Assembly (NCBI GenBank): GCA_026984045.1 | Contig: JALSSV010000075.1 | Location: 1 to 41,832, forward strand | Direction of reading: 5' to 3' | Source: Chromatiales bacterium | Lineage (GTDB): Bacteria > Pseudomonadota > Gammaproteobacteria > UBA6429 > Thiohalophilaceae | Length of the DNA: 41,832 nucleotides | Shown here: positions 1 through 41,832 of the stretch, piece after piece | Numbering within the stretch: the first letter of the stretch is position 1 | Layout: each line of letters opens with the position of its first letter | Position numbers and translations under genes: made by a program | Notes under the pieces: model-generated | What the model was told of the DNA's origin: nothing | The model's input: only the letters and a program-made list of their open reading frames with translations | The model's database searches: none

Positions 1-42
1 AAGCTGGGCATGCCAGTCGATCTGATCCTGGACACTCACTGA
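1..42 (+). CDS. C-terminal tail of an unidentified protein, probably the HlyD-type adaptor of the exporter operon (partial)
   Basis: The window opens inside a reading frame that encodes 13 residues ending in DLILDTH and stops at TGA 40-42, ten bases before the next ATG. The tail alone cannot be identified. In operons of the YbhG-YbhF-YbhS-YbhR type a periplasmic adaptor (HlyD family) precedes the ATPases and permeases, so this is most likely the end of that adaptor. This is inference from position only. Confidence 0.45.
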   Translation, partial: KLGMPVDLILDTH

Positions 43-52
43 GGCGCCGGCC

Positions 53-968
53 ATGGCCGAACCGCGGATCCGCCTGCGTGACGTGGCCTTCGCCTGGGGC
101 GAGGTGCCGGTGTTGCGGGGTGTGAGCCTGGACGTGGCCGCTGGCGAGATCGTCGGGCTGGTGGGCGCCGACGGGGCGGGCAAGAGCACCCTGCTGCGGA
201 TCGCCGTCGGCCAGCTCGAACCGGCCTCGGGCACGGTCCGGGTGCTGGGTCGCAGCCATGCCGATCCGTCCCTGCGCGCCCGGCTGGCCTACATGCCCCA
301 GGGGTTCGGGCTCTATCCCGATCTCTCGGTGCAGGAGAATCTCGAGTTCTTCGCCGATCTGCACGGCCTGCCGGCGGCGACCACCGCCGAGCGGATCGGC
401 GATCTGCTGGCCCGCACGGGCATGGCGGCGTTTCGCGGGCGGCGCGCCGGCAAGCTCTCCGGGGGCATGATGCAGAAGCTGGCCCTGGCCTGCGCGCTGA
501 TCAGCGAGCCGCAGGCCATGTTCCTCGACGAGCCGACCACCGGCGTGGATCCCGTCTCGCGGCGGGCCTTCTGGCAGCTGCTGAGCGGCGTGCGGGCCGA
601 AGGGGTGGCGATTCTCTATGCCACCGCCAATCTGGACGAGGCCGAGCGTTGTGATCGGGTGGCCATGCTCGACGAGGGCCGCATCGTGCGTGAGGGAACT
701 CCCGTGGAACTGGCGCAGGTGGAAGGCCGGCGGGAGCGGGTGGTCAGCGGACCGGGCGTGCGCGAGGCCCTGCCGGTGCTGCGCGAGCTGCCGGGCGTCG
801 AGCTGGTGTTTCCCCGCGGTCGCACGGCCACCCTCTGGGTGAGGGACGACGTCTCCGACGGCGCGTTGCGCCAGGCGCTGCAGGCAATCGATCCCGAACT
901 GACGCTGCGCGAACGGCGGCCGGATCTGCAGGAGACCATCCTGCGGCAACTGGCGCTGGAGGCGGCCC

Positions 969-976
<8 letters not shown>
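53..976 (+). CDS. ABC transporter ATP-binding protein, first nucleotide-binding domain of a split YbhF-like exporter
   Basis: This is a cytoplasmic ATPase subunit of an ABC-2 type exporter, 307 residues long. A Walker A motif (GADGAGKST, about residues 38-46), a canonical signature (LSGGMMQ, about 135-141) and a Walker B (MFLDEPTTGVD, about 156-166) are visible. The H-loop position reads ATANLDEAE, so the usual histidine is absent. A C-terminal extension of about 80 residues follows the domain, as in drug-export ATPases. E. coli YbhF carries two such domains in one chain; here they are two genes, and this stop codon overlaps the next gene's GTG start by 8 bases, which suggests translational coupling. 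The substrate cannot be read from the sequence; YbhFSR-type systems are reported to export drugs or cations. Confidence 0.88.
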
Positions 977-1933
<957 letters not shown>

Positions 1934-1937
<4 letters not shown>

Positions 1938-3037
1938 ATCTGCAGCACGTCCGGGCCATGGCCCGCAAGGAATGGTGGCACCTGTTGCGCGATCCGCGCA
2001 GCCTGGCCCTGATGCTGCTGATGCCCACCATGCTGCTGTTTCTGTTCGGCTACGCCATCCGGCTCGACATCAGCCAGGCGCCGGTCGCCGCGCTCGATCT
2101 TTCCCGCAGCGCCGAAAGCCGGCAACTGCTGGCCCGCTTCGATGCCAGTCATGCCTTCGCCCTGGTGCGGGCCCATGACAGCCGCCGGGCACTGCGCCAG
2201 GCGATCCAGCATGGCGAGGTGTGGGGCGCACTGATCGTGCCGCAGGACTATGCCCGCCGGTTGCAGGAAGGCCGGGCCCGGGTGCAGTTGCTGCTCGACG
2301 GGGTGGATGCCAACACCGCCCGTCTGGTGCGCAACTATGCGCTGCTGGTTCTCCAGGCCCTGGGTGAGGAACAGGGTGATGTGCCTGCGCTGGTGATCCG
2401 GGATCGGGTCTACTACAACGAGACCCGGGAGAGCCGCCTGGCCATCGTGCCCGGCGTGATCGCCCTGCTGATGGCCGTGATCGGTGCCCTGATGACCTCC
2501 CTGACCATCGCCCGTGAGATGGAACTGGGCAACCTGGTGATGCTGCGCACCACGCCACTGACCCGCGGGGAATTCCTGTTCGGCAAGCTGGTGCCCTATT
2601 TCGTGCTGGGCATGCTGGATCTGGTTGTGGCCACCGCGGCGGCGGTCTGGGTCTTCGACGTGCCCCTGCGTGGCAGCCTGCCGGGGCTGGTCGGTGTCTC
2701 TGCGGTGTTCCTGCTGGTGGTGATGCTCCAGGGCGCGCTCATCTCCATCCTCGCCGGCAACCAGTTGCTGGCCAGCCAGATTTCGCTGGTGCAGACCTTC
2801 CTGCCGGCCTTCCTGCTCTCGGGGTTCGTGTTTGCCATCGAGAACATGCCGGTCGTCCTGCAATACGTGACCTACCTCGTGCCGGCGCGTTACTACGTCA
2901 CCCTGTCCAAGGCCATTTTCCTCAAGGGCCTGACTCCACTGGCCCTGTGGGGGGTCACCCTGCCCCTGCTGCTCATGCTGCTGATTCTGGTGCTCATGGT
3001 CCGCCGTCGCGCCCGCAAGCTGGGATTGCTGCCGTGA
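1934..3037 (+). CDS. ABC-2 type transporter permease (YbhS/YbhR-like), first subunit
   Basis: This 367-residue inner-membrane permease has the ABC-2 layout: a basic amphipathic N-terminus with the family-typical KEWWHLLRDPRSLAL, one membrane segment near residues 25-42, a large extracytoplasmic domain, then a block of five hydrophobic segments from about residue 175 to the end. The motifs VPGVIALLM and MELGNLVMLRTTPLTR are typical of the YhhJ/YbhR family. It overlaps the upstream ATPase stop by 4 bases and its own TGA overlaps the next gene's GTG. With the following permease it should form the heterodimeric membrane channel of the exporter. Confidence 0.88.
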
Positions 3038-4110
3038 GCGGTTCCCTGGTCGTCGGCCTGCGTCGTCTGGGTGCCCTGCTGCGCAAGGAATTCCTGTTGC
3101 TGCTGCGGGATCCGCGCATGCGTTTCTTCGTCGTCGTGCCACCGCTGATCCAGCTGATCATCTTCGGCTATGCCGCCACCTTCGACGTGCGCCATGCCGA
3201 CATCGGGCTGGTGGACCAGGCGGCCAGCCGCGAGAGCCGCTCCCTGGTGGCCGCCATCCACGGCACCGGTCACTGCCGGCTGCAGCGTCATGCCGACATG
3301 GCGGCGGCCGAAGCGGCCCTGGCCAGGGGCCGGATCCGGGCCATCGTCCGCTTCGCCCCGGATTTCGACCGTACCCGGCGGTTGCAGATCGTGGTCGATG
3401 GCACCGACTCCAACAGCGCCCAGGTCATCCTCGGCCAGCTGAACCGGGCCCTGCAGCAGGCGGCGGCCACGCAGCCGCCCCGGATCGAACTGGTGGAGCG
3501 CAACTGGTTCAATCCCAACCTCGAGGATCGCTGGTACTTCATCCCCGGGATCATGGCCAACGTGGTGCTCATCGCCACCCTGATCCTCACGGCCATGAGC
3601 GTGGTTCGCGAGCGCGAGCTGGGCACCCTAGAGCGGCTCATGGTCACGCCCCTGGGCCGCCTGGAATTCGTCATCGGCAAGCTCTTGCCGGTGGCCCTGA
3701 TCGGCCTGTTCGACGTGCTGCTGATCATGGTCATCGCCACGCTCTGGTTCGAGATTCCCTTCCGCGGCAGTTTTCCGGCCCTGCTCGTCGGCTCCCTGCT
3801 CTATCTGCTCAGCTCCCTGGGCATCGGCCTGCTCATCTCCACCTACACCCGCACCCAGCAACAGGCCATGCTCCTGGCCTTTTTCGTGATCATGCCCCTG
3901 GTGATCCTCTCCGGTTTCGCCTTTCCCATCGCCAACATGCCCCGGGCCGTCCAGTGGCTCACCTGGCTCGATCCCTTGCGCTACTACCTCGTCGTCGTCC
4001 GGGATCTGTTCCTCAAGGGAAGTGGCCTGTTCGACCACGGTTTCGAATACGCCATGATGACCCTGCTCGGTCTCGCCAGCATGGGGCTGAGCATGCTGCG
4101 CATGCGCTGA
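3034..4110 (+). CDS. ABC-2 type transporter permease, second subunit
   Basis: This is the second membrane subunit, a paralogue of the preceding gene. The GTG at 3034 overlaps the upstream stop (GTGA) and is chosen over an upstream in-frame ATG at 2947, which would lie deep in the previous gene and add a non-homologous leader. That gives 358 residues. It shares the N-terminal KEFLLLLRDPRMRFFVVVPP segment, the FIPGIMANVVLIATL motif and the RERELGTLERLMVTP motif found in its partner. About six membrane segments are visible. It is the last gene of the exporter operon; no terminator hairpin is obvious directly after it. Confidence 0.88.
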   Translation: MSGSLVVGLRRLGALLRKEFLLLLRDPRMRFFVVVPPLIQLIIFGYAATFDVRHADIGLVDQAASRESRSLVAAIHGTGHCRLQRHADMAAAEAALARGRIRAIVRFAPDFDRTRRLQIVVDGTDSNSAQVILGQLNRALQQAAATQPPRIELVERNWFNPNLEDRWYFIPGIMANVVLIATLILTAMSVVRERELGTLERLMVTPLGRLEFVIGKLLPVALIGLFDVLLIMVIATLWFEIPFRGSFPALLVGSLLYLLSSLGIGLLISTYTRTQQQAMLLAFFVIMPLVILSGFAFPIANMPRAVQWLTWLDPLRYYLVVVRDLFLKGSGLFDHGFEYAMMTLLGLASMGLSMLRMR

Positions 4111-4353
4111 AGCGGATACCGCTTTCGCCCAGGGCGCAGATCCCTGCTGCGTCACCGTACCGATGGCCACTCACGATGAGTATCCGGAGAGAATGAGCGT
4201 GTAATTGCTGTTTCGTCCGCTCCCGCGTATGGTGGTTGTGCCGTCTTCCATGGGTTCCGCAAAGCTCGAGGAACCATCGCCCATCCACGGTGCGGGCCGT
4301 ATCGTGTGCAAGATGCGGCAATCCGACCGGTTCATTGCAAGGAAAAGAACGTC
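4111..4353 (+). other. Intergenic region before the alkylsulfatase-like gene
   Basis: This 243-base gap must contain the end of the exporter transcript and the promoter of the downstream gene. I see no convincing coding sequence. A short inverted repeat (GGTTCC ... GGAACC near 4253-4275) is present but has no U-tract. A purine-rich stretch AAGGAAAAG at about 4340-4347 is the likely ribosome binding site for ATG 4354. Confidence 0.4.
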
Positions 4354-6423
4354 ATGAACAGACGAACAACGTGGGTGCCGGTTCTCGCCGCCAGCCTGCT
4401 GATGCTGTCCCGGGGCGTGCCGGCCACCAGCCTGCCGAAACATTTCGACCCGAAAGGGAAGCCGCCCTCCACGCACACCATCGCCTTTCAGAAACACCAG
4501 CGGGAAATCCTGCCGTTCGAGGACCGGCGGGATTTCGCCGAGATGAAGCGCGGTTTCATCGCCGCCCCGGCGTATCGCCAGATCAAGGCCAGTGACGGCC
4601 ACGTGGTCTGGGACATGGGCAAGTACGATTTTCTGCTCGCCAAGGGCCAGACCTTCGACACCATCCACCCCTCCCTGCAGCGGCAGGCTCTTCTGAACAT
4701 GAACTATGGCCTGTACAAGGTCATGGAGGGGGTCTACCAGATCCGCGGTTTTGATCTGGCCAACATCACCTTCATCGCCGGCAAGACCGGCTGGATCGTC
4801 TTCGATCCCCTCACTGCCAGTGAAACGGCCGCGGCCGCCCTGAAATTCATCAACGAGACGCTTGGCAAGCGCCCGGTGGTGGCCGTGGTGTATTCCCATT
4901 CCCATGCGGACCATTTCGGCGGGGTGCGGGGTATCGTGGATGAGAAGGACGTTCGCAGCGGCAAGGTGAAGATCATCGCGCCCGAAGGGTTCATGGAACA
5001 TGCAGTGGCAGAGAACGTCTATGCCGGTACGGCCATGGCCAGGCGCATGTTCTACCAGTACGGGGTATTGCTGCCCGCCAGTCCCTATGGTCACGTGGAT
5101 CAGGCCATTGGCAAGAATACCGCAGCCGGCAACCTTGGCCTGATTCCGCCCAGTATCGTGGTCCGGGGTGATTTCAAGGCCATGACGGTCGATGGCGTGC
5201 GGATGGTTTTTCAGAACACGCCAGGCACGGAAGCGCCTGCCGAGATGAATACCTTCTTCCCCGACAAGAAACTGTTCTGGGCCGCCGAAAACATCGTTGG
5301 CACCATCCACAACATCTACACCCTGCGCGGGGCACTGGTGCGCGATCCCCTCAAGTGGGCGAAGGAAATCAACGTGGCAATCTACCGCTTCGGACCGGAT
5401 ATCGAGACGATGATTGCCTCCCACAGCTGGCCCCGCTGGGGGCATGAGCGGGTGCTGGAGGTGATGCGTGATCAACGCGATACCTATGCCCACCTCAACA
5501 ACGGCGTTCTCCATCTGGCCAATCAGGGCGTGACCATCAACCAGATCCACAATGTGTACAAGGTGCCGGAAAGCCTGCAGAAGAAATGGCATGCCCGCAG
5601 TTACCATGGCTCCGTGGAACACAACAGCCGCGCCGTGATCAACCGTTATCTGGGGTATTGGGACGCCAATCCCACCACCCTGATTCCGCTTTCGCCGGAG
5701 GCATCCGCGCCGCTCTACGTGGAAATGATGGGCGGATCCCGCAAGATTCTCAAAAAGGCCCGCCAGCTGTATGCGCAGGGAAAATACAAACTGGCCACCG
5801 AGATCCTGAACAAGCTGGTGTATGCCCAGCCACACAACCGCCAGGCCAGGGATCTGCTGGCCGACAACTTCGAACAGCTTGGTTACATGCAGGAAAGCCC
5901 GAGCGTGCGCAACAGCTTCCTCGCGGCTGCCGAGGAATTGCGCAACGGCATCCGCAAGGGCATCACGCCCCATGCCACCGGGCCGGACATGATCCGTGCC
6001 ATGAGTACCGGGTTGTGGCTCGATTATCTGGCCATTCGCATGGATGGGCGCAAGACCCGGGGGCTGAGCGGCAAGATCAACCTGCGGACGCCGGACAACG
6101 GCGAGCAATACGTGGTGGAATTGCGCAACCAGACTCTCACCACCATCGCCGGTTACCAGGCCGCGGATGCCGATCTGACCATTACGCTCGATCGGGAGGA
6201 TCTGATCCCCATCATGATGGGCGTCAGCACTTTCGACGATCAGATCCGGGCCGGCAAGGCGAAGTTCGAGGGGGATCGCCGGATTTTCGACGTGATTCGC
6301 ACGGCAATGAGCGATTTCGATCCGTTCTTCGAGATGCTGCCAGGGACCGCGAAAGCCGTGGCGAAACCGTCAGCCAGGCCCCTGCAGGTGGCACCGGGAA
6401 CTCTCGATCCCAACATCGACTGA
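4354..6423 (+). CDS. Secreted alkyl/aryl-sulfatase of the SdsA/YjcS type (metallo-beta-lactamase fold)
   Basis: The product (689 residues) probably hydrolyses alkyl sulfate esters such as dodecyl sulfate to alcohol and sulfate in the periplasm. ATG 4354 is preferred because AAGGA lies just upstream and the N-terminus MNRRTTWVPVLAASLLML is a good signal peptide; the in-frame ATG at 4306 only adds a leader. The zinc-binding motif HSHADHFGG is present (near residue 186), as are family segments AAENIVGTIHNIYTLRGA, SHSWPRWG and VEHNSRAVINRYLGYWD. The C-terminus matches the expected dimerisation region and SCP2-like lipid-binding domain. Length agrees with SdsA1 (about 660). The gene stands alone between two transport operons; the true substrate is not proven by sequence. 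Confidence 0.87.
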   Translation: MNRRTTWVPVLAASLLMLSRGVPATSLPKHFDPKGKPPSTHTIAFQKHQREILPFEDRRDFAEMKRGFIAAPAYRQIKASDGHVVWDMGKYDFLLAKGQTFDTIHPSLQRQALLNMNYGLYKVMEGVYQIRGFDLANITFIAGKTGWIVFDPLTASETAAAALKFINETLGKRPVVAVVYSHSHADHFGGVRGIVDEKDVRSGKVKIIAPEGFMEHAVAENVYAGTAMARRMFYQYGVLLPASPYGHVDQAIGKNTAAGNLGLIPPSIVVRGDFKAMTVDGVRMVFQNTPGTEAPAEMNTFFPDKKLFWAAENIVGTIHNIYTLRGALVRDPLKWAKEINVAIYRFGPDIETMIASHSWPRWGHERVLEVMRDQRDTYAHLNNGVLHLANQGVTINQIHNVYKVPESLQKKWHARSYHGSVEHNSRAVINRYLGYWDANPTTLIPLSPEASAPLYVEMMGGSRKILKKARQLYAQGKYKLATEILNKLVYAQPHNRQARDLLADNFEQLGYMQESPSVRNSFLAAAEELRNGIRKGITPHATGPDMIRAMSTGLWLDYLAIRMDGRKTRGLSGKINLRTPDNGEQYVVELRNQTLTTIAGYQAADADLTITLDREDLIPIMMGVSTFDDQIRAGKAKFEGDRRIFDVIRTAMSDFDPFFEMLPGTAKAVAKPSARPLQVAPGTLDPNID

Positions 6424-6576
6424 GCAGGCTGGCGGTTTCGTGCCGCCACCGATACCGCTCAGACTGCCAAAGCCTTGCCCGGCGTGTTTTTCTGAACGTC
6501 GCTCGTGAGTGACGCATCGGCTCGAAAAGGCGTCGGGTTCGTTCTGTGCACGGCCCGTCTACCCAGGGAGCAGTCC

Positions 6577-6897
6577 ATGGAAGCCATTGATTATTTTGCC
6601 TGGTTCATCTTCATTCTCTCTGTCCTCTCCGTTGTGGGGATATTCGTCTTTCTGGGGCTCTGGCCGATTCGGGTGGCGCAGGCCCGGCGGCATCCCCAGT
6701 ACGAAGCCATCCAGGTAGCCAGCTGGGCGGCGCTGATCATGGGGGGCGCTTTCTGGCCGCTGGTGCTGGTGTGGGCCCATCTGCGACCGCTTGCCGTTCA
6801 AGGGGATGGGGTTTCGGGGCAGCAGGTCGAAGCGACCAAACGGGAAGGGGAGCCGGTCCCGGCAAACGTGAGTGACACCGGGGAGAGTCAGGCATGA
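6577..6897 (+). CDS. DUF3302 small membrane protein (YiaW-like)
   Basis: This is a 106-residue inner-membrane protein. ATG 6577 is chosen because AGGGAG precedes it by 7 bases and the protein then starts with MEAIDYFAWFIF; the in-frame ATG at 6505 has no comparable site. Two hydrophobic segments (about residues 5-30 and 50-70) are separated by the motif LGLWPIRVAQARRHPQ, which is typical of DUF3302. Its stop overlaps the start of the downstream HlyD-family gene (ATGA). The same pairing occurs as yiaW-yiaV in E. coli. The function of DUF3302 is unknown; it probably supports the adaptor protein in the inner membrane. Confidence 0.82.
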   Translation: MEAIDYFAWFIFILSVLSVVGIFVFLGLWPIRVAQARRHPQYEAIQVASWAALIMGGAFWPLVLVWAHLRPLAVQGDGVSGQQVEATKREGEPVPANVSDTGESQA

Positions 6898-7838
6898 TTC
6901 TGGTTCTCACCCTCCTTTACGTGGCCGTGCTGCTTCTGGCCTTTCGCCAGGGCTGGTTGCCCCGCACACTGTTCTGGAAGCTCTCGCCCATCGGCTGGGT
7001 GGTCCTGCTCGTGCTGGTGCTGTTCTTTCCTCTCCAGTTCTGGGCGCCCACGGGCTATGTGCGGGTCTACCAGCCCACCGTCCAGATCGTGCCCAATGTT
7101 TCCGGGCAGGTGGTGGAAGTGAATGTCCGGCCCAACCAGCACGTGCGCAAGGGCGATGTGCTCTTCCGGCTCGATGATCGACTCTACCGGGCCCGGGTCG
7201 AGCGCCTGCGGGCCGAGGTGACACTGGCGAAACTCCGTTACGAGCAGCAACTCGCACTGTTCAGGAAAGGGGTGGGCAGAAAGGCCGATCTCGATCGGAC
7301 CCGTGCCGGTCTGGAATCGGCCGAAGCCCGCCTGGATGCGGCCGAATATGAGCTGGAACAGACCGTGGTACGGGCGCCGGGGGACGGGATCGTCTCCAAT
7401 GTGCAGGCCCTGCGACCGGGCGCGCGGCTGATGAAGACACCCACGGCCCAGGCCATGGTCTTCATCGATGATCAGGTGAAAGTGCCGGCGGCGCAAATCA
7501 GCCAGACCTACATGCACCACATCAAGCCAGGGGCGCGGGCGGAAATCGCCTTCAAGAAATATCCCGGAAGGGTGTACGCGGCCGAGGTGGAACAGGTGGT
7601 TCCGGGTTCGGCGGTCGGCCAGTACAGTCCGAGCGGTACGCTGGTCGGCGCGGTCCAGGAGGTTCATGCCCCGCAAATCGTCCGCCTGAAGATCCGTGAT
7701 CCGGAACTGCGCGAACGTCTGATGGCCGGCGATACGGGCAATGTGGCCATCTACACGGAGGCCGGAAAAGCCGCCCACGTGATTCGCAAGGTCATCATCC
7801 GCAGCACCGCCATCATGAACTACATCCTGCCTTTCTGA
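6894..7838 (+). CDS. HlyD-family membrane fusion protein (YiaV-like)
   Basis: This 314-residue periplasmic adaptor is anchored by N-terminal membrane segments (about residues 1-17 and 28-50). A split biotinyl-lipoyl domain is visible: VRVYQPTVQIVPNVSGQVVEV with RPNQHVRKGDVLFRLD before the coiled-coil hairpin, and VRAPGDGIVSNVQALRPGARL after it. The hairpin (about residues 95-155) is rich in Ala, Leu, Arg and Glu. It is translationally coupled to the DUF3302 gene. No ATPase, permease or outer-membrane channel follows, so its partner may be encoded elsewhere. The exporter at 53-4110 is close but has its own probable adaptor. Confidence 0.85.
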   Translation: MILVLTLLYVAVLLLAFRQGWLPRTLFWKLSPIGWVVLLVLVLFFPLQFWAPTGYVRVYQPTVQIVPNVSGQVVEVNVRPNQHVRKGDVLFRLDDRLYRARVERLRAEVTLAKLRYEQQLALFRKGVGRKADLDRTRAGLESAEARLDAAEYELEQTVVRAPGDGIVSNVQALRPGARLMKTPTAQAMVFIDDQVKVPAAQISQTYMHHIKPGARAEIAFKKYPGRVYAAEVEQVVPGSAVGQYSPSGTLVGAVQEVHAPQIVRLKIRDPELRERLMAGDTGNVAIYTEAGKAAHVIRKVIIRSTAIMNYILPF

Positions 7839-8038
7839 AGCCGACGCAGAGCGGATCTTCGAGCCCCGGACCCCGCATGGCCTTCCGCTGCTGCGATGCT
7901 TGAGGATCTCGTTTGCACGACAGCCAGGCTGAAGCAGAAATGGCCGCAGTCGCATGGTAAGATCCCGCCTTGCTTTCTGTGCCGGTTCCGGCGGCGATGG
8001 CCGGTCCGGGTGCGGTGGAATCACGTGAGGAGTGGAAT

Positions 8039-8659
8039 GTGGAAAAACAGCCCAAGCGCGATCTGTTCAGTGAAAAGGCCCAGGACTGGGACGAGAACGA
8101 ACTGGTGCGGGAACTGTCCTCGGCCATCGGCGGGACGATCCTGAAGCAGGTGCCCTTCGACGCGCAGATGACGATTCTGGACTTCGGCGCCGGCACCGGC
8201 CTCATCAGTGCCCAACTGGCGCCAAGGGTGGGTCGGATCGTGGCCGTCGACACTTCCCAGGCCATGCTCGAGCGCCTCGCCGCCAAGCCCGAACTGCAGG
8301 GCAAGGTCGAAGCCGTGTGCCAGGACATCACCCAGGCGGGGCTGGATCGCCGTTTCGACCGAATCGTCAGCGCCATGGCCATGCACCACGTGGCGGATAC
8401 GGATCGCCTGATCGGGACCTTCGCCGAGCACCTCAAGCCGGGCGGCCTGCTGGCCGTGGCGGATCTGGATACGGAAGACGGCACTTTCCATCCCGAAGAC
8501 GCCCAGGGCGTGCACCATCACGGCTTCGACCGGGATGCCCTGGCCGCCATCCTCGAACGCCACGGCTTCGAGGACATCCGCTTCGTCACCGCCCACACGG
8601 TGAACAAGGAAGGCCGCGAATATCCGGTGTTCCTGGTCACGGCCAAGAAGGGGGGCTGA
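8039..8659 (+). CDS. Class I SAM-dependent methyltransferase, substrate unknown
   Basis: The product is a 206-residue soluble methyltransferase. GTG 8039 is chosen because GAGGAG lies six bases upstream (8027-8032) and the protein then begins VEKQPKRDLFSEKAQDWDEN, a common opening in this family; an ATG at 7970 has no ribosome site. Motif I (LDFGAGTGLIS), an acidic motif II (IVAVDTSQAM) and the post-I region (FDRIVSAMAMHHV, LKPGGLLAVADLD) are clear. The family includes UbiE-like and small-molecule methyltransferases; the substrate cannot be inferred. It stands alone, 200 bases after the HlyD gene. Confidence 0.8.
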   Translation: MEKQPKRDLFSEKAQDWDENELVRELSSAIGGTILKQVPFDAQMTILDFGAGTGLISAQLAPRVGRIVAVDTSQAMLERLAAKPELQGKVEAVCQDITQAGLDRRFDRIVSAMAMHHVADTDRLIGTFAEHLKPGGLLAVADLDTEDGTFHPEDAQGVHHHGFDRDALAAILERHGFEDIRFVTAHTVNKEGREYPVFLVTAKKGG

Positions 8660-8749
8660 GAGCTGATCCCGCCTGCCTCGTGATCGCGAACGGGGCCATG
8701 GACAACGGTGGCCGACACCCCCCCGGTAGTGCGTGGAAAAAGCGGGTGT

Positions 8750-9619
8750 TCAGAAGCGCAATTCGCCAGCAAGCTGCAGATAGTTGTATGAGGGGGCGGA
8801 ACTCTCGATGCGGCCGATCCGGGTGTGCAGGGAGAATTGCACGTTCAGGTCGAAGGCGCCCTTGAGTGAGGCGATGTCCACACGGCTGCCATCGACTTCG
8901 GCGATGGTGCGCTCGAACGCCGCGCCCAGCTGCCAGCGGGAAAAGTGGCGGGTGGCTTCTACCGTCATGCGGCTGCGGGGAAAACCGTAGCCAAGCACCA
9001 GGGTCACGTCGCTGAACAGGGAGCGGGCCCGAGGCTGTTGCAAGCGGCTGAGATCCTGGGCATAGGCATACCGGCTCCCGCCCAAGGAGAGTCGCCACCG
9101 GGGCAGCCCACAATAGATGATGCGACCTTCCAGAAACTCGCTGGAGGTGTCGATTTGTCGCCGGGGCCGCAATGGCGGCTGGAGGTAGAGTGAAATGGCA
9201 GTGTAACCGGGCCGCAGGTCAAAGGACCAGTCACGGGTGCTCCAGCGCAGGGGCAGGGAGAAGCTGTGGGTCCACAGCACGTCCGTGTTGCCCCAGAATT
9301 CGTACAGCCCGCCGATTTCGAAGGGGGCGCCATAAGCGGAATTGAAACCCAGCGTATAACTGTAGAGGTTGACCCGCCGATCCACGTCCTCCAGGTCGGA
9401 TTGTCCGGCCCCGAGCAGCAGGTGTTGCTCGTCTCCGAACAGCAGATCCAGCTCACCATACACGCTGCGTGAATTCTCGAGCCCGCTGTTGAACTCCATC
9501 CAGAAACGATGGTCGGGCGGCGGTGGGAACGCCAGCAGGAATTCTTCGTCTGCCGCCAGTCCCGGGCGGGCGGCAAGCAGCGGGAACAAGAGCAGGAGAA
9601 GGATCCGCAGACGGGGCAT
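8750..9619 (-). CDS. Predicted outer-membrane beta-barrel protein, family not recognised
   Basis: This is a 289-residue exported protein. The ATG at 9619 gives a signal peptide (MPRLRILLLLLFPLLAARPGLA); a longer frame to 9772 would overlap the divergent gene and place the signal peptide internally. After cleavage the chain alternates polar and hydrophobic residues in many short amphipathic strands and ends in LAGELRF, with the terminal phenylalanine expected of proteins handled by the BAM complex. The composition is rich in Tyr, Arg, Leu and Ser. I do not recognise a specific family. It is transcribed divergently from the lipoprotein/protease cluster, sharing a 151-base promoter region. Confidence 0.72.
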   Translation of the reverse strand: MPRLRILLLLLFPLLAARPGLAADEEFLLAFPPPPDHRFWMEFNSGLENSRSVYGELDLLFGDEQHLLLGAGQSDLEDVDRRVNLYSYTLGFNSAYGAPFEIGGLYEFWGNTDVLWTHSFSLPLRWSTRDWSFDLRPGYTAISLYLQPPLRPRRQIDTSSEFLEGRIIYCGLPRWRLSLGGSRYAYAQDLSRLQQPRARSLFSDVTLVLGYGFPRSRMTVEATRHFSRWQLGAAFERTIAEVDGSRVDIASLKGAFDLNVQFSLHTRIGRIESSAPSYNYLQLAGELRF

Positions 9620-9770
9620 GGCGGCATTTTCCCGGATCAGCGTGCGCGGGACCAGTCCGCCGAAAAAATGTGAACGCATCGACATTTTGGCGCTCGTCTC
9701 CTCAGGGAAGCTTGACCCTGCCGGCTGGCGCGGCATGATGGGGCAGGTGACCCAGTCCAACCGGAAATCC

Positions 9771-10442
9771 ATGCCACTGTCCCTTCACCGAAGTACCTGG
9801 CTCTGGCTGTTGCTGCCCTTGCTCGTTGCCTGCAGCGGTGCCGGGGAATCCGACGACATCCCGCCCCGGGTGCTGACCGTCGTGCCGAGCGACGGCGACG
9901 CGGGCGTGACGCTCGGCAGTGCGGTGACCGTGACCTTCAGCGAACCGGTGCGGTCCGACAGCGTCACCGCCGACAGCTTCCGGGTGGAACGCGGCGGTGT
10001 CGCGGTCCCCGGCACCCGCAGCGTGCAGGGAGAGGTGGTCCGTTTCACGGCCGACGGCGGCTTTGCGACCGGCAGTACCTATTCCGTCACACTCACTTCC
10101 GGGATCCGGGATCTGGCGGGAAATTCTCTGGCCTCTGGACGGCAATGGTCCTTCATCACGGCCAGTCTGGGTCGTGTCGAACTGCAGTGGGCACCCAGCC
10201 ATGCCCGCGGGGTGAATGACACGGGAGGCGGGTATCGCGTCTATTACAGCAACACACCGGGTTTTGCCATCGCCACCGCCAGCTCGAAGGATGTCGCCTG
10301 GCCCGGTTTCGGCCAGACCCCGACGCAATTGTCGCTTCCACTGACCGCCGGTAACTGGTATTTCAAGGTCGTTGCCTATTCCGCCGTGGGTGGAGGGAGC
10401 CAGAGCCCGCCCTCGGCGGAAATCATGATCTCGATCCGTTGA
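9771..10442 (+). CDS. Ig-like (Big_5/SbsA-type) domain lipoprotein with a fibronectin-like C-terminal domain
   Basis: This is a 223-residue envelope lipoprotein. From ATG 9771 the leader MPLSLHRSTWLWLLLPLLVAC ends in a lipobox (LVAC), so the mature protein should be lipidated at Cys 21. ATG codons at 9735 and 9738 are also in frame but would make an unusually long n-region. Residues about 33-125 match the bacterial Ig-like family, with VPSDGDAGVTLGSAVTVTFSEPV and FTADGGFATGSTYSVTL as typical strands. The rest (VELQWAPS, GGYRVYYSNTPG, WYFKVVAYS) looks like a fibronectin type III domain. It sits seven bases upstream of the secreted protease and probably shares its transcript, which suggests a surface-binding or display role. 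Confidence 0.75.
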   Translation: MPLSLHRSTWLWLLLPLLVACSGAGESDDIPPRVLTVVPSDGDAGVTLGSAVTVTFSEPVRSDSVTADSFRVERGGVAVPGTRSVQGEVVRFTADGGFATGSTYSVTLTSGIRDLAGNSLASGRQWSFITASLGRVELQWAPSHARGVNDTGGGYRVYYSNTPGFAIATASSKDVAWPGFGQTPTQLSLPLTAGNWYFKVVAYSAVGGGSQSPPSAEIMISIR

Positions 10443-10449
10443 GGCCTGG

Positions 10450-12306
10450 ATGAAGCTTTTCCTGTCTTTGTTCATCGGACTGTTCCTGCAACTGGCGGGG
10501 GGAACGCTGCAGGCCGGTGGGGTGCTGCAACTTCCGCGACCTGTTCCTGTCTCCCAGGTGCCGGACGAAGTGCTGGTACGCCTGCGGGCCGATGCCGCCC
10601 CGGTGGCCGTACAGCGTCTGACCGCACCGCAGGGGCGGGTGCTCGAGCCAATCGCGGATGGTCTTGCCCGCCTCCGCCTCACGCCAGGGGAGACGGTGGC
10701 CGACGCCGTTTCCCGACTGGCTGACGATCCGGATGTGGTTCTGGTGCAGCCCAACTACGTGTATCGTGCCCAGCGTGTACCCAACGATCCGGACTATGGC
10801 CGGTACTGGGGCCTGAACAACGCAGGACAGGCCATCACGGGCGCCGTTTACGCCAAAGCCAATCCGGGAACGCCAGGGCGCGATATCTCGGCAGAAGCGG
10901 CCTGGGACATCAGCACCGACTGTTCCGCGAGCGTGGTGGCGGTTCTGGACACCGGTGTCGACTACACCCGACCGGAACTGGCCGGCAACATGTGGGACGG
11001 CGGTACCGACTGGCCCCATCACGGCTGGGATTTCGTGGGTGCCGGCGACAGCGACCCGCGACCGGTGGGAGGCGGCGAGCACCACGGAACCCATGTGGCC
11101 GGCACCATCGCCGCGGCAGGCAACAACGCCACGGGTGGCACCGGGGTCTGCTGGCAGGCACGCCTGATGGCCGTGCGGGTGCTCGACGAGAACGGGATCG
11201 GAACCACCGCTGACCTCATCGAAGGCATTCGTTTCGCGGTGGATCACGGGGCAAAGGTGATCAACATGAGCCTCGGTAGTGAGCAACCCTACGACACGGC
11301 TTTTGCAGATGCCATCGACTACGCCCGGCAGCATGACGTGTTGGTGGTGGTGGCCGCCGGCAATGGCGGGCTGGACGGGGTGGGTGACGACGTGCAGGTT
11401 GGGGATGACGGTTTCGGAACCGTGACCCGGGTCTATCCCTGTGCCTTTCCCCATGACAACCTGCTGTGCGTGGCGGCGTTGGATCAGAACTACGATTTGG
11501 CAGACTTTTCCAATTACGGCACCATGGGCGTGGATCTCGGCGCGCCCGGCACCAACATCCGCAGCACGGTTCCGGGGCAGGAATGGTCGGATGACTTTTC
11601 CGGCTGGACACCGGTGCCGGCCACCGGTGGCTGGACCAGCCTCGCTTGCGACGTGGGTTATGGTCCCTGGAACATGCTCGTCGATCCGCCCGACTGGTGC
11701 TCGCTCAATGCCGGCAACTATGCACAGGATGCCGCTGACGTGATCTACAGGACTTTCGATCTGTCGGCGGCGAGTGCTGCGGTGGTGAGCTACTATGCCT
11801 TCTTCGACGTAGCCAGCGGCGATGCTTTCAACGTGGCATACGATGCCAGTGGCAACAATCCCTTTGCCGGCGGTGGCGTTTTGCTCCAGTCACCGGTCAG
11901 TGGCAGTTCGCTGCCCTCCGCGCAGCCTTTCACGCATGATCTGAGCAGTTGTCTCACGTCCAACTGTGCCCTGGGTTTCCAGTTGCAGGCCAACGGGGAT
12001 ACGACCACCGCCACGGGGGTGGGCCTGTTCGGCCTGTACATCAGCACCCTGGAGCCGGGCAGCAGCCGTTATGCCGTGTACAACGGCACCTCCATGGCCA
12101 GCCCCCATGTGGCTGGCATCGCCGCGCTGGTGCGGGCCTTCAATCCGGCCTACACATATCTGGATACGCGCGAAGCCCTGGTCAACGGCGGGGATCCGGC
12201 CGTGGGCAGTTTCGCGGGCAAGAGCGAAAACGATCGTTCGGCCAACGCCGAGGGCGCCCTGCGCTATCTGGCCCCGCCACAGAACCTGACGGCCACGCTG
12301 AACTGA
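10450..12306 (+). CDS. Secreted subtilisin-like serine protease (peptidase family S8)
   Basis: This is a 618-residue exported protease. A signal peptide (about 1-22) is followed by a propeptide-like domain (about 38-108) ending in VQPNYVYRAQ. The catalytic triad is intact: Asp 167 in AVLDTGVDY, His 215 in HHGTHVAGT and Ser 548 in NGTSMASPHVAG, with the oxyanion Asn near 305 (AAGNGG). About 155 residues (380-535) are inserted between the oxyanion region and the serine. The insert begins EWSDDFSGWTPV and resembles a beta-sandwich accessory domain; several cysteines there could form disulfides. GAGG at 10441-10444 serves ATG 10450. The flanking genes encode two lipoproteins, the second resembling this protein's propeptide. 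Confidence 0.9.
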   Translation: MKLFLSLFIGLFLQLAGGTLQAGGVLQLPRPVPVSQVPDEVLVRLRADAAPVAVQRLTAPQGRVLEPIADGLARLRLTPGETVADAVSRLADDPDVVLVQPNYVYRAQRVPNDPDYGRYWGLNNAGQAITGAVYAKANPGTPGRDISAEAAWDISTDCSASVVAVLDTGVDYTRPELAGNMWDGGTDWPHHGWDFVGAGDSDPRPVGGGEHHGTHVAGTIAAAGNNATGGTGVCWQARLMAVRVLDENGIGTTADLIEGIRFAVDHGAKVINMSLGSEQPYDTAFADAIDYARQHDVLVVVAAGNGGLDGVGDDVQVGDDGFGTVTRVYPCAFPHDNLLCVAALDQNYDLADFSNYGTMGVDLGAPGTNIRSTVPGQEWSDDFSGWTPVPATGGWTSLACDVGYGPWNMLVDPPDWCSLNAGNYAQDAADVIYRTFDLSAASAAVVSYYAFFDVASGDAFNVAYDASGNNPFAGGGVLLQSPVSGSSLPSAQPFTHDLSSCLTSNCALGFQLQANGDTTTATGVGLFGLYISTLEPGSSRYAVYNGTSMASPHVAGIAALVRAFNPAYTYLDTREALVNGGDPAVGSFAGKSENDRSANAEGALRYLAPPQNLTATLN

Positions 12307-12309
12307 ATC

Positions 12310-12663
12310 ATGGGAATCCGGATCCTGTCGCTGTTGATTGTTGCCCTCGGCCTTGCCGGCTGCGGCAACGGTGCGCCCCGGCAACCGGAACGGATACCGC
12401 AGGGGATCGGACAGGAGGCCGGACGGGTGCCCGGCGAATATCTGCTGACGCCCCGGAACGGTTACGACGAAGAGCGCCTGCGACAACGGCTCGAAGAATA
12501 CGGTCTCGTGTCTCTGCGTGCGCTTGGAAGCGGGATCTGGCTGGTGCGCCTGCGGCACGATCCCGGTCCCCGGGCTCTGGCCGCACGACTCGAGCCCCTG
12601 GCGATCCGGGTCCAGCCCAACTACCTTTATCGTCAGCAGCCTGCGCCGGGTGCGCCGAAGTGA
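12310..12663 (+). CDS. Small lipoprotein resembling the propeptide of the adjacent S8 protease
   Basis: This is a 117-residue lipoprotein with the lipobox LAGC (Cys 18). Residues about 41-110 resemble residues 38-107 of the protease encoded three bases upstream: both start P-[DG]-E-[VY]-L, both have an IADGLARLRL / LGSGIWLVRL strand, and both finish VQPNY[VL]YR. In S8 proteases this domain (fervidolysin/I9-like) assists folding and blocks the active site until removed. A free-standing copy on the membrane could inhibit, chaperone or tether the protease. This is an inference from sequence similarity and adjacency; I know of no named homologue. Confidence 0.7.
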   Translation: MGIRILSLLIVALGLAGCGNGAPRQPERIPQGIGQEAGRVPGEYLLTPRNGYDEERLRQRLEEYGLVSLRALGSGIWLVRLRHDPGPRALAARLEPLAIRVQPNYLYRQQPAPGAPK

Positions 12664-12717
12664 TCCCGCCGGCGTGTTAGACTGCCTCTTTCCCGTTCAT
12701 CCGATCCGTTTCCGGCA

Positions 12718-14085
12718 ATGGCCAAGGCCAAGGTTCTCTACAGTTGCAGCGCCTGCGGCGCCACCTCGCCCAAGTGGATGGGCCAGTGCGGCGACTGCGG
12801 GGCCTGGAACACCCTCAGCGAAGTCGCGCCCGCCGCGCCGACCGGGCGGGGCGGGCGCTTCGGCGGCTTCGCCGGCAGCGCCGGGGCCCAGCCGGTACAG
12901 CGCCTGGCCGAGGTCTCGCCCGAGGACGTGGCGCGCACGCCCACCGGGATCGGCGAGTTCGACCGGGTGCTCGGCGGCGGCCTGGTGCCGGGCTCGGTGG
13001 TGCTGATCGGCGGCGATCCGGGGATCGGCAAGTCCACCCTGTTGCTGCAGACCCTGGTGGGCATGGGCCGGGACGGGCGGGCCCTGTACGTCACCGGCGA
13101 GGAATCCCTGCAGCAGGTCAGCCTGCGCGCCCATCGCCTGGGCCTGGCCGCCAGCGACATCCGTCTGCTGAGCGAGACCCGGGTGGAGAACATCCTGGCC
13201 ACCGCGGCGAAGGAGCGGCCGGAGGTGATGGTGGTGGACTCCATCCAGACCGTCTACACCGAGGAACTCCAGTCGGCCCCGGGGGCGGTGGCCCAGGTGC
13301 GGGAATCGGCGGCCCAGCTCGTGCGCCATGCCAAGCAGACCGGCGTGGCCCTGTTTCTGGTGGGCCACGTGACCAAGGAAGGCACCCTGGCCGGGCCGCG
13401 GGTGCTGGAGCACATGGTGGACACGGTGCTCTACTTCGAGGGCGACGCCGGCAGCCGCTACCGGCTGATCCGGGCCTTCAAGAATCGCTTCGGCGCGGTC
13501 AACGAACTGGGCGTGTTCGCCATGACCGACCGCGGCCTGCGCGAGGTCAACAACCCTTCCGCCATCTTCCTCTCCCGCCACGACGAGCCGGTGCCGGGCT
13601 CGGTGGTGATGGTGACCCTGGAAGGCAGCCGGCCCCTGCTGGTGGAGGTCCAGGCCCTGGTGGACGAAAGCCACCTGGGCAATCCCCGCCGGATCAGCAC
13701 CGGCCTTGAGCACAACCGCCTGGCCATGCTGCTGGCCGTGCTGCACCGCCACGGCGGCGTGGCCACCTTCGATCAGGACGTGTTCGTCAACGTGGTGGGC
13801 GGCGTGCGGGTGACCGAGACCGGCGCCGATCTGGCCATGGTGCTGGCCATGATGTCCTCCCTGCGCAACCGCACCCTGGCGCAGGATCTGGTGGTGTTCG
13901 GCGAAGTGGGCCTGGCCGGCGAGATCCGGCCCGTGCCCTCCGGCCAGGAACGCCTCCACGAGGCCGCCAAGCACGGCTTCAAACGCGCCATCGTGCCGAA
14001 GGCCAACGCCCCCCGCCAGCCCATCGAGGGATTGCAGATCACGCCGGTCACGCGCCTGCATGAAGCGTTGTCGGCAGTGGAGTAG
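12718..14085 (+). CDS. radA: DNA repair protein RadA (branch-migration helicase)
   Basis: This 455-residue cytoplasmic ATPase drives branch migration of recombination intermediates with RecA. It has an N-terminal zinc finger (C10, C13, C24, C27 in CSACGATSPKWMGQC), a RecA-like core with Walker A GDPGIGKST, the RadA-specific KNRFG motif (AFKNRFGAVNELG) and a C-terminal Lon-protease-like domain (VNVVGGVRVTETGADLA to the end). Length matches E. coli RadA (460). ATG 12718 gives the standard MAKAKVLYSC start. TAGACT at 12678-12683 could be a -10 element, but the -35 is poor. Confidence 0.96.
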   Translation: MAKAKVLYSCSACGATSPKWMGQCGDCGAWNTLSEVAPAAPTGRGGRFGGFAGSAGAQPVQRLAEVSPEDVARTPTGIGEFDRVLGGGLVPGSVVLIGGDPGIGKSTLLLQTLVGMGRDGRALYVTGEESLQQVSLRAHRLGLAASDIRLLSETRVENILATAAKERPEVMVVDSIQTVYTEELQSAPGAVAQVRESAAQLVRHAKQTGVALFLVGHVTKEGTLAGPRVLEHMVDTVLYFEGDAGSRYRLIRAFKNRFGAVNELGVFAMTDRGLREVNNPSAIFLSRHDEPVPGSVVMVTLEGSRPLLVEVQALVDESHLGNPRRISTGLEHNRLAMLLAVLHRHGGVATFDQDVFVNVVGGVRVTETGADLAMVLAMMSSLRNRTLAQDLVVFGEVGLAGEIRPVPSGQERLHEAAKHGFKRAIVPKANAPRQPIEGLQITPVTRLHEALSAVE

Positions 14086-14442
14086 GATAGGAAAACATTC
14101 AACGCAAAGGCGCGAAGGCGCAAAGAACGCAAAGCGGTTGGTTGCGCGTTTGGCGGGTGTTTGACGGGTAATGTAGGAGCGGCGCCCTCGCCACGACGAA
14201 CAGGGCCAAGGGACGAGTGACGAGTGACGGAGGGAATCGAAGCCCGGAACCCAATGTTTTTCCTCGGCCCTTGGTCCTCGTCACTCGTCCCTGCATTTTC
14301 GCGGCGAGGGCGCCGCTCCTACGGATCCCGCAGCCAGGGTTGCGGGGCACCTCATCGCGGCTTGCGCCGCGCCCGCATCCCAGATAGGTCACCCCAACGC
14401 ACAATCAACCGCTTTGCGATCTCTGTGCCTTTGCGTTGAAAA
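14086..14442. repeat. Nested inverted repeat island between convergent genes
   Basis: This 357-base gap contains no gene and is almost entirely repeats arranged symmetrically. The outer pair is CAACGCAAAGG (14100-14110) with its complement at 14428-14438, and CGCAAAGCGGTTG (14128-14140) with its complement at 14406-14418. The middle pair is a perfect 20-base inverted repeat starting GTAGGAGCGGC (14173-14192 versus 14303-14322). The inner pair is GGACGAGTGACGAG (14211-14224 versus 14277-14290). The GTAGGAGC segment resembles REP sequences mobilised by RAYT enzymes in pseudomonads. The island may end transcription of radA and of the opposing PilZ gene. Confidence 0.8.
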
Positions 14443-14820
14443 TCACCCCCCTGAATGAATCAGCTCCGCCAGCTCCCGTTCCAGGATCGCCGGATCGCCC
14501 AGGTTGAGTTCCACCAGCCGGTGCAGGTGGGTGGCGGTGTCGAGATCCATGTGTTCGCAGTGGAAGCCGACGCGATCCGTTTCCATGTGGGCCACGGTCA
14601 CTTCCATGTTCAGCACCACCTCGTCACCGGCCAGGTGCAGCTCCAGAAGCCAGGGATGGCCGGCCTCGGTGAGCCAGTTCGCCGGACGGGTGGTGAGGGC
14701 GCCCTTCAGGCACACGTCGATCAGGCGGGCCTCGTAGCGCCGGCCGCTGGCCGGATCGATGAGCACCGCCTCGGCGTCGAAGGGGATGCGGGTGAAGTGG
14801 CGGTGTTCCTCGAAGGGCAT
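14443..14820 (-). CDS. PilZ-domain protein, probable cyclic-di-GMP receptor
   Basis: This is a 125-residue cytoplasmic protein. From ATG 14820 it begins MPFEEHRHFTRIPFD, containing the RxxxR motif (RHFTR) of PilZ domains. The second ligand motif reads DVCLKGA, i.e. DxCxxG in place of the usual [D/N]xSxxG, so cysteine replaces serine. The remaining strands fit the PilZ barrel, and a C-terminal helix (LHRLVELNLGDPAILEREL) follows. It lies five bases downstream of the FHA-domain gene, so the two are almost certainly co-transcribed, linking c-di-GMP and phosphothreonine recognition. Confidence 0.85.
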   Translation of the reverse strand: MPFEEHRHFTRIPFDAEAVLIDPASGRRYEARLIDVCLKGALTTRPANWLTEAGHPWLLELHLAGDEVVLNMEVTVAHMETDRVGFHCEHMDLDTATHLHRLVELNLGDPAILERELAELIHSGG

Positions 14821-14825
14821 GGTCG

Positions 14826-15506
14826 TCAGTCCAGGAAGAATTGCATCTGCACGTTGCCGATGGTGATGATGTCGCCATCGTTGAGCTTCACGCTGTGCTC
14901 GCCGATGGGCCGGTCGCCCACCAGGGGGCATTTCTCGCCTTCCAGATGGGAAAGGAAGTAGCCGTCCTTGCGCCGCGTGACCACCGCGGTGGCCACGCCG
15001 GGCTTGCCGAGATTGGTCATGGAGCGGTTGAGGCTCAGGGTCTTGCCCAGGTTCTGACCGCTGAGGATCTGCAGCCAGGCGCGGCGCTTGCCCTCGGGCA
15101 CCTCGGCGGAGGCGGCCTCGGCCGGTTGCGCTTCGGCGGCCGGCGGGGTGTCACTGGCATGGGGGATGTCCCGGGCCAGGTCGATCTCCATGGTCAGGGT
15201 CTCCTCGTCGGGCAGCGGCGGCTCGTACTTGAAATTCAGGGTGTGCTTGCCCACCCGGATGACATCACCGTCCTTGAGCATGTGCTTGGTGATCCGCTCG
15301 TTGTTGACGAAGGTGCCTCCCTCGCTGTCCAGATCCACGATAACGGAGGTGTCGTCCTGGGTATCGATGCGCGCGTGCTTCGCTTCCAGCGCCAGGCTGT
15401 CGATGTGGATGGTGCATTCGGGATCATTGCCGATGGTCATGCTGCCGGCGAGGACCGGATAGACGCGCAGCACGGTACCTTTGAAGGAAAGGGTCAGTTT
15501 CGACAA
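14826..15506 (-). CDS. Tandem FHA-domain protein
   Basis: This is a 226-residue cytoplasmic protein with two forkhead-associated domains. The first (about 20-92) carries the phosphothreonine-binding signature: IGNDPECTIHI, the EAKHARI stretch and DLDSEGGTFVNNERI. A linker rich in Ala, Glu and Pro (about 100-140) follows. The second domain (about 143-226: LQILSGQNLGKTLSLNRS, LNDGDIITIGNVQMQFFLD) is less conserved and lacks the clear Ser/Arg motif, so it may not bind phosphopeptides. A GspA-like FHA/kinase context is absent: no Ser/Thr kinase or phosphatase gene is nearby. It heads a two-gene operon with the PilZ protein. Confidence 0.88.
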   Translation of the reverse strand: MSKLTLSFKGTVLRVYPVLAGSMTIGNDPECTIHIDSLALEAKHARIDTQDDTSVIVDLDSEGGTFVNNERITKHMLKDGDVIRVGKHTLNFKYEPPLPDEETLTMEIDLARDIPHASDTPPAAEAQPAEAASAEVPEGKRRAWLQILSGQNLGKTLSLNRSMTNLGKPGVATAVVTRRKDGYFLSHLEGEKCPLVGDRPIGEHSVKLNDGDIITIGNVQMQFFLD

Positions 15507-15618
15507 TGGGCTCGCTCCAGAAAACTCTTTATATATCGGTAGATTATAGACGTGATGTCAAGTGCCGTGGCAACTTTTGCCAAGGCGCGACAGACGGTGC
15601 CCGGTGCCGGACGGACGG

Positions 15619-16914
15619 TCAGTCGCGTTCGGCTTCCGCGCCCTTCTTCTTTATCGGTTGCAGCGTCGGATTGATGAGCACGGTTTTCACCGCGTTCTGG
15701 GTGGTCTGCACGATCTCCACCGGATGGCCGTCCAGCAGCAGGCTGGTGCCCGGATCCGGGATCGATTCCAGATGCTCGATGATCAGGCCGTTGAGGGTCT
15801 TGGGCCCGTCGGTGGGCAGATGCCAGTGGAAGAACTTGTTCAGCTCGCGAATGGTGATGCTGGCGTCCACCAGGTAGCTGCCGTCTTCCTGGCGGTGGAT
15901 CTCCCGGCTGCGGGCGGCCGGATCGGTGGTGAACTCGCCGACGATCTCCTCGAGGATGTCTTCCAGCGTCACCAGCCCCTGGATCTCGCCGTATTCGTTC
16001 ACCACCAGTCCGATGCGCCGGCGCGCCTTCTGGAAGTTGATGAGCTGGGTATTGAGCGGCACGCCTTCGGGGATGAAATAGGCCTCGTGGATCACCTGGC
16101 GAAAGTCTTCGAGGGTGGCGTTACCCTTCTGGAACAGCTTGATCACCCTGCGCAGGTGCACCATGCCGATGACCTGATCGATATCATCTTCCCAGACCGG
16201 CAGGCGGGTGTGCTGGCTCTCGGTGAGCTGGGTGACGATGTCCTCCCAGGGATCGGTGATGTCGATGCCCACGATCTCGTTGCGCGGTACCATGATGTCT
16301 TCCACCGTGGCCTTTTCCAGATCGAGGATCGACAGCAGCATCTGCTGGTGACGCTGGGGGATCATCGCCCCGGCCTCGTTGACCACCACCCGCAGTTCCT
16401 CGGCCGACAGATCCATGTGACCGCCGCCCTCGGTACGGATCCCCAGCAGCCGGAACAGGCCATCGGTGATGCGGTTGATCAGCCAGACCAGCGGATAGAG
16501 CACCCTCAGCAACGGCTCCAGGAGCAGGGAGGCCGGCAGGGCGTACTTTTCCGGGCGCAGGGCGGCGAGGGTCTTGGGGGTGACCTCGGCGAAGATCAGC
16601 ACCACGATGGTCAGCACGAAGGTGGCCACCGCAATGCCGGTCTGGCCCCACAGCCGCAGGCCGATCACCGTGGCGATGGCCGAGGCCAGGATGTTGACGA
16701 AGTTGTTGCCCAGCAGGATCAGGCCGATCAGCCGTTCCGGGCGCTGCAGCAGGCGCTGGGCACGCATGGCGCCCCGCTGCCGCTGATCCGCCAGGTGGCG
16801 AAGCCGGTAGCGGTTGATGCTCATCAGCCCCGTTTCGGAGCCGGAGAAGAAGCCGGAGAACAGAATCAGGATGAAGAGTGCCGAAAACAGCACCCACAAG
16901 GGAATGTCATCCAA
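15619..16914 (-). CDS. yfjD: CNNM/CBS-domain inner-membrane transporter (YfjD/CorB-like)
   Basis: The product (431 residues) has an N-terminal DUF21/CNNM membrane domain with four hydrophobic segments (about 5-25, 60-80, 90-110 and 120-145) including the conserved FFSGSETGLMSINRYRL. A pair of CBS domains (about 205-325, with EDIMVPRNEIVGID and GLVTLEDILEEIVGE) and a C-terminal CorC_HlyC domain follow. Family members take part in magnesium or cobalt handling. Gene order yfjD-ypjD near ffh matches E. coli. Confidence 0.9.
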   Translation of the reverse strand: MDDIPLWVLFSALFILILFSGFFSGSETGLMSINRYRLRHLADQRQRGAMRAQRLLQRPERLIGLILLGNNFVNILASAIATVIGLRLWGQTGIAVATFVLTIVVLIFAEVTPKTLAALRPEKYALPASLLLEPLLRVLYPLVWLINRITDGLFRLLGIRTEGGGHMDLSAEELRVVVNEAGAMIPQRHQQMLLSILDLEKATVEDIMVPRNEIVGIDITDPWEDIVTQLTESQHTRLPVWEDDIDQVIGMVHLRRVIKLFQKGNATLEDFRQVIHEAYFIPEGVPLNTQLINFQKARRRIGLVVNEYGEIQGLVTLEDILEEIVGEFTTDPAARSREIHRQEDGSYLVDASITIRELNKFFHWHLPTDGPKTLNGLIIEHLESIPDPGTSLLLDGHPVEIVQTTQNAVKTVLINPTLQPIKKKGAEAERD

Positions 16915-16974
16915 GAGAGGACGAACCTCGTGTGATGGCCGGCCCGATATTACGCGGGAGAAGCAGGGGCGCTG

Positions 16975-17775
16975 TCAAGCCTTGCCCAGCAGCAGCTCGA
17001 TGACGAACTTGCTGCCGAAGTAGGCCAGCATCAGTACCACGAAGCCGCCGATGGCCCAGCGGATGGCCACCCGGCCGCGCCAGCCGAAGCGCCAGCGGCC
17101 GAACAGCAGCACCGCGAAGATCAGCCAGGCGATCACCGACAGCACCGTTTTGTGCACCAGATGCTGGCCGAAGATGTCCTCGAGGTAGAACGCGCCGCTG
17201 ACCAGCGAGAGGGTCAGGAGCACGAAACCCACGCCGATCATGCCGAACAGCAGCTTTTCCATGGTCTCCAGCGGCGGCAGGGCGCGCACGAAGCCGCCCG
17301 GTTGGTGCCGGTGCAGGTGACTGTCCTGAATGTAGAGCAGGGCGGCCTGTACGGCGGCGATGGAGAGCAGGCTGTAGGCCAGGATCGAGAGCAGGATGTG
17401 CAGGCGCAGGCCCGCGTCCAGGGCCTCGGTGAGATAGTGGCCGGGCGGCGCGAAGGCCAGGCCGATGACCGCCAGGGCGGCCACGGGATAGACCACGATG
17501 CCCAGCGTGGCCACCGGCAGGGAGAGGGTGGCCAGGGTCAGCAGCAGTGCCACCAGCCAGCCCACCAGGCCGACGATGGCGAACAGCTCCACGTTCAGAC
17601 CCTGGGGGGTCACGAGGGTCTGCCAGGCCAGCAGGCCATGCAGGACCAGGGCCACCACGGCCGGCAGCAGCGCCCATCCGGGTGACCCCTCGTCGGCGGG
17701 TTGCCGGAGTCGGCGATAGAGCCACACACCGGACAGGCAGTAGAACAGGGCAGCCGTGAGCGCGAGCGGGATCAT
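16975..17775 (-). CDS. ypjD: YpjD inner-membrane protein, CcsA/CcmC (cytochrome c assembly) family
   Basis: This is a 266-residue polytopic membrane protein with about eight hydrophobic segments. The conserved stretch LRLHILLSILAYSLLSIAAVQAALLY and the motif LEDIFGQHLVHKTVLSVIAWLIFAVLLFGR, with conserved histidines, mark the CcsA-related YpjD family. E. coli YpjD (CorE) is linked to the CorB/YfjD transporter genetically, and the same neighbour is present here 60 bases downstream on the same strand. Cytochrome assembly itself is unlikely because the WWD haem-binding motif is not visible. Confidence 0.87.
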   Translation of the reverse strand: MIPLALTAALFYCLSGVWLYRRLRQPADEGSPGWALLPAVVALVLHGLLAWQTLVTPQGLNVELFAIVGLVGWLVALLLTLATLSLPVATLGIVVYPVAALAVIGLAFAPPGHYLTEALDAGLRLHILLSILAYSLLSIAAVQAALLYIQDSHLHRHQPGGFVRALPPLETMEKLLFGMIGVGFVLLTLSLVSGAFYLEDIFGQHLVHKTVLSVIAWLIFAVLLFGRWRFGWRGRVAIRWAIGGFVVLMLAYFGSKFVIELLLGKA

Positions 17776-18094
17776 GGACGGGGTGTTTGTTGTTGTCGGA
17801 GCCGGGATGATGACATACTAGGCCAGACGATGACAAAGCCTCATTCCGCGGCTCTCTGGAGGTTCAGGCCGCCTGGCGCCGGGCAGCGGAAGCGGCACCG
17901 GGCCTGAGGCGCACGGGTCGACTTGTGACCACTATAACAGTTTGCAGGGGCGACCGGTGGCAGGATGGAGTCTGTCCAGACAATGGGTGCCACGGGTAAT
18001 GCGACCTTTTCGACAGAACACACTCAACGGGTATGCCAATGCCGCGGTCGGATCGGCCGCAGACGACCCCCCCTTGAGCGGGCCGGAGGAAAAC
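17776..18094. promoter_or_regulatory. Divergent intergenic region between ypjD and the cyclic-nucleotide phosphodiesterase gene
   Basis: This 319-base region lies between two divergent genes and should contain both promoters. On the plus strand TATAAC near 17933-17938 is a possible -10, but the -35 is not convincing. GGAGGA at 18085-18090 is the strong ribosome site for ATG 18095. No repeat or credible small gene was seen. Confidence 0.4.
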
Positions 18095-18859
18095 ATGGAG
18101 CTGACGGTCCTCGGCTGCAGTGGCGGCGTGGGCGCCGGATTACGGACCACGACCTTGCGCCTCAACGGTCAGGTGCTGATCGATGCCGGTACCGGCCTGG
18201 GTGATCTGTCCCTCGACGAGATGGCGCAGATCCGCCACATCTTTCTTACCCATTCCCACCTGGATCACGTGGCCAGCATCCCCCTGCTGCTGGACAGCAT
18301 CTTCGATCGCATCGAGGAGCCCATCGTGATCCATGGCCTGGAGGTGACCCTGCAGGCCCTGCGCACCCACATCTTCAACAACGTGATCTGGCCCGATTTC
18401 GCCATCCTGCCCAACCGGGCCAACCCGGTGATGCGTTACGCGCCGATGATGCCCGGCCAGATCCGCGAGGTGGCGGGGCTGCGCCTCGAGATGATCCCGG
18501 TCAACCACGTGGTCCCGGGCGTCGGCTACCGGGTGGAGACCCCCGGCAAGGTGTTCGCCTTCAGCGGCGACACCTCCACCAACGACACCTTCTGGCAGGC
18601 CCTCAACCGCTACCCGGAACTGGACATGCTGCTGGTGGAAGCCGCCTTCCCGGACCGGGACGAGGCGCTGTGCCGCCGCGCCGGCCATTACTGTCCGTCC
18701 CTGCTGGCCGCCGATCTGCGGAAACTGAATCTCGATCCCGATGTCTATATCAGCCACAACAAGCCGGGGGCCGAAGACGAGATCTTCCGCGAATGCCAGG
18801 CCGCCATCACCAGCCACCGGATCCACCGGCTCGGCGCCGGGGATCGGTTCACGCTATAA
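18095..18859 (+). CDS. Class II 3',5'-cyclic-nucleotide phosphodiesterase-like metallo-hydrolase
   Basis: This is a 254-residue cytoplasmic metallo-beta-lactamase-fold enzyme. ATG 18095 is preferred because GGAGGA precedes it by four bases and the protein then opens with MELTVLGCSGGVGAG, typical of the family; an upstream frame to 17942 is a leader without ribosome site. The metal motif THSHLDH (about residues 50-56) and a second site FSGDTSTND are visible, and the C-terminal ISHNKPG fits. The closest family I recognise is class II cAMP phosphodiesterase (yeast Pde1, Vibrio CpdP type). The gene separates ypjD from ffh, which are adjacent in many relatives. Confidence 0.78.
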   Translation: MELTVLGCSGGVGAGLRTTTLRLNGQVLIDAGTGLGDLSLDEMAQIRHIFLTHSHLDHVASIPLLLDSIFDRIEEPIVIHGLEVTLQALRTHIFNNVIWPDFAILPNRANPVMRYAPMMPGQIREVAGLRLEMIPVNHVVPGVGYRVETPGKVFAFSGDTSTNDTFWQALNRYPELDMLLVEAAFPDRDEALCRRAGHYCPSLLAADLRKLNLDPDVYISHNKPGAEDEIFRECQAAITSHRIHRLGAGDRFTL

Positions 18860-18878
18860 TCCCAAGCATTGTGCGTTT

Positions 18879-19043
18879 AACAGGCTGTTGAAAAAGCCCA
18901 TCCATGGGCTTTTTCAACCCGGGAACGGAAAACGCGGTTTCCCGTTCCCTTACATTTTCAATGACTTGACGTCATTGAAAATGGCGATGCATCCATGCAT
19001 CGCACACAGGCTGTCGAAAAACGGTGTTTTTCAACAGCCTGTT
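18879..19043. repeat. Five-hairpin palindromic element with 17-bp inverted ends (MITE-like)
   Basis: The ends are AACAGGCTGTTGAAAAA (18879-18895) and its exact complement (19027-19043). Inside, five hairpins follow one another with gaps of 0-4 bases: 18888-18917 (14 bp perfect), 18921-18949 (8 bp, one mismatch, 4 bp), 18953-18983 (13 bp perfect), 18984-19003 (9 bp perfect) and 19008-19040 (7 bp, one mismatch, 7 bp). A third copy of the end sequence begins at 19044. No protein is encoded. The first hairpin ends in CTTTTTC and could terminate the upstream gene. I read it as a non-autonomous mobile or structural repeat. Confidence 0.85.
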
Positions 19044-19120
19044 AACAGGCTGTTGAAAATAAGCGAGTCGTCGTGTCGACTTCTGTTGGGCCGGCGAATC
19101 GTGCAGCTCGTTCGGGCACC

Positions 19121-19232
19121 GCCCCGCAGGGAGGAGAGACCTTTCGGGACACGCCGTAAATACGTCCCTGTAGGCTCGACAGCCGCATCCCTGCGGCTGA
19201 CGGTCCCGAAACGTCTCTCCTCCCTCCGGGGC
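19121..19232. repeat. Long palindromic intergenic element, copy A
   Basis: Two 30-base arms (19121-19150 and 19203-19232) pair at 28 of 30 positions. The core between them contains GTAAATACGTCCCTGTAGGC and an inner hairpin CAGCCGCA-tccc-TGCGGCTG (19180-19199). The core is shared with the element at 30064-30227, while the arms differ. The copy lies in the 450-base leader of ffh, so it may be transcribed upstream of the SRP gene. Confidence 0.85.
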
Positions 19233-19311
19233 TCCGTGCCATTCAGCGCCGTCATGCCGGCCGATGGCACGGGAACACGTTTGAAGGCGGACAAAACGAT
19301 AGCGAGGCACC

Positions 19312-20667
19312 ATGTTTGACGGACTGACCGATCGCCTCGGCCAGACCCTGCGCAACCTGCGCGGCGTCGGCCGGCTCACCGAAGACAACATCAAGGACAC
19401 CCTGCGCGAGGTGCGCATGGCCCTGCTGGAGGCCGACGTGGCCCTGCCGGTGGTCAAGGAATTCACCGAACACGTGCGCCAGCGGGCGGTGGGCGAGGAG
19501 GTGCTCAAGAGCCTCTCGCCGGGCCAGGCCTTCGTCAAGATCGTCAACGACGAACTGGTGCGCCTCATGGGCGAGCACAACGATCGGCTCAACCTGGCCG
19601 TCACCCCGCCCGCGGTGATCCTCATGGCCGGCCTGCAGGGCTCGGGCAAGACCACCACCGTGGCCAAGCTGGCCCGCTGGCTGCGCGAGCGGGAGAAGAA
19701 GAAGGTCATGGTGGTCTCCGCTGACGTCTACCGGCCGGCCGCCATCGAGCAGCTGAAAACCGTGGCCGGCGAGGTGGGCGCCGAATTCCTGCCCAGTTCG
19801 CCCGACGAGCAGCCGGAAGCCATCGCCCGCCGGGCCCTGCAGGAGGCGAAGGTGAAGCACGCCGACGTGCTGATCGTCGACACTGCCGGGCGCCTGCACG
19901 TGGACGGCGAGATGATGGACGAGATCCGCGCCCTGCACGCCGTGCTGCAGCCGGCCGAGACCCTGTTCGTGGTCGACAGCATGACCGGCCAGGACGCCGC
20001 CAACACCGCCCGCGCCTTCGACGAGGCCCTGCCCCTGACCGGGGTGATCCTCACCAAGACCGACGGCGACGCCCGCGGCGGTGCCGCCCTGTCGATCCGC
20101 CAGATCACCGGCAAGCCCATCAAGTTCCTCGGCGTGGGCGAGAAGATGGCCGATCTGGAGCCCTTCCACCCGGATCGCATCGCCTCCCGGATCCTCGGCA
20201 TGGGCGACGTGGTCAGCCTGGTGGAGCAGGCCCAGCAGCACGTGGACCGGGCCAAGGCCGAGAAGCTGGCCACCAAGATCAAGAAGGGCAAGGGCTTCGA
20301 CCTCGAGGACTTCCGCGACCAGTTCCAGCAGCTCAAGAAGATGGGCGGCATGGCCAGCCTGCTCGACAAGCTGCCGGGCATGCCCAACCTCCCCAAGGGC
20401 GCCATGAACGCCGTCGACGACAAGCAGATCGCCCGTCTTGAAGCCATCATCAACTCCATGACCCCCGAGGAACGGCGTTTCCCCAACATCATCAAGGGTT
20501 CCCGCAAGCGCCGCATCGCCGCCGGCTCGGGCACCCAGGTACAGGACGTCAACCGCCTCCTCAAGCAGTTCACCCAGATGCAGAAGATGATGAAGAAAAT
20601 GGGCAAGGGCGGCATGGGCAAGATGCTGCGCAACATGAAGGGGCAGTTGCCGCCCGGATTCATGTAA
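19312..20667 (+). CDS. ffh: Signal recognition particle protein Ffh
   Basis: This is the 451-residue GTPase that binds 4.5S RNA and targets membrane proteins to FtsY. The N domain (about 1-85), the G domain with GLQGSGKTTT, DTAGRLHVD and TKTDGDARGG, and a methionine-rich M domain at the end (FTQMQKMMKKMGKGGMGKM) are all intact. Length agrees with E. coli Ffh (453). It heads the ffh-rpsP-rimM-trmD-rplS order, though rpsP has its own promoter. Confidence 0.97.
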   Translation: MFDGLTDRLGQTLRNLRGVGRLTEDNIKDTLREVRMALLEADVALPVVKEFTEHVRQRAVGEEVLKSLSPGQAFVKIVNDELVRLMGEHNDRLNLAVTPPAVILMAGLQGSGKTTTVAKLARWLREREKKKVMVVSADVYRPAAIEQLKTVAGEVGAEFLPSSPDEQPEAIARRALQEAKVKHADVLIVDTAGRLHVDGEMMDEIRALHAVLQPAETLFVVDSMTGQDAANTARAFDEALPLTGVILTKTDGDARGGAALSIRQITGKPIKFLGVGEKMADLEPFHPDRIASRILGMGDVVSLVEQAQQHVDRAKAEKLATKIKKGKGFDLEDFRDQFQQLKKMGGMASLLDKLPGMPNLPKGAMNAVDDKQIARLEAIINSMTPEERRFPNIIKGSRKRRIAAGSGTQVQDVNRLLKQFTQMQKMMKKMGKGGMGKMLRNMKGQLPPGFM

Positions 20668-20692
20668 CCCCGCGCCTATGGCGCGGGGTTAC
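20664..20692 (+). terminator. Hairpin overlapping the ffh stop codon
   Basis: GTAACCCCGCGCC (20664-20676), a three-base loop and the exact complement (20680-20692) form a 13-bp perfect stem that includes the ffh TAA. No U-tract follows, so it may stabilise the 3' end or act as an inefficient terminator. Confidence 0.6.
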
Positions 20693-21019
20693 AGGGCCGA
20701 GTGGCGAGGGACGAGTGGCGAGGTATTGTAAGTTGTTGATTTATGGGGTGTAGGAGCGGCGCCCCGCCGCGATTTCCGCCAAATCTTCGTACTATCCCAT
20801 GTCGAAGCCGCGCCCTTCGAAGCTTCTCGCCTCTCTGCGCCACCCTCCCCATCCGGGTTGCCACGCCCCGCTTTTCCTCGCCACTCGCCACTCGGCCCTC
20901 GCCCCTGCATTTACTTTTCCCCCAATTCCAGTAAAATGCGCCATCCTGTTTCTCCGGGCTGTCCGGCGGCGCGCCGTGACGGCCCGAATTCATTGGTCTG
21001 ACGAGGAATTGCAAACGGT
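20668..21019. repeat. Repeat island between ffh and rpsP
   Basis: After the ffh hairpin the gap contains AGGGCCGAGTGGCGAG (20693-20708) and its exact complement (20884-20899), with further partial pairing inward. Between them is a single copy of the REP-like GTAGGAGCGGCGCCC (20750-20773). The same units occur in the island at 14086-14442, so both belong to one dispersed family. No gene is visible. The rpsP promoter follows at the right end. Confidence 0.7.
20910..20937 (+). promoter_or_regulatory. Probable sigma-70 promoter of rpsP-rimM-trmD-rplS
   Basis: TTTACT (20910-20915) and TAAAAT (20932-20937) are separated by 16 bases, 82 bases upstream of the rpsP start. The spacing and hexamers fit a vegetative promoter. 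Confidence 0.55.
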
Positions 21020-21277
21020 ATGGTCACCATTCGCCTGACACGGGGCGGCGCCAAGAAGCGGCCCTTCTACCACATCGTGGTCACCGACAGCCGCAACCGC
21101 CGCGACGGTCGCTACATCGAGCGGGTCGGTTTCTTCAACCCGCTGGCCACCGAGAACGAAGTGCGCCTGAAGGTCGACACCGATCGCATCCAGCACTGGA
21201 TGGGGCTCGGTGCCAAGCCCTCCGAGCGGGTCAACAAGCTGCTGAAGGAGCAGGCCAAGGCCGCCTCGGCCGCCTGA
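21020..21277 (+). CDS. rpsP: 30S ribosomal protein S16
   Basis: The product has 85 residues and begins [21 protein letters not shown] with the conserved [16 protein letters not shown] segment. It binds 16S rRNA during 30S assembly. Length matches E. coli S16 (82). It is the first gene of the ribosomal/tRNA-modification operon. Confidence 0.98.
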
Positions 21278-21321
21278 GCCCCTTGCGCAGCCGGAGCGGC
21301 CCGGCCGGCGACGACCGCGCC

Positions 21322-21846
21322 ATGACGCCCCCCGACGATATGCTGCTGCTGGGCCGGATCACCGGCGTCTCGGGGGTGCGCGGCTGGGTCAAGGTCCATT
21401 CGGACACCGATCCGCGGACCAACATCTTCAACTACTCGCCCTGGTACCTGCAGCACCAGGGCCGCTGGGAGGCCTTCGAGGTGCTCGAGGGCCGGCCCCA
21501 GGGCAAGACCCTCGTCGCCCGCTTGGCCGGGTTCGAGGATCGGGACGCGGCCATGCAGCTCGTCGGCCGGCCCGTCGCCATTCGCCGGGAGCAGTTGCCG
21601 GCGGCGGGCGAGAACGAATACTACTGGCACCAGCTCGTGGGCCTGGAGGTGTTCACGCCCGATGGCGTGGCCCTGGGCACGGTGACCGGCCTGCAGGAGA
21701 CCGGCGCCAACGACGTGCTGGTGCTGCGCGGCGAGCGCGACGGCAAGCCCTGCGAGCGCCTGATCCCGTGGCTGCCGGAGCAGGTGATCCGGGAAGTGGA
21801 TCTGAACGCCGGGCGCATCACGGCCGACTGGGATCCGGATTTTTGA
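21322..21846 (+). CDS. rimM: 16S rRNA-processing protein RimM
   Basis: RimM assists 30S maturation and contacts S19. From ATG 21322 it has 174 residues (E. coli 182). The N-terminal domain includes [20 protein letters not shown]; the C-terminal PRC-barrel has [13 protein letters not shown] and [14 protein letters not shown]. An in-frame TTG at 21283 and ATG at 21340 are alternatives; no start has a strong ribosome site. It sits 44 bases after rpsP and 9 bases before trmD. Confidence 0.93.
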
Positions 21847-21855
21847 GGGGTGGTG

Positions 21856-22599
21856 ATGCGCATCGACGTGATCACCCTGTTTCCGGAGATGTTCCGGATC
21901 CTCACCGCTCACGGCATCACCGGGCGGGCGGTGGCGCGGGGCCTGCTGGAGGTGGCGACCTGGAACCCCCGGGACTACACCACCGACCGGCACCGCACCG
22001 TGGACGACCGGCCCTACGGCGGCGGCCCCGGCATGGTGATGCGGTACGAGCCGCTGCGCGCGGCCATCGAGGTGGCCCGGGCGGCCGCCGCGCCGGGGGC
22101 GAAGCTGGCCTATCTCTCCCCCCAGGGGCGGCGGCTGGACCAGCGGGGGCTGGAGGAACTGCGCCGGCGGGAAGGCCTGATCCTGCTCTGCGGCCGCTAC
22201 GAGGGAATCGACGAGCGCCTTATCGAGGCCGAGGTGGACGAGGAGTGGTCCATCGGCGACTACGTCCTCTCCGGGGGGGAGTTGCCGGCGATGGTGATCA
22301 TCGACGGCCTCACCCGGCTGCTGCCGGGGGCGCTGGGCCACGAAGACTCGGCCGCGGAGGATTCCTTCGTCGCCGGGCTGCTGGACCACCCGCACTACAC
22401 CCGGCCGGAGGTCGTCGCCGGGCGGGAAGTGCCGGCGGTGCTGCGCAGTGGCGATCACGCGGCCATCCGCCGCTGGCGGCTCAAGCAGGCCCTGGGCCGC
22501 ACCTGGCTGCGGCGGCCGGATCTGCTGGCCGAGCTGCAGCTGAGCGACGAACAGCGCGAGCTGCTCGCGGAATTCATCCACGAGCAGCCGAACGATTGA
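21856..22599 (+). CDS. trmD: tRNA (guanine-N1-)-methyltransferase TrmD
   Basis: TrmD makes m1G37 in tRNAs with G36-G37 and is normally essential. From ATG 21856, five bases after GAGGGG, it has 247 residues; GTG codons at 21850 and 21853 are in frame but less likely. The trefoil-knot SPOUT motifs are present: [12 protein letters not shown] at the start, [26 protein letters not shown] and [11 protein letters not shown]. Confidence 0.97.
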
Positions 22600-22634
22600 A
22601 CACGAACACCAGCGACATGCGTGGGAGCAAAACC

Positions 22635-22985
22635 ATGAGCAACATCATCGATCAACTCGAAGCGGAACAGATGAAGGACGTGCCGGCCTTCGCCCCCGGC
22701 GACACCGTGGTGGTCCAGGTGAAGGTGAAGGAAGGCAACCGCGAGCGTCTGCAGGCCTTCGAAGGCGTGGTCATCGCCAAGCGCAACCGCGGCCTCAACT
22801 CCTCCTTCACTGTGCGCAAGATCTCCCACGGCGAGGGCGTGGAGCGCGTGTTCCAGACCCACAGCCCGGCAGTTGCCGAGATCAAGGTCAAGCGCCGTGG
22901 CGACGTGCGCCGGGCCAAGCTCTACTACCTGCGCGAGCGCACCGGCAAGGCCGCCCGCATCAAGGAAAAGCTGGCCAGCCGCTGA
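22635..22985 (+). CDS. rplS: 50S ribosomal protein L19
   Basis: The product has 116 residues (E. coli 115). It begins [13 protein letters not shown] and contains [22 protein letters not shown] and [21 protein letters not shown] upstream serves ATG 22635. A longer frame opening at 21768 lies over trmD and is not used. It closes the conserved operon. Confidence 0.98.
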
Positions 22986-23002
22986 GCGGGCCCCGTCCCG
23001 CC

Positions 23003-24937
23003 ATGTCCGGCGCCGGGCGTCGCAAGCCAGCGGGCAGGCTCGTATCGGGCCTGCCCGTTTTCGTGTGCGCGGCGCTGCTGCCGCTGGCCACGGCGCTGGG
23101 CGCAAACCCTTCCGACCCGGCCGGCGCAAGTGCCGCCTCCCCCGCGCCCGCGGCGCACAGGCCGGACCCGGCCCTGGCCGAGGTCCGGTCCCTGGCCGAA
23201 ACCGGCACCCCGCAGCTCGCCCTGCGCACCCTCGACCGTCTCCAGCCTCCGCCTGCCCGCGATCCCGAGGCGTGGATGGCCTGGGAACGCCTGCGCATCG
23301 CCATCCTGCGCGACACCCGGAACTGGGCCGGCATCGCCGCCCGGCTGGCCAGCCTGCCCGCGGATCTGCCGGCGGAGTTCGTCCTCTGGGCCCGCACCGC
23401 CCGCGCCGAGGCCCTCTCCCGTGGTGGCCGGCCGCGCGAGGCGCTTGCCCTGTTGCGGGGACTGATCTGGCAGGCGCCCGCGGATACGGCCAGCGCCGAA
23501 CGCCTGCAACGCTGGCGGCGCCTGATCCTGGAAGCCTACCTCGCCGCCGGCCTGGCCGAGGATGCCCGCCTCGCGGCCCTGCGGCACTTTCGCGACTATC
23601 CCGAGCACGGTCTCGAAGACCGGCTGCTGCGGGCCCGCATCGCCCTCAGTGCCGGCCGCCCCGACGAGGCCATGGAGCGCCTGGCCGGCGACACCGCCGA
23701 TCCCCGCGCCGGCATGCTCTACCTGCTGGCCCAGTTGCGCTCCGGCCAGCGTCCGGCGCGCAAGGTGATGCAGGCCGGGCTGCGCCAGATGCGCGGCAAG
23801 TGGGCCGACGAGCGGCTCAAGATCTACCTGTGGGCAGTGGTGGCCGAGGCGGCCCGCCAGGCCGGCGACCGGGCCACCACCGCGCTGGCGCTGGAGAACG
23901 TGATTGCCGCCGGCGAGAAGACCCCGCTGCCGGAAGGCCTGTTCGACTTCACCCCCGACAGTCTCTGGCAGGCCTACCGCGACTACGCGGTGCAGGTGGG
24001 CAACCGCGAGCAATACCTCATCGGCGAGGACGGCCCCTGGTTCGAGAAGGCCGGGAAGATCGCCGCCAAGCTGCCGGTGCAGTCCCGGGCCCTGTATGCC
24101 CTGCTGCTGTTCGAAAGCCAGAGCGAGGCGGATCGCAACCGCGCCGCCCTGCGCTTCGTGCTCTCGGCCCGCGAGCGGCCCCGGGGCGGCGTGATGCTGC
24201 AGCGGCTGTTCCTCGAATCGCGCCACTTCGCCGATTACCGGACCATCCCGCCCGGCGCCCGTTACGTGCTGGCCGACGTGGCCCTGCGCCGGGGCGACAT
24301 CCGCCGCGCCTCGGCCCTGATGGCCACCCTGGACGCGCCGCCGGAAGGGACCGATCCCTTCTTCTGGCACCTGCGCCGGGCGCGGATCTTCGTGCTCGGC
24401 GGCGATGCCGGGCGCGGCGCCCGGGCGCTGCAAGCCCTGCTGGCCGCCACCGCCGCGCCGACCCGGGAACAGCTCGACCGCCTGCTGCAGGTGGTCTTTG
24501 ATCTGCAGACCGTGCAGGCCCATGATGCCGCCTACCAATTGTTCGAACAGGTGATGGTGCGGGCACCGGACGACAAGCTGCGCCGCGAGCTGTATTACTG
24601 GATGGCCGAGTCGCGCAAGGCGCAGCACCGCTACGCCGAAGCGGCCCGGCTGTATCTGAAGTCGGCCAACTTCCCCGAGCCGGGCGCCATGGATCCCTGG
24701 GGCCAGACGGCCCGTTACCAGGCCGCCGACGCCCTCGGCCAGGCCGGCCTGGTGAGCGATGCCCGCAATCTCTTCCGCCGGCTGCTCAAGGTCACCAAGG
24801 AGCCCGGCCGCCGCGCCCTGCTGCAGCGGCAGCTGCAGAAACTCCTGCTGCTGAGACAGGTGCGGGGAAACGCAGGAGGGGACGCGGCCGGCGCGCAGGG
24901 CAGCTCGAGCAAGGCGGCGCCGCCGGCTACTGAATGA
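23003..24937 (+). CDS. Exported TPR-rich protein of unknown function
   Basis: This 644-residue protein starts with a possible signal peptide or anchor (RLVSGLPVFVCAALLPLATALGA, about 12-34). The remainder is almost all helical, with many A/L/R-rich repeat-like pairs such as GRPREALALLRGL, AGLAEDARLAAL, QHRYAEAARLYLKSA and AGLVSDARNLFRRLLK, consistent with degenerate tetratricopeptide repeats. It starts 17 bases after rplS, so it may be read from the ribosomal operon. Its end overlaps the convergent FliL-like gene by 11 bases. I do not recognise the family; a scaffold role in the envelope is a guess. Confidence 0.72.
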   Translation: MSGAGRRKPAGRLVSGLPVFVCAALLPLATALGANPSDPAGASAASPAPAAHRPDPALAEVRSLAETGTPQLALRTLDRLQPPPARDPEAWMAWERLRIAILRDTRNWAGIAARLASLPADLPAEFVLWARTARAEALSRGGRPREALALLRGLIWQAPADTASAERLQRWRRLILEAYLAAGLAEDARLAALRHFRDYPEHGLEDRLLRARIALSAGRPDEAMERLAGDTADPRAGMLYLLAQLRSGQRPARKVMQAGLRQMRGKWADERLKIYLWAVVAEAARQAGDRATTALALENVIAAGEKTPLPEGLFDFTPDSLWQAYRDYAVQVGNREQYLIGEDGPWFEKAGKIAAKLPVQSRALYALLLFESQSEADRNRAALRFVLSARERPRGGVMLQRLFLESRHFADYRTIPPGARYVLADVALRRGDIRRASALMATLDAPPEGTDPFFWHLRRARIFVLGGDAGRGARALQALLAATAAPTREQLDRLLQVVFDLQTVQAHDAAYQLFEQVMVRAPDDKLRRELYYWMAESRKAQHRYAEAARLYLKSANFPEPGAMDPWGQTARYQAADALGQAGLVSDARNLFRRLLKVTKEPGRRALLQRQLQKLLLLRQVRGNAGGDAAGAQGSSSKAAPPATE

Positions 24938-25334
24938 TGAGCCCCGTGAAGTACAGCGCCTCGATGCCCTTGGTGCCGGCGTTCTCCTCCAGCACCTTCT
25001 GCACGGCCTCCAGCGCTTCCTGACGCAGCTTTTCCTTGCCCTGCACGGTACGCACCGCCTTCACTTCCTGCCCCGAGAGCAGCAGCACCAGGCTGTGACG
25101 GATGGCGGGCATGTGTTCCTCGATGAGTCCCGCGGCCTCGGGACCGGCCAGTTTCACCTGGATGTCCACCTGCATGTGATGGACTTCCTCGCCATCGTTC
25201 ACGTTGACGACGAAAGGCGGTTTCAGCGGCAGATAGGCGCTGCTGCCGCCACTGCCGCCCTCGGCGCTGGCGGCCGCCGGACCGAAGGGGACAAGAGTGA
25301 GCAGAAGGCAGGCGAAGAGCAGGCGTCGGGACAT
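24927..25334 (-). CDS. FliL-family protein with a cleavable-looking signal peptide
   Basis: This is a 135-residue protein. ATG 25334 gives the leader MSRRLLFACLLLTLVPFGPAAASA, which looks like a signal peptide; the longer frame to 25415 would overlap the divergent ogt gene. The mature part matches the FliL domain: YLPLKPPFVVNVND near the start, HHMQVDIQVKL, IRHSLVLLLSGQEVKAVRTVQGKEKLRQEALEAVQ and a final GIEALYFTGLIIQ. Classical FliL has an uncleaved anchor and works at the flagellar stator; here no flagellar gene is nearby, so this is a stand-alone paralogue. It is divergent from ogt. Confidence 0.8.
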   Translation of the reverse strand: MSRRLLFACLLLTLVPFGPAAASAEGGSGGSSAYLPLKPPFVVNVNDGEEVHHMQVDIQVKLAGPEAAGLIEEHMPAIRHSLVLLLSGQEVKAVRTVQGKEKLRQEALEAVQKVLEENAGTKGIEALYFTGLIIQ

Positions 25335-25413
25335 GGCGTATTCTCCGTGGCGGGTTGCTCTTCCTATCGGCGCGCCATGGCAAAGGTTTAGGCGAGAGTG
25401 ATAGGGTAGTGCC

Positions 25414-25902
25414 ATGCAGGAGAATGTCGAACGGTATTATTGCCGCACCGTCCTTGGCCGCATCGCGTTCACCCTGCGGGACGGGCGGTTGGCGGCTATC
25501 GACTTGCCGGGCGCCGGTGAGGCGGGCGACGCGATGCCGGTCGTAGAGGGCTTGGCCACCGAGGTGGCGCGCCAGCTCGAGGCCTGGGCGGCGGATCCGC
25601 GCTTCGTCTTCTCGTTGCCCCTGGCTCCGGCGGGAACCCCCTTCCAGCGACGGGTCTGGCGGGCCCTGCGGGCCATCCCGCCCGGCGAGGTGCGCACCTA
25701 CGGCGAGCTGGCCCGCCAGCTCGGCAGCAGCGCCCGGGCCGTGGGCGGCGCCTGCCGGGCCAATCCCCTGCCGCTGGTGGTGCCCTGCCACCGGGTGGTG
25801 GCGGCCGGCGGCCCGGGCGGCTTCGCCGGGCGCACGCAGGGGGCGGCGCTGGCGCTGAAACGGCGCCTGCTGGCGCGCGAAGGGGTGAGGCTGGAGACAT
25901 GA
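25414..25902 (+). CDS. ogt: Methylated-DNA--protein-cysteine S-methyltransferase
   Basis: This single-use repair protein removes O6-alkyl groups from guanine. It has 162 residues, the usual size for Ogt. The active-site PCHRVV with LPLVVPCHRVVAAGG, the helix-turn-helix with GEVRTYGELARQLGSSARAVGGACRANPL and the C-terminal FAGRTQGAALALKRRLLAREG are intact. Its stop overlaps the ATG of xerD by four bases (ATGA), so the two are translationally coupled. Confidence 0.92.
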   Translation: MQENVERYYCRTVLGRIAFTLRDGRLAAIDLPGAGEAGDAMPVVEGLATEVARQLEAWAADPRFVFSLPLAPAGTPFQRRVWRALRAIPPGEVRTYGELARQLGSSARAVGGACRANPLPLVVPCHRVVAAGGPGGFAGRTQGAALALKRRLLAREGVRLET

Positions 25903-26807
25903 ACGACCCGGCGGTGGAGGGCGATCCGCTCATCGAACCCTTTCTCGATGCCCTGTGGATGGAGCGCGGGCTGAGCGAGAACACCCTGGCCGCCTATCGC
26001 AGCGATCTGCTCGGCTTCGCCCGCGCCCTGCGCGAGGCGGGCATCGACGATCTGGCCCGGGTGACCCGGGCCGACATCCAGGCCCACCTGGCCCGGCGCC
26101 TGGAGGCCGGTGCCCGGCCACGCAGCACCGCGCGGCTGCTGTCCACCCTGCGGCGTTTCTATGCCTGGCTGCGGCGCACCGGGCGCATCGGCGAGGATCC
26201 CGTGGCGCTGATCGAAACCCCGAAGCTGGGCCGGCCCCTGCCCGAGACCCTCAGCGAAACCGAGGTGGAGGCCCTGCTGGCGGCGCCCGACGTGGCCACC
26301 CCCCTCGGCCTGCGCGATCGCGCCATGCTCGAGGTGATCTATGCCAGCGGCCTGCGGGTCTCGGAACTGGTGGGCCTGCTGCCGGGCCAGGTGAACCTGC
26401 AACAGGGGCTGGTGCGGATCCGGGGCAAGGGCAGCAAGGAGCGGCTGGTGCCCCTGGGGGAGGTGGCCCAGGACTGGCTGGTGCGCTACGTGCGCGAAGC
26501 CCGCTCGGCGCTGCTCGGCCAGCGGGAGGCGGAGACCCTGTTTCTCTCCAACCGGGGCACGCCCCTCACCCGCCAGGCCTTCTGGTACCGCATCAAGGCC
26601 CACGCCGCGGCCGCGGGCATCCACAAGCCCCTTTCGCCCCATACCCTGCGCCACGCCTTCGCCACCCACCTGCTCAATCACGGCGCCGATCTGCGGGTGG
26701 TGCAGATGCTGCTCGGCCACAGCGATCTCTCCACCACCCAGATCTACACCCACGTGGCCCGCGCCCGCCTGCAGGAACTCCACGCCCGGCATCATCCGCG
26801 GGGGTGA
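25899..26807 (+). CDS. xerD: Tyrosine recombinase XerD
   Basis: This 302-residue recombinase acts with XerC at dif to resolve chromosome dimers. An N-terminal SAM-like core-binding domain (about 10-100, GLSENTLAAYRSDL) precedes the catalytic domain with Arg 153 (SGLRVSEL), Lys about 177 (GKGSKER), His 248 and Arg 251 (HTLRHAFATHLL), His 274 (LLGHSDLSTT) and the nucleophile Tyr 283 (QIYTHV). Length matches E. coli XerD (298). The xerD-dsbC order is conserved in relatives. Confidence 0.94.
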   Translation: MNDPAVEGDPLIEPFLDALWMERGLSENTLAAYRSDLLGFARALREAGIDDLARVTRADIQAHLARRLEAGARPRSTARLLSTLRRFYAWLRRTGRIGEDPVALIETPKLGRPLPETLSETEVEALLAAPDVATPLGLRDRAMLEVIYASGLRVSELVGLLPGQVNLQQGLVRIRGKGSKERLVPLGEVAQDWLVRYVREARSALLGQREAETLFLSNRGTPLTRQAFWYRIKAHAAAAGIHKPLSPHTLRHAFATHLLNHGADLRVVQMLLGHSDLSTTQIYTHVARARLQELHARHHPRG

Positions 26808-26837
26808 GGGACGGTGTTGGGCTGGAGGGGAAGGGAA

Positions 26838-26870
26838 CACGGAGGACACGGAGGCACGGAGGTCACGGAG
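26838..26870 (+). repeat. Short tandem repeat of CACGGAG units
   Basis: CACGGAG occurs at 26838, 26847, 26855 and 26864, giving periods of 9, 8 and 9 bases. It lies just after xerD in the gap before dsbC. The design resembles the CGCAAAG-unit repeat at 14100-14140. Confidence 0.7.
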
Positions 26871-27011
26871 AGATGAATGGGTCGGCAAGCATCGCAGGTC
26901 GGCTCAAGCGCAGTGGAGCCGCCAGGCCGGGCAGAGCGTTTTCCTCACGTCCGGCCCCGTCGGGAACCACGGCAACGGCCGGCGGTCACACTTTTCAAGC
27001 AGGGCCTGCCG

Positions 27012-27017
27012 TATAAT
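27012..27017 (+). promoter_or_regulatory. Consensus -10 element for dsbC
   Basis: A perfect TATAAT lies 48 bases before the dsbC ATG. The -35 region (CACTTTT about 17 bases upstream) is weak. It suggests dsbC has its own promoter despite following xerD. Confidence 0.5.
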
Positions 27018-27065
27018 GGCTAGCCATTTCCCTCTTACCGAACAGCCCCCGAGGTCATCCGTATC

Positions 27066-27806
27066 ATGAAGTCCATCCTGATCGCCGGCGCCCTGGTGCT
27101 CGGCCTGCTGCACCCCGCCCTGGCTGCCGAGAAGGCCGATCCCGGCCTCGAAAAGGCGCGCGCCGCGATGCAGAAGATCCTGCCCGAGCTGGCCCCCGAA
27201 GCCGTGCAGCCTGCGCCGATTCCCGGTATCTATCAGGTGTTCATGCCACCGCAACTGTTCTACATCAGTGCCGACGGCCGCTATGCCTTCGACGGCGACA
27301 TCATCGATCTGCACACCAACACCAACGTGTCGACGCCGGTGCGGGATCGCCTGCGCCTGGCGGCCATCGAGCAGGTGGGCGAGAAGAACATGATCATCTA
27401 CGGTCCGAAGGACGCCAAATACACGGTGACCGTGTTCACCGATATCGACTGTGGCTACTGCCGCAAGCTGCACAGCGAGATGGCTCAGTACAACCGGGCC
27501 GGCATCCGGGTGCGCTACATGGCCTATCCCCGTGCCGGTCTGCGCTCCAATTCCTACAACAAGGCCGTTTCGGTGTGGTGCGCCAAGGATCGCAACAAGG
27601 CGCTCACAGCCGCCAAACAGGGCAGGGATCCGGAGCCGAAGACCTGCGACAATCCGGTGGCCCGGGAATTCGAACTCGGCCAGCGCCTGGGGATCCGCGG
27701 CACGCCCGCCATCGTCACCGAAAAGGGCCAAATGATCCCGGGCTACGTTCCGGCCGATCGCCTCAAGGCGATCCTCGAGGCCGAGAAGGTGGCGTCCAAA
27801 GGCTGA
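27066..27806 (+). CDS. dsbC: Thiol:disulfide interchange protein DsbC
   Basis: This periplasmic disulfide isomerase (246 residues) has a signal peptide (MKSILIAGALVLGLLHPALA, about 1-20), an N-terminal dimerisation domain (IPGIYQVFMPPQLFYISADGRYAFDGDIIDL) and a thioredoxin domain with the active site CGYC (C129, C132). A second cysteine pair (WCAKDRN and KTCDNPV) is typical of DsbC. GIRGTPAIVTEKG provides the cis-proline. It is probably kept reduced by DsbD. It sits downstream of xerD. Confidence 0.94.
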   Translation: MKSILIAGALVLGLLHPALAAEKADPGLEKARAAMQKILPELAPEAVQPAPIPGIYQVFMPPQLFYISADGRYAFDGDIIDLHTNTNVSTPVRDRLRLAAIEQVGEKNMIIYGPKDAKYTVTVFTDIDCGYCRKLHSEMAQYNRAGIRVRYMAYPRAGLRSNSYNKAVSVWCAKDRNKALTAAKQGRDPEPKTCDNPVAREFELGQRLGIRGTPAIVTEKGQMIPGYVPADRLKAILEAEKVASKG

Positions 27807-27870
27807 TCCGATTCCCCCAGGGAAGGATGAAGTTGGCGGCGTTCTGCCACCGATCGCGGATGCAGTAGCG

Positions 27871-28644
27871 ATGCCCCTGCGGATTCGGGAAGTCTCGGCT
27901 GCGACCCTCTCGCCGACGACCGTGGCGACCATGGCCTCGATCGCCCGTCATTACTATCCGCCGGTGCTGGATCTCGGGGTGCGTCTCGAGGCGCACCTGA
28001 CAGAAGGGGCACGGGTGCTGATCGCCGAGGCGGATGAGGAAATCGTGGGTTATGCGCTCAGCAGTTGTGAACGACGTCAGACCCCGTTCCACGCCCGTCC
28101 CATTCCCTGTGTCTACCAGCGTCAGCTCTTCGTGATCCCCGAGGCCCGGGGCCGGCATGTGGGGAGTCGTTTGCAAATCGCCACCCTGCGCCTGCACTTG
28201 GGGCCGTTCTGGCTGTGGCGACGCTTTCTGCTGTTTTGCCTGACCCACAATCCCGAGGTGGTGAAGAACTACCGCCTGTTCAGCGAATACCATCCCCGCC
28301 TCGACAGCGACAGCGTGCCACCGGCGGTGCTGACCTTCGCCCGGCAGCTCCTGCCGCTGGTCGGGGGCCGGATGGTCGATGCCGGCTTGCGCGTGCACGG
28401 CTCGTTCAAGGCGGTGCTGAAGGGTGAAGACTACGGGTTCTGGTGGCAACGCTATCTGGCCACGGGCGAGCCCGGAGTGGATGCCGTCGTGCAGGCGCGG
28501 CTGTTTCGCCGCGAAGGGGAGCGGCTCGTTCACAGCGGGCTGTCCCTTCTGATGATCGGCTATTCAAAGCCGGGGAACTTCCTGCGCCGCTATCTCAGTC
28601 TCTACCTGCGCCGGCTTTTCCGCCCTCCTCGTTCCGTTGCGTAA
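27871..28644 (+). CDS. Acetyltransferase-like protein (GNAT fold), function unknown
   Basis: This is a 257-residue protein. The N-terminal half has GNAT features: ARVLIAEADEEIVGYALSS, then YQRQLFVIPEARGRHVGSRLQIATL, which matches motif A (R-x-x-G-x-G/S-x-L). The C-terminal half (about 140-257) is longer than usual and carries basic and aromatic segments (WLWRRFLLF, NFLRRYLSLYLRRLFRP) that may associate with membranes. The gene follows dsbC by 64 bases. The substrate is unknown. Confidence 0.62.
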   Translation: MPLRIREVSAATLSPTTVATMASIARHYYPPVLDLGVRLEAHLTEGARVLIAEADEEIVGYALSSCERRQTPFHARPIPCVYQRQLFVIPEARGRHVGSRLQIATLRLHLGPFWLWRRFLLFCLTHNPEVVKNYRLFSEYHPRLDSDSVPPAVLTFARQLLPLVGGRMVDAGLRVHGSFKAVLKGEDYGFWWQRYLATGEPGVDAVVQARLFRREGERLVHSGLSLLMIGYSKPGNFLRRYLSLYLRRLFRPPRSVA

Positions 28645-28646
28645 CG

Positions 28647-28675
28647 GGGAACACCCGCCGATGGGTGTTCCCTTT
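28647..28675. terminator. Intrinsic terminator between the acetyltransferase-like and CnoX-like genes
   Basis: GGGAACACCC (28647-28656), a six-base loop and the exact complement (28663-28672) are followed by TTT. It sits between converging transcripts and probably serves the plus-strand gene, perhaps both. Confidence 0.75.
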
Positions 28676-28686
28676 CCCCTGCCTCG

Positions 28687-29547
28687 TCAATGCAGGGCCA
28701 TCGCCAGCCGCCGTCGGCCGCTTTGGACCCGTTCGTCGTCGTCGCCGAGCATGTCGAAGATCTGCAGCAGGGTGCGGCGGGCGATGTCGTCGCCGTAGTG
28801 GCGGTCACGCATCAGCAGTTGCAGCAGGCGGTCGATGGCCGTGTCGTGATCGCCGGCTTCCAGGGCACGCATGGCGGAAAGATAGAGCGCGTCCTTGTCG
28901 CCGGGATTCTCGGCCAGGCGGGCTTCCAGTTCCTCGCGTGAGGGGGCGTCGGCCAGGGTCCTTTCCAGTTCCAGGCGGGCGCGCAGGGATTTGGCCTCGG
29001 GTTTGTCCTGCCAGTCCAGGGGCAGAGCCTCGAGCTGTTCACGGGCCTGCTCGAGGTGGCCGGCTTCGAGCAGCGCCTCGGCATAGCGCAGGAAGTTGCG
29101 GGGGTTGCCCGGATCGGCTTCCAGCACGGCGCGCATCTGCTCCAGGGCGGCGTCCCGGTTGCCCTGATCGAACAGTTCCCGGGCCGCCTGCATCTGGCGA
29201 TCCGATTCCTTCTCCACGTGGCGGTCGAGGAATTCGCGGATGGCGCTCTCGGGCAGGGCGCCCATGAATTCGTCCACCACCTCGCCGTGGTGGAACAGCT
29301 TCACGGTGGGCACGCTGCGCACGCCGTAGCGGCTGGCGAGATCCGGATTCTGATCGATTTCCACCTTGGCCAGCAGGAAGGCGCCGCCATAGTCCTCGGC
29401 CAGTTTCATCAGCACCGGCATCAGGCTCTGGCAGGGACCGCACCAGGTGGCCCAGAAATCCACCAGCACCGGTCGCTGGCGGGAGGACTCGATGACCTGC
29501 CGGTCGAAATCGCTTGCTGTGACGTCGATGTGTACGGGGGTGTTCAT
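28687..29547 (-). CDS. cnoX: Thioredoxin-TPR co-chaperone of the CnoX/YbbN type
   Basis: This 286-residue cytoplasmic protein has an N-terminal thioredoxin domain (about 1-110) and C-terminal tetratricopeptide repeats (about 115-286). The active site reads WCGPC (C36, C39), unlike E. coli CnoX (SQHC), so it should keep redox activity as well as holdase activity. The cis-proline loop GVRSVPTVKLF is present. Known CnoX proteins protect substrates from oxidation and hand them to GroEL. It is on the same strand as fdxA and mutS. Confidence 0.88.
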   Translation of the reverse strand: MNTPVHIDVTASDFDRQVIESSRQRPVLVDFWATWCGPCQSLMPVLMKLAEDYGGAFLLAKVEIDQNPDLASRYGVRSVPTVKLFHHGEVVDEFMGALPESAIREFLDRHVEKESDRQMQAARELFDQGNRDAALEQMRAVLEADPGNPRNFLRYAEALLEAGHLEQAREQLEALPLDWQDKPEAKSLRARLELERTLADAPSREELEARLAENPGDKDALYLSAMRALEAGDHDTAIDRLLQLLMRDRHYGDDIARRTLLQIFDMLGDDDERVQSGRRRLAMALH

Positions 29548-29656
29548 GCCTCGTTACCTGGGGAATGGACACAATGGCGCGCACGCCAAGCTGGTGTCGC
29601 CGGGAGTGAAATTCAAGGGGCGGAGCGGGGCCGGTCGGCGCCCGCCCGCGGCGGGG

Positions 29657-29980
29657 TCAGGTTTCGAGATACTGGAGCTTGTCGGGTTTGCCGTCCCATT
29701 CCTCGGCATCGGGCAGGGGATCCTTCTTCTCGGTGATCACGGGCCATTTCTTGGCCAGTTCGGCGTTCAGTTCGATGAAATTCTCCTGGCCCGGGGGCAC
29801 GTCGTCCTCGGCGAAGATGGCCTCGGCGGGGCACTCGGGTTCGCACAGGGTGCAATCGATGCATTCATCGGGATCGATGACCAGGAAGTTGGGCCCTTCG
29901 TGGAAGCAGTCCACGGGGCAGACGTCGACGCAATCGGTGTACTTGCAGAGGATGCAGTTCTCGGTCACCACGTAGGTCAT
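29657..29980 (-). CDS. fdxA: Ferredoxin FdxA, 7Fe-8S type
   Basis: The product has 107 residues and resembles Azotobacter ferredoxin I. Cysteines at 9, 12, 17, 21, 25, 40, 43, 46 and 50 reproduce the spacing of FdI (one residue shifted), implying one [3Fe-4S] and one [4Fe-4S] cluster. The C-terminal extension ([25 protein letters not shown]) is diagnostic of the FdxA family. Its place directly downstream of mutS is conserved in pseudomonads. Confidence 0.94.
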
Positions 29981-30346
29981 GTTGTGCTCCTTGTGCGAAT
30001 GTTCGGCTGGACAGCCGTTCCGAATCCCCGTTCATCGTTGGCGGTCGACGCTGAATCTTGCACGCCCCTGAGGCCGGGGGGGACGTTGCGTGACACCCCG
30101 TGAATACGTCCCAGTAGGCTCGACGGCCGCAGTCGCTTCGGGCATCCTGCCCTCACGCGACACTTGTCCGTCCTGGACATTGTCCCTGCGGCCGACGGTC
30201 GCGAAACGCCACCCCGGCCTCAGGGGCTTTGTCCAGGTCACGGTCGAGTGTCCTGAAATTCGGAACGGTTGTCCGCCTTATGGTAGCGGGAATCGCGAAC
30301 GGGCGCGAGTATGCCACGGCCGGCAGGCCGGGCACCTTGTTCTGGA
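29981..30346. other. Intergenic region between fdxA and mutS, containing palindromic element copy B
   Basis: The 366-base gap separates mutS from fdxA, both on the minus strand. Bases 30064-30227 are the palindromic element described separately. The right part (30228-30346) carries the end of the mutS transcript; the left part (29981-30063) should contain the fdxA promoter and ribosome site (GGAGCAC just upstream of the ATG on the minus strand). No gene is seen. Confidence 0.6.
30064..30227. repeat. Long palindromic intergenic element, copy B
   Basis: The outer arms (30064-30094 and 30198-30227) begin with a perfect 16-bp match (GCCCCTGAGGCCGGGG) and continue with a one-base bulge and few mismatches. 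The core GTGAATACGTCCCAGTAGGC and the inner stem CGGCCGCA/TGCGGCCG correspond to copy A. Its loop holds a 51-base insertion (30132-30182) that forms two more hairpins: GTCGC..GCGAC enclosing GGGCA..TGCCC, and GTCC..GGAC. Confidence 0.85.
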
Positions 30347-32899
30347 TCAAGTCGCGTTTTCCAGTTGCGCTCGCAGCCGGTAGAGCAGATCCAGCGCCTC
30401 GCGGGGGGTGAGGGCATCGGGGTCCGTGGCGCGCAGCGCCTCCAGGACCGGCGAGGGGGGCGGTGCCGGGGAGGCGGGGGGGCGGACGGGGGCCTCGGCG
30501 GGGCTTGCGCGTTCCAGTTCGGCGAGCTTGGCGCGGGCCCGTGCCAGCACCGCTTCGGGCACGCCGGCCAGGGCGGCCACCTGCAGGCCATAGCTGCGGC
30601 TGGCCGGCCCTTCCTGCACCGTGTGCAGGAAGACGATCCGCTCGCCGTGTTCCGCCGCGTCCAGATGCACGTTGGCGCAGGCGGGCAGTTCCCGGGGCAG
30701 GCGGGTCAGCTCGAAATAGTGGGTGGCGAACAGGGTCAGGGCCCGGCGCTCCTCGGCCAGGGCGTGGGCGGTGGCCCAGGCCAGGGCCAGGCCGTCGTAG
30801 GTGGAGGTGCCGCGGCCGATTTCGTCGAGCAGCACCAGGCTGTGTTCGGTGGCGTTGTGCAGGATGTTGGCGGTTTCGGTCATCTCCACCATGAAGGTGG
30901 AGCGGCCCGAGGCCAGATCGTCGGCGGCGCCGATGCGGGTGAAGATCCGATCCAGCGGACCGAACTCGGCGACTTTCGCCGGCACCGGGCTGCCGAGGTG
31001 GGCGAGGACCGCGATCAGGGCGATCTGGCGCATGTAGGTGGATTTGCCGCCCATGTTGGGGCCGGTGATGATCAGCATGCGCCGCGCGTCGTGCAGATCC
31101 GCATCGTTGGGCGTGAAGGGGGCGTCCCGGGCCTGTTCGATCACCGGATGCCGGCCCTGTTCGATGGCCAGTCCCGGCGCCTCGCGAAAGCGGGGGCGGT
31201 GCCAGTCGAGGGCCTCGGCGCGGCGGGCCAGGTTGACCAGCACGTCCAGCTCGGCCAGGGCCGCGGCGCAGGCCTGCAGGGGCGCGAGTTGTCCGGCGAT
31301 TTCTTCCAGCAGGTCGGCATAGAGCTGCTTCTCCCGGGCCAGGGCCCGTTCGTTGGCGGACAGCACCCGGTCTTCCAGCTCCTTCAGCTCCGGGGTGATG
31401 TAGCGCTCGGCGGCCTTGAGGGTCTGGCGGCGCTGGTAGTGTTCCGGCACCTTCTCCGCCTGGGCCTTGCCCACTTCGATGTAGTAACCGTGTACGCGGT
31501 TGTAGCCCACCTTGAGGCCGGCAATGCCGGTGAGTTCCCGTTCGCGGGCCTCCATGGCCGCCAGCACGCTGCCGGCGTTGGCCTGCAGGCTGCGCAGTTC
31601 GTCCAGCTCCGCGTCGTAGCCCTCGGCAATCACGCCGCCGTCGCGGATCACCTGGGGCGGGCTCTCCACCAGGGCCCGTTCCAGGCGGCTGGTCAGGTCG
31701 GGGAAGGGGCGCAGCCCTTCCCGCAGGGCGGGCAGGCGGCCCGCCGTGGGCGTGCCGAGCGTTGCGCACAGCGCGGGCAGGGCCTGGAGCGCGTCGCGCA
31801 GGCGCGTCAGATCCCGGGGCCGGGCCGTGCGCAGGGCCACGCGGGCCAGGATCCGCTCCATGTCGCCCATGCGTCGCAGGATGTCGTGCAGGGCGTCGGC
31901 CAGGCCCCCTTCGCGCAGGGCGTCGATGGCATCGAGCCGGGCTTCGAGCACCGGCCGTACCCGCAGGGGGCGGCGCAGCCAGCGTTGCAGCAACCGGCTG
32001 CCCATGGGCGTGGCGGCGTGATCGAGCAGGGCCAGCAGGGTGTTGCGCTCGTGGCCCGCGAGCGAGCGTTCCAGTTCCAGGTTGCGGCGGGTGGCCGGAT
32101 CCAGGTGGAGCATCTCGTGGGGCCATTCCACCGCCAGGCCCTGCAGGTGGGGCAGCACGCTGCGCTGGGTCTCCTGCACGTAACCGAGCAGGGCGCCGGC
32201 GGCGGCGATGGCGGCCGGCAGCGCCTCGCAGCCATAGCCGGCCAGGTTGTCCACCCCGAACTGTTCGCACAGCAGCCGGCTGGCGCGTTCGGTGTCGAAG
32301 TGCCAGGGCGGGCGGGGCGTGAGGCAGGCCGCGCCGGCCGGGGGCGGGGTCTCGTCGGGGTGGATCAGCTCGGCCGGTTGCAGGCGGTCCAGTTCGCCGG
32401 CCAGGGCCGCCGCCGTTTCGGGTTCCTGCAGGGTGAAGCGGCCGCTGCCCAGATCCAGCACCGCCAGGCCGAGGCGCTCGCCCTGGCGGGCGACGGCGGC
32501 CAGCAGATTCTCGCGCCGGGCGTCGAGCAGGGCGTCGTCGGTGGCCGTGCCGGGGGTGACGATCCGCACCACCTGGCGATCCACCGGCCCCTTGCTGGTG
32601 GCCGGATCGCCGATCTGTTCGCAGATGGCCACCGAGCGGCCCTGGCGGATCAGTTTGGCCAGGTAGCTGTCCACCGCGTGACAGGGCACGCCGGCCATGG
32701 GGATCGGTTCGCCGGCGGACTTGCCGCGGGTGGTCAGGGTGATGTCGAGCAGGCGGGCGGCCTCGTGGGCGTCTTCGTAGAACAGTTCGTAGAAGTCGCC
32801 CATGCGGTAGAAGAGCAGGATGTTCGGATGCTCGGCCTTGATGCGCAGGTACTGCTGCATCATGGGCGTGTGTCCGGCCATGTCGGGTCGCGCCGCCAT
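30347..32899 (-). CDS. mutS: DNA mismatch repair protein MutS
   Basis: MutS recognises mismatches and small loops and recruits MutL. From ATG 32899 it has 850 residues (E. coli 853); an in-frame ATG at 32998 adds an unlikely leader, and ATG 32881 is another possibility. The mismatch-binding segment [23 protein letters not shown] holds the Phe-x-Glu motif. The ATPase domain has [13 protein letters not shown] (Walker A), [12 protein letters not shown] (Walker B) and FATHYFELT. The C-terminal tetramerisation tail [11 protein letters not shown] is present. Confidence 0.97.
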
Positions 32900-33125
32900 G
32901 GGCGGGGAGTTTACCGGATCCGCCTGGCCGGTGCAGTGGGGGCGGGAACGGGGCTGCCAGTCCTGTCCTTGCAATCGTTGCCATGGCGGAAGTTTCAAAT
33001 ACGAGACCGGTCGGCAAGGTTGCCCGCCGCCGGCACCGCCCTCTCTCGACCTGGTGCCCTATCCGGGCTAAAGTTGGCAGGACAAACAGGACGCTTGCGC
33101 AGGATGCGGACAACGGGGGAGAGGC

Positions 33126-33431
33126 ATGCCGCGAGAGTACGACGAGAAACGCGATTTCATCCGCGTGGAGGTGGATTGCCCGATCGTGTTCCGGGCCGAT
33201 GGCAGCACGGAGGCGGAGACGGGCAAGGTGCGCAACCTCAGTGGCCGCGGCATGATGTTCATCGCCCAACGGGAGTTGCCGGTGGAATCCTATCTGGAAG
33301 TGGTGGTGCAGCCCGAGAACGATCTCACGCCGCCCCTGCATGCCCGGGTGCGGGTGGTGCGGGTGGCCCGGCCCCGACGGGGCGAGGGTTTCGAGATCGG
33401 CGCGGTGATCCAGGAGATGCTGGACGAGTGA
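33126..33431 (+). CDS. PilZ-domain protein, probable cyclic-di-GMP receptor
   Basis: This is a 101-residue single-domain protein. Both ligand motifs are present: RDFIR (RxxxR) near residue 9 and NLSGRGM (NxSxxG) near residue 37. GGGGAGAGG just upstream serves ATG 33126. It is transcribed away from mutS and ends two bases from a convergent small ORF. It resembles the PilZ protein at 14443-14820 only in the domain; the target is unknown. Confidence 0.86.
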   Translation: MPREYDEKRDFIRVEVDCPIVFRADGSTEAETGKVRNLSGRGMMFIAQRELPVESYLEVVVQPENDLTPPLHARVRVVRVARPRRGEGFEIGAVIQEMLDE

Positions 33432-33432
33432 A

Positions 33433-33702
33433 TCAGACCCGGGCGTCGATGCGCCCGATCCAGGTGTCCGTGCCGTCGCCGGGCAGACGCTGCACGTCCC
33501 GGTAGAGGGCCAGGGCAGGGTGTTCGCCCCTGACGTTCCGGGGCGCGGGTAGCGGCAGGGTGCCCGGCGCCGTTACCGGGGGCCAGGGGGCTTCGGCCTC
33601 GCGGCGCTGGATCGGCCGCGTCGCGGACGGGGTGGCCTGCGCGGTCGGCAGGCGGGCGGAAAGAGAGGCGGTGGAGACGATCGTCATCGTCGTGATTTCC
33701 AT
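33433..33702 (-). CDS. Small hypothetical protein, not recognised
   Basis: An 89-codon frame starts at ATG 33702 (an alternative ATG is at 33687) and is rich in Pro, Ala, Thr and Arg, with a more structured end (ALALYRDVQRLPGDGTDTWIGRIDARV). The same frame runs far upstream through pncC and thpR, but that part is an antisense shadow. GGGAA upstream is a weak ribosome site. It is divergent from pncC and almost abuts the PilZ gene. It could be a real small protein or only an open stretch in GC-rich DNA. Confidence 0.45.
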   Translation of the reverse strand: MEITTMTIVSTASLSARLPTAQATPSATRPIQRREAEAPWPPVTAPGTLPLPAPRNVRGEHPALALYRDVQRLPGDGTDTWIGRIDARV

Positions 33703-33795
33703 TTCCCGGAAAAGATCCAGTGTAGACTGTAGCACGGCATCCTGCCGCCTTGCCCGCCCTCTCCCGTCAGGCCGGCCAGAACGCCGAGGAGTCCC

Positions 33796-34314
33796 ATGAG
33801 CCGCAGCACCATCCCCAACGACATTGCCCTGCAGACGCTCGCCCGGCGGGTCGGGGAGCGCCTGCAGGCCACCGGCGAGATGCTGGCCACGGCCGAGTCC
33901 TGCACCGGCGGCTGGGTGGCCAAGGTGGTGACCGACATCGCCGGCAGTTCGGCCTGGTTCGACCGCGGCTTCGTCACCTATACCAATGCCGCCAAGCAGG
34001 AGATGCTGGGGGTGCCCGAGGCCCTGCTGACCCGTCACGGCGCGGTCAGTGAGCCGGTGGTACGGGCCATGGCCGAGGGGGCGCTCGATCACGGCCAGGC
34101 GACCCGCAGCCTGGCCATTTCCGGCATCGCTGGCCCCACGGGCGGGACGCCGGAGAAGCCGGTGGGCCTGGTCTGGTTCGCCTGGGGACACGACGATGGC
34201 GGGACCGTACGGCTGCGCTCGGGGCACCGGGTCTTCTCCGGCGATCGGGAAGCGGTGCGCCGTCAGGCGGTGGCCGCGGCTCTGACGGGTCTGCTCGATG
34301 GTTTCGAACGCTGA
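33796..34314 (+). CDS. pncC: Nicotinamide-nucleotide amidohydrolase (CinA C-terminal family)
   Basis: PncC converts NMN to nicotinate mononucleotide in pyridine-nucleotide salvage. The 172-residue protein is a stand-alone CinA C-terminal domain with LATAESCTGGWVAKVVTDIAGSS near the start, FVTYTNAAKQEMLGV and ISGIAGPTGGTPEKPVGLVWFA. The same gene precedes recA in many gammaproteobacteria. Its end overlaps thpR by 17 bases, so the two are coupled. Confidence 0.92.
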   Translation: MSRSTIPNDIALQTLARRVGERLQATGEMLATAESCTGGWVAKVVTDIAGSSAWFDRGFVTYTNAAKQEMLGVPEALLTRHGAVSEPVVRAMAEGALDHGQATRSLAISGIAGPTGGTPEKPVGLVWFAWGHDDGGTVRLRSGHRVFSGDREAVRRQAVAAALTGLLDGFER

Positions 34315-34873
34315 TGGGGCAGTCAGGGCGCGCCTGTTCTTCGCCCTCTGGCCCCCACCCGAGGTGGTTCGCGGCCTGCGCCGCCTGCAGGTGCGGGAAC
34401 TGGCGCAGGTGCCGGGCCGGCGGATAGATCCCGAGCGCCTGCACCTGACCCTGCGTTTCGTCGGGCCCGTGGCGGCGCCGGTGGCCGACTGCCTGCGCCG
34501 CGCCGCCGCTGCGGTGCGCATCTCGCCCTTCACCTTGCATATCGATCGTCTCGGCGCCTTTCCCCGGGCGAAGGTGGTGTGGGCCGGCGTCGCCCGGCCG
34601 CCGCCGGAGCTGCTGGCCCTGGCCGCCGCGCTGGAGGCGGCCTGCCAGGGCTGCGGCCTGCCGGCCGAGACGCGGGATTTCGCCCCCCATCTGACTCTCT
34701 TGCGCAAGGCCCATCGCCATCTGCCCCGGACCGACACGCCCATCGAGCCTCTCGTCTGGCCGGTGACGGAATTCGTGCTCGCCGCCTCCGAAACCCGCCC
34801 CGAAGGGGCGCTCTACCGGATACTGGCGCGCTGGCCCCTGCGGCCGTCTGCCGAGAAACCGGTGGGAGGTTGA
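34298..34873 (+). CDS. thpR: RNA 2',3'-cyclic phosphodiesterase (ThpR/LigT, 2H family)
   Basis: This is a 191-residue 2H phosphoesterase. The two catalytic motifs are HLTLRFVG (about residues 49-56) and HLTLLRKA (about 134-141), both H-x-T-x. The N-terminus RLFFALWPPPEVV is typical. E. coli ThpR opens 2',3'-cyclic phosphates and can ligate tRNA halves in vitro. It overlaps pncC and lies 140 bases before recA. Confidence 0.9.
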   Translation: MVSNADGAVRARLFFALWPPPEVVRGLRRLQVRELAQVPGRRIDPERLHLTLRFVGPVAAPVADCLRRAAAAVRISPFTLHIDRLGAFPRAKVVWAGVARPPPELLALAAALEAACQGCGLPAETRDFAPHLTLLRKAHRHLPRTDTPIEPLVWPVTEFVLAASETRPEGALYRILARWPLRPSAEKPVGG

Positions 34874-35013
34874 AAAAGCCATCCCCGCCTCTTTTCAAGC
34901 GTTTGACGGTAACAACTGGGCCGCCGATTGTGAAATAATGACCACCGTGGAGATCCGGCGCCGGCCCATGGAGGGCGGGCCGCGCCAACGACGATAACGA
35001 GGGGTTGACTGGA
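34874..35013 (+). promoter_or_regulatory. recA upstream region
   Basis: TTGACG at about 34901 is a good -35 hexamer; the -10 at the right distance (GATTGT) is poor. I searched by eye for a CTGT-N8-ACAG LexA site and found none. GAGGGG (34999-35004) is the ribosome site for recA. Confidence 0.35.
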
Positions 35014-36057
35014 ATGGATGAAGCGAAGAAGAAGGCGCTGAGCGCCGCATTGAGCCAGATCGAGAAGCAGTTCGGCAAGGGATCGGTAATGCGCATGGGC
35101 GACACCACCGCCGTGCGCGAGGTGGACGCCATCTCCACCGGCTCTCTGGGACTGGACATCGCCCTGGGCATCGGCGGTCTGCCGCGGGGCCGGGTGGTGG
35201 AGATCTACGGGCCCGAATCCTCGGGCAAAACCACCCTCACCCTGCAGGTCATCGCCGAGGCCCAGAAGGCCGGCGGCACGGCCGCCTTCGTGGACGCGGA
35301 GCATGCCCTGGATCCGGTCTATGCCGAGAAGCTGGGCGTGGACGTGGACGAACTGCTGGTCTCCCAGCCCGACACCGGCGAGCAGGCCCTGGAGATCACC
35401 GACATGCTGGTGCGTTCCGGCGCGGTGGACATCGTGGTGGTGGACTCGGTGGCGGCCCTCACGCCCAAGGCCGAGATCGAGGGCGACATGGGCGACTCCC
35501 ACGTGGGCCTGCAGGCCCGGCTCATGTCCCAGGCCCTGCGCAAGCTCACCGGCAACATCAAGCGGTCCAACACCATGGTGATCTTCATCAACCAGATCCG
35601 CATGAAGATCGGCGTGATGTTCGGCAACCCCGAAACCACCACCGGTGGCAATGCCCTCAAGTTCTATTCCTCCGTGCGCCTGGACATCCGCCGCATCGGC
35701 GCCATCAAGCGCGGCGACGAGGTGGTGGGCAACGAGACCCGGGTGAAGGTGGTCAAGAACAAGGTGGCGCCGCCCTTCAAGCAGGTGGAGTTCGATCTCC
35801 TCTACGGCGAGGGCATCTCCCGGGAGGGGGAGATCATCGATCTGGGCGTGAAGGAAGGCATCGTCGACAAGTCCGGTGCCTGGTACAGCTACAACGGCGA
35901 TCGCATCGGCCAGGGCAAGGACAACGTGCGCAAGTTCCTCAGGGAGCACCCGGAGATCGCCGCCGACATCGAACGCCAGATCCGCGAGCGCCTGCTGCCC
36001 GGCGCCCAGCCCGAGCGCCCGGCCGAAGCCGAGGCCGGGATGGAAGTCGAAGCCTGA
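35014..36057 (+). CDS. recA: Recombinase RecA
   Basis: RecA forms filaments on single-stranded DNA, drives strand exchange and promotes LexA cleavage. From ATG 35014 it has 347 residues (E. coli 353). Walker [10 protein letters not shown] (66-74), Walker B (VVVDSVAAL), the L2 region [28 protein letters not shown] and an acidic C-terminus are intact. A TTG at 35005 is in frame but lies after the ribosome site and is less likely. recX follows by 11 bases. Confidence 0.98.
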
Positions 36058-36068
36058 TCCCGAACGTC

Positions 36069-36509
36069 GTGGCCCGCTCGGTCCGCGAGGCGGCAATGGA
36101 TCTGCTGGCCCGCCGCGAGCACGGCACGGCCGAGCTGCGCGGCAAGCTGGTGGCCCGGGGGTACGACCCTGCCGAGGTCGATCCGGCCCTCGAGGCGCTT
36201 TCCCACGAAGGCCTGCTGAGCGACGAACGTTTCGTCGAGGCCTTCGTGCACGGACGCATCCAACGGGGCCAGGGGCCGGTGCGGATCCGCGCCGAACTGC
36301 GCCAGCGCGGTGTGCCGGAGGCGCTGATCGACGCCGGGCTGGACGAACGGGATCCGATCTGGCTCGAGCGGGCCGAGTCGGTGCGCCGTCGCAGGTTTGG
36401 CGCCGAACGCCCCACCGACTACCGGGAGCAGGCCCGGCAGGGCCGCTTCCTGCAATATCGCGGCTTCACCGCCGAACAGACCCGCCGCGTGATGCGGCAC
36501 GAGGATTGA
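36069..36509 (+). CDS. recX: Regulatory protein RecX
   Basis: RecX limits RecA filament growth. The 146-residue protein starts at GTG 36069 (ATG 36096 is an alternative). The RecX motifs are visible: ALEALSHEGLLSDERFVEAFVHGRIQRGQGPVRIRAELRQRGV, followed by a helical repeat ending in FLQYRGFTAEQTRRVMRHED. Its place 11 bases after recA supports co-transcription. Confidence 0.92.
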   Translation: MARSVREAAMDLLARREHGTAELRGKLVARGYDPAEVDPALEALSHEGLLSDERFVEAFVHGRIQRGQGPVRIRAELRQRGVPEALIDAGLDERDPIWLERAESVRRRRFGAERPTDYREQARQGRFLQYRGFTAEQTRRVMRHED

Positions 36510-36558
36510 CCCCCGCTGGCCCGGAAACGGGCTGGTGCCTTGAACCGAAACGCAACCA

Positions 36559-39186
<2,628 letters not shown>

Positions 39187-39282
39187 TCTGAAGCAGGAAT
39201 TGGTCTAGACTGCCTCCAAACCGCTTCCCAAGCCTCGAAATTTCGTGTTTAATTGCGCCTTTTGCGAGGAACGCCGGGCGAA

Positions 39283-40509
39283 ATGGCGCTAATTGTCCAG
39301 AAATACGGTGGAACTTCCGTTGGCACCGTCGACAAGATCGAACGGGTCGCCGAGAAGCTGATCGCCGCCCGGGAGGCGGGCAACGACGTGGTCGTGGTGG
39401 TCTCGGCCATGTCAGGCGAGACCAACCGTCTCATCGAACTGGCCCACCGGATCGCCGAGCACCCGGATCCGCGTGAGTACGACGTGCTGGTCTCCACCGG
39501 GGAGCAGGTGACGATCGCCCTTCTGAGCATGGCGCTCAAGAAGCGGGGCTGTCCGGCGGTTTCCTACACCGGCTCCCAGGTTCACATCCTGACCGATGAT
39601 GCCCACACCAAGGCGCGGATCCTGGACATCGACGAAAGCCGGATCCGCGCGGATCTCGAGGCGGGACGGGTCGTGGTGGTGGCCGGATTCCAGGGCCGCG
39701 ACGAACACGGCAACATCACCACCCTGGGGCGAGGCGGTTCGGATACCACGGCGGTGGCGCTGGCCGCGGCGCTCAAAGCGGACGAATGTCAGATTTACAC
39801 TGATGTGGATGGGGTGTATACCACGGATCCCAGGGTCGTGCCCAATGCCCGCCGACTCGAACGCATCACCTTCGAGGAAATGCTGGAAATGGCCAGCCTC
39901 GGCTCCAAGGTGCTGCAGATCCGATCCGTGGAATTCGCCGGAAAGTACAACGTCCGCCTGCGGGTGCTGTCTGCCTTCGAAGACGGCCCCGGAACGCTGA
40001 TTACTTTCGAGGAAGAGAACATGGAAAACCCGGTCATTTCGGGCATTGCCTTCAACCGCGACGAGGCCAAGCTCACCATCCTCGGTGTGCCGGATCAACC
40101 GGGTGTCGCCCACCGTATCCTCGGCCCCATCGGCGAGGCCAACATCGAGGTGGACATGATCATCCAGAACGTGGGTGCCGACGGCACGACCGATTTCACC
40201 TTCACCGTGCATCGCAACGACTACGAGCGCGCACTGGGCATCCTCACCCGCACTGCCGGTGAACTCGGTGCCCGGGAAGTGGTCGGAGACGACACCATCG
40301 TCAAGATCTCCCTGGTCGGCGTCGGCATGCGTTCCCATGCCGGGATCGCCAGCACCATGTTCAAGGCCCTGGCTGACGAGGGAATCAACATCCGCATGAT
40401 CTCCACGTCCGAGATCAAGATCTCCGTGGTGGTGGACGAAAAGTATCTGGAACTTGGCGTGCGCACCCTGCACGACGCCTTCCATCTGGAACAGGCGCCT
40501 GCGGCCTGA
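39283..40509 (+). CDS. lysC: Aspartate kinase LysC
   Basis: Aspartokinase catalyses the first step towards lysine, threonine and methionine. From ATG 39283 it has 408 residues. The kinase domain opens with [23 protein letters not shown] and contains [26 protein letters not shown]; two ACT domains (about 265-408) should bind lysine or threonine for feedback control. A longer start at 39253 is in frame but lacks conservation. The location between alaS and csrA is as in Pseudomonas. An internal start for a separate small subunit is likely (see 40021-40509). Confidence 0.95.
40021..40509 (+). CDS. Probable internal translation start giving the aspartokinase beta subunit
   Basis: ATG 40021 lies in frame within lysC, at the start of the ACT region ([20 protein letters not shown]). 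It is preceded by GAGGA (40009-40013), seven bases upstream. Translation would give a 162-residue protein holding both ACT domains. Aspartokinases of the alpha2-beta2 type in Bacillus, Corynebacterium and Thermus make such a subunit from an in-frame start. Here this is inferred from the ribosome site and position. Confidence 0.5.
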
Positions 40510-40649
40510 CATCGAGCTTCAACGCAGGAAGGAAGCAGAGCATTAAAGATTCGAACCATCCTGACGATAGTACAAGGGAGCGTGCCCAGACAGCTTTTGC
40601 AAGGGATCGCACCGGCAGGAAATTCAGCAAAAACCAGGAGAGAAAATTC

Positions 40650-40847
40650 ATGTTGATTCTGACACGTCGAGTGGGCGAAACGCTCATGATTGGAGACGAG
40701 GTTTCCGTAACCGTCCTGGGCGTCAAGGGCAATCAGGTCCGGATTGGCGTCAATGCGCCGCGCGAGGTCTCCGTGCATCGCGAAGAGATCTATGAGCGCA
40801 TCAAGCAGGAAAAACAGCAGGGCGGCGGCGAGGAAGGCAACGAGTAA
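40650..40847 (+). CDS. csrA: Carbon storage regulator CsrA
   Basis: CsrA is a small RNA-binding translational regulator. The 65-residue protein begins [20 protein letters not shown] and has the RNA-binding region [19 protein letters not shown] with the key Arg near 44. GGAGAG upstream serves ATG 40650. It has its own 140-base leader after lysC, where a promoter should lie. The C-terminal tail is Gly/Glu-rich. Confidence 0.97.
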
Positions 40848-41019
40848 GCGCGCGGCAACGCGCTGCCGGTCACGCTTTCCGCCGTGCCGGCACTTTGACC
40901 CCCCACACCGACCGAACTCCGCGGACCGGCACGCCCGCCGGTCCACGCCCTCACCGGAATGTGGCCCCCGGATCTGGCAATCGGCCCGCCCATTTAGTAT
41001 CCTTCCGCCCTCGAACACC

Positions 41020-41112
41020 GGAGAGATGGCCGAGAGGCTGAAGGCGCTCCCCTGCTAAGGGAGTATGGGGTGAATAGCTCCATCGAGGGTTCGAATCCCT
41101 CTCTCTCCGCCA
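41020..41112 (+). tRNA. tRNA-Ser (anticodon GCT)
   Basis: The 7-bp acceptor stem is GGAGAGA (41020-41026) with TCTCTCC (41102-41108), discriminator G and encoded CCA. The anticodon stem CTCCC/GGGAG encloses the loop CTGCTAA with anticodon GCT at 41054-41056. A long variable arm and the T arm GAGGGTTCGAATCCCTC complete a class II tRNA for AGC/AGU serine codons. csrA upstream and tRNA-Arg downstream are the conserved neighbours. Confidence 0.97.
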
Positions 41113-41156
41113 TCCAAACGAAACAGGCCCCGTTCCGGGGCCTGTTTCGTTTGGAT
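41112..41156 (+). terminator. Very strong hairpin immediately after tRNA-Ser
   Basis: A 20-bp perfect stem (41112-41131 with 41137-41156) and a five-base loop GTTCC begin at the last base of the encoded CCA. The stem ends in TTTCGTTTGG, a partial U-tract. It could terminate transcription or guide 3' processing. Confidence 0.75.
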
Positions 41157-41421
41157 TCGCTGACCAGAAGGGTTCGAACCCTCGATTTCAAAATGGCGGG
41201 TTCGACGAGCGGCGCAGCCGCGCAGAACAGGGGAGCGCAGCGACGCTGGCCCCGAAGGGGTGAGGTCCGCAGGGCCGAATAATCCCTCTCTCCGAGTGGC
41301 GAGGGCCGAGGATTTTGCTTGCCAGTGCAGGGAGAAATGGCGTATATTTCGCCTCCCGGACGACATCGAGCCTGGCCGGTTTTCCTCGCCTCTCGTCCCT
41401 CGTCCATCGCCACTTTCCATA
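41157..41421 (+). other. Spacer between tRNA-Ser and tRNA-Arg with tRNA-like fragments and repeats
   Basis: This spacer holds a T-arm-like GGGTTCGAACCC (about 41169-41180) and, further on, AATCCCTCTCTCCG (41281-41294), which resembles the 3' end of the preceding tRNA-Ser. GA-rich units such as GAGTGGCGAGGGCCGAGG (41294-41311) have a loosely complementary partner near 41384-41412, as in the repeat islands at 14086 and 20668. No gene is seen. Confidence 0.5.
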
Positions 41422-41498
41422 GCGCCCGTAGCTCAGCTGGATAGAGTACCTGGCTACGAACCAGGCGGTCGCACGTTCGAATCGTGCCGGGCGCGCCA
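41422..41498 (+). tRNA. tRNA-Arg (anticodon ACG)
   Basis: The acceptor stem is GCGCCCG (41422-41428) with CGGGCGC (41488-41494), discriminator G and encoded CCA. The anticodon stem CCTGG/CCAGG holds the loop CTACGAA with ACG at 41456-41458, read as ICG after deamination. The T arm contains GTTCGAATC. The gene appears intact although an integrase gene abuts its 3' end. Confidence 0.97.
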
Positions 41499-41529
41499 TT
41501 TTTACAAGAAAATACAAGCGGTTATGGTG

Positions 41530-41832
41530 TTATCCGGCCGCTTGTTCCTTCTCATCCTCTCCATGTGTGCCCAAAAATGTGCTAGTAACAGCGCAGATTT
41601 GGGAAATGTTATCCGCGTATTCCGCCAAGTGCTCTGCTGACAAATGGGCATAGCGTTGAACCATCGAGTAGCATGACCACCCGCCAAGTTCCTGCAAGAC
41701 ATGTAGCGGTGTGCCGTTCTGCACATGCCACGATGCCCATGTGTGGCGCAAGTCGTGCCAACGAAAGTCTTCGATACCAGCACGATCCAACGCTTGCCTC
41801 CAAGCACGGGTGTTCGCTTTGTCCACCGGTCG
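41530..41832 (-). CDS. Phage-type tyrosine integrase, C-terminal part (partial, runs off the window)
   Basis: About 100 residues of a tyrosine recombinase are visible; the frame stays open to the right edge. The catalytic motif [15 protein letters not shown] gives the His and Arg, LQELGGWS carries Trp at the third His/Trp position, and MVQRYAHLS the nucleophilic Tyr. It differs from XerD in this window and resembles integrases of prophages and genomic islands. Its stop lies 31 bases from the 3' end of tRNA-Arg, the usual place for such elements to insert. Confidence 0.88.

Follow-up and report, generated by a model that had tools for sequence, protein, structure and literature searches.

The window, i.e., the whole stretch of 41,832 nucleotides that was analysed, belongs to the genome of a Chromatiales bacterium (G000; 2.98 Mb in 104 contigs) and contains two copies, A and B, of a palindromic element. 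Copy A shares the interval between ffh and a metallo-hydrolase gene with a second multi-hairpin repeat and is located downstream of a TATAAT-like box, and copy B lies between mutS and fdxA, which are both encoded on the minus strand. In G001, the sole genome of the same genus compared, the sites of both copies are empty, as is the site of the second repeat; at copy B, the comparison revealed a clean insertion of about 250 bp (30006–30254) that is missing in G001. The following features were identified:

18873–19045, minus strand: second multi-hairpin repeat, unrelated in sequence and adjoining copy A; five hairpins (AACAGGCTGTTGAAAAAGCCCATCCATGGGC...), about 20 copies in the genome
19121–19150, no strand assigned: left arm of the long variable stem of copy A; inverted repeat with 19203–19232, 93% complementary, without a counterpart at the G001 site
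19142–19212, minus strand: three-way-junction core of copy A (covariance model R1, 93.5 bits, E 2.4e-23)
19161–19172, minus strand: hairpin 1 of copy A, TAC-AGGGAC-GTA, with an ANGGAN hexaloop at 19164–19169; consensus across copies CANGGANG
19180–19199, minus strand: hairpin 2 of copy A, CAGCCGC-AGGGAT-GCGGCTG, with an ANGGAN hexaloop at 19187–19192
19203–19232, no strand assigned: right arm of the long variable stem of copy A; inverted repeat with 19121–19150
30009–30274, minus strand: whole inserted element of copy B, bounded by 17-nt inverted repeats (GGACAGCCGTTCCGAAT / ATTCGGAACGGTTGTCC)
30086–30207, minus strand: core of copy B with a 52-nt insert in hairpin 2 (R1 match of 59.7 bits, E 4.2e-14)
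30105–30116, minus strand: hairpin 1 of copy B, TAC-TGGGAC-GTA, in which GGA is retained and the first A of the loop is gone
30140–30152, minus strand: extra hairpin of copy B, GGGCAGGATGCCC, with AGGA in the loop
30165–30179, minus strand: extra hairpin of copy B, TGTCC-AGGAC-GGACA, with AGGA in the loop

An earlier note on this DNA had proposed a palindromic element at 19121–19232 (A) and 30064–30227 (B), and both were confirmed as inverted repeats that fold better than shuffled sequences. The arms of copy A comprise 30 nt at a spacing of 52 nt, and none of 200 shuffles folded equally well as DNA (z = -9.4). Those of copy B (30064–30082 and 30209–30227) are enclosed by the outer 17-nt inverted repeats (30009–30025 and 30258–30274), with a DNA fold z of -7.9. 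The core common to A and B was also found as described, including a compensatory change from A-T to G-C in the inner stem (CAGCCGC/GCGGCTG versus CGGCCGC/GCGGCCG). With regard to the outer arms, which were held to differ between the copies, the arms of each copy do pair with each other, but they are not wholly unrelated and rather represent divergent members of one family. Most copies in G000 have an arm that reads roughly GCCCTTGAGGCCGGGGAGGC, and truly unrelated arms were seen in the copies of genome G007. Covariance model R1 (71 positions) gave exactly two matches in the window, namely copies A and B, both on the minus strand. Copy B is an extended, partly degenerate copy of the family carrying added hairpins.

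Family membership and range

The earlier note had recognised no named family and had set a match to a described RNA or REP family as its own counter-evidence; this match was found in YPAL/RU-2 of Yersinia pestis. The published 168-bp RU-2 holds GCGTCCGCGCCAAGGATGGCGCGGCTCGAGCCTACATGGATGTATTTACGGCGTC, which is the core on the minus strand of the window with both ANGGAN loops (PMC2759123), and comparison with the A1 consensus revealed the same core and hairpin layout, with identical bases at the invariant positions and both loops. YPAL has been described as palindromic, intergenic, and multicopy, its target duplications being long, variable, and located close to dyad symmetry (PMC2229807). The internal inverted repeats giving a long stable hairpin are present in our copies as well, and mobility, which is apparent in the present family from empty versus filled sites, is another shared feature. 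By their sequence, copies A and B belong to the YPAL superfamily. YPAL was described in Yersinia and Erwinia carotovora, whereas the present family is class-wide and its arms and outer ends vary between lineages. An Rfam search of the window at gathering thresholds resulted in tRNAs only. Below them, Ysr224 (RF02770) matched the same core (38.5 bits, E 8e-6), but this score is lower than its gathering score of 70, and the model is annotated as a Yersinia sRNA on the opposite (plus) strand. Though the core sequence of YPAL/RU-2 was already known, the present analysis adds a three-way junction, the folded strand, a loop motif, and a class-wide range; neither junction and strand nor CsrA-type loops and class-wide range were found in the YPAL literature searched, a set outside which the original 2006 J Bacteriol description lies.

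By DNA similarity, 40 well-scored copies were identified in G000 (at least 40 overall), ten of which carry the exact core, and the exact core occurred in three of 58 relatives, G000 counted among them. Scanning of named genomes with CGCCGTNAATACNTCCNTGTAGGCTC resulted in at least 119 stretches. Among the matches listed were Yersinia similis, Stenotrophomonas, Rheinheimera, Halopseudomonas, Marinobacter, Methylotuvimicrobium, Shewanella, Oceanimonas, and many MAGs, and nearly all of the records among these listed matches were labelled as gammaproteobacteria or as genera of that class. Methylotuvimicrobium buryatense 5G harbors several copies. The covariance-model search with a covariation test, which the earlier note had proposed as a check, turned out clearly in its favour: the model, built from 47 diverse copies, matched 77 of 369 genomes sampled across the gammaproteobacteria, and covariation was strong. 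The range of the repeat family is class-wide in the gammaproteobacteria.

A phage origin was rejected (no phage records with the element, one IMG/VR contig), and so was spread by plasmids (two weak plasmid matches for the window-type core and 28 for a Yersinia-type query). Within an IMG/VR contig labelled viral, a Yersinia-type copy was located (L169, 6230–6254). The copies of genome G376 (L200–L208, L219) are near-identical and recent. They share the ends GCATCCGTGATCGGTTA...TAACCGAACACCAATGC, vary over a short stretch immediately inward of the left end, and are in many cases located at contig ends.

The three-way junction and its strand

On the minus strand, the element consists of an arm (about 28 bp, free in sequence), hairpin 2 (stem likewise free), a single A, hairpin 1 (GCC-UAC-ANGGAN-GUA-UUNAC-GGC), GU, and the second arm. 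Pairing was retained in 96.1% of cells compared to 71.5% in shuffles, with 231 double-changed cells versus 52, and none of 500 shuffles reached as high, though these shuffles ignore the kinship of the aligned sequences. Double changes were detected at 17 of 23 pairs, and the covariation score was 0.61, in comparison to 0.14 for shuffles and at most 0.13 for slid controls. Based on these slid controls and on the variety of stems, chance is untenable. RNAalifold, unprompted, returned the three-way junction with columns 11–37 and 12–36 paired and with double changes at 19 of 24 pairs, and all seven stem pairs of hairpin 2 were doubly changed somewhere across the family copies. In hairpin 1, the GTA of GTAG was paired in all 47 sequences, and in two of these the middle pair had changed in a compensatory manner. 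Apart from the loops, invariant unpaired bases were identified in AGCC and UUNAC. The minus strand of the element thus forms a three-way junction, and the selection on single-strand structure suggested by the earlier note is strongly supported, with the folded strand now nameable.

In a palindrome, either strand can fold, but only the strand on which selection acts will retain G-U pairs. Among 168 copies with good arms, minus-strand mispairs comprised 194 G-U versus 43 A-C and 147 purine-purine versus 34 pyrimidine-pyrimidine oppositions; nominal p-values for such counts overstate the significance, as copies are not fully independent, although the arms differ among most copies. Per copy, 95 favoured the minus and 13 the plus strand, the bias being spread along the arm. 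The asymmetry had the same direction in all four gene contexts (++, --, +-, -+), and its same sign in ++ and -- rules out a transcription-coupled mutational strand bias. In addition, the minus RNA was more stable than the plus RNA in 197 of 231 copies (median difference of 4.0 kcal/mol), and the mispairs of hairpin 2, taken by themselves, did not suffice in number to indicate a strand. Folding of the minus strand is therefore well supported, irrespective of how the neighbouring genes are oriented. The asymmetry names the strand and not the chemistry, since G-U/G-T and G-A mispairs are accommodated by RNA as well as by single-stranded DNA.

These counts also bear on a neutral origin, in which quasi-palindrome correction, i.e., template switching during replication, keeps the arms of an inert element complementary without selection. 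Such a process would account for arms within one genome that are long and perfect yet unrelated in sequence, but it predicts equal numbers of G-T and A-C mispairs, and both the minus-strand excess of 194 over 43 and the conservation of the loops are left unexplained, so that we consider it very improbable.

Insertion sites and mobilisation

Filled and empty sites document past mobility of the element. In Pantoea plasmids, they were distinguished by an insertion with AAACTGCGCGGCTTCCACCGCGCAGTTT, a whole 28-bp intrinsic terminator hairpin, on either side. In plasmid NZ_CP016890 (L281, 2425–2690; compared with L283 and L286), the T-tract accompanies only the downstream terminator copy, so that insertion relocates the terminator beyond the element. 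At the same Pantoea site, L281 and L284 harbor short and long multi-hairpin versions of hairpin 2, which indicates that hairpin arrays were gained or lost in place. A copy in a Klebsiella plasmid is flanked by two terminator-hairpin copies. Direct repeats of at least 11 nt were detected at eight of 261 copies versus 0.5% in mismatched pairs, a small excess, and no direct-repeat target duplication was found around copies A and B; in most other copies, recognisable target duplications are lost.

With regard to gene context, which is approximate as it was derived from our own coding-score gene caller, 76 copies were in ++, 55 in --, 74 in convergent, and 31 in divergent arrangement. Reading from the nearest gene with its 3' end towards the element corresponded to the plus strand in 121 cases versus 84 for the minus strand, and ++ copies lay a median of 40 nt after the stop codon. 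Judging from two sites, fixed-orientation insertion into terminators could cause the 121/84 bias irrespective of function. The published view of YPAL as a stable 3' UTR hairpin that protects the upstream mRNA from decay, with loops of no special role, draws on a report that YPAL RNAs are expressed together with the genes upstream and may influence the stability of transcripts (PMC2229807), and the excess of convergent over divergent gene pairs and the distance of 40 nt agree with it. However, the upstream mRNA usually carries the plus strand, yet selection kept the minus strand foldable, and stability alone would not conserve ANGGAN on 41 different stems. We therefore regard this view as quite improbable.

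A Y1 transposase was present in 11 of 12 element-rich genomes, the exception being G007 despite at least 13 copies. In G000, the sole Y1/RAYT-like transposase gene found (C98:16243–16563, L049) is flanked by a different repeat, GTAGGAGCGGCGCC. RAYT mobilisation was thus rejected as a general cause, based on G007 and on the position of the G000 gene. GTAG-type REPs, which are mobilised by RAYT tyrosine transposases, are likewise intergenic palindromes of gammaproteobacteria that are commoner downstream of genes (PMC3733652), and the core does have GTAG beside a hairpin. Here, however, GTAG forms the 3' half of the hairpin-1 stem and is not an unpaired tag, the unit exceeds 110 bp compared to 20–40 bp for REPs (PMC3733652), its architecture differs, and RAYT is not required, as the many G007 copies lack any Y1 transposase. 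Classification as such a REP appears extremely improbable, notwithstanding the frequent Y1 genes.

A single-strand transposition signal is a serious rival, though on balance an unlikely one. The minus-strand fold would then be the substrate of a mobilising machinery, whose recombinase or transposase recognises the junction, the ANGGAN loops, and the invariant unpaired bases in a single-stranded DNA or RNA intermediate and inserts at hairpins such as terminators. As expected from this, the strand asymmetry is independent of the orientation of neighbouring genes; the invariant unpaired bases lie outside the loops, insertion occurred directly at hairpins (the duplicated 28-bp terminator in Pantoea and the Klebsiella plasmid copy), and G-T and G-A mispairs are tolerated by DNA as well. 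The plus strand is also slightly more often co-oriented with the upstream gene. On the other hand, no cognate enzyme was found, in view of the Y1-free G007 and the only Y1 gene of G000 beside another repeat. Should the loops have their role in mobilisation, the junction would tell us which structure is acted on by an enzyme that targets terminators and copies the complete hairpin upon insertion.

Hairpin loops and CsrA/RsmA

In hairpin 2, which was unconstrained by the search pattern, GGA occurred in 226 of 228 called loops, and 200 of 202 hexaloops were ANGGAN; the loops were found on 41 different 5-nt stem halves, and each of the four letters was seen at the first as well as at the last N. 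Hairpin 1 displayed ANGGAN in 231 of 231 copies, which is partly built into the pattern; both N were left free and take all four letters. In both hairpins, the ANGGAN/GGA loop is closed by a C-G pair, as in CsrA/RsmA sites. NMR analysis of RsmE revealed contacts to exactly the A and GGA of an ANGGAN loop, the N being variable, and the SELEX consensus of CsrA is RUACARGGAUGU (PMC7652899), to be compared with UACANGGANGUA in hairpin 1. In extended copies, the added hairpins showed GGA in 19 of 32 minus-strand loops and in six of 37 plus-strand loops.

The second repeat beside copy A also possesses two short-loop hairpins with minus-strand ANGGAN (14 of 18 aligned copies for loop a, 13 for loop b). 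Since this sequence-unrelated repeat shares the loops, the loop itself seems to be selected and not one transposon's private signal. The transposition-substrate model fits the strand and the junction as well as the CsrA model does, but not these convergent loops, and it leaves their exact match to the CsrA consensus unexplained.

The distribution of csrA points in the same direction: the gene was identified in 63 of 64 element-bearing genomes of at least 90% completeness versus 217 of 250 without the element (Fisher p = 0.006), an association part of which may be driven by reduced genomes. It was undetected in copy-bearing G231 (98% complete) and G376 (85%), likely due to assembly gaps, and other genomes of both families have csrA (two for G231).

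Altogether, the reading we prefer, at a probability of about 0.45, is that of a mobile YPAL-superfamily element for which we infer expression of a minus-strand RNA, its binding to CsrA/RsmA, and a regulatory effect. These are small, non-autonomous, mobile palindromic elements of a class-wide superfamily including YPAL/RU-2 of Yersinia, whose minus-strand RNA would fold into a long stem capped by the three-way junction and two short ANGGAN hairpins closed by C-G, some copies carrying further GGA hairpins. A CsrA/RsmA dimer would grip the paired loops, and each expressed copy would thus be a portable candidate site that tethers CsrA to the carrier RNA; alternatively, the copies together may titrate CsrA. 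The main point against this CsrA model is that mRNAs do not preferentially carry the GGA strand (plus 121, minus 84). Moreover, Ysr224, a reported Yersinia RNA, lies on the plus strand, no obvious minus-strand promoter was seen in a non-systematic look, the invariant unpaired AGCC and UUNAC are not explained by CsrA, and G231 has copies without a detectable csrA. Hairpin 2 is, in addition, a stable one, and SELEX results suggest that CsrA binds hairpins of very high stability poorly (PMC7652899).

The wider claim that class-wide mobile repeats carry paired CsrA/RsmA docking hairpins, with transposition seeding and titrating sites and with at least one unrelated repeat family converging on the loops, so that Csr would be a common target or helper of selfish palindromic DNA, is possible but rather doubtful. 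If the loops are CsrA sites, an overlooked large set of repeats feeds a global regulator, with copy number setting CsrA availability; each insertion could rewire a gene, and YPAL-like repeats, described since 2006–2007, gain a molecular partner and a strand.

In comparison, CsrA-sequestering RNAs of the CsrB/RsmZ type share hairpins with ANGGAN or AGGA loops, several of which also occur in extended copies, but the present elements are dispersed mobile repeats with two core hairpins, and the Rfam CsrB/Rsm models did not match the element. TwoAYGGAY and Bacillaceae-1 RNAs are predicted CsrA binders (PMC4333381) with two hairpins bearing CsrA-type loops, a prediction following the same line of argument, but outside the loops they are unrelated to the present element; the TwoAYGGAY covariance model (RF01731) gave no match in six loci up to an E of 5. 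No published link between YPAL and CsrA was found in the literature search. A few Methylo- copies have their added hairpins reversed. In the methanotroph and related copies L089, L101, and L135, the GGA of extra hairpins such as TTTTGCAGGAGCAAAA is located on the strand opposite to the core, which looks as if an independent module had been inserted in either direction.
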